The position numbers and the translations under genes were made by a program. Source: Prototheca cutis (lineage: Eukaryota > Chlorophyta > Trebouxiophyceae > Chlorellales > Chlorellaceae). Taken from it: 64,000 nucleotides of DNA. Below, piece by piece: positions 1-64,000 of the stretch. The stretch's first letter is position 1; each line of letters opens with the position of its first letter. Location: NCBI GenBank assembly GCA_002897115.2, contig BCIH01000008.1:1112869-1176868 (forward strand), written 5' to 3'. The notes beneath the pieces were generated by a model. That model did not search any database, had not been told where the DNA came from, and saw nothing but the letters and a program-made list of their open reading frames with translations.

Positions 1-219
1 GTGCAGGTCTGTGTGTTTTTTAGCATGTACTGTGATGTGCACATGCAGAGCTCGATACGCGTCCCATGTTGGAAAAGAGCATGTTTTGCGTGGCAGTCGG
101 CAAAGCTGCCAGATGCACTGCAAAATTCTCGCGTTAGCGAGGCCCTGAAACCCACTGCATGATCTTCGGTCCCTACCAGAACCCAATCCTCTGAACCACC
201 CCAATCTAGTACAGATGCC

Positions 220-699
220 ATGGACGATGTAGGCGACAGCGACTCGGGCAGCGGCAGCGAGGCGGGGTCAGACGTGCCCAGCGCATTGGACTTGCTGGCA
301 CAGGGGCTGGTGCCTTGCCTGAGCCCGCAGGGCGCACTGCTGCTCATGGAGCTTGACTACCGGGGCCGCACGCACTCGGACGCGCTGCGCGCTTGGGCTC
401 GCGATAACGCGGCCGACCTGGGACGAAGGGGCGTCGCCTTTCACCTGGTCGGCGCAGGCGCCGGGCCGCCGGGCACGGTGATTGATGCGGGAGCTGCCGC
501 ACTCCAGGCCCTCAGGTCGTTTGTGCGCTTTTTGTTTCTGGTGACGAGGTGCTGGTTCGCATTGTCAAAGTTGCCAGCGGGGCATGTGCGTTGCTCTCGA
601 GCGAATTTCACTGGTTTAATCACTGGCAAGGCCAATCGAGCTGCTGCTGAACAACTTCCCTTTCCTACTCAAATCATTGTGTCCAGGGAGCAGCTGTAG
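220..699 (+). CDS. Short acidic N-terminus protein, function unknown
   Basis: I do not recognise this protein. The ATG at 220 opens a frame with a Ser/Asp/Gly-rich start (about 20 residues), followed by a compact alternation of hydrophobic and charged segments (LLLMELDYRGRTH, then GVAFHLVGAG). Two readings are possible. Unspliced it gives 159 residues. Spliced from 515 (CTCAG|GTCGTT) to 687 (TCCAG|GGAGCAG) it gives 102 residues and ends at the same TAG, because the candidate intron is 171 nt and in frame. The spliced form is favoured because the intronic part has lower GC and no domain-like character. It could also be the 5' part of a longer gene. Confidence 0.4.
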   Translation: MDDVGDSDSGSGSEAGSDVPSALDLLAQGLVPCLSPQGALLLMELDYRGRTHSDALRAWARDNAADLGRRGVAFHLVGAGAGPPGTVIDAGAAALQALRSFVRFLFLVTRCWFALSKLPAGHVRCSRANFTGLITGKANRAAAEQLPFPTQIIVSREQL

Positions 700-3600
700 C
701 AAACACAAACAAGATGGCTGGCGAGCAGGCTCGCCCTGACCTTTCCCACTAAACATAACGCTCTGATGACTTGCAGCACAGGCCCCAAACCCTTCCTGTG
801 CTTGCTCGACTGCGGCTTGCGGGTTGGAGGACCACCATTACAGAAATTCCATGCTTGCGTTGCATCGGCAGGCGAGTCACACATGGTTCCTCCGTCGGAC
901 TCCAGGGCCGTTGAGTCTCCTCTGGACAAGATCTTTCATGTTGAGGACAACCGTGGTTGTCCTCAGATTCACAGCCCAGTTTTGCCTGAGCTTGAACCCC
1001 CGTCCGACAACCTGCGAATTGAACCACGGGCAGCGACGATTTCGATGCGACTGTCATACCCTGTTGCTTTCCATACTTGTATTAATGCCAGTCGGTGCCG
1101 CAGGCATGCAAAAACAATAAATCAGACAAGCAGGCTTGGCAGAGGGTCAGAGTGGTGCATAACAACTTCCTGTTTCATCAAAAGGGGCCACCCCTTAAGA
1201 ACAGGTCTGTGGTGGTTGGTTCTTCACCCCCTTGTGCCAAGCGCACAGTGTGACAAGTTCAACGGCCAACCCTGTCGCACCGCCTCACCTCGCAGCTGGG
1301 GGGTTTGTCCCTGGGGAGGAACATGTCTCTGGACGAGAACATGTAATTCAGACATATTCAGGAGCCCGATGATGCTTTGAATTCTCTGGATCGACGTTCC
1401 TGGATGCGCTGCCTGGTGCCTGAATGCCAACAGACTACACATCCTCCTGAACGAGTGCCATCTATACATGATGGTGGTGGGTGGAGGGGTGGGGGCGTCA
1501 GTGCAAGAGTAAGCCCCGTTGAGTTGACGATGGGGAGCGCACACGAGGTGCTCCCCCCATCGCCGGCCACATGACTGTAACTATGGCGAGCTGCCACGCC
1601 TGTCGAGCTCAGAGGTGCCGAGAAGGGACCCTGGCGGGGCACGAGGCTCCGACGGGACCCGCCCCCCGGCACCACCCAAGCAAGGCAGGCGAGGGTCCTC
1701 CCCTTTCGGGGTGGCACTCTCTGCCTCGTCGCCCGGGGACTTTCTCCCAGTACATGGTCGCCCTCCGCCGGGCCTAGACCCGGACAGGCAGCGTCCCGTA
1801 GGACGAGTGCCGGGCCCGGGGCCCAGGGAGGGCAGCGGATCAGCGGCCTCCGCAACGCGAGGTTGCAGTGGCAAGGTTGTACCGAAGTGGCCCTTTGCAC
1901 TGCGCCCTTACCATTCTGGTGGTGTTTGGAGAGCGCCATAAGTCAATCGGTCGAAGGAGGCGACGCCACATCGTCACCATGCCTGCTGGGACTCCCTGCA
2001 TGGAGGCGGTCATCCGTTTGGGGGAAAGCGTCTTGTAAAAATCGCAGCTGCGGAGACAGCGTCTTTTTGATGGAAGACTTTCAAAGCAGCAAAAAAAATT
2101 ACAATTGTGCGCGACGGGGTTCCATCAGATAGTGGTGCATGTAAGAGTATCAACAGAGATGTTTCAGACAAGCGACGTTACTATGGTTATTTCTCATCAC
2201 CTGGGACGTCCGTAGCGCACAAGAATTCAAACATGCCATAACAGCAGCATCCCAAGGGAGGAGGGGGGGGGTTGAACCACGCACCTCGTTCATCAGCATT
2301 GTTTACTTGCGGCAGCAGACTGGGAGCTCTCGCCTGCTCAGCTTGCCACATGGGTGCCCATGCATCATCTCGACGGAGGCTCTGCTGCCTGCGTGGGAAG
2401 AGCGCAGCCAGGCACGAATGTGTGAGATGGCCTAGGCGATCAATCTGAACGAACAAGGTGCCGCACAATCCATAACGTCGCACGCAGCATGAGATGATGG
2501 GGGGCACGTGAGCAGGTTCAACTTGAGAAAAAAAGAAACGTGAACAGGCCCCAAAAGCCCTCAGTTCAGGTCTCCAAATAATTTTCTCTACACAGTCGGT
2601 GACTGCTCAGTAGAACGAAAGTTATTTTTTGACATCCTTGGGCCCATCAAGGTGAGTCAGGACGAAAGAAAGAAACGGGAACCAAACATATGTGGCACGG
2701 GTCGGCGATCATTTCTTCTCACAGACAGCGGGCGTTTGTATTGCTGTCTCCGAAGGTGTCCTAAGAATTTTGATCGGGTGTATCTCCTCATCCCCACGCG
2801 CACACTGACACGGCACAAATAGAAAGAGCAACAGACACAAACCCAAGAAGATCGTCAGTCAGTCAAGGTCAGAAAGAACGCAGCGAAAATGTTCGTGTCT
2901 CATCAAGCTTTTCAGCTCAGAAACCATGTCACGAACGGTGTCATCATCCCTTGCTGCTCTTCAAAGCCGGAGAATGCAGACAGCGATGCCAACTAGGCAA
3001 AGTAGTATAGGGGTCGGAAGCGTGGAGGGCACCACCTGGGCCCTGCCAAAAGGACATGCTCATTCCAAGCACCCACATACCGTGATTGATTGATTGATGA
3101 AGTCAGTCCATTCCGTCCAGGCAGGGCTTGTTCAAGATGGGCCGCCTGCATGCAATGTTCCAACAGGTCAGAGTCAGCTCACACCACCTGTTGCAGATGC
3201 ACAAGACAGGGGGTGGAGAGTGCCACAAAAGGTCAAGTGTGATGTCGCTGTGCTGCTTGTCGGGGTGGCAACCGAGGAAGCCGGCCCCGATCAAAAGCGC
3301 AACGGTTGATCTCCTCGGGGTCAAGGTGGTATGGGACAGGCTCGTCTCATGGCCTCGAGACGGCTGTACGGAGGATATCCCGAGGCTTGCATGCAGGCAG
3401 GCCGGGCCACCCATGGGATGGGTCCCGGCCTCTTCACAAGCATCGCAACACCGCCCTCAGGAATGCTTGAAGTGTCCACAAAAGGATTCAGTTCTCAAAG
3501 ATTATATTCAACATCTTAGGGCGGCTACAACACTGCACAGACATGCCCAGAAAACGCAGTCGCGGCGCGCACCTTGCCAGCCCAGAGCCAGCGATGCCTG

Positions 3601-3980
3601 CATGGCACCGAACCGGGCTTCCCAGTCCGGTGTCATCGGCATGCGAAGTATCCCGCTGGGCAATGCGATGTTCAGGAGGGAATCCGTAAAACGATAAAAT
3701 GCATGCCTTTCTCAGAGATGATGGAAACTTTATGTGCATTGATGGCGGGCCACTGGAGGCTGCCCCAGGGTCGAGTGCTTTGCTTTGGTGGAAAAATGCA
3801 GAAATCGCAAAAACAATCCCCCTTTCCCGCACTCGCGCCAGGGGGTGGTCATCCCGCATGGCAAGGCTCCACCCAAGGGCCCAGGCGACAACGCTGTTCC
3901 ACCCTACCTGATTGAACAACATCTTTCAAGTTTTCGTTAAGACCTGGGGTCTGCGCTTGGGAGGGCGTGTTGGCCGTGGA
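700..3980. other. 3.3 kb without a supported gene
   Basis: Only short overlapping frames are present here, with no recognisable domain and no splice chain I could support. A GC-rich block lies at about 1560-1880, and a TGAT tetranucleotide run at about 3082-3096. I could not assign a mobile element to the region. Confidence 0.5.
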
Positions 3981-4890
3981 ATGGCAGCTCGCCAGGTTGC
4001 AAGGAAGGCCTTGGGCCTTGGGGCACACCACGTGAGCCCTGCAAAGACTGTGGAGCACGGCAAGGCCACCCTGTTTTTCCGTGAGGTGCGTGACGGATCG
4101 CTAGCCTGAGCACGGGCTGGTAGAGCTCCCGGATCAAGAGGGGCTTGTGGGCTTGCTCGTACCAGGGCTCGCTTTTCCGACCCTGCGCTTGGCGCCTCCC
4201 GCAGGTGTGCCGGGTCCTGCCATGGGTTCGTCGCACGTACAAGCTTGAGGAGCTGACGACAGTGCCCGAGCTCCGGCGAGTGGTGAACAAGATGTTCCGT
4301 GAGAACGCGGACGTGAAGAACCAGGAAGTGGTGGACCTGCTCATCTACAAGGGCCGCGAGGAGCTCCAGGTAAGGAAGCTTGGCTAAAGCAGAAGTGTGG
4401 GTCCATTTTCTTGTTCGAATGGGATGCTGCGTGTGTGGATTGGTTGGCACGGGTGTGCAGTGACGATGCGTGAGGGTGGGGACTCCCGGACGCTCGGCTC
4501 TGTGTGTGCGCTCCGGCGGTTGGCCGCAGGCACAAGCCCTCACCGTGCTGGTCATAACCCGCTCATTTTCACCGTTTTATTGCCCTATTTCCAATTCGTT
4601 TGGGGCAGTGGCTGTGCCTTGTGGTTTCCCGCGAGATCGCTGGGCAGCAGTAGTCGCACCCCGCTGTGTGTCCTCCACTGTCCTGCACCGTCCAAGCACA
4701 GTCTGTGACTGCCCCCCCCCCCCCCCCCCCCGGGCACACACACAACCCCGTTTTGCAGTTGGTCATCATGCAGCACAAGCAGCGGCATCACTTGATCGAC
4801 AAATACGTGCGCCTGCCCACGAGCACGGAGGGCGTGGTCCAGGAAACTGAGGCGTCACCGTTCCTCCAGCAGTTTTACCTGGCGAACTGA
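3981..4890 (+). CDS. NDUFA6: NADH:ubiquinone oxidoreductase (complex I) subunit NDUFA6/B14, LYR family
   Basis: Accessory subunit of the matrix arm of mitochondrial complex I; LYR-motif proteins of this family bind the mitochondrial acyl carrier protein. Exons are 3981-4085, 4205-4369 and 4759-4890, all phase 0, giving 133 residues, the usual size in plants. Recognised from the order seen in plant B14: a basic LFFRE/RRTYKLEEL helix, then NADVKNQEVVDLLIYKG, then KQRHHLIDKYV, and a terminal FLQQFYLAN. The LYR triplet itself is degenerate (LFFRE). Intron 2 holds a C20 run followed by CACACA just upstream of the acceptor. A TGTAA signal follows the stop at 4939-4943. The convergent neighbour is D-cysteine desulfhydrase. 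Confidence 0.9.
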
Positions 4891-4938
4891 CCGGCCTGTA
4901 TACTCGCCTGGAAGGCGCAAGAAGAATGGCGGTGATGA

Positions 4939-4943
4939 TGTAA
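4939..4943 (+). promoter_or_regulatory. TGTAA poly(A) signal of the NDUFA6 gene
   Basis: TGTAA lies 49 nt after the stop codon. UGUAA is the usual near-upstream polyadenylation element of green algae. The same pentamer follows other genes in this window. Confidence 0.55.
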
Positions 4944-5087
4944 CAACAGCATTGGACAATGGTGGTCACAGGAGTGTGTTTTTTTGGTTGGGTAGGGCGG
5001 GCCTGGTTGGTGGCACTGTGCAGGGCAAATCTCTGTGGGAAGGATTCCCTTGAAAAAAACCGATGGAAGGGGTTCGTCCTAAGTCCG

Positions 5088-6263
5088 TCATTGATGCTCG
5101 TCCCAAGAAAACTCGTGGGGCCAACGTTGTGCTGCGGCATAGAGGTTGCCCATGCCGCCCGTGTGCAGCATGAGCACCCGATGAGCAGCATCTTCCCGCT
5201 GTGCCGCCGCCAATTCTTCCGCCACTTCCCAAGCGGCCAACGTCCACAGCGGGTCCAGGAGGATGCCCGTGCACGCTGCGATGCGCCGCACGCGCTCGCC
5301 ATCTCCCGGCAGAATGCGGCCAAACTTTCGTCTCCGGGGCCGTTCCATCCAGTCTATCCGCGCCAGTGCGGCAGCGGCCGTGCTGGATGGGAGGTTGTAT
5401 TGAACTTCCGCTGCAGCCAGCAGCGACATGGCAGAGGCGTGCAGTTCCTGTGGCCCCGCGGCCACCGCGACGCCCGTGATGCGCCAGCCTGGGGGGGCGC
5501 ACAACGCGCATCCCAGGGCCAGGCCCGCCGCCGTCGCCCCCGTGCCACAGTCTACCACGAGCATCGTTGGCTTTGTTGGATCCTGACCTACCAGCCAGCG
5601 CACCAGGCGCACAGAGCCCAGCAGTGCCGCGGGCAATGCTACGCCCTCGGGGAGCAGCACAATGTTGTTGGTGGGAACCCCTCCTGCCTGCAGCTCCACA
5701 GCTCGGTGCTCCAGCATGGCCTGTCGATCGGCAAACTCGCGACGGGGCACGTAGCGCAGGCTGCCGCCGGCCAGCAGGCCATGCAGCAGCCCGTTGCCGG
5801 TCGGAATGGCAGGGCGTTCGCCACGGATGAGTAAGTGTGCACGTACCCTCCCTCTCGACCGTGCTGCCAGTGCAGCGATTGCGGCGAGATTGGCAGATTG
5901 CGCCCCGCCGCAGGCGACCACGTCGCGGCAGCCGCATGCCAGCAGCTCTGGCCATAGCGCGTCTAGCTTGCGCAGCTTGTTCCCGTGGACGATGGGGTCG
6001 GCGAGGTCGTCGCGCAAGATGGCAAAACCCCCGGTCTCGGTAACCTCCGCGTCGGGTCTTGGCAGCAGCCATGCGCGGTCCAGCAGCCTGCTGACATTGT
6101 CATCATGTGTGCTCGCAGTGCTGCTTGACTCACGGCGCATGCATCGCCATACCACATGACTAGAGGCGCAGACATGTCCAATCAAGTGTAGGCGGACCCT
6201 AGGGGCCTGGCCCAGCCAGGCAGCCCGCCGCCAGCCCGGGCAACCCCTGAGCCCCATCATCAT
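5088..6263 (-). CDS. D-cysteine desulfhydrase / ACC deaminase-like PLP enzyme
   Basis: Fold-type II PLP enzyme of the D-cysteine desulfhydrase family, which breaks D-cysteine down to pyruvate, sulfide and ammonia; relatives deaminate 1-aminocyclopropane-1-carboxylate. The single open frame has no intron. The PLP lysine lies in the motif DPIVHGNKLRKLD (Lys 96 of the longest reading). Further family blocks are ACGGAQSANLAAIAALA, the glycine-rich phosphate loop DCGTGATAAGLALG, and the C-terminal HTGGMGNLYA. The first ATG (6263) gives 391 residues. The ATG at 6140 (MRRESSSTAST) gives 350, close to plant enzymes, so the first 41 residues are either an organelle presequence or untranslated. Specificity between D-cysteine and ACC cannot be read from sequence alone. 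Confidence 0.88.
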   Translation of the reverse strand: MMMGLRGCPGWRRAAWLGQAPRVRLHLIGHVCASSHVVWRCMRRESSSTASTHDDNVSRLLDRAWLLPRPDAEVTETGGFAILRDDLADPIVHGNKLRKLDALWPELLACGCRDVVACGGAQSANLAAIAALAARSRGRVRAHLLIRGERPAIPTGNGLLHGLLAGGSLRYVPRREFADRQAMLEHRAVELQAGGVPTNNIVLLPEGVALPAALLGSVRLVRWLVGQDPTKPTMLVVDCGTGATAAGLALGCALCAPPGWRITGVAVAAGPQELHASAMSLLAAAEVQYNLPSSTAAAALARIDWMERPRRRKFGRILPGDGERVRRIAACTGILLDPLWTLAAWEVAEELAAAQREDAAHRVLMLHTGGMGNLYAAAQRWPHEFSWDEHQ

Positions 6264-6690
6264 GGCTCCGTATTATCATCGCATGCTCGCTTCACTCAGG
6301 CCACGCAGGGCATGCCTGATGCACATGGAGTGCTCTGGAGTGAACCAAAAACCCCCTGAACATGGTAATGGCTTTGCAAAGGGAGGGCCATGTTTCTAGG
6401 CACAGGGTGCGCATCGAACTAACCCCCCTCCCCGGGAGGGAGGGGGGAAGCCGATTTCGAAAGCCCAAACTTCGACTGGGAGCGATCAAGATCGGCGACC
6501 GGGGCGCATGCTTCAGCGCCGCGCCGCACACAAGAATTCCAGGCATCCAATGGCTTCCCACCGCATTCAACATTCATTACCTTCACACGGAGCTATCCAG
6601 GGATCGACAGACGCAATGGGCGAGGTGCGCGGGGATGCGAATCCTGGCTAGCGACACGCACACCCGGGTGGGAACTCGACTTCCTGCGCA
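6264..6690. other. Head-to-head spacer (D-cysteine desulfhydrase / KDO8P synthase)
   Basis: This is the 427 nt between two divergent starts, so it should carry both promoters. I see no TATA box that I would commit to. A CCCCTCCCCGGGAGGGAGGGG palindrome-like block lies at about 6426-6447. Confidence 0.4.
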
Positions 6691-8352
<1,662 letters not shown>

Positions 8353-8933
8353 TTATGTCATGTGGGCGTTCAGGCCAACGTGTGCTGGTCCACCACCATT
8401 CCTGGAATCTGTTGCTCTTGCTAGAAAGGATGCCGTGGGCTTGAGCTCGTGTCTGCAGCGTTTTGGGACCATCTGTTGCGTTGAAGACATGATGGTTGGC
8501 CGGGCATCCCATGATAACCAATGGGGCATGGACAAGAGGGGCCTGGGGGCTCATGCAGGCCACAATCCCCCAAGATTGGGTCGTGGCACGACTGTGGAAG
8601 CCTCAGAAAGAGGCGCAATCAGAACAGAAGAATGACTCTGCTAGCACATCTTGCTGCAGCAAGACATCTGGAGTGACGTGTTTTCCGAGAAAGCAACTGG
8701 CCTGCTTGCCTTCCAATGGCTAGCCAGATCATGGCAGGACTGGCAGGCGCAGAAACATGCCCCCTTGGCCATGACCGCGTTGTAATGGTATTCGTCATGT
8801 CTGACCATGGCCACGTGAAATGTGAATGATGGCGGTCGCGTGTCCTCCGTTTCATGGACACGATCCAAATCTAACAGATCGTGCCCGAGTTCCGACACTA
8901 TCAGAAAAGATATGAGGTCGCTTTGTATCATTA
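8353..8933. other. Intergenic, KDO8P synthase 3' flank
   Basis: No gene is seen. Its right border is the TA dinucleotide (8932-8933) that marks the insertion site of the Fanzor element. Confidence 0.5.
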
Positions 8934-9177
8934 CCATGCAGGGCCAAAATTATGCAACCAGCTCAGCCAGTGACAGCGTCATATCACCCCGGGGGTTGCT
9001 GGGCATCACGGATGGCCGCAAATTTTCACTCTCTGCAGGGCCATAGGAAGGTGGATGACCATCTTAATGATGGACCACCTCCGGGGCTGTTTTCCCTTCC
9101 CGGGGGAGGGGAGGAGCCCCGGGGGTTCCCACCCCCAGTTGGGAAGGCTATAACCTTTCAGGATGGATACATGTTCA
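8934..9177 (-). ncRNA. Candidate Fanzor guide (omega) RNA region, structured element end
   Basis: These 244 nt lie between the Fanzor stop codon and the element end. In characterised Fanzor and TnpB loci the guide RNA scaffold is encoded here and reads out into flanking DNA. The sequence is well conserved in the otherwise deleted copy 2. It contains a long hairpin: an outer stem CCGGGGCT (9081-9088) with AGCCCCGG (9115-9122), and an inner stem around 9094-9111. Between the two copies one inner pair changes from C-G (9099/9106) to T-A (56390/56397), which preserves pairing. Expression and boundaries are inferred, not seen. Confidence 0.4.
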
Positions 9178-10543
9178 TCAGCACTGCGGCTTTGGGCACT
9201 GGAAGCACAGAGGCCGCTTGCCGGTCTTCCGCAGGTGTTCCACGATGTGCCTCATGTTCAGACACGCCATCAAGTCTCTGTTCCAGAGACTATGCTCGCC
9301 CTTCAAGGGGTGGCACTTCTCGTTGGTGAAGTGCAGCAGCCCGTGGCACACCACTGTGGGCGTCTGCTCCCTGCGGTACGGGTGTGGGTTGGGCACGCGG
9401 AGGAACATCTCCACTGTGCACTCCTCGTGTTTGCAGGCCGGGCAGCGCTTGGAGGTGCGGAACTCGTCGATGAGCACGACCTTGAACCCCGCCTTGACCA
9501 GCGCCTGCAGCAGCCCGACGTGCGGCATCGGCTCGTGGTAGCGTGCTGCGCCCAGCGAGCAGTCGCTGACGACCAGCGTCGCGCCGTTCGCGAACTTGCG
9601 CAGGCGCGCGATGACCGCCGCGTAGGCCTTTTGCCGGTAAATGTACGCCCAAAGACGGAGCTTCCGGAAGATGGGCTTGGCATAGTGCTTGCTGAGCGTC
9701 GGCTCGACNTNGCNGAACACGCGCAGGTACGCCAAGAAGTCTGCCACCGTGCAGGCCCTGGTGCCATTGGGCACCTCGGTGGCCAGGCGCCGCAGGGCCT
9801 TGCGCACACCCTTGGTCATGAGCCTCTGGAGCAGCCTCCGGAACTTGCGTGACCGTGTGAGGAACACTCACTCCCTGCTGCTGATCCGCATGGTCAGGCG
9901 GCGTCCCTTCCCATGGCTCGAGTCCTCGTGCATGCAGTACATCAAGTCCCTGCGGCTGGGGTCGATGAACACACACTTGCCCAGCTGCTCCAGCTCCTCG
10001 GGGCTGAGGTCATCGACGTAGCGCAGGCCCTCGAGGCCTCGGCGTCTCACGACCCTGCGTCGTGCGGCCGGCTGCTGTGTATCCGCGCGGTCCTGCTCCT
10101 TCCGGCGGTCCTTGACGTTGAGGATCAGGTTCATGGTGCCCCGCACATTGTTGCCAAAGTACTTGCGAACGTTGGCCTCCACCGCTGCGCACTGGGTTTT
10201 CCCCCCAGTACTTGGCATCCTGCACGTCAAGCAGAACGGGAACTCACGAGCTGATGTCGACTTGGCTCTCCTAGTCGTCCAGAAGACCGTGGAACCTGCG
10301 CTGCCAGGTCGCACGCACTGACGCCTTGACGGTCGTCATGGCGTTTTGGTGCACCTCCCGCCCACTACCCCAAAAGTCGCGGGCCATTCGCTTTGCACCC
10401 GTTATTGTAATGGGTACCTGAAATAGGAGGTCAGCGGGGAGTCCCCGTATGTTATACCGAGTTCCCACTGGCCGACCCGCCTCGGGAAACCTGGTGTCGT
10501 GCCAGGGGGTCAATTTCCGGGACCTTCTAAAACCTCCTGGCAC
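9178..10543 (-). pseudogene. Fanzor (eukaryotic TnpB-like RNA-guided nuclease), broken copy
   Basis: Fanzor proteins are RuvC-like nucleases guided by an RNA made from the end of their own transposon. Read along the minus strand, the N-terminal part (10543 onward) has MTTVKASVRATW. The central part has KYFGNNVRGTMNLILNVKDR and the first RuvC Asp in FIDPSRRDLMYCMHED (about 9961-9963). The C-terminal part has the RuvC Glu in LIDEFRTSKRCPAC (about 9463-9465), a CPAC...C...C zinc ribbon, NPHPYRREQ, and the last Asp in WNRDLMACLNM (about 9274-9276). All three catalytic positions survive. Breaks are in-frame stops near 10271 and 10247, a one-base frame change at a C6 run (10201-10206), and a TGA at 9868-9870. 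Three N bases lie at 9709-9714. Some breaks could be sequencing errors or small introns. Confidence 0.82.
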
Positions 10544-10702
10544 GACCCGTCCTACTGCCGAGAAGGAGCCAAACCCATCCTCTGAGCGACGCGGCTAGGG
10601 AATGCGGTCCAACAGGCATTTCGTCTGATAAACATGCCCTTGCTGTGCAGGTGGGAGTCGACCAGTCTCGAGAAGGTTTCATCATTTTTGCCCTGCACTG
10701 TA

Positions 10703-11233
10703 GAGATACGTTCCTCTGGGCAGTGCGCGGGGTGCATCAGTACCGCCATGATTATAACGTGCTCCGATGGCACAATACTCGAGCCTTCTTTTTGTATTTT
10801 GCTTGTCCAGCACAAGGCGTGCCGTGATCTGATCGACAACCCTGGCCGCCACATTCTGCGGCGCACTGCACAGTTCGCACGACGGTCTGGATTGCACGAG
10901 GCCAAGCACAGCTACTGATCCATGCTTTTGGAACCATAGAACGTGATTCTCTTGTTTTGCTCGTCTGGAATAGGCGCAGCGGTTATACGAGCAGCCAAGT
11001 CTGGGCCCCAACATACCGAGGTGAGCTTGCCGCGTTCAGCCAGTGCCTGGGGGAATGGACATTTGGATGCAATACTGCCCAAGCACAGTCACTGCTGAAA
11101 CAGTTTCATGATGAACTGTGTCACGCCAGTATGAGGGTGACTGGAAATGCAAGCCGGTTGCGAATGGGCACTGCATTGTCTGGACTGGGTTTTCTATACA
11201 TGCACCATCTAGAAACCCCGGCAAAACAGACGG
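10703..11233. other. Upstream region of the IGHMBP2-like helicase gene
   Basis: No supported gene; it should hold the helicase promoter. An additional 5' exon of that gene cannot be excluded. Confidence 0.4.
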
Positions 11234-12631
11234 TTGGACTTAGCAGGAGTCCCTGTTCATGCAGACATGCTGAGCTCCGGGACTGATGCTTGCCGGATGG
11301 GGCCTGAGGTGGGGCACTACCCCCTGCTGGGTCTCGACAGCGACTGGGGTCCCGTGGACGTTGCCAGATATGCTGCGGGGATGAAGAAGCTCATCGAGTT
11401 GGAACGGAGGGAGGACAGACGACAGTCGGCCGGCGGTGTGCCTGCCAAGGACGGCGCCACCCAGCCAACGGGGGACCTGCCAAACTTAAAGCTGGTCAAC
11501 ATCGAAAACGGCCTGCTGGACCGGAGCCTCCTTACATTTGTCAATGCAAAGGTTAGTAGTCAGTTGAGGTGCTGGGTCGTATGGTGGGATTGAGTTCAAG
11601 GAGGATGCATCCTGCATTGCGGACGCCACATTCCCCTAGGAACAGTTGGCCACCGGCACAAGCTGCTGTCCTTGGGCCATTCTTTCTCTAACCAAGCAGA
11701 TGGCCTGCACCATCCATAGATTCACGCCCCTTTTTGCGCACCCACCCGTACACTCCCCCTCGTGCAGGGTGTGCCGCCGCACCCGCTGCCTCCGCACCGG
11801 CTGACAGTTCGGCGGTCGGTGTTAGTGAAGACGGAGCCGGAGGAAGCCAAGGGCACGTGGCAGCCTGTGGGGCAAGGCATTGTATGGAAATGCAGTGAGG
11901 GCTCGATTACTGTGGCAGTGGACAGCGAGCTCGATGCCGACCCCAGCGCAGTGTTTTGGCTGGAGCCGACAGCAGAGGAGGCAACCTACAATCGCATGCT
12001 GGCCGCCTTGCGGACGCTGGAGCTCGTGAGCTCGGCCGGGTCCTCAACGCTGGTCGACGTCTGCTTTGGACGCACGCCTCCTGGGCCGCCCCTTGCCGAC
12101 TGGCAGGATCCCGTGGTCTGGATCAACGAGGGACTGGACGCCTCACAGAAGGAGGCGGTGACCATGGCACTCCGCTCGCCAGATGTGGCGCTCATCCATG
12201 GCCCGCCAGGAACGGGGAAGACCACCGCCGTGATTGAATACATCCTCCAGGTGTTCCCCAGGGCTTTTCTTTTGAATCAGATGGGATGGAGTTTGGGAAG
12301 ATTTTGGGGTGGGCTCTTCTCCACCAGTCCACAGGGTCCTCCATGTTTGTATCGCCATTGTCGTCAATAAACTTCCAGAAAATCTGCACGAAGAACACCT
12401 GCGCCACGCAAAATCTACAAGCACTCGCGCAGGAAGTGAAGCGCGGGTCGCGGGTGCTGGCGTGCGCGGCTTCCAACATAGCCGTGGACAACCTGGTCTT
12501 GCGCCTGGCGGCCACAAGTACCACCGTTGTGCGGTTGGGCCACCCGGCAAGGCTGCTTCCCCAGGTGGGACTTTGGAAGGTGGAATCGTTATTTTTGTGA
12601 TGTCACCGCATCTGTGCCCCAGACAGGCCAT

Positions 12632-12698
<67 letters not shown>

Positions 12699-14297
12699 CC
12701 CTTGGATCCACCGAAGACATGGCGCCCAGTGAGAGGAGCGTTCATATTCCAAGCACGCCCTCTAGGTACTGAGCTGCTCCCTTGAGGCCAAGATTAGGAA
12801 GGCAGACAATGCCAAGCTGGCCATTGACTGTGCAAAAGAGATTCAAGACATCACCAAGAGGATCCTCCAACTCAAAGGTGGGATGACCGGGCATTTCACC
12901 GGCCAGGCCCACTGAAGGCTGCGCTCATCTGAGCAGAGCGCCACAGCAGTGCTGCCGTGCGCTGCTTTTGCGGCTCCAAATGCACAGCACTCCATGAAAC
13001 CCGACCCTCACAGGCAAGAAGAATGCCGCCACCCGACGAACCTTGTGGGCAGAGGTTCGAGAGTTGCGGAAGGAGAAGAAGAAGCGGGAGAACCTCGCAG
13101 TGCAGGACGTCCTCCGGGAAGCCCAGGTCGTGTGTTGCACGCTCACAGGTCGGTCGGTGCAGGGTGGTGGAACTCCTTTTCTTTACAAGGATTGCGCTGC
13201 ACCCCCGCTGACCCTGTCCACATCCACTCCTTCCCCCAACACCATCTCATGCAATAAAAGGTGCGGATGTCCCATTGATGGAGAAGCAAGGGTTTGATGT
13301 CGTTGTCATCGACGAAGCAGCACAGGCCGTGGAGCCTGCCTGCTGGATTGCCCTTTTGCGGGGCGAGCGAGCGGTTCTGGCAGGGGACCACCTCCAGCTG
13401 CCAGCTACGGTGCTGTCCAATGCCGCGGCTCGGGGGGGCCTGCAGCAGTCGCTGTTTGCCCGCCTGGCACCCCGCATTGTGGATGGAATGGAGCTGCCAG
13501 GGGCAGCTGGCGGGGCTGCAGGGGCCACTGAGGCTTTGGGCCCTGCCCGCGAGGCAGCAGCAGACGCGGAGTCATCAGCCACCGACAAAGCAGCAGCAGA
13601 CACCAAATCACGAAACCCCGCCTCCCTGCAGCCCAGCCGCCGCTCATCGGACATCCCATCCACGCTGCTGACTGTGCAGTACCGCATGCACGAGGAGATC
13701 ATGGCATGGTCCAACACGATGCTGTACGGCGGCCGCCTGGCCGCAGCCCCCGCCGTGGCGGCGCACGTCCTAGCAGAGCTGGCAGGCGTGTCGTCCGTCC
13801 CTGGCGTGACCGATGTCCCCTGTCTGCTATTGGATACGGCGGGGACGGGGGCGGAGGAGGCGCAGGACCCTGCCACGTGCTCGTCCTTTAACGCCATCGA
13901 GGCGCGGGCGACCATGGCCCACGTTCGTCGGCTCCTAGCCGCCGGGGTCAGCGCACAGGACATTGGCGTTGTCACCCCCTACGCAGCTCAAGTCTGCCGG
14001 CTCCGCGACGCACGGCCTGAGGGCATTGGCGCCGAGCTGGAGATTAGCACGGTGGACGGGTTCCAGGGCCGGGAGAAAGAAGCCATCGTGTTTTCCGCGG
14101 TTCGTACCGGCACGGATCTGGGGTTTGTCACCGATACGCGCCGGGCAAACGTCGCGGTCACGCGTGCTCGCCGGCACTTTGCGCTGGTCTGCGACCCGGA
14201 CGCGCTGCGACGAGACGACTTTCTCGCATCCCTGGTCTCGCACTTTGAGGACTGCGGCGTCTACGAAATGGCCGAGCAACTCCTGGAGCAGGAGTGA
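11234..14297 (+). CDS. IGHMBP2/SMUBP2-like superfamily 1 helicase (UPF1-like clade)
   Basis: ATP-dependent 5'-3' RNA/DNA helicase of the IGHMBP2 group, linked to translation and tRNA or ribosome handling in animals. Exons are 11234-11551, 11768-12250, 12433-12564, 12766-12877, 13014-13148 and 13261-14297, all phases agreeing, giving 738 residues. Seen in order: an N-terminal region with GMKKLIELERREDR, Walker A IHGPPGTGKTTAVIEYIL (about residue 250), motif Ia SNIAVDNLVLRL, Walker B VIDEAAQAVEPACWI (about 410), motif III LAGDHLQLPATV, TVQYRMHEEIMAWSN (about 533), STVDGFQGREKEAIVFS (about 658), and motif VI RRANVAVTRARRH (about 686). The R3H and AN1 domains of the animal protein are absent, as in other plant-lineage members. 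An Ala-rich insert of about 50 residues precedes motif IV. Intron 3 contains (TG)n followed by G52. Confidence 0.9.
12631..12697 (+). repeat. Intronic (TG)n-G52 composite tract
   Basis: A TG repeat (12631-12645) runs directly into 52 G (12646-12697) inside intron 3 of the helicase gene. The same composite recurs in other introns of the window. Confidence 0.9.
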
Positions 14298-14440
14298 GTG
14301 GTGATCGTGAGAGTGATGGGCTGTTGGAGCCCATCGCTCGTCTCCTTCAACCAGCTGCTTCTCCTGGGAAACCGCCGTGGTCACCTCTAGCCCAGGAAGA
14401 ACTCCCCAGGAAAACCCAACATCTGCAAACATGTTGTGCA

Positions 14441-14443
<3 letters not shown>

Positions 14444-14526
<83 letters not shown>
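14444..14526 (+). repeat. C83 homopolymer
   Basis: 83 consecutive C lie in the short convergent spacer (14298-14595) between the helicase and a small minus-strand gene. Its true length is uncertain, because assemblies handle such runs poorly. Apparent poly-Pro and poly-Gly frames across it are artefacts. Confidence 0.85.
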
Positions 14527-14528
<2 letters not shown>

Positions 14529-14595
14529 GGCCCTGCTGTTTCGATGCTGTGGTACAAGAGTTACAACATGAGTGCGACCAGGCACGCAGCGCAGT

Positions 14596-15355
14596 TCAGG
14601 CAGCAGGCTGGGGCGCTGCGCTGATGCCGTGGGGGTTTTCCGCCCGGTGGCGCTGGAAGGCGGCCCGGTTTTCCAACAGCAAATAGCCAAACTGCTTGCC
14701 CTTCTTGTGTGCATGCGCGCCCAGCGGGACGGTGGAGACCACACGGGAAGCCTTCATCTGTGCCAGCATCTGCTTCATGTGCCGCTTGCTCTTCACGCCC
14801 TCAGCCTGTGATATCGTATCGGGGGAGATGTGGGGGTTGGAAAGGGTATGGCAGGGAATGGAATCCGTGTGAAATGGCAGTATTCAGAGTAGGCATCTCC
14901 AGGCCATAGCACAGACTGCCAGCAAAGCCCCGAACACAGCATATCGTCGGTTTAAAACGAGCAAAAACACCTGGAAAGCAGCCTGACCATCACCGGCACA
15001 TCTCTCCTCTCCTCCCCCTGGAAAAAAATCAGTGCACCAACACCACCCACCTCTGTCCGTGACCAAAGCTCGTCAGCCGTCAGAGCAATGTGTCCAGACT
15101 CCTTGAGGTGAGCCATCAGCTTGGTCTTGACGCCAATCTCCTCGGGACCCTCTGCACGATAATATTGGGGGGGAGATCGGGCGGATTTGGCACATGCCAT
15201 GGCTGCCGGCACAGGCTCGCATGGCAGCAGCGGCAACCCCCCACTCCCAAACCGAGCCAGCTCTCACCAAGAACTGCCCTGGTGCGCACTGTCCGGCATG
15301 CCGTTGCCGTCCGCGGCAAGGCCTGGAAGATCGAGCGGGAGAAACGCAGCAACAT
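14596..15355 (-). CDS. Small basic protein with mitochondrial-type presequence, unknown function
   Basis: Three exons join in phase: 15355-15268, 15151-15051 and 14805-14596 (132 residues). The N-terminus MLLRFSRSIFQALPRTAT is an Arg/Ser-rich amphipathic segment typical of a mitochondrial presequence. The middle has GVKTKLMAHLKESGHIAL and ADELWSRTEAEGVKSKRH. The end is basic, with MKQMLAQMKASRVVSTVP and AHKKGKQFGYLLLENR. Size, charge and presequence would suit a mitochondrial ribosomal or RNA-binding protein, but I cannot name the family. A reverse TGTAA (plus-strand TTACA at 14561-14565) lies 31 nt past the stop. Confidence 0.7.
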
Positions 15356-15835
15356 GGGAAGATTCGAGGCCCTCGGGCCTACAGCTGTGGGACCAATGAG
15401 TGGCCTAGGCCGTACGCCCAAACAACAGTGCCACCCCCTAGCAGCAGTGGCTTCCTGGACAACAGGGCGTGCAACACTGGAACTCAACGGAAATCGCACA
15501 CGAAATAATGGCTGCAAAAGTGCTATAGTACGGGGCTGGGGGTGAAGCATGACCGAGCGGGGAGTGTCCGATTGCCAATACCGTTCTGCTCTGAGCTTGG
15601 TGGATACGAGTGCCTCCGTGGGCGCGGACGCTTTCCGCACCTCAAGCGGAGAAGAATTTGCCCTGAAAAGTGACGGAATAGCCTGCATGCATGATGATAC
15701 ATATGTTTATATTGACTTATAAAATAAAAGAGAGGTACATAGTGGATCAGGAGTCTCAGCCACTGTCTATCGTCGTTTCCTGGGGCTGGCAGCGAGTGGA
15801 CGTGGCCGGGCCCTCGCCGACCAGCGCGAGCAGCC
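15356..15835. other. Head-to-head spacer before MAK16
   Basis: 480 nt of divergent promoter space between the small mitochondrial-type gene and MAK16. It contains an AT-rich stretch (about 15690-15740) in an otherwise GC-rich region. No gene is seen. Confidence 0.4.
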
Positions 15836-17142
15836 ATGCAGCACGACGAGGTAGAGCTTGGGATCTTTTGTCCGGAGTTTGCGTTGTATTTGAGTGCTGG
15901 GATGCTGTGCGTATGTGGTTTTTACGGATTGTGGGGGTAGTTCCTCGTCGACGCCATGGTCCTTCCTGGTGGGCCTTTGCCCCGAGACAACAGTCTTGTC
16001 CAGGCCCCCCCCCCCCCCCCCCAACACACACACACACACACAGGTGATCTGGCAGCTCATCAACCACGGGCACTGCAGCTTCCGGGCAAAGACCAAGACC
16101 CAGAATTTTTGCCGGAATGAGTACAACGTGACGGGCCTGTGCAACCGCAGCTCATGCCCTCTCGCCAACAGCCGATATGCTACCATCCGCGAGGACAACG
16201 GCCGATGCTACCTGTACATCAAGACCATCGAGCGCGCGCACTCGCCCAAGCACCTCTGGCAGCGCATCCGCCTCAAGAAGAACTACACCCAGGTGTGTTG
16301 GTGTGTGAGGTGGGGGGTAAGCGGGTGAGAGCATCCTGCCTGTGTGCGTAGATGTAGCTATGGCCCTGGACCCCCGCTCCATTTGGCGCCTCCTGACATA
16401 ACACGATCTTCAAACCCAAATCCTGATCCCCTCCACCGGGCAGGCCCTGGAGCAGCTGGACGAGCACCTTGCCTATTTCCCAAAGTTTCTGGTCCACAAG
16501 AACAAACAGCGGTTGACCAAGATCACGCAGTATCTCATCCGTGTGCGGAAGCTGGCACTCAAGGCGCGGCCCAAGATTGTTACCATGCCTGCGCGCAAGG
16601 AGAAGTTGATGAAGCGCAAGGAGGCCAAGGCCGAGACGGCGGCGCAACTGGACAAGTCCATCGAGCGTGAACTGCTGGCGCGCCTGCAGGCGGGGACCTA
16701 CGGCGACATCTACAACTTCCCCTCACAGCAGTACGCCAAGGTCCTCAAAGGCCAGACGGTCACCGATGAGGCCGAAGAGATGGAGCGTGAGATTGAGGAA
16801 GAAGAAGAAATGGAGGAGTACGTCGAGGGCGACAGCGAGGACGAGGAAGAAGAAGAAGATGAGGAAGAAGAGGAGATTGAGTATGTCGACGATGTGGACT
16901 TTGATGAGGAGGACAGTGACATTGAAGACTTGGACCATGAGCCATCTTCTTCGGGAGATGACGAGGAGGGGGATGATGATGACGAGGGCCCCGCACCGGC
17001 CCGGGCGCTGCGGCACAAGCGGGCGGCTGCAGCTGCGGCGGCTGCTGCGCCAGCCCCGTTGTCCTCCAAGCGCCGGCGGCGCCGCGGCGGCATCGAGATT
17101 GAGTATGAAGAAGAACGGGAGGCAGGCACGGCCCGCCGATGA
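15836..17142 (+). CDS. MAK16: MAK16, 60S ribosome biogenesis factor
   Basis: Nucleolar assembly factor of the large ribosomal subunit. Exons are 15836-15850 (only 15 nt, ATG plus four codons), 16044-16292 and 16444-17142, all phase 0; 320 residues. The N-terminus reads MQHDE joined to [20 protein letters not shown], the diagnostic start of the family. It continues with [20 protein letters not shown] (Cys motif), [20 protein letters not shown] and [20 protein letters not shown]. The C-terminal third is a long Glu/Asp tract followed by an Ala-rich and then a basic KRRRRR segment, as in yeast and plant MAK16. Intron 1 ends in a C18-(AC)n tract immediately before its AG. TGTAA lies at 17275-17279. 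Confidence 0.95.
16005..16043 (+). repeat. Intronic C18-(AC)n tract abutting the MAK16 acceptor
   Basis: Eighteen C followed by an AC repeat that itself supplies the acceptor CACAG. This is the reverse complement form of the (GT)n-Gn composite seen elsewhere. Confidence 0.85.
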
Positions 17143-18087
17143 TCGCGTCCCTGTTTTATTTCGTATGTGCGGCCCCTCCCCAGTGAAGACCTTGCACGCA
17201 TCTCTTGCAGAGACACACACAGACCCCCTCTTGTGAATCTGTTCTGGCGCTGGTGCCGTGTCCCTGATGCAGAATGTAACGCTATCAAAATCTGAAGAGA
17301 GTGGCAAGGTCAGCACTGCTGGGGGCCCCATGGTGGGCAACGGGTCGTTGGATGGGCAGCAGCCACGTGGGGCTTCAGGTGAGGCCCCCGGGCGCGCCGC
17401 ACCGGCCTGCCTCAGCACACACAGGCAGTGACAACAAAAAAAGTCTTTCCCACTATGCACACTGCGCAGAGATCTTGATTCATGTGTGATCGCAGGCGGG
17501 AGGATGGGTATCGGCGGGACACAGCTGATATATCATGCATGCTCAGAAAGACAGGCACAAGATATGTTTTGACGACCAGCCAATTCGTTCAAGCCCAGCA
17601 CAAGGGGGGCGGGCCGGGGGGATGGGGAGTGGAGTGATGTTCGGCTCCCCCCCACAAGCATGGATGTGTCCTGTGTTCGGCAAGCCAAATCAAGATCGAG
17701 CCAAGAAAGGGAGGATGACGTTTGTGGAAGCAGAAGCGCCATGAAAAGCGCTCGACCAAAAACCACGGCGGCCACCGCAGGAGGGCAGGCGCGCAGGGCC
17801 ATGTGCATGTGGGAAGCGTCCATTGGAAAGTGCCTGTTCATCAGCACCACCTGTCGCTGCCCACAGCAGCACAGCACTCACAGCTGCAGGAAAAACATTC
17901 AATGTGGAGGGGACCTGCACACCAAGGGTCGCCTTCGGGGGCCTCTGCCTGCGCTCCCGCAACGGAAATCCGCAGCGATGAGTGCGAGGCAAAAATGGTA
18001 ATTTCAAAAGCACGCAAGGACGGGCCAGGCAAGAATTCCTCAAGTGCTGCACAGCTTGGAGTCACAGACCTCGTTCCTGCCGGCGCT
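17143..18087. other. Convergent spacer, MAK16 / aquaglyceroporin
   Basis: 945 nt with no supported gene. It contains the MAK16 TGTAA signal at 17275-17279 and presumably both 3' untranslated regions. Confidence 0.5.
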
Positions 18088-19390
18088 CTAGGTGCACAGC
18101 ACAGAGCCGGCCGGGACGTTGGAGTGGTTGAGCTTCTGGAGGAGGAGGTAGATGCCCCCCGCAGCGGCACCACCGCAGAATGGCGCAATCACCGGGATCC
18201 AGCCGTAGGATATGAACTCGCTGGAGCCCTTGCCCGGGATGGGCAGGATCCAGTGCGCGATGCGGGGTCCCAGGTCACGGGCAGGGTTGACGGCCAGGCC
18301 CGTGGGCCCTCCGATGGTCAGCACCAGCAGGAACACCAGGAAGCCCAGCGCAAACCCAAACCAGACGCTGAAGAACTCACGCTCGCCCTGCAGGAGCTGG
18401 CTGCCGCGCTGGGCCACCATGTTGGCCATGAGCTGTAGCGTGAAGGAGCAGATGAACTCGCAGAGGAAGTTGTGGAGTGGAGCGTAAATGGCCGGGCGCG
18501 TGGAGAAGATGCCGAGCTTGATGTTGGCATCGGCGACGAGTTCGGCCTCGTAGCGCAGCTGCGCAGCAGACTTGGCGGGCATCACCGCGCGTGCGCCGTC
18601 CTCGTCGATGGTGGAGATCTTGTGAACCTGGCTGTTGCGGGCCGTTGCGCCGGGGGACGTGTCCAGCGCGGCACCCTGGTGCATCCGTACCGCCTCGGAG
18701 ATGCGCTCCTCGGCCTGTCGGGCACGGAGCTCGTGCTCCTGCAGCGTGCGTGACTGTTGCTCGACGTCACGCAGCTGGGCCTCCACGTCCTCACGGTTCT
18801 CCAGCGAGCGCCGCCGCAGCGAGGCCTGCAGCTCGTCCCGCTTCTTGTTCAGGTCATGGCGGGCCAGGCCCAGCAGGCTGCCGATGTCGGTCGCCGCGGC
18901 GTGCAGCGCTGCGCCGGGGTGCCCGCGCAGGTACTGGTCCTCGGGGTTGTTGTTGTACGACCCAATGTTGAGCTCGGTGGTCGTGAAGGCACGGCGACCG
19001 CCGCCCATGCGCAGCAGTGGGTCGGCGTTGTAGGGGTCGGCCTCCTCCTCCTCCGGCGGCTCGGGGACCAGGTTGAAGTGGGGCAGGAACGTCAGCCACA
19101 CCAGGACCGCGCCCAGGAACGCGCCCAGCAGCTCGCTGAATGACAGCGCAAAAAACTCTTTGGCATTCAGGTTGCCGACGACAACACCAAACAGGTTACC
19201 CGAGGGGTTGAAGCTCGCGGAAATGTAGTTGAACACTGCAGTAGCGATGATGGAAGGGGAGAGGTCGACGGGGGACTGACCAATGCCGCACAGCAAAAAA
19301 ATATTTGATAATCGTCAGGGGACGGGGGCAGCAGAGTCGACCAGACGGCACCGTCGTCGTCGCATCAACCGTGCCTCCACCACACCTCCA

Positions 19391-19449
<59 letters not shown>

Positions 19450-20149
19450 ACCCCCCACCCCCCCACGCACACGACTCCAACTCACTCATGGTGGCAAAGC
19501 CGAAAGCAAGACCAAAGCCCATTGACAGCCAACCCCAGCCGTAGCCATTGCCCTGCAAGAAGGAAGGCCACAAATGTGGTTTGAATGTGCCATGATGATA
19601 CGGTGAAGCCATGGGCTACGGTCATGGTGGTCATGGTGTGGGGTGGATGGCGGGATGGGGGTCCGGGGCCAACAATCCGAGCAAATGATGCAGTTGATCC
19701 AAGGAGCAGCGCAGGGAAGCCTCGGTAAAAGGTTGAATTTTGCAGGAAAAGGTGCCACAAAGCCAGGGAGATGTCCAGAGGAAGCAGTGATGCAGTCATC
19801 CACCATGCTAGCACATCCTCAAACCAGCGTCACCATGCCAGCATGACCAGTCACCACGACCGACGTCGCCCCTATCAATGTGGCCCTTTCGAGCGCGCAC
19901 CTTGGCTTTGCCCAGCAGCATGTTGGCCACCGCAGAGTCCCCGATGTACATCTGCAAGGGTGCGAGTGTGCGTGCAGTACGGGTTCGGTGTCGTCGTCCG
20001 CACCGACACAGATGCGCGAGCCGCCGCCTGTATTGCACGCGCGCGTGACCCCATCCTTCACTCACCGCAAGCATCATGCCGACAATCTCGGTGCAGCATC
20101 TCGCACCGAGGCTGTACGCGCCCGGAGGGCTGAAAAGCGGCGAAATCAT
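18088..20149 (-). CDS. MIP-family channel, aquaglyceroporin type, with a large coiled-coil loop insert
   Basis: Membrane channel of the aquaporin superfamily. Exons are 20149-20066, 19951-19901, 19552 to about 19486, and about 19275-18088. TM1/TM2 residues (ARCCTEIVGMMLA, WLSMGFGLAFGFATM) precede the first NPA-type box FNPSGNLF (NPS) and LLGAFLGAVLVWLTF. The second box NPARDLGPR carries the Asp after NPAR that marks glycerol-conducting members. Between TM3 and the conserved GIFSTRPA of loop C lies an insert of about 180 residues, Glu/Arg/Gln-rich with heptad-like spacing (LRDVEQQSRTLQEHELRARQ). Joining exon 3 to exon 4 is unresolved: the only AG (before 19275) does not match the phase of the GTGAGT donor, and a C57 run sits in this intron. 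A glycerol kinase gene follows on the same strand. Confidence 0.85.
19393..19449 (+). repeat. C57 homopolymer in the MIP-channel intron 3
   Basis: 57 C on the plus strand (poly-G in the sense of the gene), followed by further C runs. The assembly here may be wrong, which could explain the unresolved splice junction. Confidence 0.8.
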
Positions 20150-20463
20150 TTCGCAGAATGCAGTGTCAGTTTGGTGGTTTCAGACCCAACGAGTCGGCCA
20201 CGGCAGCTCGCCGATTCTCGGCCAGACGCAATGCGGAACAGGAAAACAGTGCGAGAATAACAAACCCGCCTGTTTATTAATCTCCTTTGTTCTCGGACGT
20301 TGATCAAGTGAGCTGGCGCATTTTTCATCGTCAGAATGTCGTCAGGCTCCAACTCTCTTGTCCCCGGTCCCGACGCCAGGCAATGCCGTCAGCAGTTGCA
20401 AAATCGGGCCGCGGCCACCCTCTGGCTCGAGTCTGAATTCCGGGGGAAGCACATTCTTGACAA

Positions 20464-20634
20464 ATGGTCTTCAGGGCCCTCCTACGCCCACCAACCTCGC
20501 CCGCTGCACGAAAATTTTTATCCCAAAACACTGACGCAATGGGCGAGTACCCCTGGGAAGAAGATAGCCGTGCCCTTAAGCAGCTTTCTCCGAAGCACAT
20601 CCCGGAGCGCCATACCTGGGATCGGGACCTGTGA
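20464..20634 (+). CDS. 56-residue mitochondrial-type small protein, unknown
   Basis: A short frame with a strongly protein-like character. The N-terminus MVFRALLRPPTSPAARKF is basic and ends in a typical matrix-protease context (RKF/LS). It is followed by an acidic, Trp-containing body, MGEYPWEEDSRALKQL and PKHIPERHTWDRDL, then TGA. It resembles small accessory subunits of respiratory complexes in size and style, but I cannot name it. A weak donor (CT|GTGAAC) overlaps the stop codon, so a further exon is possible. It lies between the aquaglyceroporin (divergent, 314 nt away) and glycerol kinase. Confidence 0.5.
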   Translation: MVFRALLRPPTSPAARKFLSQNTDAMGEYPWEEDSRALKQLSPKHIPERHTWDRDL

Positions 20635-22118
20635 ACGGCGCAGATAGGGCCTTCGCAATACCGGTTCCTTTCAGAATTATTCACATTACAAAATTGAAGG
20701 ACATTCCAAATGAAAAAGTGTATCTTCTATTTACAATTGAAGTGGTTTCCGGAAACCCCCTTACAGACCACCCAGCACGACGGCAGAAGTGTCCATGGGG
20801 ACAGGAAGGAGTCCGCTTTGGAGCCCTCTGCACACCCTCCGTCTGAGCTATTCCCCCCAAAGAGCTCGTGGCACTCCTTCTGCATGGTTATCACGTTGAT
20901 GGATTGACAATCCAAGGCAGGACACATTTGGTCAGGGAGTTGTACGCAGTTCAGCCTGCCTGTGAACTTGCGCTGTCGGGAGCATGGAGTAAGTGGCACC
21001 CAAGGTTGCCAGGATTGCCAGGGACTGTTGCTCTTCTTGGAGTTGACATCCAGGCAATGTGTATCGTCGACCTGGTGCTGATATTGCTATGGGGCTACCT
21101 GAAATAGCGACAATACTGTTAAGAATTGGACTGCCAATCCAGAGCAGGCTCTCTGGGCAAGCTCAGATGCCATTTGTCTTCAAAACTGACAGAATTCCCA
21201 GGCATGCCTTTGGCCTTAGCTGTACCACCGTGGGTTTCGGCCTCCGGGCTGGAGCCCGGGCCGACTTCTGCACAGCGACAAGTGTCGAGGATCACGCAAT
21301 GAATGCGCGCCAAGTCTGACTGTGCATTGCTTGCATACCTGCACGGACGCCTGTCAGCATTCTGGCACATCTGTGCCAGCGGCAGTACAACTCGAAATCC
21401 AGCAGACCCCAGCACACCCAATGCTGCCCTGCCAACCTGTGACGGCAGATGCGAATAATCGAAATTAGGGGGTCCCCCAACGCAGGGATGGGGTCGGGGC
21501 GACCTCTGGAGGCCAAGCGCACCCACTGATGGATCTCCAAACCAGATGATCCCACCGACCCTCCTCTCTTCAAGGAGAAACAGACCCTTGTGTTTGATAA
21601 CCTTGTGAGGACGTACCATCATAGCTCTCTTTTCAAACCCAGAAGAAGAAGGACAAGCTACTCAACGCGGATTGCCATGGCATAGCCTGACCACTGGGGA
21701 CCACAACAATATCAGGGAAAGAAGCGGGGTGCAGGGAACGGCATGTTGGCCAAGGGCGGCGACAGTGTGCCCGCCCAGCAACTGCCGCAGCGTTCACATG
21801 ATGATGGGCATGGCTTGAGGGCAAGGCGATCGGACAAATGTCTATGCAAGGCTGGAGTGCAGATGAAAGCGCGGCGAGGCGCATCCACGTTTTGAAACAT
21901 GGAGCACTGACGTCAAAAATTGGACCCCATTCTCTTTCTCTAAGGGGGCGGGGAGGCAGAACCGCCAAGGATTCTGCGGCAAGCACGGCCGTGTCAAAAT
22001 TGCGGTTGAGGGTCACTGGGCGATGTGTCTCATTGTGTGTGTGGAACGGTGGGGTGGCACTGCCTGATCCCCTGGGAACCCTGGGCACACAGGAACACAA
22101 GGCGCTCGTCAATCCACT
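20635..22118. other. Intergenic, glycerol kinase 3' side
   Basis: About 1.5 kb with no supported gene. A locally AT-rich patch lies at about 20670-20760. Confidence 0.4.
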
Positions 22119-24072
22119 TCAAGCGCTGCCATCTTCGTCGTCGACCAGGCCATCGAGGGCCATGGCGCGCTCAACGGCCAGCTTCCACTTTGCGTGGCGT
22201 TTGTCCGCTGCGGCCGCAGAGATGCGCGGCTCAAACATGGTGAAGTCGGCGTCGGACCCCTTGGTGTCAAACAGAGTCTTGCGGTCGTAGAACCCTGTGG
22301 CGATGCCAGCGGCGATGGCCGCCCCCATGCTGGTCGTCTCCTGGTTGGCCGGACGCGCGACGGTAGACTGGATGAGGTCAGCCTGGATCTGCATGAGCAG
22401 GCTGTTCCCCGTCGCACCGCCGTCCACGGCCAGACGGCTCAGCTGGTGCCCGCTGTCCGCCTCCATCGCCCGCAGCACATCCACGGTCTGGAACGCGATG
22501 GCCTCCAACATCGCCCGTACGATGTGGGCCTTGGTCGTGTACTGCGTCAGACCCACCAGCACGCCGCGCGCGTCGTCGCGCCACCATGGGGCCAACAGGC
22601 CTCCGAACGCGGGCACGAGGTAGACGCCGCCGGAGTTCGGCACGCTCGCAGCCAGTGCCTCGGAATCAGCCGCGTCTGCAAACAAGTTCAGGTTATCGCG
22701 CAGCCAGGAGACGCCCTGGCCCGCGACGGCAATGGCGCCCTCCAGCGCGTACTCGGCGGGCGCGCCCGCACCCAGCTGGTAGGCGATGGTGGTGAGCAGA
22801 CCGTGGCGCGAGGGGGTGGCCTTGGTCCCTGTGTTGAGCAGCATGAAGCACCCCGTGCCGTAGGTGTTCTTGGCCTCGCCCACGCCGCAGCGCTGGCCCA
22901 ACACCGCCGCCTGCTGGTCGCCCAGGCAGCCACACAGCGGCACGCCGCGCAGCGGGCCCGCCGCAATCTCGCCGTACCGCTCCGCATTCGACCGAATTTC
23001 GGGCAAGTGCACCTTTTCAAACCCGAACAGCTCCACCGTCTTGCGGTCCCACACGCGGCGCTCAATGTCCATCAGCGACGTGCGGCTGGCGTTGGACACG
23101 TCGGTGACGTGCACGCCGCCGTCCACGCCGCCCGTGAGGTTGTACAGCACCCAGGAATCAACCGTGCCAAACATCAGGCGGCCGTCGTCCCGCGCCTTGG
23201 CAACTTCGGGCACATGCTCCACCATCCATTTCAGCTTGTACGCGGAAAAGTAGGTCGAGACGGGGAGACCCGTCACGCCGCGAAGGCCGTCCTTGTCCCC
23301 GAGGGCCGCCTGGATGGCGTGGCACACGGGCGCCGTCCGCACGTCGGACCACACAATCGCGGGGGTCAGGGCCTTGCCCGTGGTCTTGTCCCAGGCCACC
23401 GTTGTCTCACGCTGATTGGTCAGGCCCACGCCAACAACGCGGTACTTGTCGCCCGCCGCGGCCAGCGTCTGCTTGATCGCCTCGTGCACGCTAGACATGA
23501 TGTCCTCGGGGTCCTGCTCCACCCACCTGTGGTATGTTTGTTCATCAGTTTGTGTCTGCTTTCTAACAGGGGGTTGAAGGTAAGAGTAATGGAGATGGGC
23601 AGGATGCATGCACATCATGTTGTGTGTGTGCGTGCGTGCAGTAGGGCTCGGGAGGGTCGTGTGTGGACAGAAGCCAGGACCATGGATCAATGCCCGAGGG
23701 GTTGATCCTGGTCCCAGGCAGTACCACAGGCGCGGGCCGGAGAACCCGAGCGCCTAGCACCAGCACCCCACGCAGCGCGGCACGCCCGATGGCAATTGCA
23801 AGCACGGGCATGGCGTTCGCAGTTGCGCGCCGGCGTGGGGTCCGCAGGGCCCCCAGCCACCGTGCCTCGTGTCGATTATATGGTAACCCGCCACGAAAGC
23901 TGACGTCGACACGTCAGCGCCGTCGACACCCACCCGACCCTTACCCTGCGTGGGGAGTCTTGGCATTGAGCATCACCCGGGAGCTCCCAACAATGTTGAG
24001 ATCCTTATCATAGAGGAAGAACCGGGTGGACTGGGTGCCCTGGTCAATGCTGCCAATCACGTCCTGAACCAT
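22119..24072 (-). CDS. glpK: Glycerol kinase
   Basis: FGGY-family kinase that converts glycerol to glycerol 3-phosphate using ATP. Exon 1 (24072-23945) encodes MVQDVIGSIDQGTQSTRFF with the phosphate-1 loop. Exon 2 (23526-22119) continues in phase with WVEQDPEDIMSSVHEAI, GLTNQRETTVAWD, VWSDVRTAPVC, GTVDSWVLYNLTGG, GCLGDQQAAVLGQ, NTYGTGCFMLLNTG, AVDGGATGNSLLMQIQADL and GAAIAAGIATGF. Total is 511 residues, the normal length. There is no obvious organelle presequence, so a cytosolic enzyme is likely. The nearest gene downstream on the same strand is a MIP channel of glycerol type, which points to a shared role in glycerol use. A 503-residue frame on the opposite strand is an antisense shadow. Confidence 0.95.
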
Positions 24073-24532
24073 GGTGGCGGTGATCGACTGCCGTACGTGC
24101 CGCGCCGAAGGATGAGGTGCAGTATCCCAGGTTCACACAAGAATCAAATGTGCTTAAAGATATTTGTCGCATAATTGAGTGGGGGGAATGCATCGGGTGG
24201 TCGACTTGTAGACACACTTCGATACTGTTGTCCTCGTCAGAAAACGTCGGAAGCTGGGCGCGAGAGCCGTGGGGGGCGTGCGGGGTCCCCACCACTGCCA
24301 TTTGGGCCCGCATGCCCAACGCCCGAGACTGAGACTCGAGACCATCTCAAACATCATTGCCGGGCAAGCCATCCATGGATGCTCGCATTCATCTCCATCG
24401 TTTTATTTCATACTTTACCTATGTGTTTTCCGATGTGAACGCGGACTTGGAGAGGGGATGCGCTGAGGACACAGCACAGTTTGGTTGCCCGCGACTTGCT
24501 AGCGAACGGCCCTCTGGGCCGGCGCTGTTACA
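24073..24532. other. Head-to-head spacer, glycerol kinase / RAP protein
   Basis: 460 nt between divergent starts, expected to hold both promoters. No gene is seen. Confidence 0.4.
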
Positions 24533-26682
24533 ATGAAGCGCCAGCTGCTACGGGCAATGCAATTCAGGTATTATCATGTTTGGACTGTAAATCATACAGT
24601 AATTATCTTGCATGCGGGCCTCGACAGCTGAGCACCATTGTTTGCTGTTGCCTCCATATGCAGCCCGGCCCAGCTGCTTGTGGAGAACCTCGGCCAAGCC
24701 CCCGCACGCGCCGCTGGATCCTGCTCGGCTGGATGGTAGGCATGTAATGGATTAGGACTGTGTGTCTGTCATGCTTGAGGAGATAGGCGACTCTGTATGT
24801 TGTTTGTGTAGACCGATAGAATGGACAAAGGGGGGGGAGGGCAGGGCAGGGGTGTTTGCCACCGGCCTGCCTGCATGGAATTATTGCACGCTTCAGCCTG
24901 AGCGCATTGCACCTTTACACACACATGCAGGCCTGGCAGTGCGACTGGCCTGCTGCAACGCCGCTCATGGGGATTCAGACCCTTTTCAGCGGCACCCGCA
25001 CCGCCGCGTCGGCCGGCCCACGGCGGCGGCAAGGGTGGCCGACCGGCCCGGACAAGTTCTAGCCACAAGGGGCCGGCCCAGCAGCAGCGTGGTCCCCGCG
25101 GGATGGCTACCCCCAATGCAAAGCAGGCCCGGCGCATGCCCGGGGGGGTGCAGCTCTTTCAGCCAGACGCACATATCCCCAGCCGGCGGCAGCAGCAGTA
25201 CGAGACTGCAGAGGCTCGAGTCAAGGGAATACTAGCTGCAGTGCCCGAGGCCTGGACATCAACTGGCAGCCCCGATCCGGCCAGCAGGCACAGCGTGCTG
25301 CTGTCGGCACTGGGCGAGGCAGAGCGCGCTGCGGCAGGCTTGCCCCCCGCGCGCCAGCTGGCGCTCCTGGTGTCCAGTCTGGCGGAACTGTCCACGTCGC
25401 CCCTTGCGGCAGGGCTGGACGTCCACAGCGTCACACGACCGTACGCTGAGCTGTTTGCCAAGACGCTCGCGGCCCGGCGCCGCGGGGCCTCGCCCAGCAC
25501 GCCGTCAAGCGCCCTCCCCGCCCCGCCCAGCCGCGCCGCTGCGCTGGGGGTGTGGTCGGCCCTGGCGGGGTCGTCGTACCCCATGAGTCACCGCATGCTG
25601 GAGCGCCTGGCTCGGGCCGTAACTGGCGGGCTTACCGGCTTGACCACGGACCAGGTCTGCACTGCGCTGTGCTGCACGCTACGCTACGCGTACGAGCCGG
25701 GACGGGGGGCGGTGGCCGCGGCGCTGGAGACCGAGCTTTCTTCCCGGCCACCCGGCGAGTTTACACCGCAGGCCGTGCAGTCGGTGCTCCTGGCAGGGCG
25801 GCGGCAGGGCAAGTCGCTGCCTGCCGACCTGGTCGAGCACCTTGCGCTGTGCACTCTGGGCCACATCGCCGCGCGTGATGTCGACTTGCTCACCCTGAGC
25901 AGGTCCTGGAACCTGCTTCTCCATTTCCCGGCCACGCCCCTGCACCCCAAAGTCGTGCGGTCTGCCATGGGGGAGCTGTGGAGACAGCTGTCCGACGCTG
26001 ATCCGCAGGGCCTGGCGTTTTGCCTGCTGGCCCTGGAGCAGTCGGGCATGAAGCTGGGGCCGGGCCTGTTGGAAGCCTCGGCCGCGCGGTTGGGACAGCT
26101 GGCGCCGGGGAGCATCCCGCCCGATGCCCTGGCTTCCTGTCTCTGGGTCTACGGCCGCCTGAAATGGCACCTGCCCGCGCAGCAGCCCGGCGCGGTCAAC
26201 AGGCTGGCTGCCCAGGTGCTGGCATCGGGCGCCACCATGGACGCCAGGGGCGTGGCCTTTGGACTCCCCACGGCGGTGGCGCTTCCTGAGCCGCAGGGGG
26301 GCACGCTTCCCGAGACCCTGGGATTCCAGCGCCTGGCCATGGCTGCCAAACGAGCACCCGGCGCTGGTGGTGGCGAGCTCGGATCCGGCCCAGACCTGGG
26401 ATTTGATGCAACAAATGCCAGGGCGACTGGCGGTGCAGATGCGCAATTCACAGCAGCACCGCTGGCACTCGACGACGCATCGCTCCGTGCTTTCTTGGCA
26501 CGCAATTCAGCCCAGCGGGCGACCATGGCCGCACGTGTGGCCACAGCCGAAGTCCTCACTGCCACAAACAACATTGTCGCCGCCATCAGAGCAAAATACC
26601 GCCTGGGCACGGTGTGTGTATTCGTTGTTTCTTTGTGTTTAGGTGGGGAGTTTGCATGCACGTGTGTGTGTGTGTGTGTGTT

Positions 26683-26748
<66 letters not shown>

Positions 26749-29700
26749 GGGGGGGGGCCATATGTCTTTTTGGGGGGCTTGTGTCTTTTAAGAACGGTGG
26801 CAATTGAGTTCTGTTTGAGAAGCTTGGATGCCGTATTCATCGCAACACCCTTTCCCCTATCTCAACTGCCCAACAAAAAAAAAAAATCATAGGACTCGCC
26901 GGTGCCCGAGGCGGTGGCGCCGAGCCCTGCTGCAGAGCCGGAGAGTCTGGCGCTGGAGGGCTCGGCCTGGGCACTGGCCAATGCCATTACGTGCCCCGAC
27001 CGCCAGCCCGGGCGGCTGCCGCCAAAGGTGGTGCTCCGCAGCGAGGACGAGCGCTGGCCCAGTGTGACTGTGGTGGACCCGCTGACCGGGATCACGTCCA
27101 TCCTGCCCCACTACACTCCCGCGCTGCTGACGTACCGGCCAGACTGGGAACGACCTGCCTGGCTCGATGAGCAGCGGGTTGTGGCTGCCAGCGACAGTGC
27201 CTTCCCCGCCGATTCTGATCAGGGAACCCGGCGATGGGATGAGCCCATCTACTATGCCCGGCTGGGTCCCGGAGGCGAGTTTTTGCCCCCGGGCATCGTC
27301 TCGGGATCAGAAGACGGCGGCGCCGGTCAGGAGGAGGCGCTGCCTGGTCTGCTCAATTTCGACATCGACGAAGCCGCGGTCGACGAGGCCACGGGCGCCG
27401 AGGCTGCTGTGCCTCCAGGGGGCCCGCAGGTCGCTACAGGTGTGCAACGGCCGCCGGCGGCTGGTGGGTCGACGGACTCGGCAGGAGACCGCGTGCCGGC
27501 GGAGTTGGACACCATCCCGGACTTGGACGACGAAGAGGAAGAGGACGACGACGAAGAAGAAGATATCGATGATGAAGAACCTGAGACACAGCTGACCAGC
27601 CAGGGTGACGACGGTGGACCCGTGCCAGGGCAGCGCAGCAGGGCAACAGAGGGTGCAGCATCTTCTTCCACCTCTCAATCGGCATTCTCAAACAGACCGC
27701 AAGGTCTGACGGGCCACGAGCGACCCCCTTCTGCAGTGCCAGACCGTCACGAGCCGTCGCCATCTTCGCGCGATGACAGCAGTGCAGGCTCTGGCCTTCA
27801 GCTCATGCTGAAGCGCCCCGGCGCCAGCGGGCATTCGCTGTGGCGCCAGCGAGCGGCGGAGGATCTGGTCATCCGGCACGAGCTGGATCGCGTGGAGGTG
27901 GACGCCTGGGTCAAGTGGATGCGTGCACCTCGACCCAGTTGCGCTGCCTGTTTTTCGGGGCTGGAGGACCGTGTCGGCGACCTGGCTTGGCAGGCGAGTT
28001 GAGAGGGTGCGGTTTAGGCTGTCATGGGGACGTCAGCAAGAGAGATTTTGTTCACGCGCAAGGGAAGTTGGCCAATGGCAGCGCTCGTTGCTGAGAATGG
28101 GCTGCAGTCGTGCTTGCTTGCTTGCCAAGGACTGATGGTATGTCTGCCAGAATCGGGCTCCAGGATCCACTATTGACCGTCCGTCCAGGATGCACGTATG
28201 CACACCCTCGCCAGCAACCTTCTCCACAGGGCATTGCACGCACCCTCGAGGCGATGGCCTTCCACCACGAGCGCAACGAGACTCTGCTCCGGGCGATCCA
28301 GGACCGGCTGCTGACCGAGCTCCAGACGGTCGGCACCAACGTGCGTGGCAATGACATGCGGCGGCAGTTGTCGTGCTGCCCTGACAATAATGGCAGTGCT
28401 AGGTGCTGTGCCCTGATGACCATGCGGCACTGCACAGCACTGCCTGCGTAATCAACAGAGCTGCAGAGCGCTCTAGTAGTCCACAACGAAAAACACCCAC
28501 CCAATCTTTGCAGCAAATCACGCGGTTCTTGGCGACGTGTGCAGCACTCCAGTTGTCTCCCGGGCGAGATTTCTTTGCTGCAGTGACCTCTGAAATCGAG
28601 GACCGCCTGGTGAGTGACGCTGGGGGTTGGTGCGGTGCACAGCCCTCGCATGCTTGGTCTAGGAACCATTTAAAGAACAACCTCCCCACTTCCACACACT
28701 CTCTGCACAACACCAACCGCCCAACGAACCCAAATGCTGTGAAGGCACGACGGGAGGCCAAGGCGGCTCACGTCATCATGCTTGCATGGACGAGGGCAAC
28801 TCTAGGCGAACTCACGCCATCCGAGTTCCAGGGACTCCTGGATCTGGCCCCGGAAGCCGTGGCCCCCTCGCACGCTGGCAACTATGGCCGTCTCCTCCAG
28901 ATTGCGCTGTACCTGGAGGTGAGCTTTTGGGGGAAAGAGGGGGTTTGCGCTTGATCAGAAGAGGGCCGTTTCAAGCACGCTGCGGTGTCTGTGGATCGTA
29001 CTTGGGAACCATGCCAAAGATGCAGTGTGCCTAACGATGCCTGCTGTTGCTCCGGTCATGCCATGTATGCAGATGGAGACGGGGCAGCCCTACTCCAGCT
29101 TCCTGCCTCCGGAGATCCTGAACCTGGCAGTGCATCGGGCCAGAGGGGATAAGCCCACCGTGTCCTTTCTCCAACGAGATGTCCTGGTGAGTGCAGCAGG
29201 GAAATGGCATGCTGCACTCATGTCCCCGCCACCTGGCTGCTGGAATTGGTGGCCAGAACGCGGGGCACACACCCCTGTTCTCTGCCGGGGTTGGATCAGC
29301 AAGAAAACAGTGCACGGAATAGTGAGAACCAACCATTCTCTCTTTCTTCCCCAACCCTACAGTCGGCGCTGAACTCGATTGGACTGGAGCTCGAGCTGGA
29401 GGCACGGGCAGTGGATGGCCTGTTGTCCGTGGACTTTGCCGGTGCGAGTGCAGGGTGGCAGAGGGGCTGTTGGAGTGCCGTGGGGTGTGTGTGCGATGAC
29501 TACAAAATGGGTAGTATGTTCTCAAGCTCTCTTGGCGACAAGGCAAATGCTGAGCCTGTTGGCCACGCGCTCAGAGGGCCCCAGCCGCAAGAATTGAATT
29601 GTCCCTGGCATCTGGGAGGCTAAGCATCCCAACACACTCCCACCCCCTGCCTGCTCACAGTGACCGGGGCCCATTCGAAGGGGAAAAGTATCGCCATTGA

Positions 29701-30106
29701 AGCAGATGGGCCGCTGCACTTCTCCCCGCAGCCACCGTACAGGCCACTGACACACACAAACTTCCGAAACCGATTGCTCGAATACCACGGGTGAGTCTGC
29801 TGTTTTAGGGGGGTGGGAGTCTGCAAGGCAGCCCAGGATTCTGCAGAGGGCAAGGGCTGTGCAGTTGCCTGAAATTCATGCAAATGCAGTGGTTCTCCTG
29901 GGTTGGCATGCCTGTGCCCCGTTCCCCTGCATTTCATTCCCAGATGACGACCCTGATTCATGGACTCTCTAATCTATCTTTCCACCCTCGCCCTGCACAG
30001 ATGGGAAGTTGTGAGCATTCCCTTCCACGAATGGCTGCCACTGCGGTCACTGCCTCAGAAACAGGCGTACCTCAGGGACAAACTGGAGCGAGCCCTGCCC
30101 TCATGA
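24533..30106 (+). CDS. RAP-domain protein, predicted mitochondrial RNA-binding factor
   Basis: Proteins ending in a RAP domain act on organelle RNAs; green algae have many, often with octotricopeptide repeats. Eleven exons join in phase: 24533-24567, 24664-24735, 24931-26611, 26893-27993, 28230-28340, 28514-28609, 28745-28918, 29073-29186, 29363-29441, 29661-29790 and 30001-30106 (1232 residues). The upstream exons supply MKRQLLRAMQF and RRSWGFRPFSAAP, a convincing mitochondrial presequence. The long middle is Ala/Leu-rich helical (repeat-like LARAVTGGLTGLTTDQVCTA, FCLLALEQSGMKLGPGLLEA). Exon 4 has an acidic DDEEEEDDDEEE linker. The C-terminus is the RAP domain: IAIEADGPLHFSPQ, NFRNRLLEYHGWEVVSIPFH, EWLPLRSLPQKQAYLRDKL. 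Intron 4 uses a GC donor (CAG|GCGAGT). The start of exon 7 has three possible in-phase acceptors. Confidence 0.85.
26661..26758 (+). repeat. Intronic (TG)n-G8 tract
   Basis: A long TG dinucleotide repeat ending in G8, within intron 3 of the RAP-domain gene. Confidence 0.9.
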
Positions 30107-30472
30107 GGAGTGGGTCCAACGGGTGTACAGAGATTTTGTATGTGTTGAGCGATGGCAGTGTCTGCCCAACGAGAAGAATTCTTGCTGCAAGAGATGTACC
30201 AGATTATTCATGTGTCAAGCAATCGACGCCTCACTAGGGATCAGTGCGGGTTAGCGGCCACTCGTGCAAGGAAGGAGGGGGATTGGAAAAAAGGGGAGTG
30301 CAGTCGATCGCCGTGATTTCGAAGACTGCGCGATGTCTAAGCACCCCAAGAAAAGGTAAAGCAAAGTGTGTGTGGGCGGGGAAGAGGGGGGGTGTTTTGA
30401 TGATCTCCCCCCGCTTTGGCCCTTTCTTGGTTCCAGGGTGCAATCAACATGGTAGTGCTAGGACCGAGCATC
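30107..30472. other. Convergent spacer, RAP protein / hydrolase
   Basis: 366 nt between two stop codons. Nothing is recognised. Confidence 0.4.
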
Positions 30473-31892
30473 TCATTGGTTGTCTGGGTCAAACATGCCA
30501 CGCAGCCAGGCTTCCGCATAGCTTGCCATTTCGGTGAGCTGGTCCAGCCAAAAGTGGTCCGCTCCCCGCCAGACGCGGAGCTGGAGCGGTGCCATGCAGT
30601 CTGCGCTGATGCCCCCTGGCAGCAGCTGGTTTGGTGCTCGGGCCCCGGAGCCTGATTCTGCTGGTAGCAGGCTGTCATCTTCTACCAACAGCTGTCCACC
30701 AGCACTCTGCACCGCCTTGACCATGCTTGGCTCCCCGCAAAACTGATCCTGCACAGGTTTGGGGGTGGGGGTTCTGGGGGGGGGGGGATTTATGGTGCAT
30801 TCGATGACAAAGCGTTCAAATACGTGCATGCATGCATGCAGTTAGTACAGAATAAAAGCCATACATTCATTGGACGGAATAATTGCGTTCCAAACTTGAC
30901 CGATCCCAACTCCAGTCATGACAGCCCACGGACCTGGGACCCGAGGATGAGGAGGCGGGGGATGTGCTTGGCCCCTGCCACTTGGTCAAAGATGCCTCGA
31001 GTGCCCAGAATGGCACTCAGTCCACCCAACGGGAAGCTGACCGAGACATAGGCTGCGACCAGCGGGTGCCGCAGGGAATGCGCGGCGACGCAGCTGCCCC
31101 ACGAGTACCCCACGACCACCAGCTTCCGCCCAGCTTCTGGCAGCTGTGCCGCCAGAAAGTCAGCGACGTCCAGCACGTCCGAAAAGTCGGCCACCCCACG
31201 TAGCTGCTTGTACCCCGTGCTCCCGCCGACGCCTCGCTGGTTGTACCTCAGCACCACCCCCACCCAGGGGCAACGGCTTAGCCGACTGTGAGGCAGTGAG
31301 TGAGCAGGAGGTAGTGGGTCCAGCGTCGGGGCAGTACAATGACGATAAGGACCAGGAGAAAGCTGTGCATCGAGCATGCTCATTTGCGCAAGCACATTGA
31401 CATGTGCCTGCAGGCACCCGCATGATGCAGCTGCGTGACCCACGACAGCTTCCGGGCAGAAACACAATGGCCAACACGTCCCGGACGCACTGAAAGAGTT
31501 CCGAGACAACAGGGTCCATCATGCTTCCTGTCACATGGAGGATTTCAGGGTCAAAGGAATTGGGTCTTGTGGTGCGTGCCATGTGACATGTCGTTGGCCA
31601 TGTTGACGATGGGCGCCACCGCCACCAGCATCCAGACACTCAGGTGCTGCCGTGTCAAACAATCCCTGCCACCTACCACCGCCATCCAGCAGCCTGCCAG
31701 GCGCCATTTTACAAAAAATCGCATATATCGTCCGCAACACACAGAGACCATCGATGCGCTCGCACCTCCCAAATAAGGGTATGGGTGGATGACAAGGACC
31801 CCAACCCCATCCCCTGCTGGGCTCGGACGACAGAGCTCGCCCACCAGCGTCTCCCCGCCTGACACAGGTATGAGCACGGATTCCCGGCTCAT
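30473..31892 (-). CDS. Alpha/beta hydrolase (serine hydrolase, COG2945-like)
   Basis: Four exons join in phase: 31892-31766, 31527-31491 (37 nt), 31285-30934 and 30748-30473; 263 residues. The oxyanion region is VLVIHPYPYLGG followed by SMMDPVVSELFHRLSRCP. The Arg-Gly turn is VVLRYNQRGVGGSTG. The nucleophile elbow is VVVGYSWGSCVAAHSL (GxSxG with catalytic Ser), and the C-terminal His lies in WRGADHFWLDQL. This pattern fits small cytosolic esterase/peptidase-like hydrolases; the substrate is unknown. The 37-nt exon restores the helix expected between HPYPYLGG and the RGVG strand, which is strong support for the model. It starts about 300 nt from the divergent WDR18/IPI3 gene. Confidence 0.88.
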
Positions 31893-32189
31893 CCTTGCAA
31901 GACAAACTTAAAACATGAGGAAAATCCAGGCGAGACAGCAGAACGGGGCCCCATGGAGATTATTCGACTTGCCTCGATGAAGATCGGTCAAGCCGAGGAC
32001 GGGAAAACACGGCTTGAAAAAAAATGCAAGATTCGTACGCATCGGTCGCGCGCAGGGGGCCTGGTAGGGGTGCACCGCGATGAACTGAGCCTGTCCTCAT
32101 AAAACTTGTCTGCATGCATTGCAGAACAACATTATTCCAGTGTAAAAGCAAAAGAACGCCACTGCAGGTGGCGTAGCAGCCCCCGCGCG

Positions 32190-34179
32190 ATGCAGCCGGA
32201 GGTGGTGCTGGTTGCCGGCAAGGAGGAGGGCGTCATTGGCGTCTGGTGCGCAGTTGGAGGGCCAGGAAACGTTGTATAGTGTCGTGTGCATGGGTATGAT
32301 GTCGTGAATTTTCTCTATGTGTGGACATTTGACTTGCCCCTCTCCCCCGGGTTGGCTAGCTACAGGGATGTCGAGAGGGGCAGTGCTCTGACCAGTTACA
32401 AGACCAACGCCTGTCCTCCCAATGGCTTGTCCTTATTGGGCAAGGAGTATTTCATCGCCGCCCAGCTCACCAAAGCCGCCATCCACGCCTGGACATGGTC
32501 AAAGGCACGTCCGCGTGTTTGTGTGTATGTTGTTTGGGGGAGGCATGTGCTTCTACCATGGTGGCTTGCACCGTGCGACAGAGGGGAGTGCCAGCTGCCA
32601 AGCACCCATCCATTTCCCCCAAATGCATGCAGGACCAGGTACTGCTCCGGAGCTTTGCCCCGACGCCACTGGCCTCCATTGCAGGGAGCCCCTGTGGCTG
32701 CTTCGTGGCCGGCGGCGGCGCCGGGGGCACAGCAAACCTGTGGTGCGCTTCCTCTGGCCGCCTGCTGCGGTCCTGGCCCGCGCACTACAAGCCTGTCACG
32801 GCGCTGGTTTGGTCGGCCGATGGGGCGCTGCTGTGCACGGGCGGCACCGACGGCGTGGTGTCTGTCTGGCAGACCGCGGCGCTATTGGATCCGGCGACCG
32901 CCGGGGTCGCTGCCCCCCGGCCCTGGCGGTCGTGGCCCGCCCACACGTTAGGCGTGACGGCGCTTGCCTTGCTTGGGAATGCCACGGTCCTGCTTTCTTC
33001 CAGCCTCGACTGCACCATCCAGGCGGTGCCCTTGGGCGAGGCCAGCTGGCCACTCCGCCGCTGGGCCCTGCCCGCCGCAGCGCACTCGGTCCTGGCAGAC
33101 CCCGCCGGCACGGTGGCCTATGCCGGCACCGCAGACGGCGCCATCTGCCGCCTGCCTCTCGTCGGCGACGGGGCCGCCGGGGTTGCAACATTGCCGGCCC
33201 TCGAGGGCCACACCATGGCTGTTGTGACCCTGGCTCTTGCCGGGCCAGATGCCGGCACCCTCATCTCAGGCAAGCATCACCGGCCTTGTTGCTGGTGATG
33301 GTGGTGGCTGCTGGGCTTGGGCATGGTGTTGTGAACAGACCGGCATGGCTGGCTGATAAGATCAGGACACGTCGGCTGGGTGGCCGCCATGTAGTCCTCA
33401 GCAGCATCATGACCCGCAGCTCATTGCAACCTAACGAGCTCTGTCATCACAGAACGCAACTTCAAATTCCTCACTCATTTCCGCAACCCCACTCCACAAA
33501 TTTGTCGACCACTGCAGGGTCGGAGGATGGGAGCGTGCGATTCTGGGACCTCCGGACAAGCCAACAGACGCGGGTGCTGGAAAACGCGGCCAAGGGCGGG
33601 CCTGTGTCGGCGGTGCTCGTGCTGGAACGGCCGGCGGCAATGCCGGTGCTGGGCAGCCGGGGCCGGGCACTCACGGGGTCAAAGACCGCGTTGCCAATGC
33701 AGCCCTTGGCCGTGCTTTCCAAATTTGCTGGTGCACCTGCAGCGGGAGTGCAGCCCTGGGAGGAACCACTGGTGGCCCTTCGGCGTTGTGCAACGGGTGG
33801 TGACGGCCATGCTGAAGATGAGGATGATGAGCAGTGGCTCCGCAGGGCGGCGGGCCGGGAGGGTCTGGGAGAGGCCGCGCCAGCGCATGAACAAAGTGGG
33901 GGCCCAGAGGGACCCACACCGGCTGCTGCATTGGCAGCATCACCCAATGCCCCCGGCGCTGCCCAGCCACAGCAGCCTGAGGCCGATGCGATGGAGGTTG
34001 AAAGTGCCACCGACGACAAACTGGTGCAGCTCACCGCGGAAAATGCCGAACTCCAGGCAAAACTGGTGCGCCTCACTGAGGAGAACGCAGAATACCAGGC
34101 AAAACTCGCAAAGGCAGCCACAGCAGTAGAGAAGCTGGTGGCGTTGAACACATCGTTGCAAAAGCGCGCACAGCAGTAG
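32190..34179 (+). CDS. IPI3: WDR18/IPI3-like WD40 protein (Rix1 complex)
   Basis: WD40 scaffold of the Rix1/PELP1 complex, needed for 60S pre-ribosome maturation and, in plants, known as RID3. Exon 1 starts at 32190 (MQPEVVLVAGKEEGVIGVW). Its 3' border and the exon 2 start (about 32360-32375) are unresolved; the best in-phase join is GCA|GTTGGA to TCGAG|AGGGGC. Exon 2 ends at 32504; exons 3 and 4 are 32633-33269 and 33518-34179. Family features are LLGKEYFIAAQLTKAAIHAW, FVAGGGAGGTANLWCASSGR, WPAHYKPVTALVWSADGALL, TGGTDGVVSVW, LSSSLDCTIQAVPLG and LISGSEDGSVRFWDL, then an acidic linker and a coiled coil (LQLTAENAELQAKLVRLTEE-like). The last two introns have GC donors (AAG|GCACGT and TCAG|GCAAGC). 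TGTAA lies at 34284-34288. Confidence 0.85.
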
Positions 34180-34496
34180 ATGTACTGCGTGCGTGCATGT
34201 GTGTGTGTGCGCACGCGTGCATGTGTGCGTGCTGCTGCGGTGGAATAGTTGAAATGTTCTGTGCCAGCGATCAACCAGGGTCTTGTAACCTATGCTCTCC
34301 ATTCTTTGACCGAGCCGTTGCCTCTTAGACGAGCGGGAGTGATGGTGGATGCTCTTTAGCAGGGAGCCCAGCGGCCCGTCTTGTAAAACAAAAACACAGT
34401 ATGAAGAAACAGTCTCCTCCTGGGTAAAGGAATCGTGTCACGGTCAGAACCCCAGCCTGCAGATTACTTTCTCGGTTTCTTCATTGCCAGGTCAGC
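34180..34496. other. Convergent spacer, IPI3 / kinesin
   Basis: 317 nt between two stop codons, containing a GTGTGT-rich patch (about 34190-34230) and the IPI3 TGTAA signal. No gene is seen. Confidence 0.4.
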
Positions 34497-37076
34497 TCAT
34501 GCTGGCGTGATGGCCTGCACGGTGGCGCCCACGAGGCTCTGAACGTAGGCCAGCTGCTGGGCAAGCCTTTTCACAGCCGTGCTGCCATCAGTTCCCTGAG
34601 CGTTGGGGGTTAGGGGATTTTGAGTCGGGTGAGCACAATTCCCCCGCTTTGCTATCCACAATCCTAGTCCCCCCGGACGCACACGCGCGCACGCGCACAT
34701 ACACACACAAATGCTCTCCCTCACCTGGTGCTGAGTCAGTTCTGACAGGCATCGCTCAGCATCGGCCATTACGATGCTGACCTTGTCCTGTAGGATGCAC
34801 CGCAGTGCTTCCCGTTCTTTTTCCAACGTTTCCACCTTGGCTCCGAGATGGCTGGCAAGCTTGGCCTCTGCACTCTGCGGCAGGGCCGAGTCCGTCCCTG
34901 CCAGAGACGGTTTGGCTGGTAGAAAGCTTGTGGCCAGACGGGTTGAGCCCACCTGAGCCAACCCGGGGTCAAAGTCCGCGAGCCCACTGCCGCTGGAACG
35001 CAGGCTCGCCGCAGGGCTCTGAAACACACTGCCCCCACCAGCATCGTCGTTGTAGTCCTGAACATTGATGAATTGATGCAATTTTGTTTTGGAGATTTCA
35101 GACAGCAGACAGTTGATTCTGTACTAGTTGGGTGATGCTGTTTTAGGGTTCTTTGTCAATCCCCCCCCAAAAAACACCTACACCCATACCCACCCACACC
35201 TGACACACACCCCAACAAGCGAAACGTACCACGAGGTGTGGGCGGCTGGGCACGCCACTGCTGCCGGTATCGCTTGTGCCCGTGCGGGCAGTGACCATGA
35301 TGGGCCCGGTCGGAAGACCCTCCACGCTGCCGCCACTGTGCCGCACCGGCCGCAGCGCCGCGACCTGCCAGTCGTCCCCGTCCTGCTCCGGTTTTGTGGT
35401 GCCGCCAGCTGACTCGCCGGGCACAGCGCCGCCCCGCACTTCAGTCACTTCCCGTCGCAGCAACAGCAGCTCTGCAGTCCGACTGTCCAGCTGGTCCTCC
35501 AGTTCCCTGAGAAACAGGGAGACAAGGGAGCTCCGGCGACGGTGAGAACGCGGTGTGCTTGGTCGCAGGGGCTTTACCCATGCATCTCACTGCAGGCATA
35601 CTGTGCTCAGAATGAATGAACCAGATCCCGCCTCATGCCTTACCAAAGAAACCATCAGAGATATCCCATTATCACCAACTCAGCAGCACCTGGTGCGCGT
35701 GGCTGCAGCTTCGACAGTGGTCTGGAGCCCCAGCACTTGGGCATCCCGCTCGGACAATCGCTGCGTCAGCGCGGCCAGGACATCGCGCTGCTTGCGCAGC
35801 AGGCCCCGATACCTGTCCAGCTGCGCGGCGCCTTCCGCGGCCGACTCGCGCTCGGCCTCCAGCTCGGCGATCCGAGTCGCATAGGCGTCCCGGATCCGGG
35901 CCTGCTCCGCGGCGAGCAGTTGCCGAAACTGTGGTGTCTGTTCCAGACGCTGGCCTCCCACCAGGAGCTGGCTCTGCAGCAGGCTGATGCGGCCCTGCAA
36001 CGCCGCCATGGCGGCCTTGTGCCGCATGATCTCCGCGCTCTGACGCTCCAGCGCGCTGATCGCCGCGAGCTTGTCGGCCTGCTCCCGCCGTCGAGCGGCG
36101 TCCAGCTCCAACAGCAGTCGCTTGTCCACCAAGTCCCGCGACCGCTGCTGCAGCTCGGCACGAAGTTTCTTCAACTCCTGTTCGTACCGCCGCAGGAGTG
36201 TCCGATGGTCCAGATCCTCATTCAGCACGGGTGCATTCCGCACATTCTTCGCTCGATTCGCAAATTTAAGCGTCGACAGCGACTCTGCAGGTGGTATCGA
36301 TGGCGGGGAGTTGTGGGTGGAGTTTGGGGGCTGTGGATGCTATTGCCGTCTCGCACGGCCCAACCCAGCTCAAGCCCCCCCAACAAACAGGTACCCTGGA
36401 AAGCCTCGACTGCGGGACTGATCATGGCCAGGAAGGTTGTCTTGCAGTTGCCACCCAGACTATCCTCCAGGATCCTCGTCAACTTGCTATCCCTGTAGGG
36501 AACGTGAGGGCGATCGCGGTGGCGGCCGGGCCCCGCCGGCGTGCCCGCCGCCAGCGCGGAGATGACGTTGCCTAGTGCACTCAGACTCTGGTTGATTTTC
36601 TTACTCTCTTCCAGGCGCTGACCCGTGGCACCCGTCACGTGCACACGCTCGCTCCCCGCCAGGTCCACCAGGTTGAGCTTGCCTACCCGCACCGTCTGGC
36701 GCACACCCGTCCCGGGCCCCGCGGCAGCTGCGGCGGCCGCGGCGTCATCGCCGGTGCCACCCAGCGCGACTGCGGCTGCCAGGGCACCACTGGCCCCGGC
36801 CTCAGCCCCCGGCTCGGCGGAAAAAGTGGCTTTTTCCACAGTCAGTTGGAATATGGCGTGGGAACGGGAACTGAGCTCGTTCATCTTGGTCGCGCCCGTC
36901 GCCCGGGCAGCAGCGCCTTGCCGCATCAGCATGAACACCTCCTCTGGTGTCCGTACTACCCACTCCGAGAGGCCCTCGACGTGGACGCCACGGCGCCGGT
37001 CCTCCCGCACGCTCAGATTGGTGCCGCTGGGTTTCAACAGATCCGAGATTACCTTCAATTTGTTTGGACATGAGAG

Positions 37077-37145
<69 letters not shown>

Positions 37146-38308
37146 GAAGAGGGAAGGGAGGTCTCTCTTCAAACCGACAACAACAACAATAGCAAAGCCG
37201 CCTTCTGCACACCTGCCCAGTAAATAAAATCAAGCCGTGGTTAAAAAACGGACCTCGTTGTAAATCTGAAGATACGACGCTCTGACCAGGAATCGGCAGG
37301 CCTCGCCCTTGTGCCGCAGAATGCTTGCAAACACATCCTGTATGGCGCGGGGGATGATACCCGCATGTTCGCCCTCAGCATCGCCCTCCATCGTGTACGT
37401 CTTGCCCGTGCCCGTCTGGCCATAGGCAATGATACTCGCATTGTAACCCTGTATTGTTTGGGTGCAATGGGTGGTGGATTCACAAAGTGTGGGTTTCACA
37501 CAGCAACACCAGTACAAACAGCCACTGAGGTAGTACCACACCTGCAGGACGTTCAGAACCGCCGGCTGGGCGCATTGGTTGTAGACTTCATCTTGCGCCG
37601 CGTCCGGTGCATACACACGATCAAAGGCAAACCGATATGTGTTGTAGACCTGTCCAGGGGGCATGAGGGGACAAGAAGGGGCATTCGGTTTCTATTGCCA
37701 TGGGGAGCTAAAGCTCCATGATAGGGCGGCTGAGACAGCTTGCATATGGCAGCCCAGGAGGTACCGAGCTGCAACATATGGTTCCCTGCCATCATACCCC
37801 CGCTTGCCCTGTTGAGAAAGCATGGTCCAGGAGCACCAAGAGGACACCCAGCCATCGATCCCATCCATGCATGCGCGCACCATGCCTCCCTCCACTCCAG
37901 AATTTGCCAGGGCCGCCAAATTTTCTGAGAGTGTGATCTGCCTGCCGGAGCCATCCACCGACACGGCATCTCGGTAGCCCATGTATCCAGACAGCTCTCT
38001 CGGCAGCGGCGGTCGCACCCGGATCACCACCTGCATTTTCGGCGAGTATTTTCTCGGTAGAAGACACCAGATGCTGACTAGGCACACGCAACATTGTTCG
38101 TAGCCCATTGCCGCATGGGCAAAAACACGCTGCGATGGGAGCACGGCTTCTGCAGTCGGCTGAGCATGGTTGAAGAACCTGCTGCAACCGGCACAATGCT
38201 ATTGACCCTGATCTTCCCAGTCCATCAACCCACCTTGACAGCTCCATCATCATCAGAGGCCGGCAGCTGCGGCGCCCCAGCATCGAGCTTGCTCTCGAGC
38301 AGGTCCAT
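34497..38308 (-). CDS. Kinesin with N-terminal motor and coiled-coil stalk
   Basis: Plus-end type microtubule motor by layout. Nine exons join in phase: 38308-38234, 38030-37896, 37649-37542, 37448-37254, 37052-36395, 36284-35690, 35506-35230, 35057-34725 and 34595-34497 (824 residues). The motor has VVIRVRPPLPRELSG, P-loop IIAYGQTGTGKTYTMEGD, switch I NELSSRSHAIFQLTVEK, switch II LNLVDLAGSERVHVTGATG and neck-linker region SLSTLKFANRAKNVRNAPV. An Ala/Gly-rich insert of about 50 residues sits between switch I and switch II. The stalk has long heptads (LLRRYEQELKKLRAELQQRS) and ends without a recognised tail domain. I cannot place it firmly in a numbered kinesin family. Intron 4 contains a 66-nt (GT)n repeat. 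Confidence 0.9.
37079..37144 (+). repeat. (GT)n microsatellite in a kinesin intron
   Basis: An uninterrupted GT repeat of about 33 units between kinesin exons 4 and 5; in the sense of the gene it is (AC)n just upstream of the acceptor. Confidence 0.95.
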
Positions 38309-38939
38309 TTTGCTCGGTGGGCCCCCACGCTTTCCTCTGCAGGGAGCCGGTCGGCCAGTGCCTATGGAGACCGCAAATACTCTTCACCAGCCTTGTAGCA
38401 CGAAATCAGCGATCTATATCGCGGATGTGAGCGGGATTTAGACCCTGATCACGCCTCACACGGCCAGTCAATGTGCTGCATGCATCGCCGGTCGACGTCG
38501 GGAGACAAAGCGGTCTCAGTCGACGAGCCAGAAGCCCGTTCTGGCCCCGAGAGCCCCGCCTCCCTGCCTCTCTTCAACTCTCGAAATCAAGTGTAGATAG
38601 TGGTTCTGGGATATGCTGGGCTGCGGACCACTGTGCGAGTGGCGGACCTGCGTTGGTCCCGCGCGCCATCCCCTATCTTCTGTTGGACCGAGTTTGAATA
38701 CCCCGACTCTCGGAAAGAGCGCGCTGGGACTGGGGCGCCAATACCCGTGGCCCTCGAAACAATTTCCGGGGTATGTACACCATGGCGCACAACATGAACA
38801 GTACAGAAGCATGATCAGACCAATGTAACACGTAGGACGGGGCATTGGTTCTGGATTGGGGAATGGTACTGTCGGCACAGCTTGACCAACCCAGGCGCTT
38901 GGCCGCTCCGTCAATCGGTTGTCTTCCAGCTATCAAGAC
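38309..38939. other. Spacer upstream of the kinesin gene
   Basis: 631 nt between the kinesin start and the dynein light chain stop. No gene is supported. A short U2-snRNA-like word is discussed under the rejected items. Confidence 0.4.
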
Positions 38940-39648
38940 TCATTCAAAGAAAAAGGCGAAAACCTGCGGCAAATGCCCATGACCCTGCTGAGATCAAAGC
39001 ACTTCAATGCATTGAGACAAATAACCACGTCATGTATTCATGCTCTGCAGCCTCACCTGGCATGTGCAGTACATGGAGTCGTTCTGGACAGTCACAGTGA
39101 CGAAACCGTCCGAGGTGGCATCCCACAAGCACTTGCTGCTCATGGCCACGTGCTGTCGTGACTTTTCTCCATACGTCACGTGCACAGCAAATTTGTAGCG
39201 CTCCAAGTTCATGCCCTGGCACATCCGGCGGACTTCACAGACCAGGTCGTTCACCACCTGTGTTGGGGTTCGTTAAAGGGTTTGTGTTCCGCTGGATTCA
39301 TTGGCCTACGCATACACTGCAACACGTGCTTGGGCAGCACGTCAAGTGCTTGTGCAGAGCTTCTCCCAAGCCCACCTGGGCCTGAACAGTAGGATCATAG
39401 GCTGGCCGGCTCAGCTTGGCCTCCACGAGCCCTCGGACCTTCCGACGCAGCCGGTCCGGCTGGAATCGAGCTCCCTGCGTGGCGACGCAGCGAGAGTGCA
39501 GGAGGGTTTCAGCGTACATGGCAATGTTCCCCCGCATGCTTGCACACGTGTATCACAGAGCTCAGCGTACAGGTCCATAGCCGTCCGGAGTGGTGATGTA
39601 CGTATTCTCGTAGAGCGTTTGCACAGCGCGGGGCGCCGCCACCGCCAT
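38940..39648 (-). CDS. Tctex-type dynein light chain
   Basis: Dimeric light chain of cytoplasmic or axonemal dynein. Four exons join in phase: 39648-39571, 39474-39376, 39257-39057 and 38963-38940 (a 24-nt last exon); 133 residues. Features are LYENTYITTPDGYGP, then FQPDRLRRKVRGLVEAKLS and AYDPTV. The core follows with VVNDLVCEVRRMCQGMNLER, YKFAVHVTYGEK, the conserved KCLWDATSDGFVTVTV and NDSMYCTC, and it closes with VFAFFFE. The end VF-x-FFFE matches the final beta strand of the family and supports the tiny last exon. The N-terminal ENTYITTPD places it nearer the Tctex2/TCTEX1D group. It lies next to a kinesin gene, which may be coincidence. Confidence 0.88.
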
Positions 39649-39948
39649 GTCGTCGCGGGTTTTTTTCCGCGATCAGGAGAGGAAACGCGGACTTCAAGCG
39701 CGGATCAGTATATATGTATGTTTTCGACACAATCATCAAGGCGCAACTCGCGCGCTGTTCCTGCAGACCGTCGCGGATTCGAGTCCTGCAATGTCGGTCA
39801 ACTCGGTTTCCGGAACTGTGGTGGTTCCGTTCCCACTGGCCCGATCTAACACTGAGCCCGTCGATGGAAGAAAAACACGGAGCTTCCAGCGCAGAACTAT
39901 ACACTCTCGACACTACGGAGACAAACTTCCAGTGTCAACATTCGTTGC

Positions 39949-41607
39949 TCATTCACGGCACGCGTTTGCATCGGTCAGTTGGTCCTGTGCACTCCCGGGC
40001 CGGCTCTGCATGGTTTCAACCAGCTGCGGCGGGGCGCCAAAGACCGCTGCCGGAGTGCTTGCCTTCTCTGTGAGGTCCCGAGCTCCCAACCCCATCACCC
40101 CTTCGGGCAAGGTATGCGTGTGGTTCTGGATTGCCGGCAGTTCCCCCTCGGCATCCAGTTTGCTGAGCAGCAACGCAAACTCGGACCTACATGCCTGGGA
40201 CCTCCCGAGTGCCGCCTGTGTGAGTCGACAAGGGTGTGGGTGCACGTTCCAGAGCGACTATGCCCTGACAAGGTGAGCGCAACCAGGACAATGGGCACGC
40301 CATTGTTTTGTACCTTACTGCCCAGCATGCGACTACCACACACCACGCCCCCTCTCAACCGACAACAACCTGGCAGACACTCATGATCTCGGCGGCACGC
40401 ATGAGAGACGATTTCGCCAAGGCTGCTGCTGCCCCGCCACCGGCCTGCATGCAAGCTGCTGCGAGATCGATGCAGGCCCGCCCGACGGCCGGATGCCAGG
40501 GTCCCAGCTCTGTTTCCAGATGCTGGATGTCTCCCTGTCGTGCGGCCAGGTCTTCATCGTCACCGCCTGGCGGCACCGGCGTGGCACCGCTCGAGACCGG
40601 CCGACGGGCATCTGGCCGGCCCACAGCCTCGCATTCGGGCGTCGCCAGCTCAGCGCAGGGCGACGACGACCCGTTGTCCTGCCGTGCAGGCTGCGGTGCT
40701 TGCTTCGCCGGGGGACTGGCAGACCTGCGGAGTTCCTCTGCGGCGCTGAGGAGATCCATGAGCCCACCCTGTCCATCGTCGTCATGCTGCATGGCGCTCG
40801 TGCCCGGCGCCTGGTTCCCGGCACCGGCATCGGGCAGGGCGGACACCGTCGGGGCCGGCACGTACAGCTGTCCCACATGCGCGGCCAAACTGCTTCCCAA
40901 CGGCGTGCCCTGCAGCCCTGAGAACGTGCCGAATGCCGCGCGCGCACGCTTTGCAATCTCCTCGGCATAGTCATCCTGTTGGTGTATGTGGGTGGGTTGA
41001 TGGGGGAGGGAGCTTGGGGTGGGGGTTGATCGCAGAGCCGGGTTTGGCACCGGTGCCCAGAAGCTGGAATGTATGAATTCCCCGTTCCTCCCACTCCACC
41101 AGCCAGCCAGCCAGCTCGAGAATGACACAAACCCACAAAACAACGGACCCGGAACTCGATGCCCAGGACGATCCATTCGCGGAGGCCAAACAGCCCTTCG
41201 TGTGGGCGGATGAAGACCGAGGTGTTCTCCCGTCGCTTGATGTCGGTGTACAGCGTCGCGGCCATGGTGGCCTCGGGCGTCTTGCCACTGCAGCGCACAA
41301 GGTCCCTCGCGAGCGCCAGCCGCGCAATCTCCCCCGTCGTCATCAGCCGCCGCTCGGCCCGCAGCACTTCGATGGCCGCGGCCTTGTACACCCCGCCGCC
41401 TTCCAGCGGAGGCAGCGCCGACCCCGCCACGCCGGCAGCCGCGCGGTGGGGAGGGCGGTACCGCCCCAGTTGACCGCCCTCCGAGCCCGCTGGTGAGGCA
41501 GAGTCGGTGGCAGCAGGCAAGCCGCCGCTCAGCCGCCGGCCGTCGCCATCCTGCGCCGCCGGGGACAAAGCCCTAGGGATTTCTGCCAGCGTCCCGTCGC
41601 TCATCAT
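39949..41607 (-). CDS. HARE-HTH domain protein, probable chromatin factor
   Basis: Three exons are in phase: 41607-41149, 40975-40370 and 40215-39949 (443 residues). Residues of about 74-145 form a HARE-HTH domain: VYKAAAIEVLRAERRLMTTG, EIARLALARDLVRCSGKTPE, ATMAATLYTDIKRRE and HEGLFGLREW. This winged-helix module occurs in ASXL and plant HB1 proteins and in restriction systems, and is thought to link to DNA or histone modification. A low-complexity acidic linker follows, then a helical segment LGPWHPAVGRACIDLAAACM that resembles one TPR unit, and RSEFALLLSKLDAEG. The last exon may end differently; its C-terminal 60 residues are the least certain part. It is divergent from a DNMT2 gene. Confidence 0.75.
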
Positions 41608-42674
41608 CTGCGGTGCATTGTGAGGGACAGGTCGATAGCAGGGGGTGGTGCTTTTATCCTATTATCACTGCGATCATGTTCACAGCATTGTTCCATTTGG
41701 AAAAAGGTGGGAGTTCCGAGTCAATCATGCCTGCTGGGCCGACCAACACACCTTGCGCTTGACGGGGCGCCCTCGTTGGCTCCTCCGAGCATCGGCCTGC
41801 GGGCTTGGCTCGCTCTTTCTGGGCATCCTGCGGGACAACCCAAGGTCCATAAAAGGCTGCTTGCTCTCGGCCTTGAGAAGACAGCCTGGAACCCTGCACA
41901 CATGCTGCAGGCCCTGCGTCCCAGTTGCTGGACCAGACCGAGGGATCATCCTCCCTACCTTCCGTGCTCGCTCCGTCACGCGATTATGCCGCAGACAGAA
42001 TCTTATGGAAAGCCATTCCGTGTCTCGAGCGGTCGTTCAGCGAACGACAGCGCGTTCCACGCCTGCGGCATGGCGACGCAGGGTGTACATGTGAGCATAG
42101 GTTTGTCGGGAATGGGCCGGCATGCGCATTTTTATTCGATACGTGAATACCTATGGTATTGCATAGTACCTCTTGCACCCAGGAATAGCAGCTGGGAGCT
42201 CCCAGGCGGGTGCCAAGAGCGTGCAGGGCACACACGATCCCCCCTGACCTGGGACTAACACAGAGCTCGCAAGGGAAAACAGGTCGTGCAGTCGCTCTTG
42301 GAATTGTTTCAAAGTTCACTGCAATGCTGTGGCACCCACAACACCGTCTTCACTCCGTCCTGCGACGGGTATCGGCTGAATTTTAGCCCTGCCTGTGGCG
42401 AGGAAGGTCTTCGAATCCGGCCGACGGCCCATAATGCCGGCCTTCGAATCAGACCTGCATGCATTCATGTCTGGCATGCATGCATTGTGCATGTTGATGT
42501 ATAGGCATTGATGAGCATCGAACAAGCTGCGGACGGCGGCACGAACCACTTCAGCCACAGTGGCATGTGTGTGTACATGGTCTGACACTCGCGCGAGTTT
42601 GAGAAGCTGGCTGAGCTTCCTCACGCATGACATGAAGTTATAGAGTCACTTCAGTTGTTTAAAGCGCCGCTGAG
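41608..42674. other. Divergent spacer, HARE-HTH gene / DNMT2
   Basis: 1067 nt between divergent start codons. No gene is supported. It contains repeated TTCGAATC words (about 42412 and 42443) and tandem TGCATGCAT words (about 42457-42485). Confidence 0.4.
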
Positions 42675-44597
42675 ATGCGCTTCGTGGAGTTTTACAGCGG
42701 TATTGGCGGTGCGTAAGGAGAGGTGGTGGGTGGTGGTCCTCCAGCTGGGACCCCCCTTGGCCGTGTCTCGCTCTCGAAACCCAGCTGCCCCTTTTTTTCC
42801 TGCGATGTTTTCTGTGAGCCCCACCCTCAACCCCGCATGCAGGCTTGCACTATGCCGCGGAGCAGGCGTGTCCCGGGGCACAACTTCTGCAAGCCTTTGA
42901 CATCAACGACACCGCCAATGATGTGTATGAGCACAACTTTGGTCATAGGCCCTGCCAGGTGTGTTGGCGGTGCTTCAGGTTCTCAAGGTTCTTTTTGGAG
43001 TGTGGGACTGGAAACTCAGAAAAAAAATCCAGTACACATCTGTTCTCCTTGCAGTCATGTGCACGTGGAATGGGGGTTGACATCCGCCTTCTGTCCCCAC
43101 ATCTCTCCCATCAACTCCCAGCAACCCACCCAGACAGACACAAAGGTCCCCCCCCCCCACCTACCATCACCGCCACGTCTTTTGCAGTCCAATATCAGCA
43201 GCTTGAGTGCGGCACGACTGGACAAACTTGGTGCGGACATGTGGCTGCTGTCTCCACCCTGCCAGCCATACACCCGTCGTGGCAAGCAACTGCATTCCGC
43301 CGATGATCGCGCTGGCTCGTTTCTGAGCTTGCTGGACCGGATGGGGGAGATGGCCAAGCCCCCACAACTGATCCTGGTGGAGAACGTGGTGGGGTTTGAC
43401 CGGTCCGACTCACGGGATGCTCTGGTGGAGAGGCTGGCCCAACTGGGGTACAGCTCCCTGGAAGTTGTGGCGTCACCTGCAGACCTGGGCATCCCTTACT
43501 CACGGCCACGGTATTTTCTGCTTGGCAGTCGCGCGGGGCCAGTGCTGGCGTCGGACGCCGACTGGGCGCTGCCCTTCAAGTTGTTGGCCGTCGATGGCAG
43601 GGCAGTCAACAGCATGCAGGCTGAGAAGTCGCAAAGCTCGGAGGGTAGTGGCAGTGTTGACGATGCAAGGAACGGCGCTGGTGCAGGGAACGGCTCTTCA
43701 ACGCAAGACAACGTGGCATGCAGCACGAGACCGAGCATCCAATGCAGACTGCTGGCAGAGTTCCTGGTGCCTGATCCGGAGGCTGAGCTGCGTGGTGGTG
43801 TCCAGCTCAAGCTGCCAAATGACATCCGATTCAAGCAGCACGCCGCCGCCGCTGCTGCGGCTGCTGCTGCAGCGGCTGGTGGTGGTGATGAGGCAACTGC
43901 AGCAGTCGCGCATGCCCAGCCTGCGAGTGGCCAGGGGTTCGAAGAGGGCGCTCAGCCCGGTCCGCTCACACTCACACCGGCAGTCCTGCTGAAAAACGGG
44001 TGGTGCCTGGACATTGTCACCGCTGCCTCCACCCGATCCTGCTGCTTCACCAAGACTTATGGCCAGTACATCAAGGTGTGTGGGCTTGCTAGTGTGGAAA
44101 TCACATAATGTGACGTGGTGTGTCTCTAGAAACTCGACTCCGCATGCACTGACCCCGTTTCTTGCACGCGTCTGACTCCAGACAAGAGATGCATGAACGG
44201 CATGCGCCACCTGACAGTGCTCGGCATAATGCTGGCTCTGGGCACAAACCAAAAAAACACCTCATCCCCACAACTGATGCATCCACAGGGATCCGGGTCT
44301 GTGGTCTCCGAGGTCCCCGACTCGGCCGTGGCAGCGGTGCTGCGTGATTTCCCCTGCCTGGCCCCCGGCGCTTTTAGCACCAGTGGGCCGACGGGCAGCG
44401 CGGAGGACCTGGCTGCCGCGCTGGCAGCGCTGCGCCTCCGTTTCTTTTCCCCACGTGAAGTGGCCAACCTCCACGGTTTCCCACCAGCTTTTGCCTTTCC
44501 CACCCACACCACGCTGCGCCAGCGGTACTCGTTGCTGGGGAACAGCCTGCACGTGGGCGTCGTGGCGCATCTCCTCCGGCTTTTATGCTGCCCCTGA
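42675..44597 (+). CDS. TRDMT1: DNMT2/TRDMT1, tRNA (cytosine-5) methyltransferase
   Basis: Methylates C38 of tRNA-Asp and related tRNAs using S-adenosylmethionine. Exons are 42675-42708, 42843-42958, 43188-44075 and 44289-44597, all in phase; 448 residues. Motif I is [16 protein letters not shown], split after 34 nt of coding sequence. The catalytic Cys lies in motif [18 protein letters not shown]. Motif VI is [14 protein letters not shown], and motif VIII is [13 protein letters not shown]. The DNMT2-specific CFT motif appears as [18 protein letters not shown], and motif X as [17 protein letters not shown]. The target-recognition region is enlarged by a Ser/Gly-rich insert and an Ala11 tract (about 43844-43876), making the protein longer than the usual 390 residues. 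Confidence 0.93.
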
Positions 44598-45661
44598 GTG
44601 CGTGCCTGCAGCCCGCCGCCACATGAACGAACAATGGTTGTGAGACGGGATCCCCCTTGCTTTAACGCATTGCATCCGCGCGCTTGGCCGTGTCAGCGAT
44701 GTTACATCGGTGTGGCAGAGGCTATGAACGGTATGGAAACTAGAGCAAGCTGCCATTGTTCGCTACGGCGTGACACATGCATGCACGCCGGACACGTGGG
44801 GGCAGGAAGACACGGACACACATGCACCAGGCGCCAGATGAACACAGGCATGTACAAGGACGGGACATTCACGTGTGCACAGACGGGTCAAACAACGTAA
44901 ACTGCATGTATGCAGCGGCGCAAAGGACGGGAAGAGAACAAGAGAAAACGGCTGTTGGATCAAGCAATTTTCACAGCACATCACGGGTATCGAAGAAAGG
45001 ACGGCATCGTGCCCCGCCGCCGTCCGGGTTGGCACGGAGAGCAAGACTCGCCGGACACTGCATGGGCCCCAGGCACTCTTTTCAATGCAAAGGGGAGACG
45101 TTGCAGCCGGCACGCCGGCGTCGCCTGGGCCTCCTCCACGCCAAGGTGGTCATTGCCAACGGGAGATCCTCGCCACCGGGCAACAGGAGAAGAAAACACG
45201 ATAGCCCTACGTCACAAGGAAAACTGCCTGGCATCCGAAACGGCAGCACTATAAGGCATGATATCCGAACAATGCCCAGCCCACGGAGCTCGGCATCTCG
45301 CTCTCCAGCCCCCAGACCACAGCAGTACCAGCGGGGGCACATGCCGGGGAAAGAGTTTCCTGCTGCCATGTCAGGACCCGTTTTCGGACGCAGCACCAAC
45401 GTGAGGTGTCTATCGGTCTGCCACAGCTCTCCAACATACATTCACACCGAGCCGGGGGGCAACCTCGGTGTCTGCCTGCCCGCACGCCTCCGGAATCCAT
45501 CCCCCTGGCTAGCCGGGTTTCCGATGGGCATCCCACAGCCAGGTCGAGAAGGGGCACTGCCCGGTCGGAGAAGGGATCATCACGGTCACCCCAACCGGCT
45601 GGGCCCACCTTCGTAAAGCACCCCTCCCCACCATCACCGAACACACAGCACCGCACTCTCC
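44598..45661. other. Convergent spacer, DNMT2 / S40-like gene
   Basis: 1064 nt with no supported gene. Several overlapping frames exist but show no domain or splice chain. Confidence 0.45.
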
Positions 45662-47014
45662 TCAGCCGGGCGTGCCGAGCATGGCGGTGAGGCCGCCCGT
45701 GGGCCGCGGCCGCGGCGCGGCGGCCTGCGACAGGGCACTGAGCGACCCGGCGTCCACCGACAGTGGCACAAACTCGCCGGCCTCGTCCTCGCCGACGGGG
45801 TCGAGCCCCGGCTCGTCCCCGGCGCCCTCCAGGAAACCTGTGGCGCGCATGATGGCATTGCGGACCGTTAGCTTCTCGCGCCGAGACGACGCCGCGGGCG
45901 ACAGCCGGCTGCTGCTCAGCACGTCCATGCCCACCTGCTCCAGCTCCCCATCCTGTTGGAGGGGCGATGGAAATGTGTATTGGCCACGCTGTTTCTTTGC
46001 ATGCATGTTTTGGGGCAAAGGTGAGAAAGAATAAAGGGACCTCATTGAAGACACGACCCCCACCCCCCCAACCCACATGCACTCGCTACTCACCTCCTGG
46101 CCCGCGAGCAGGTGCGGTGGCACAAACCGTGGTCCGCTGGGTTTGGTGGCCTTGGCTGTGCCGCCGCGCGGCATCATGGGAATGGAGATGGGCATGGACG
46201 TCGCCAAGGCGATGGTCGCGCTGGGCTCCGCGGCCAGGCTGGACTCGAGGTCGGAGGCAAAGCGGTGCAGGCCGCCTCCCGCCCCGTTCTCCCCGCCGAG
46301 CTCGCCGCTGCCCCCGACCCCACCGCCTCCAAAGCCGCTGGTATACCGCTGTGGGACCTGGAACCCCCGAGCAGGGACCGACCCCGGGCCAACAAATGGG
46401 GACGGCACGGAGATACGGCTGCTGACGGTCGTCGAGCCGCTGCGGCCGAGCGAGGGCATGGGCATGCTGGGCGTCCCGCCAGAAATGCTCATGTGCATGG
46501 TCTGCTCCCCACTGGACGACTGCTGCGGCGGGGAGGGCTGTGGGCTGCCGTCGGCCCGCCACTGCGGCTCCGCCAGCTCCTCGTCAGAGTCCAGGCGGAT
46601 ACCGTCGTCGTCGCTCTCCGAAGAGCTGTGATCCCCCGCAGCAAACGGGTCTGGCCGTGGCGCCACGGCAGCGGCAGCCGGGGCTGGGGAAGTGCCCTGC
46701 GCAATTCCATGCACAGCACCAGCTTCCGAGTGCTGGCCGGCCCATTCGGATGGACCCGCCAGATCCTTTGCCTCCTGCTCGTTGTCCTCGAAGAAAAGGC
46801 TCTCTTCCAGTTCTAGGGTGCGGTCATCCTCGACTGGGAAAGCCATCAGAGCCTGTGCTGATCCCGCCGTTGCCAGTCCTTGCTCTAGGCCACCAGGACA
46901 GGCGCCCGCGAATCTGGGCCCCCGGCCTGCACGGGCCAGGTCAGCGTGCCATGGTCGGTGATCTGAGGCCATCCCAATATGTAATGCTTCACTCAGACCG
47001 TCGCGGCAAGACAT
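45662..47014 (-). CDS. S40/DUF584-like protein with a long disordered N-terminus (tentative)
   Basis: The first coding exon is 47014-46094 and the second 45952-45662. The 141-nt intron is itself in frame, so the unspliced reading of 450 residues is also open; spliced it is 403. The N-terminal 280 residues are low complexity (Gly, Ser, Pro, Asp). Near the C-terminus, PSGPRFVPPHLLAGQE followed by REKLTVRNAIMRATGFLEG resembles plant S40 (senescence regulator) proteins, which pair a VPPHE-like box with a VRNAIxxxTGF box. The spacing is larger here, so the match is an inference. The internal ATG at 46969 (MASDHRPWHAD) is an alternative start. A 3' end of another minus-strand gene lies 85 nt upstream. 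Confidence 0.5.
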   Translation of the reverse strand: MSCRDGLSEALHIGMASDHRPWHADLARAGRGPRFAGACPGGLEQGLATAGSAQALMAFPVEDDRTLELEESLFFEDNEQEAKDLAGPSEWAGQHSEAGAVHGIAQGTSPAPAAAAVAPRPDPFAAGDHSSSESDDDGIRLDSDEELAEPQWRADGSPQPSPPQQSSSGEQTMHMSISGGTPSMPMPSLGRSGSTTVSSRISVPSPFVGPGSVPARGFQVPQRYTSGFGGGGVGGSGELGGENGAGGGLHRFASDLESSLAAEPSATIALATSMPISIPMMPRGGTAKATKPSGPRFVPPHLLAGQEVSSECMWVGGVGVVSSMRSLYSFSPLPQNMHAKKQRGQYTFPSPLQQDGELEQVGMDVLSSSRLSPAASSRREKLTVRNAIMRATGFLEGAGDEPGLDPVGEDEAGEFVPLSVDAGSLSALSQAAAPRPRPTGGLTAMLGTPG

Positions 47015-47099
47015 GTGGGGTCGCCCACATGCAGGCGCGTCGCCATGAAGGCAAACTCAGAGCGGAGTACTCGAAGGGTTGCCCCCTCACATCGGAGCC

Positions 47100-47630
47100 C
47101 TAGGAAGGCACATTTTCCCCTCGACATTGCATGGATCTAACTCTCATCAAATTCTTGATGTCTACCTGCTTCCGGAGTGAATTTCTAGCCAAGTCACAGC
47201 CTGACGTAATGGCGTTGCGACTCTTGTTCTGGAACACCTCGAGCTCCCTTGCCAGATCCGCCAGCAAAGCGAGGACTGCTGCGCTTTGTCAGTGTGCTGT
47301 CGCAATTGAAGGTCAGAGCAGCAATGTCATCAACAGAGTCGAGACTTGGATGCCTTGCAGGTGTTGGAGCGGAGGAAGGTGCCGGGGAACTGTGCGTGGG
47401 AGCCCGGGTCAAAAACGGAGGTGCTGGCCCGCCCCAGGGTTTTGCCTTGTCAGTCTGACATCGTCAAAAAAGACCAGTGCCGGCGCGCATTCTACCTTGT
47501 GTCCGGACCGCAGCATGTTTCAAAAACTCATTAGCATAGGCAACGCGCTGCGGAGTCAATGCGGACCTGGTACGCTCCTTGAATCCCCTGCAATCTTTAG
47601 GGCCTGATTCAAACTGCCGTCGACCCCAGG
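47100..47630 (-). CDS. 3' exons of an unresolved minus-strand gene
   Basis: Two exons join well in phase: one ending at 47496 (GFKERTRSALTPQRVAYANE, FLKHAAVRTQ, donor CAAG|GTAGAA) and the last, 47278-47100 (AVLALLADLARELEVFQNKS, RNAITSGCDLARNSLRKQVD), which ends in TAG. The product is helical and charged, and I do not recognise it. Further upstream, 48000-47900 (minus) encodes YIEHVVGPGGDYTLILGV, and 48501 opens MIGTRWRLSSYGRENP. These may be earlier exons, but I could not connect them with certainty. The 5' border given is approximate. Confidence 0.35.
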
Positions 47631-48824
47631 GAACTCAAAACGCACCACGGCTGGACGCCTGCACGCAGGTCCATGCAGTCCTAAAAGTCGATTTGTGGTT
47701 TAAAATCCAAAGACCGTATTAGCCTTGCCCTTGGAGTGGTTTGGGAGCCAGTTGGTAATCCTGCTGGCTTGTGGCCGAGACCCTGGCAGGGCCAAGGACC
47801 AAGAAGATCGGGTCAGGGGCCCAGTCACATGGCACACGTGCCGAAGCTGATGTTGGAAGTGCATTTGTGTCCACAATCGGCGCCGATGTGTGTCTTTCAC
47901 GGCCCCTTGGAACACCCGGAAGGATGCGACGCCGAGGATGAGGGTGTAGTCTCCGCCGGGGCCGACCACATGCTCGATGTAACGCCGGCAAGCGCGTGGA
48001 CTGCCTTGGTGCCGGCTCATCAAACACATGGGGGCCGCATCGAACTGGAGTTGTTGCGCTCTGGCATACGTACAGACTGCATGTTGGACTGTCCCTGTGC
48101 TCCAAACTTCCCATCACAGCAACTTGCTGGCACGCTGCGGGCAGCTTTGTGTCTGTTGTCCAGTTGCCCGCATGAACCATTCTGCGCAGACAGTTTCAGA
48201 GCGTCACTAGTCCTAGGAGGCGACAGTTGTCGCTGTGCGGTAGCCAGATTGAAATCAGAGTGCGCGGGAGTCCATGAATGAATGAATGCGGTGATCCCGA
48301 GCCCACAGGCTAATCACAGGCCCGCTGACGCGGTAGCGGCAGTCCTGTCTGGGACGCAAGGCATATGCGAATGTTGGTTGCAATCCTGTTTCTGGCATAC
48401 AGTGCTCGCATGACCGCCATGTAGAGCTTCCGCACGTGGCCATTCCGCGTCCTAGGGTTTTCCCGACCATACGACGACAATCGCCACCTCGTTCCGATCA
48501 TGCTGGGCACCCGCCTGAGCGAATCGACAGCACAATCTCTCGACAAAGGAACAAAACTCTACAATCTGGCTACAACAACGCCTGCGGAAACGACAAAGGC
48601 ACGAACCGTCTTTCCTGGTCGGGAACATGCGCCGAAGCTCCCACTGGGCGAAGCTGGGGTCTAGCTGGGCACCGTCACCGCATGTACTGCCCGAGCGGTC
48701 AGTTGGTCACCCATCGAACGCGTCTTCTTGGTCGCACTGTGCTCGAGCGCCCTGTTTCGACAGCATACTACTTCACATAACGCACAAATCGTGCTGCAAT
48801 GCTGATAAGTGGTACTGGTAGCTA
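47631..48824. other. Region probably holding 5' exons of the unresolved gene
   Basis: There is coding-like sequence on the minus strand (about 48000-47900 and 48501-48400) that I could not join by splicing. The promoter of the plus-strand membrane protein gene at 48825 should also lie here. Confidence 0.3.
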
Positions 48825-50575
48825 ATGCGGTTGCCGGCACTTGTTGCATACCTCCTCGCTCGCGCTGGCGACAAGGAGGCCACAGTTGTTGCAGCCGCGG
48901 GGCGCGACGACACTGGCTCTGTGGGCAATTGGAATTCCCCCTCGGCTTCTTGTTCCCCACGGGCCAGCTGCGGCGCAATGCTGCGGTTCCACCACGCGGG
49001 GCTGGAGCAGGAGTTCTTAACGTTGTTCCACCAGAGCCATCGGGTGTGGGATGCCAGCGCAAGCGCACTGTATGTCGTCCTCATGGGAGCACTCATGGTA
49101 ACACAGTGGGTTTGTTGACCTGTCTTGACGCGCAGGGCGCTGGGTGGCTGCCCTCTGGTGCGGTGTGTGCGCATTGACGTCGACCATTAGCTGAGCATTC
49201 CCCCGTACACACGCGAGGTCACACAGCCCGTCATCACGGAGAGGGCCACGTGCAGCAGTCCCGCCAGCAGTCCCGCCAACGCCCCAGCCCCCTCATCATG
49301 TCCCTCCCGCTCAGGTCCGACTGTCCTGGGAGCTCACCCTGATCAACGCTGTCCACATGATGCTGAATCTGAGCGCTGCGGTGCGTGCACGAGGGTTTCT
49401 GGCTTCTTCGCTTGCGTGAGGGCTTGAGATGAGGACCACCTGCGGCTGCATGTTAAGGGCATGTGGTGCGGCACGTGCACAGTCAAGTGTCCCCGGACTT
49501 TTCATGGGAACGCTGGCGGTGCTGCTGTCGCCATGCACTTTGAAAAGTGTGGCAGCGGTGCCATTCCACCGCACACGCCGAATGACATCCCCGTTGCCTG
49601 GTCCCACTCCCGTCTCGAGCTTTGCCTTCGTCCCGACNCCCCGCCGTGACCCTTTTTCATTCACAAGTGTGTCATTCCGACTTTTTATCTGCCACATCCT
49701 CATCGTGCGTGTAGGTTGTGATGGGTCTGATGTGCCTCCTCCCCTCCCCAACGTACGTGCGGGTGCGGCCATGGGCACTGGCGCTCATAGTGGTGACCCC
49801 AATGTGCACCATCCCGACGCTGGACTGGCACGGGGAGGCGCTGCTTGTGTCCGAGCTGGAGCTGCCCACAGCGCTGGGCGTGTGCAGGGCACTGCTGCTC
49901 TCATCCCGGGCGCTTGTCGTGCCGTTCCGGATGCTGGGCTGGCCGCCGCCACTGGCCATCGGCCTGCCGGCGTATTTTGCCTACGGCGCCGAGCTTTTGC
50001 TCTGGAACGTCGTCGCATGCCTGTCGAACAGCTGGGGACCCAACATGCATGGCATGCTGCAAGAGGCAGGGGCCTGGATCCAGTCCACAGCCACGCTCAG
50101 CGCCGCCCACGGCCCAGAACTGCTGCGGTGTGACCTTGCCCCGGCCCTCGTACTCAACTGGATGCTCCTGCTGCTGGGCATCGCGCTGCCCGGTTACCTC
50201 CTCATCGCCCGCGGTACGCGCCTGTTTGGGGTTTTGTTTGTTTGTGTGGATGCAGGGGAGGGGGAGGGGGCCGTACCTGTTGCTTGACGACAGGGAGACA
50301 GGGATCTGGTCGATGGCGCATGTTGCGGGGGGCTTCTCGAGGCGACGCCACGTCATCACGATCCCCACCCACGTCCGACATCTGCCGCAGAGATGCAAGC
50401 CAGGTCCAGTTTTGCAAATCGGCACGGTTTCCAACCACCCTTTAGCACGGGCGCAGGTGGATGGCTGGGCTTTTTGATGGCGCTGCCGGCAATCCTCTGT
50501 GCCTGCTATGTCCTGGCGCTAGCATCTGCCGTGATGGCGGCACTCGTGGTCAAGCACACGCATGGTGTGGGATGA
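48825..50575 (+). CDS. Multi-pass membrane protein, tandem paralogue 1, unknown family
   Basis: Exons are 48825-49097, 49315-49380 (22 codons), 49715-50213 and 50457-50575, all phases agreeing; 318 residues. Hydrophobic segments suggest about six to seven membrane helices: ASALYVVLMGALM, a helix around LTLINAVHMMLNL, VVMGLMCLL, PWALALIVVTPMC, LAIGLPAYFAYGAELLLW, LVLNWMLLLLGIALPGYLLI and LMALPAILCACYVLALASA. A polar segment before the first helix (EFLTLFHQSHRVWDASA) matches the same place in the next gene. No family is recognised; the layout would suit an algal receptor or channel-like protein. One N base lies in intron 2 (49638). Confidence 0.65.
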
Positions 50576-51169
50576 TGCTCAAAGTGGGGGTGGCCGACGT
50601 CCCCCGACTGACTGACTGCAGCCGAGGCCTTCCGCTCTGTGACAAAGGAAACCCACGACTGATCAGTCACCCGACATAGCCCCCCCCCCCCCTTTTGCCT
50701 GTGAGAAGCAAGCGCTTCCCCCGCACCCAAGACTCGGATTTTCCTGGCGTGCGAAGTCCTGATTGAAACTGCCAAGAGCTGTGTAGCTTTTTCCCCTTGA
50801 ACAGGATTGGACATTTGGTACCTCTCTTGGTCCCTGCCTCCTATTCACTGCACGTATGGCCCCTCCATTCCGATAGCAATGCGTTTTGTGACTGTTTCTC
50901 GGATCGTTTCCTTTCTCCCCTCTGCACGCACGAAGGTGCACATGCCTGGTTTCTTCCAGACGAGCCAATCAATCTGTTAACGAATACCGTACGGAATCTC
51001 CGCGGCAGTCGGCGCTAGCCGCGCCGTACGACGAGAGGAATGAGGACACGTCTCCCTGGACATGGCAACAGCTCTCATGCAAAGGACGGATCGTCTACCC
51101 CGCCATTTCAGTCCCGAAATGCTCTCGACACCAATGCAAATCAAGGTTCGAGGCTGAATCGAGCGGGCC
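50576..51169. other. Spacer between the two tandem membrane-protein genes
   Basis: 594 nt with no gene seen, presumably the 3' flank of copy 1 and the promoter of copy 2. It contains a short C run at about 50680-50692. Confidence 0.45.
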
Positions 51170-52707
51170 ATGGAGGTCGAGCCAGTGCCCCACCGGACCG
51201 CGGGCAAGGGTTACACCTGGCTGCTCGAGTTCCGCGATAGGAGACTGGAGGCCCTGTATCTCCGTCAGTACCATCTTTCCTACAGGAGATGGGATCAAGT
51301 GGGATCGGCATTTTGCTTCCTTCTCGGCTCCATGATCGTGGTGCGTGCTGTTGATCTGTCCAGGCTGCCAAACCAGCCCTGAGTTGAAACGGGGTGAGAT
51401 GCCTCTTCTGGAGCACCAGGGCCCTGTTGGGAGGCAAGCAGGTACCTGCCTCTAGATCCTGGAGGTCTCGGTGTCTGCTTGCCATAGTCAGCAGGACCAG
51501 TGTGCTCGCTGTCAGCAATGCATCCCCTGGGGTCTGCGGGTGGGCACCGATCCCCCAAACGCATTGACCCGTGTTCGGGCACCCATACCCACTGATGCAC
51601 ATGTGCAGAGACGGTTCGACCTAGCCAACGTCCCGCACCTAAAGCCAGTCGTCCTCGGGGGCCTCATGACTGAAGTGCGTGGGCGCGGCTGGGCTGCTGG
51701 GGGTGAGAATGTATTCGGGCAGGGCAATGCTGTTGTCCGCCGGGCCAACCATGCACCCACCAACACACACATTCTGAGAAAGCAAGCAAACAACCAAGCG
51801 AACACATGTCATGGCCACCGCAACACAGATGCTACCCGGTTTGGTGGCACTGCTGCCTGATGCGCTGTATACACGGACTCGTCCCTGGACGATCGCCTTG
51901 TTACTGTACAGTCAGCTCTGGCTCGCCCCCGTGCTGGCTGCCGGCGGGAAGCTGGACATGATGCCGGAGCTGGCAGTGCCCAGCGCGGGACAGGTCTGGG
52001 TGCAGCTCATGGTCGTGTCCAAAGGCGTCAGTACGGCGTACCGCGCGCTGGGGCGGCCGGCGCCAGCCGCGCAGCGTGCGCGCGTGGTGGCCCTGACGCT
52101 GCCCGTCATGCTGGCCACTAACCTCGCCACGTGCGCGGGGCGGAGCTGGACCCCGGGCATCGAAGCCAAACTGCCAGAGGCCGATGCGGCGCTGTGCGCC
52201 GTGGCGGCCATGGGCGCCGTCTGCGCCACGCTCAGCCCCGTGCGCGCCTGCGAAACTGTGCTCAACACCCTGTTGCTCGTCGTTGGTTTTGTCGTCCCCC
52301 AGCTCTGCCTCCTTGTCCTGGGTGTGTGGCCACAGCAGTTTTCGGTTTTACCGCGGTTTTTTAATTGTGTTTTGGTTTTTATTATTCTTGCAATTATTAT
52401 TACTTTGTTTATTATTTTGGGTTTTGGTTTTGGGTTTTTTTTTGGGGGGGGGGGGGGGGGGGCGGGGGCGAAAAGGAGCCCCTGGTGACACATGTGAGGA
52501 CACCTGTCCACCCACCTCGGCCCCACACTGGCTGCAGAGTTGGAGAGTCGGTCCGCGTTTGCGGGGCGCCACGGGCTGGCACCGCCGCTGCCCCGTAGGT
52601 CATCGTCCTATGCGCTCAGTCTGGTCATGCTCATGCCACTGGTCCTGCTAGGAGGATACGCCCTGTCCCTAGTCATCTCCCAGATTCCAGCACTGCTCGA
52701 TCGGTAG
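51170..52707 (+). CDS. Multi-pass membrane protein, tandem paralogue 2, unknown family
   Basis: Exons are 51170-51340, 51609-51674 (22 codons), 51829-52321 and 52538-52707, in phase; 299 residues. The exon plan is the same as in paralogue 1, including the 66-nt second exon and a phase-1 third intron. Aligned landmarks are RRLEALYLRQYHLSYRRWDQ before the first helix, and MLPGLVALLPDALYTRTRPW against VVMGLMCLLPSPTYVRVRPW of its neighbour. The last exon ends SYALSLVMLMPLVLLGGYAL with a further hydrophobic stretch. Intron 3 is AT-rich with a G19 run (52444-52462). The function is unknown. Confidence 0.68.
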
Positions 52708-53226
52708 CAATGGCATGACCTGTGCAGTGGCACTGGCCCACAAATTTTTTTCTCTCCGCTGGAACTGCGGCCACTGTAGCCAATGACGCGGACTCCCCTG
52801 CGCCCCATTGCTTGGGCAGGTGGATACGTGTGGGATTGGGGGCCCCATATTCCCCACGTCCCCCAACAGTCAATGCGATCCCCGGCCACTATGTGATTCT
52901 GATTCCTTGCCCCAATTTCCGATCACATTGCATACTTGTCAATACACCAGTGCAACCTCCAGCCAGCCAGCTTTGGGCATGGCTGTGAACTGCACATGGC
53001 CTAAAAGGAAAGCCCTGCCAAGGGCACCGAGTCCCTCAGCCAAGGAGCTCGATGGCTGCCAGTCCAAGGACCAGGGGCATACATACACCACCCCGTGTCT
53101 CTGCCACACTGCACTGTGAACCCCTTGCGAAACCCATTTCTTGTCATGGCCAAGTCCAACGTTCACAAAATTCAGCACAGTGCAGCTCTACAGTGCAGTG
53201 CAAGTGCAAGCCATGCCTAGGTCCCC
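52708..53226. other. Convergent spacer, membrane paralogue 2 / OXA1
   Basis: 519 nt between two stop codons; nothing is recognised. Confidence 0.45.
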
Positions 53227-54650
53227 TCAGGCCTTGCCGGCACGCCTAGACCGTTGCGACTTGCTCCGCGAGACAAACACAGGCTGCTGCCCGGAGGCCT
53301 GCTGCGTGGCAATGTCGCCGGCAAACTGCTGCTGCTGTTGCATGAAGGCGGGCGCGGCAGCGCCACCCCACGCGGGCCGCGCGGCGGTTCCCGTGGGGAC
53401 CGCGGTGGCGGCCTTGGTCACGGGGGGCAGTCCCATGGCCTTGCGTGCGGCATCGGTCCGCAGCAGCGTGCTGGTGCAGAAACTGAAAATGTTGGAAACC
53501 AGGAATGTCAGCTGCAGACCTGACGACAGGAACGCTGAGGCAGGGCCAATCACCCACGGGAAGAACTTGAGGAACTTGCGTACAATCTCGCCTTGCTCGT
53601 TAGGGTCCTGCGGTGATGCGTTTGGTTCGGGTTCTGAGGAGCAGGTTTTGAACGGATCACCAGCGGCAGGGCCACCCTCGCTGAAGGTTCCCCAACCCCT
53701 CTGTTGAACACCCCCTCTTGCAAGAATAACAATAAAAAGTGGCACAAATGGCAAAAATCCCCCCCACTTACCTGTCGGGGCATGCCGTCCATGCCAAACT
53801 TGAGGGCCATGGCGAATGACGCAGAGATGAGGAATGGCAGGACGTAGTATGGGTCTGGCGCCGCCAGGTCGGTGAACCACAGTGTGCCGCCCGTGACGTA
53901 GCTGGGCACCTGGGTGACGGCCATTGCACGGAGCGTGGTGAACACGCCGATACCGATGGGCAGTTGGGCCACCATAGCCCCAATGAGCTTGAAGGGCCCC
54001 GTGTTGTGCTTCTTGTATACTGCCTGCATGCGCTGGGCCTGGACCATGGGCGAGGGCTGGACGCCGCGGGCCGCCTCCTCGGCCGCCAAGGCCTGAATGG
54101 CCAGCATGTCGGGCTTGGCCTGGTGCAGGCGGTGGCTATGGATGGACTGGAACACGGTCACGGGGAACAGCACCGCACGCTGCGTCAGCGTGCCCGCGAT
54201 GACAGAAGCCCACCAGGGCCCGCCCACCGCGTCGTGGATGGAGGTGAAGACATACGAGACGGGGCGCAGCGGAAGCCAGACGTGGCTGATGGCCTCGCCC
54301 AGCGCCTCCGCATCGGCCACCGCTGCCGCGTCCACTATGCTGGAGGCGTCAAGGCCGGGGGACGGGGGTGATACCTCCGTCGGCACCAGGGACGACGACT
54401 CGGGGGCAGGGGTGTTCTCGGAGTCGCCGGGTAGCGCAGCGACAGGGGTGGCATCGGAACCAGCGGCCTGCTTGGAACCCCAGCCCCACCACGAGTAGGC
54501 CCTGGCACCGCTCACGGCTGCCACGGGGCCCATACCCAACGTCAAACTGGTAGAAGCAGTGGTTGGGTTCCATGCCGCCAATGAGGGGCCCGTTCCAGAG
54601 CTGCCATGCTGGGCCAGCAGGCGAGTCGCGAGCACCGTGGCCCGGCGCAT
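53227..54650 (-). CDS. OXA1: OXA1-type mitochondrial membrane protein insertase
   Basis: Inserts mitochondrially made proteins into the inner membrane (YidC/Oxa1/Alb3 family). Exons are 54650-53772 and 53607-53227, phase 0; about 420 residues. An Arg-rich start MRRATVLATRLLAQHG suits a mitochondrial presequence; an in-frame ATG at 54710 would add 20 hydrophobic residues. The family core is VGGPWWASVIAGTLTQRAVL, FPVTVFQSIHSHRLHQAKPD, the KLIGAMVAQLPIGIGVFTTL helix, TLWFTDLAAPDPYYVLPFLI, and, after the intron, FLKFFPWVIGPASAFLSSGL and LTFLVSNIFSFCTSTLLR. The tail is Gln-rich, then basic (SRSKSQRSRRAGKA), as expected for a ribosome-contacting matrix tail. Confidence 0.88.
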
Positions 54651-55113
54651 GGCCGGAGCTACCAGGGAAGCCGTGCCGAGCAGGGCTCCAAGCGAAAATG
54701 CCAACCACAAACCACTAAAATCACGAGTGGAATGAGGCGCGGTACACCAGTGAGGGCAAGCAAGGCCAGGGACGATCGGTACGTTAGCAGTGATCAGTCA
54801 TGCACCCAAAATGCACCTGGACATGAGGAGACCCCGACCTCGCGCCCTGGGGCCCTGGGCCATGTGAAGAAAATGTGGCGTGGCGGGAATGCATCTCCGC
54901 AGGGCAGACGGCTTGCGGTCTAGCCCACAACACGGACCTGCTCGACGGATGGGCCCTCTTTGGACGTTTAAGAGGTGAGAGGCCAGGAGAGGTTGAGAGT
55001 GCCGGAGCCCAGCCCGCGTGCAGCACCCGCTGGAGGCCGCCTGGAGGCGCATCACCGACCGCCCCGTGCTGGCCTGCCTCCCCTGCAGGTGTCCCACGAG
55101 CTAATCCGACACC
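54651..55113. other. Head-to-head spacer, OXA1 / RPL23
   Basis: 463 nt between divergent starts; it should carry both promoters. If OXA1 starts at 54710 the spacer is 403 nt. No gene is seen. Confidence 0.4.
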
Positions 55114-56075
55114 ATGGCGTCCAAGCGCAAGGGAGGAGTGGGTGGCAACAAGTTCCGCATCACCCTGGGTCTCCCGGTGGCGGCCACCATGAACTGCGCG
55201 GACAACAGCGGTGCCAAGAACCTGTACGTCATCTCGGTGCACGGCTGGGGCGCTCGCCTGAACAGGCTGCCCGCTGCCGGCCCCGGCGACATGATCATGG
55301 CCACCGTCAAGAAGGGAAAGCCGGACCTGCGCAAGAAGGGTGCGTGGTGGATCGATCGGGGTGTGGGGTGGGGACAGGGTGGTGGGATGCTGGAAGGAGG
55401 TTGCTGCTCGGCTTGAATCAAGGCCACCGGAGGCTATCAAGCCGTGAAAACAGAGTATTATTTATGAAAGCACCATGTGGATATCCAAGTGGACGATGTT
55501 GTTGCTTCCGTGGAGCAAGACCCGCCTGCATATGCATAGCAGGGCCTGGGGCCTGGACCCATCCCTCCCCCGGGATCCCTAGCCGATTCCCCCATCTGCG
55601 CCTGAGCATCAACCTGTACCCACCCCAACCACCACCTCGTTGCAGTGATGCCCGCCATCGTGGTGCGGCAACGCAAGGCCTTCCGTCGCAAGGATGGCAC
55701 CTACATCTACTTTGAGGATAACGCGGGCGTTATCGTCAACACCAAGGGCGAGATGAAGGGTGAGCAGCGCTTTGTTTCCTTCTTTCTCTGTGTGCGCCTT
55801 GGGGTTGCTCGGGGGTGTTGCAGAAGCGCAGCAGCGCCAGCGATGCAGTGCCTGGAGTGCGTGGCCTGGGCGCTGTGACGTTCAGGCTGGTGCACGGCGG
55901 CGGCGTGGCCTGCGTCGTTGGCCCCGTGCATAGCTCCTCTGTCACCCTGGCCTCAAATGCAACCCCCCTCCCGCTCAACAATGATTCCGCAGGCTCTGCC
56001 ATCACCGGCCCCGTGGCGAAGGAGTGCGCCGACCTGTGGCCCCGTGTGGCCGCCGCTGCCAACACCATTGTGTGA
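55114..56075 (+). CDS. RPL23: 60S ribosomal protein uL14 (RPL23)
   Basis: Cytosolic large-subunit protein at the interface near the sarcin-ricin loop. Exons are 55114-55339, 55646-55759 and 55993-56075, in phase; exactly 140 residues, the universal eukaryotic length. Sequence landmarks are [100 protein letters not shown] and [25 protein letters not shown] lies at 56111-56115. A deleted Fanzor element is inserted 152 nt downstream of the stop. Confidence 0.97.
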
Positions 56076-56227
56076 AGACTGACGGCTGCAATCCGCACCA
56101 GCTCTCTGTTGTAACACCCCTGCTGCAAGGATTGAGTTGATGTTTTGTTGGGGGGTCTTCAGGAACCAGGGTTGGCAGGTCGTACTATCCCGTGCATTTG
56201 CAGCAGCAAACAAACAGTGGCATTGTA

Positions 56228-56831
56228 CCATGCAGGGCAAAAATAATGCAACCAGCTCGGCCAGCAACAGCGCCACATCACCCCGGGGGTTGCTGGGCAT
56301 CACTGATGGCTGTGAATTGTCACCCCCCACAGGGCAATAGGAAGGTGGACCACCTCAATGATGGACCACCTCCGGGGCTGCTTTCCCTTTCCGGGGAAGG
56401 GAAGGAGCCCCGGGGGTTCCCGCCCCCAGTTGGGAAGGCTATAACCCCCCATGATAGATGGATGTATGTCCATCAGCACCGTGCTCTTGGGCGCTGGAAG
56501 CACTGAGGTCGCCTGCGGGTCTTCCGCAGGCTCTGCACGGTGTGACTCATGTTCAGACACGTCATCAAGTCTCTGTTCCAGAGGCGATGCTCGCCTTTCG
56601 GGGGCCGGCACTTCTCGTTGGTGCAGCACCAGCTGATGGCACACCACCGTGGGCGTCTGCTCTCTGCACGACCTGTCCTGCTACCAAGAAGGAACCCAAC
56701 CCACCCTCTGAGCGATGTGGCAAGGGAATGCGATCCAACAGGCATTTTGTTGGGGAGACATGCCCTTGCTGTGCAGGTGAGAGTCTTCTGACGAATCTCA
56801 AGAAGGTTTCATCATTTTCTGCCGTGCATTG
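56228..56831 (-). mobile_element. Internally deleted Fanzor element (MITE-like), copy 2
   Basis: A 604 bp derivative of the element at 8934-10700, flanked by TA (56226-56227 and 56832-56833). Its left end begins CCATGCAGGGCAAAAATAAT; its right end, read inward, begins CAATGCACGGCAGAAAATGA. It keeps the left part (matching 8934 to about 9375) and the right part (matching about 10535 to 10700), joined near 56665, so about 1.16 kb has been lost. What remains of the nuclease is only the C-terminal tail (TNEKCRPPKGEHRLWNRDLM). The structured noncoding end, including the hairpin at 56373-56415, is kept. Confidence 0.82.
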
Positions 56832-57001
56832 TATTTTGTTGTAGTGTACAAGAAGACGGAGGGGGTGGTTGTATGCCTCCGGGCATGGTCCATCGGCAGA
56901 CCAGATCTGGCTTTCACAATCGGTGTGCGTGAGGGAAGCGAGGCTTTGCCGCCCTGAATTCCATCAGCGACGTTGCCAAGCGCACACAAACACAAGGCAG
57001 C

Positions 57002-60000
57002 TCATGCGGCGACAGACCCGGATCCCTTGGGGTCATTGTCCTGGCGTGCTTTGGCGGCAAGGGCGGGCTCGTTCTGCGCCCCAGGCCCCGTGGGCGGGGG
57101 TGGGGTGTGGGGCGTCGTGCCGTCGTCCTCACCAGATACACCGTCCTGCTTGGGGTGGACCTCGCCTGGCGTGTCAAAGCCATGGGTAAACTTGTCGATG
57201 TTCCGGAGCTCCTGGCTGCGGTAGGGCCGGGGTCCCAGGAGTGCTTCCAACTCCGCGGCGTGCAGCACTTCCTTGTCCAGCAGCGCCTTGGCCATGGCCT
57301 CGACGGCGGCGCGCTTGGAGGAGAGGAGCCCCACTGCACGGTTGTAGGCCGCGGAAACCAGGTCCCGGACCTCGCTGTCGATCATGCGGGCGGTGTCATC
57401 CGAGTACGGCTTGGTCAGCGACCCTTCTTCCTGCGGGAACGACAGCAGCCCCACGCGCTCGTTCATGCCGTAGATCGCCACCTGGGCGTAGGCCATTTTT
57501 GTCACGCGCTCCAGGTCGTTCTGTGCTCCTGTGGAGATGCGGCCGAGCATGACCGCTTCGGCGGCCCGGCCGCCCAACGCCATGGCCATCATGTCCCCCA
57601 TCTGCTCCTGCGTGGACAGCAGGTTTTCGTTCGGAAGGTACTGCGCGAAGCCCAGTGCGGCCGAGCCGCGGGGCACGATGCTGACCTTGAGCAAAGGCTC
57701 GGCATACTCCAGGAACCAGCCGACTACGGCGTGGCCGGCTTCGTGGTAGGCCACCGTCCGCCGCTCTTCAGCGCTGATCACACGGTTCTTTTTCTCCAGC
57801 CCGCCAATCACGCGGTCAACGGCGGCCTCGAAATCTGCCATGCCGACCGCGGTCTTTTCGGCCCGGGCGGCAATCAGCGCGGCCTCGTTGACCACGTTGG
57901 CAATGTCCGCGCCCGCAAAGCCGGGGGTCAGCGCGGCCAGGCGCTCCGAGTAGAAGGGCACGTCGTTGTCCAACGTGATGCGCTTGAGGTGCACGCGGAA
58001 AATCTGCTCGCGGCCCTTGATGTCGGGGCGGTCCAGTGAAATCTGGCGGTCAAAGCGCCCCGGCCGCATCAGCGCACGGTCAAGGATGTCGGGCCGATTG
58101 GTCCCGGCCAGTACAACGACGTTGGTACTGCTGGCAAACCCGTCCATCTCCACCAACAGCTGATTGAGCGTATTCTCACGCTCGTCGTTGCCGCCGGCAA
58201 AGCCGCCGCGGCCACGCGCGCGCCCGATGGCGTCGATCTCGTCGATGAAGATGATCGAGGGGGCTTGAGCGCGGGCCTGCGCGAATAAATCACGCACGCG
58301 TGCGGGGCCCACGCCCACAAACATCTCCATGAAATCCGAGCCGGAAATGGACAGGAACGGCACTCCCGCCTCCCCGGCCGTCGCCTTGGCCAGCAGCGTC
58401 TTGCCGGTGCCTTATTTTTGGAGGAGAGGGTGGGTGGATCTCACGAAGGAAGGACATCGGTAAGCAGGTGCTGCTGCGCTCGCACAAAAAGCACCCCGGC
58501 TTGACCTCCATCCCAATACACACACATGCATACACACTAGAGAAAAAAACCCTCAACCACGACTCTTACCGGGCGGCCCGACGAGGAGGGCGCCGCGTGG
58601 GATCTTGGCCCCCAGTTCCTTGTACTTGCCCGGCTTCTTCAAAAAGTTTACAAACTCCATAATCTCGACCTTGGCCTCGTCGCACCCCGCGACGTCAGAA
58701 AAGGTGACTTTTGCGGCGCCCGGGTCGAGTGACGAGACCTTGGCCTTGCCGACATTGAACAGGCCCCGCGCGCCGCCGGGGCCCCCCGACCCCCCGCCCA
58801 TGAGCCCGCCCAGCTGGCGCCGCGTGAACCAGACGTAGCCAGCGATCAGCAGCACCGTGGGCGCCAGCTTCCACGCCTCGCTGGCCCACGATACTTCTTC
58901 CGTGTATGTGATGGGCAGCCGCCGGTCGACGGGGGTGCCCAGCTCCACCTCGGCGTCCTCCATCGCGCGCTCAAAGGCGTCCACGCTGCCGATGTAGAAA
59001 TGCATGGACGGACGCCGAGGTGCCGCGGGGGCCGCGCCGCTGGGTGCGCCCACTGCCACACCCGCGGGCAGCTGCGGCGGCGGGCCAGTGGTGGTGGCGC
59101 CGGAGACCGTGCCGTGCTGGGCGCCCGTGGGTGCGCCATAAACGCCGTCAACGTCGTGGACGCCGTCGATTGCGGCGACAGCTCCAGGTGCAATGCCGTG
59201 GTCAGCAAGCCGAACTCCCGGCTTGAGGTACACCTTGACCTTTTCCTTGTTGCAGACTTCCAGTCGCTCGACGGCGCCGCTGGGCAGCGCGTGGGCCCGG
59301 AACCACTGGAAGGACACCTCCTGCGACCGGGGCCCAGCCGAGGAGGGTGCCAGCATCAGCAACGCCAGGCCCATGATCAGCAGGGACCCCGCGTTTTGAC
59401 GCAGTAGCTCCACCATGTCCACGGCCTCCTTCTTGTCCCCGGGCCCGCCCCCGGTGGCCGCCTCGTTCGACGCCGCCGCACCGGGCCGGCGGGGNCGGNT
59501 TTTNGGGNAAAACTTGCTCCAGCCAGGCCGTTCCTTGGGAGACTCGCTGAACCACCGCCGACCCAGCGAACGCTCCACGTCCCGGGTCGCCTGCGTGTTG
59601 TGGGCCAGGTGGACAAGCCAACAAAGGATTAATTTTCGTAACAGCAATGTGTATTGTGATTGGACTGTGCCGATGCTGGGCACGCGCTTGCCCCGTCCAG
59701 CACCTAGCCATGCATGCAATCGTACCAGGCGTCTACCAGCCCCCAATGATCGATGGGACCCTGCCTCCCAGGGAGTCAGCCCCGAATCCCCAGGTGCTCA
59801 CTCACCTTTTCGAGCTGGCGCGTGATCTGCCTGGTAGAGGGCATGCGCACGGGGTTGCCGCTTGCCGCTCCCTGGTTGACCAGGGAGCGGAAGAACCGCA
59901 GGCTCACTTGGGTGGCCTGGGAACCCGGGCCGGTGCTGGCAAAGCGTCCAGAAGCTTCACCCGCCAGCACGCCCAGGCCCAGGCTGGGCTGCAGCGCCGT

Positions 60001-60078
60001 GCAATCCGCCACTATCAACGCGCCATTGGACTGCAGCGCGTGCTGCAACCGGCGCAGCGCCGTGCCGCGAGCGAACAT
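57002..60078 (-). CDS. FTSH: Mitochondrial m-AAA protease (FtsH/AFG3-like)
   Basis: ATP-dependent zinc metalloprotease of the inner membrane, with its active site in the matrix. Exons are 60078-59806, 59590-58570 and 58410-57002, in phase; 900 residues. The N-terminus [16 protein letters not shown] suits a presequence. The FtsH extracellular-type domain is preceded by [12 protein letters not shown] and followed by [18 protein letters not shown]. The AAA module has [56 protein letters not shown], and the second region of homology [20 protein letters not shown]. The zinc site is [15 protein letters not shown]. The long N-terminal domain and the Pro/Gly-rich tail fit plant FTSH3/10. Four N bases (59495-59508) fall in coding sequence just before the [14 protein letters not shown] linker. 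Confidence 0.93.
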
Positions 60079-60404
60079 GGTCGCTCGCCCTTCCCTGGTC
60101 GCCCCCGCTCCAACGTCAGAGGGGACCCGCTAATCCAATCACACGAAAAAATGACGGCCAAAAGTGGCGACTTGTAAAACGAATCGGTATTTACCGAGTG
60201 GAAATGCCGCAGGAGGTCTCCCCTGGTGGATCAAAGCAGGGCATGCGTCTGGCGGACGCGTCATCATGGTGTGATGAGAGTTTTGCCATCGCCACTCCCG
60301 GGGGCCCGCAGGTGTTTCGTTGCCAAGTCTGACCACCTATTCCCAAAGTCGAGAAAGTGCGCACCAGCAATCTCGACAAACTTCACAGCAGGATGTGTCA
60401 GTCT
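60079..60404. other. Promoter region of the FtsH gene
   Basis: 326 nt between the FtsH start and the SEC20 stop. No gene is seen. Confidence 0.4.
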
Positions 60405-61019
60405 TTACAGCTCTGAATGGTCTACTGGCTCCGCGGCAATGCCATGGTCGTGTTGCCCCAGGTGGGGAGGGACCCCGCCCTGGGCACTGGCTGCAGTGGG
60501 CTTGCGCGCAGGTGCCCGTGCCGTGTCTGACTTTGTGGCATCAGAGACAGCAGGGCTCCCATGCCGCTGTTCTTGCGGAAGAAGCGTTTCCTCCTCCTCC
60601 GCACGAGCTTGCTGACCCGTGTGGACGTCAGCCACGGGCCCATGCCTCGTGTCTGAAGTCACGCCGACTGTGTTTGGCCATTCCAATCGATCGCCGTCTC
60701 GCGCCGGTGCACGCCAGAGCGCCTCCTGCACCTCTGGCTGCCGGATGGTCACGGTGGCGCCGCTGGGCGCCTGCCCTGGCCACAGCGCAGCGACGACATT
60801 GCGTGGGTGCATCGCGCCGGGGACAAAATACATGATCCGCTTTTGCACGATGTACAGCGCCACGGCTGCAAACAGGATGACTCCCGTCCACAGCAGGATG
60901 GTGTCCTGTAGATGGGCCAGAGGGCAAGTTGAGTTGTGGAGGTGTTGAACTTGTTGGGTGATAGAATGGTGCACCCATGGATTCAGGGCCTTCATCCACC
61001 GGCCACCACCGCCCCCCCG

Positions 61020-61100
<81 letters not shown>

Positions 61101-61946
61101 GCGCGATTATGCGCACCATGTTTGCTTGCCAGTTGATAGTGCGGAGGAGGCGCATGGAACGGTCCAGCAGCGGCGCCTGGCCCACGTATTCGTCTCTGGC
61201 GCTTTTGAGCCGCGCCTCGCCACTGTCCAGTGCGGCCAGTGTCGCGGAAGTGTGCTGCAGCTCCTCTGCAAGAACCTGCCGAGCCCTGCGAAGGCCCCGT
61301 GTGATGCCCTGTGAGGTCGCAACGGCGCCCTCCCCACGAGCCCGGGCGCGGGCCCGTGCCGCGGCGCCCTGGTCCCTGCCGGCAGAGCCCAACAGCTCCC
61401 GGCGTGTGCGAGCGGCATGTCCACCGGCACCACCGGAGTAACGCCGGCGACCGGCATCCGTCAGAGCGGTCTGAAGATCCTCATATGCCGCCATGTGGCG
61501 TGACACCAGGGCGGCATTGGCTGGCGCATCTGTTTCGCTGCCATGAAAGTTTAAGTGTGTGTGTGTGTTGGGGGGGGGGGGGGGGGGGGACGGCCAATGC
61601 CAATGAGTCATGAGAAAACGCTAAGAAGCATGTCCTTCACCCCCCAGTACTGCCACCATGCAACGTCGCCATTGCTCCACAAAACCATTCCCTCGGCCTG
61701 TCTGACACACGCAGCAGACACTGCCAGCCCAGCGTACCTGGTGCTCTCCTCATTGGCCGTCTCCAGATCACGCAAGAGGCGGCGTGTGTGCGCCAGGGCG
61801 CGGTCTATGTCGGCGCGCAGGGCGGGCGCGTCCTGGTCCTCGCAAGTCTCCACATCCCCATACCGGGTGATCAGGTGAGATGCCGCTGCTTCCTGCGACA
61901 CCAAATCGGCGTGCGTAGGGTGCGCTTCCAGGAGCATGGTTTGCAT
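60405..61946 (-). CDS. SEC20: SEC20-like SNARE (BNIP1 family) with a long C-terminal extension
   Basis: ER-localised Q-SNARE for Golgi-to-ER retrograde vesicle fusion. Exons are 61946-61738, 61537-61117 and 60905-60405, in phase; 376 residues. The N-terminal half is helical and charged. The Sec20 region reads SQGITRGLRRARQVLAEELQ, HTSATLAALDSGEARLKSAR and DEYVGQAPLLDRSMRLLRTI. One membrane anchor follows, ILLWTGVILFAAVALYIVQK, then RIMYFVPGAMHPRN. After the anchor come about 130 polar residues, much longer than the short lumenal tail of typical Sec20; this tail is Pro/Ala/Gln-rich. Intron 2 carries the (GC)n-(GT)n-Gn composite, and intron 1 a (TG)n-G21 tract. Confidence 0.82.
61013..61106 (+). 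repeat. Poly-C, (AC)n, (GC)n composite in SEC20 intron 2
   Basis: A C-run of about 55 nt passes into AC repeats and then GC repeats. In gene sense this is (GC)n-(GT)n-Gn close to the donor. Confidence 0.9.
61551..61589 (+). repeat. (TG)n-G21 tract in SEC20 intron 1
   Basis: A TG repeat followed by about 21 G; in gene sense, C-run then (AC)n, just upstream of the exon 2 acceptor region. Confidence 0.85.
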
Positions 61947-62315
61947 ACAATGGATATTATTCGCTGAAGATTTTTCTCATTAAGACATCTGCTGCATGAG
62001 TGTGGCAAGATCGTGCACTTCCGTGAGGTTGGTCCTGATCCAGCACCACGAGACGGGGGACCGAGCGAGCTCAGGGCACCCAGCACGCGCCGCAGGCCAA
62101 AATTTTCAAGCCCGAACTTGAATGCGGATCGGCTCGAAATTCACAATAGCACTCAGCACACCTGCCCACAATGTCCGTGAATGTCGACAAACTGACCTGC
62201 ATTTGCTCTTGACAAAAATACGTGAGACTCGGACGGCAGGACCTGCAGACGGTGCTGCACTCGTCGTACGCGATCGACAGCCGGGCCTGCGGTGCCACCT
62301 GGCAGCAGCGCCACA
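61947..62315. other. Head-to-head spacer, SEC20 / RPA32
   Basis: 369 nt of divergent promoter space. No gene is recognised. Confidence 0.4.
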
Positions 62316-63596
62316 ATGACCACGTTCTATGGAGCCGGCACGAGTTTTGACACCGGGGCATCACAGTTTGCAGGCGGCGGCTTCATGCCAAGGTGCGGGG
62401 AGACGGCCCGCAGAGATGGATGGGGAGAGACTGGGTGGTGCCTGCGGCTGGAGAGTCTGGACCGGACAGGTATGCAAAGCCCCTATTCCATGAACCCTGT
62501 ACCGTGCAGCCAGGGCGCCGTGGCAGGAGGAAGCGCCCAGAAGGTGAGCCTGGGCATGGGTGTTTTTGGGGGGGATGGGGATAGGAGAGGTGGTCGTGGA
62601 TGCATCCAGCGATCTCGTCCACCCTCGAAGTCTAACCCGCATCCACAAGTGCAACGCGGCTGGCCTGTTGGCTCATCGCCACTCAAGCAAGGTCAGAGGC
62701 TTCTGATGATCAATCATGACGCTCATAATCTGTTCCACAACCCACCATAACTCTGCAGAGATCGGGTTATGACAACAGAAACCAGACGCTGCGTGCGCTG
62801 ACCATCAAGCAGCTGCACGATGCCGCGGCTGCGTCGTCGGACGACACAATGACCGTGGACGGGCGTGACGTGACCAACGTCACCGTGCTGGCCCGCATCA
62901 CTGCGGTAGAGGAGCAAAATCTGGTGTGGATTTACACCCTGGACGACGGCACGGGGTCCATCCCAGCCAAGTACTGGATCCCCGAACAGGACGACCCCAT
63001 GGTGGGTGAGATGTTGGCTGGTGGCCGTCGTCCTCAACACCATGCTTCTTGGCACGAATCAATATTCATCAACAGCCGCGGCAAACAACCAACTGCAGGA
63101 GCGGCAGCGACGGGCCGAGTGGCGTGTGGGCGTGTACGTGCGGGCACATGGGCATGTCAACACGTTCAACCGCGAAAAGGTGCTGATGGCGTTCAACATC
63201 CGCCTGGTGACTGATCATAATGAGGTCACATACCATGGGTTGCAGGTGGTCTTCCAGCACATGCACCTCACCCGCGGGCAGGCTGCGCGTGCGGGGGCAG
63301 GGGCGGGCACGCCCGGATCCATCCCCGCTCCGCCTGCCTTTGGCGCAACAGCAGCGACCGCGGGGTACAACCCCAATGCGGGCATGACGCCCGTGCAGAA
63401 CGACATCCTCGCGCTGTTTACGACCGTGTCTGCTGGCACGGGCGAACGTGGGGCGAGCATTGCCGAGGTGGTGGCCCAGAGCGGCGGGCGGTACACCGAC
63501 GCTCAGGTCCGGGCGGCGGTGGAGGAGCTGCAGAACGAGGGACACCTGTACTCGAGCATCGACGACGAGCACTTCAAGCCCTGCAACGCCCTCTGA
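62316..63596 (+). CDS. RPA2: Replication protein A 32 kDa subunit (RPA2)
   Basis: Middle subunit of the single-strand DNA-binding RPA heterotrimer. Exons are 62316-62392, 62510-62543 (34 nt), 62759-63001 and 63099-63596, in phase; 283 residues. A Gly/Ser-rich, phosphorylatable N-terminus (MTTFYGAGTSFDTGASQF) precedes LRALTIKQLHDAAAASSDD. The OB fold has VTVLARITAVEEQNLVWIYT, LDDGTGSIPAKYWIPEQDDP, RVGVYVRAHGHVNTFNREKV and MAFNIRLVTDHNEVTYHGLQ. The C-terminal winged helix has QNDILALFTTVSAGTGERGA, SIAEVVAQSGGRYTDAQVRA and LQNEGHLYSSIDDEHFK. TGTAA lies at 63633-63637. Confidence 0.94.
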
Positions 63597-63719
63597 GTGT
63601 TTGTTTGCTTTGTGTACCTACAGCAGGACTGTTGTAAACCGTAGGCCTGCAGACTGCAACAGTATACATCGATTGAAAATGGTCAGCGTGCCAGATCGAA
63701 ACGTCAATCCAGCCATCAG

Positions 63720-63909
63720 TCAGAACCTTGATTTTCGCTTGCGACCGGTGTACTTGGTGTCGGGCTTGATGTCTTCGTAGCCGCGGCCCCGCTGCTGAGC
63801 CTTCTTCCGCATGATCCAGTCGCGGCTGCCCTTGCCAGGCTTGCCCGATTTCTGGCGCTTGGTCCGGCGTTGGGACACGCGCACCTCGTTCTGCTCCTCG
63901 TCATCGTCA
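63720..63909 (-). CDS. BUD23: BUD23 18S rRNA (guanine-N7) methyltransferase, last exon only
   Basis: The C-terminal tail of BUD23, which methylates a guanosine of 18S rRNA during 40S assembly. Only the last exon is in the window: an acidic start (DDDEEQNEV), then RTKRQKSGKPGKGSRDWIMR, KKAQQRGRGYEDIKPDTKYT and GRKRKSRF before TGA. The SRDWI-x-x-KK and DTKYTGRKRK signatures are specific to this family. The exon begins after CCCAG at 63910; the upstream intron is filled with poly-C in gene sense (63916-63940 G on plus), and the gene runs off the window. It is convergent with RPA2, with 123 nt between the stops. Confidence 0.85.
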
Positions 63910-63976
63910 CTGGGTGGGGGGGGGGGGGGGGGGGGGGGGGTTGGCGCGGGCGCATGCCCTCCAACCTGGCGTTTCG

Positions 63977-64000
63977 GGGGGGGGGGGGGGGGGGGGGGGG
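63977..64000 (+). repeat. G homopolymer at the window end
   Basis: At least 24 G at the extreme right border, with another run at 63916-63940. Both would lie in the BUD23 intron. True lengths are unknown. Confidence 0.8.

What the first reader, a model, noticed from the sequence alone, without database searches (positions are those of the whole stretch)
8934..10700. Fanzor gene carried inside a TA-flanked, mariner-like transposon in a green alga
Seen: a minus-strand frame with all three RuvC positions (FIDPSRRDLMY, LIDEFRTSKRCPAC, WNRDLMACLNM) and a C4 zinc ribbon, inside an element with inverted termini CAGTGCAGGGCAAAA / CCATGCAGGGCCAAAA and TA on both sides. Known: Fanzors are eukaryotic TnpB relatives, RNA-guided nucleases found in several transposon types. 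Inferred: this is a Tc1/mariner-ended Fanzor family of this alga. The copy is broken by stop codons and a homopolymer frame change, but intact relatives may exist elsewhere in the genome.
Basis: partly seen in the sequence, partly recalled or inferred. Interest (0 to 1): 0.92.

Follow-up and report, generated by a model that had tools for sequence, protein, structure and literature searches.

The report
Dead Fanzor transposon copy with relatives
This stretch is a broken, internally deleted copy of a transposon carrying a gene for a Fanzor, a eukaryotic relative of CRISPR nucleases, in what is probably a colourless alga whose genome also holds longer copies with open reading frames and many gene-less miniature copies.

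Summary
Confirmed: 8934-10700 is a Fanzor1-bearing element with inverted termini and TA on both sides. Its protein matches two solved Fanzor1s (6e-28, 1.5e-16) with the three catalytic acids present. Copies elsewhere stop at the same borders: inside, 765 of 765 same-end pairs are alike; outside, 0 of 1540 pairs. The genome best fits Prototheca cutis, a colourless green alga.

Corrections: this copy is a deletion derivative. It lacks about 963 and 634 bp of a 3.4-kb parent, has one nonsense codon and an apparent frameshift, and one zinc-ribbon Cys is Phe. Two longer copies carry 708- and 748-codon open frames; 0 of 17 longer copies has an in-frame stop in its sequenced part. 'Mariner' is unproven: TA and termini fit, but three weakly controlled transposase profiles found nothing.

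New: 40 scored ghost copies of ~590 bp (one at 56228-56831; a lower bound) keep only the ends, including a conserved 3' region that may fold as a guide RNA (covariation weak). The 5' flank favours TGTA (28 of 50), a candidate target-adjacent motif like SpuFz1's CATA. The layout closely repeats S. punctatus Spu-1: a new member of a known kind.

The parts
8934..10700 (-). Fanzor1-bearing TIR element, internally deleted copy (1767 bp); Fanzor sense is the minus strand
8932..8933 (.). flanking TA at the Fanzor 3' end
10701..10702 (.). flanking TA at the Fanzor 5' end
8934..8949 (+). terminal inverted repeat, Fanzor 3' end (CCATGCAGGGCCAAAA)
10685..10700 (-). terminal inverted repeat, Fanzor 5' end (CAGTGCAGGGCAAAAA)
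10701..10704 (-). TCTA at the 5' flank, an instance of the TSTA preference (candidate target-adjacent motif)
9868..10335 (-). open piece of the Fanzor frame with RuvC-I (Asp at 9961-9963), ended by a TGA at 9868-9870
9178..9867 (-). open piece of the Fanzor frame with RuvC-II Glu (9463-9465), zinc ribbon (Cys 9442-9444, Cys 9433-9435, Phe 9328-9330, Cys 9313-9315) and RuvC-III Asp (9274-9276)
10096..10097 (.). junction of a deletion of about 963 bp relative to the 3.4-kb copies; a deletion of 948-964 bp at this place, as aligned, is seen in four other mapped copies (class A)
10232..10237 (.). junction of a deletion of about 634 bp; the two parental segments overlap by 6 nt here (microhomology); same parental break positions as in class B copies
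10201..10206 (-). C-run where the reading frame appears to change (by eye)
8932..9082 (-). candidate 3' part of a guide-RNA scaffold; stem P1 pairs 9022-9042 with 8932-8950, so TIR and TA lie in the stem
   Evidence: covariation weak
8912..8931 (-). where a guide would be read, just outside the element (inferred)
   Evidence: inference from PMC10711439 section 27
56228..56831 (-). second member in the window: 604-bp ghost copy that keeps only the two ends (parent about 7-164 and 2923-3428), TA at 56226-56227 and 56832-56833

Best explanation
The feature is a dead, internally deleted copy of a DNA transposon whose 3.4-kb parent, as far as read, encodes only a Fanzor1. Shown: the borders, the TA flanks, the Fanzor identity and catalytic residues, a family with three kinds of deletion derivative, and coding constraint in the longer copies. 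Inferred: the parent's protein binds an RNA transcribed across the element's 3' end (3' non-coding region, TIR, TA), reads the DNA just outside as guide, needs a 5' TSTA/TGTA motif next to the target, and cuts the matching empty site so that repair from a copy-bearing DNA keeps or spreads the element. A transposase acting in trans, not identified here, would move full, deleted and ghost copies alike; ghosts would add guides but no protein.
For: Fanzor1: PDB sequence hits (PpFz1 1.4e-56 and SpuFz1 1.3e-29 with the longer copy L047); counting along those alignments the acids fall on SpuFz1 D383/E541/D606, named as metal-binding in PMC10432273 (passage). Borders: 765 of 765 same-end inner pairs alike, 0 of 1540 flank pairs. 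TA at 26 of 26 5' ends and 29 of 31 3' ends (five of the 5' ends assigned by eye, two spurious 3' pattern hits dropped). Constraint among 17 longer copies: no stop allele (7.8 expected), omega 0.51 in frame against 1.17 and 1.54 off frame, variable columns 78/62/106 by codon position, p=0.001. Derivatives: shared deletions and 40 scored ghosts of 378 candidates. TSTA before 17 of 26 fetched 5' ends (p=1e-8) and 30 of 50 genome-wide by pattern (23 of 41 not previously read, p=2e-9). 3' end: P1 stem kept in 98.0% of cells against 35-46% when slid, with TIR and TA in the stem as predicted for Fanzor1 RNAs in PMC10711439.
Against: No transcript or activity data. Covariation in the stem is weak (1 of 16 pairs changed on both sides; 20 of 500 shuffles reach the score, 40 of 500 the percentage paired), 4 of 5 single sequences do not fold better than shuffles, and Rfam gives nothing. 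3' flanks also show some TSTA (10 of 31, p=0.014), so part of the preference may be the transposase's. Class B deletion copies show a similar in-frame omega (0.50), so constraint there may be inherited. Most of the 17 longer copies are read only in part (2 of 17 without a large gap) and some have 1-2-base gaps. No empty site was seen, so TA duplication is not proved.
Confidence: 0.72

Rival explanations
1. A true Tc1/mariner family: a mariner-type DDE transposase, in an unassembled or diverged autonomous copy, owns these termini and Fanzor is a passenger or helper.
For: TA at 55 of 57 examined ends and CAGT/CCRT-starting termini; Fanzor1-only elements with mariner termini and TA are known (PUl-4, PMC3627910, passages).
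Against: DDE_3, DDE_1, Transposase_1: 0 hits in the assembly. These are weak negatives: they rang in 3, 1 and 0 of 14 control genomes. The one listed TIR pair of 6.4 kb is all N in the 1.5 kb that was read.
Confidence: 0.4
2. Termini of another TA-target superfamily or an unclassified transposase, as with Spu-1 of Spizellomyces, for which the authors found no transposase between the repeats.
For: No Tc1/mariner profile hit; PMC10432273 reports no transposase between Spu-1 repeats (passage).
Against: No positive evidence for any other superfamily; no other transposase profiles were searched.
Confidence: 0.35
3. The protein is no longer used; the family spread by a transposase in trans and open frames survive only because copies are young.
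For: Many copies are deleted or gapped; the window copy is dead; class B deletion copies show a similar omega.
Against: Among longer copies synonymous change exceeds non-synonymous and no stop allele appears although synonymous divergence is 5-8%.
Confidence: 0.15
4. The TA and TSTA context reflects only the transposase's target choice; it is not a Fanzor target-adjacent motif.
For: TSTA is also above background at 3' ends (10 of 31, p=0.014), as a palindromic target would give.
Against: Enrichment is stronger at the 5' flank (Fisher p=0.017), the side where SpuFz1's CATA lies.
Confidence: 0.4

Closest known systems
Spu-1 elements of Spizellomyces punctatus, SpuFz1 (PMC10432273; passages read)
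   Same: Fanzor1 ORF between inverted repeats; two conserved bases upstream of the 5' repeat (CA there, TG here), giving a 4-mer ending in TA; ghosts of about 550 nt there, about 590 here; authors found no transposase between the repeats; guide RNA at the 3' end (measured there, candidate here).
   Different: Repeat sequence and host; a Gly/Arg-rich insert before RuvC-I here; 11 Spu-1 Fanzor loci hold further genes such as Gypsy/Ty3, not seen here; guide RNA and motif are measured there, inferred here.
Fanzor1 in Mariner elements, e.g. PUl-4 (PMC3627910; passages read)
   Same: Fanzor1-only element, inverted repeats, TA flanks.
   Different: There the repeats are identical to confirmed mariners; here no mariner was found.
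Parasitella parasitica Fanzor 1 (PDB 9cf0)
   Same: Closest solved relative by sequence, in the middle part, RuvC and zinc ribbon.
   Different: Lacks the Gly/Arg-rich insert of roughly 150 residues; a fungal protein.
Uncharacterized Fanzor element, most abundant repeat of Auxenochlorella UTEX 250-A (PMC12633428 and PMC12636532; passages read)
   Same: Abundant Fanzor-encoding repeat in a related alga; may be the same family.
   Different: No termini or sequence could be compared (supplement not available).

Membership tests
Fanzor1 | RuvC acids D, E, D in register with SpuFz1 D383, E541, D606 | tested here: met
   counted by hand along the alignments; residue numbers from PMC10432273
Fanzor1 | closest to solved proteins called Fanzor 1 | tested here: met
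   the significant PDB hits are PpFz1 and SpuFz1
Fanzor1 | C4 zinc finger before the RD motif, in the longer copies | tested here: met
   L047, L007, L003 and L036 frames read CP(A)C ... RCTNEKC ... NRD
Fanzor1 | C4 zinc finger before the RD motif, in the window copy itself | tested here: not met
   3 of 4 Cys; third is Phe at 9328-9330. Membership is claimed for the family; the window copy is a degraded member
Fanzor1 | RNA-guided DNA cleavage | not testable with these tools
   needs an assay
Tc1/mariner | TA flanks on both sides | tested here: met
   26 of 26 5' ends, 29 of 31 3' ends
Tc1/mariner | TA is a target-site duplication (empty site has one TA) | tested here: inconclusive
   no empty site available; only border sharpness tested
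Tc1/mariner | mariner-type DDE transposase in the element or with the same termini | tested here: inconclusive
   0 hits for PF13358, PF03184, PF01359; controls rang in 3, 1 and 0 of 14 genomes; gaps, introns not modelled
Tc1/mariner | termini like a confirmed mariner | not tested
   no termini library on hand
Spu-1-like Fanzor element with ghosts | Fanzor loci plus short loci sharing both ends but no gene | tested here: met
Spu-1-like Fanzor element with ghosts | conserved two bases upstream of the 5' repeat | tested here: met
   TG at 28 of 50 and TC at 2 of 50; TS at 17 of 26 fetched ends. A preference, not a fixed motif
Spu-1-like Fanzor element with ghosts | expressed guide RNA from the 3' end | not testable with these tools
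   only a candidate fold

The most novel reading that the evidence does not exclude
In this alga a transposon with no transposase of its own is kept by its RNA-guided nuclease: longer copies supply Fanzor under selection, while the ghosts are RNA-only partners that lend their own flanking guides in trans, so that one protein polices many insertion sites through a TGTA motif.
Probability: 0.25. Interest if true: 0.75.

Novelty: new member of a known kind. Interest (0 to 1): 0.5.

Why it matters
What Fanzors do for their transposons is an open question. This family looks like a second case with the layout of Spu-1 (Fanzor copies, gene-less ghosts, a preferred TA-ending 4-mer upstream, no transposase found), in an alga instead of a chytrid fungus. 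If ghosts and the upstream motif recur in distant hosts, it is likelier that they matter, and the family yields exact predictions: an RNA reaching past the 3' TA, and a TGTA target-adjacent motif.

Tried and rejected
Very long open frames (up to 4597 aa) at copies of this family looked like giant fusions; the loci show runs of N beside those copies, so this was dropped. The 6.4-kb TIR pair on C2 as an autonomous element: the 1.5 kb read was all N. Rfam on 8700-10900: nothing at E<=0.1. Two patterns for a variant 5' terminus were too rare to count (2 sites, then 0). The first protein search gave 10 hits, with only 8000 candidates scored and perhaps crowded by the Gly-rich insert; it was repeated on the RuvC part (68 hits). 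Intact-versus-deleted contrast in selection: class A is weaker (omega 0.72) but class B is not (0.50), so no claim is made from it. Structure prediction: tool switched off.

Rows dropped: 36 copies were placed; loci on C12 (292 kb), C15 and C22 and the partial copy at C8:1183532-1183846 were not. In some searches, 27 of the 36 entered (17 longer, 5 class A, 5 class B); the 4 ghosts and 5 unassigned copies (C1b, C2c, C4c, C4e, C12a) did not. In one search only columns or codons with at least three sequences were counted. For the 3' RNA alignment five of the 34 matches were left out: three are 5' ends, one lies in a gap, one is truncated. In one search two of 33 matches to the 3' pattern are spurious and were dropped from the TA count.

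Full report
What is there. On the minus strand two open pieces of one frame, 9868-10335 and 9178-9867, are parted by a single TGA (9868-9870). The second piece matches Parasitella parasitica Fanzor 1 (6.3e-28) and Spizellomyces punctatus Fanzor 1 (1.5e-16) and no other solved protein at E<=1. PF07282 is hit at 2.1e-5, just under its curated cut-off. Counting by hand along the printed alignments, the Asp of FIDPS, Glu of LIDEF and Asp of WNRD fall on SpuFz1 D383, E541 and D606, which PMC10432273 names as metal-binding (passage). The third zinc-ribbon cysteine is Phe in this copy (9328-9330); L047 and L007 have Cys.

Host. The genome (19.89 Mb, 23 contigs) has no chlorophyll a/b-binding hit (of the control genomes only Synechococcus rang). 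The fetched DNA is 61.2% GC. Prototheca cutis JCM 15793 is given as 20.03 Mb, 61.3% GC, scaffold N50 1,409,608 (passages); if contigs are numbered by size, the lengths put the N50 here at C6, between 1.37 and 1.57 Mb. The paper counts 46 scaffolds, not 23. This is a fit, not a proof.

Family. A DNA search gave 101 matches, with 40 of 367 candidates scored. I placed 36 copies on the longest gap-free one, C7:1135070-1138499 (L047, 3430 bp). Four structures recur. Long copies of about 3.4 kb, many with assembly gaps. Class A lacks about 963 bp (parent about 1240-2205): five copies including the window's, with aligned gaps of 948-964 bp. Class B lacks 469-1098 and 1712-2925: four copies complete across both junctions and one that shows the first. 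Class C, ghosts, keeps about 4-164 and 2923-3428: four placed copies; a search with the ghost at 56228-56831 gave it and 39 more at near full length, 40 of 378 candidates scored, so a lower bound. The window copy joins the class A deletion with the first class B deletion, so it is a recombinant or a second-step deletion. The ghost in L025 shares 98.4% with it over the ORF tail, including the Cys-to-Phe change (rows).

Borders. Two hundred bases outside the ends are unlike in all 1540 pairs of 56 flanks, while inside all 765 same-end pairs are alike (and 211 of 775 pairs of a 5' with a 3' end). TA stands at 26 of 26 5' ends and 29 of 31 3' ends; the two exceptions read TG (five of the 5' ends assigned by eye).

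Coding state. L047 has a 748-codon and L007 a 708-codon open frame, with some N. In the sequenced parts of 17 longer copies no in-frame stop occurs; the part read ranges from 445 to 1994 of 2010 bases, only L047 and L007 have no gap there other than N or small in-frame ones, and a few others have 1-2-base gaps. Pooled pairwise dN/dS is 0.23, 0.47 and 0.46 in three stretches. With a transition weight of 3, omega is 0.51 in frame and 1.17 and 1.54 in the other two frames, with 0 stop alleles against 7.8 expected. Class A gives 0.72 and class B 0.50, so I do not claim relaxed constraint in the derivatives. Copies are not independent. An upstream open frame in L045 has PpFz1 as its only PDB match at E<=10, too weak to stand alone (0.58); upstream exons are likely but no gene model was made.

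RNA candidate. Among longer copies the 3' non-coding end differs by 4.3-6.1% per site and the 5' end by 10.9%, and the 3' end is covered in all 40 scored ghosts. RNAalifold joins an internal repeat with the TIR and the flanking TA (P1, window 9022-9042 with 8932-8950). P1 is paired in 98.0% of 459 cells against 35-46% when slid, but the sequences hardly vary: one of 16 pairs is changed on both sides, and 20 of 500 shuffles reach the covariation score. Of five single sequences only L046 folds better than shuffles (z -4.0; the others -0.75 to 0.50). PMC10711439 (section 27 read) reports Fanzor1 RNAs that run about 15 nt past the TSD and predicts TIR and TSD in the scaffold, which is the arrangement proposed here.

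Motif. Before the TA, 17 of 26 fetched 5' ends read T(G/C), against 15.3% of TA sites in the fetched DNA (p=1e-8); 3' ends give 10 of 31 (p=0.014; 5' against 3', Fisher p=0.017). Genome-wide, 50 exact 5' ends of the commonest form were found and 30 have TS (28 TG); leaving out the 9 already read, 23 of 41 (p=2e-9). In S. punctatus, CA is conserved upstream of the 5' repeat and the motif is CATA (passages).

Transposase. PF13358, PF03184 and PF01359 gave nothing in the assembly; they rang in 3, 1 and 0 of 14 control genomes, so these are weak negatives. No other transposase family was searched. Of 23 TIR pairs formed from the first 100 of 307 core sites, only one exceeds 4.4 kb (6386 bp), and the part read is N. 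The mover is unknown; mariner is possible, not shown.

Relatives. With the RuvC part as query, 68 proteins scored E<=1e-10 among 4875 candidates. The nearest, P0001 (72% identity there, 73%), is unnamed. In a quick FastTree of 72 sequences the alga copies join P0001 (1.0), then P0002 and P0025 (0.94), all unnamed. Transfer between fungi and algae is possible but not tested.

Literature. Fanzor1-only elements with mariner termini and TA are in PMC3627910 (passages). The Auxenochlorella paper calls its most abundant repeat an uncharacterized Fanzor element (passages). One search for Fanzor with Prototheca returned only that work, so in that search I found no description of this family; supplements were not open to me.

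Noticed in passing
window 56228-56831: A 604-bp ghost copy of the same family, with TA on both sides, keeping only the two ends.
   Followed up: yes
L047:4440-6683 (also L007, L045, P0001): Between the middle part and RuvC-I these Fanzors carry a Gly/Arg-rich insert of roughly 150 residues with a KRK stretch; PpFz1 and SpuFz1 have only a short linker there in the alignments.
   Followed up: partly
G000 genome-wide; L036:7456-7986 (-), L041:9444-9824 (+): PF07282 gives 138 hits in the genome at E<=0.01, many with a different match range from this family. The two weak ones inside fetched loci read like TnpB/Fanzor-type tails, with only weak or no PDB matches: perhaps a second, more numerous group.
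   Followed up: partly
L025 (C8:1182883-1183480) and window 8934-10700: A ghost about 61 kb away shares 98.4% with the window copy over the ORF tail, with the same Cys-to-Phe change, though only 84-92% elsewhere: mosaic or gene conversion.
   Followed up: partly
L007 (C20:110577) and L047 (C7:1138482): Two long copies have TG instead of TA at the 3' flank.
   Followed up: no
5' ends on C1, C3, C4, C5, C18: A variant 5' terminus (CAGTGACGGCAGAAAATGATGA) recurs among copies.
   Followed up: no
positions 315-423 and 595-703 of the L047 element: A diverged tandem duplication in the 5' part (about 70-79% alike in the matches), seen in many copies.
   Followed up: no
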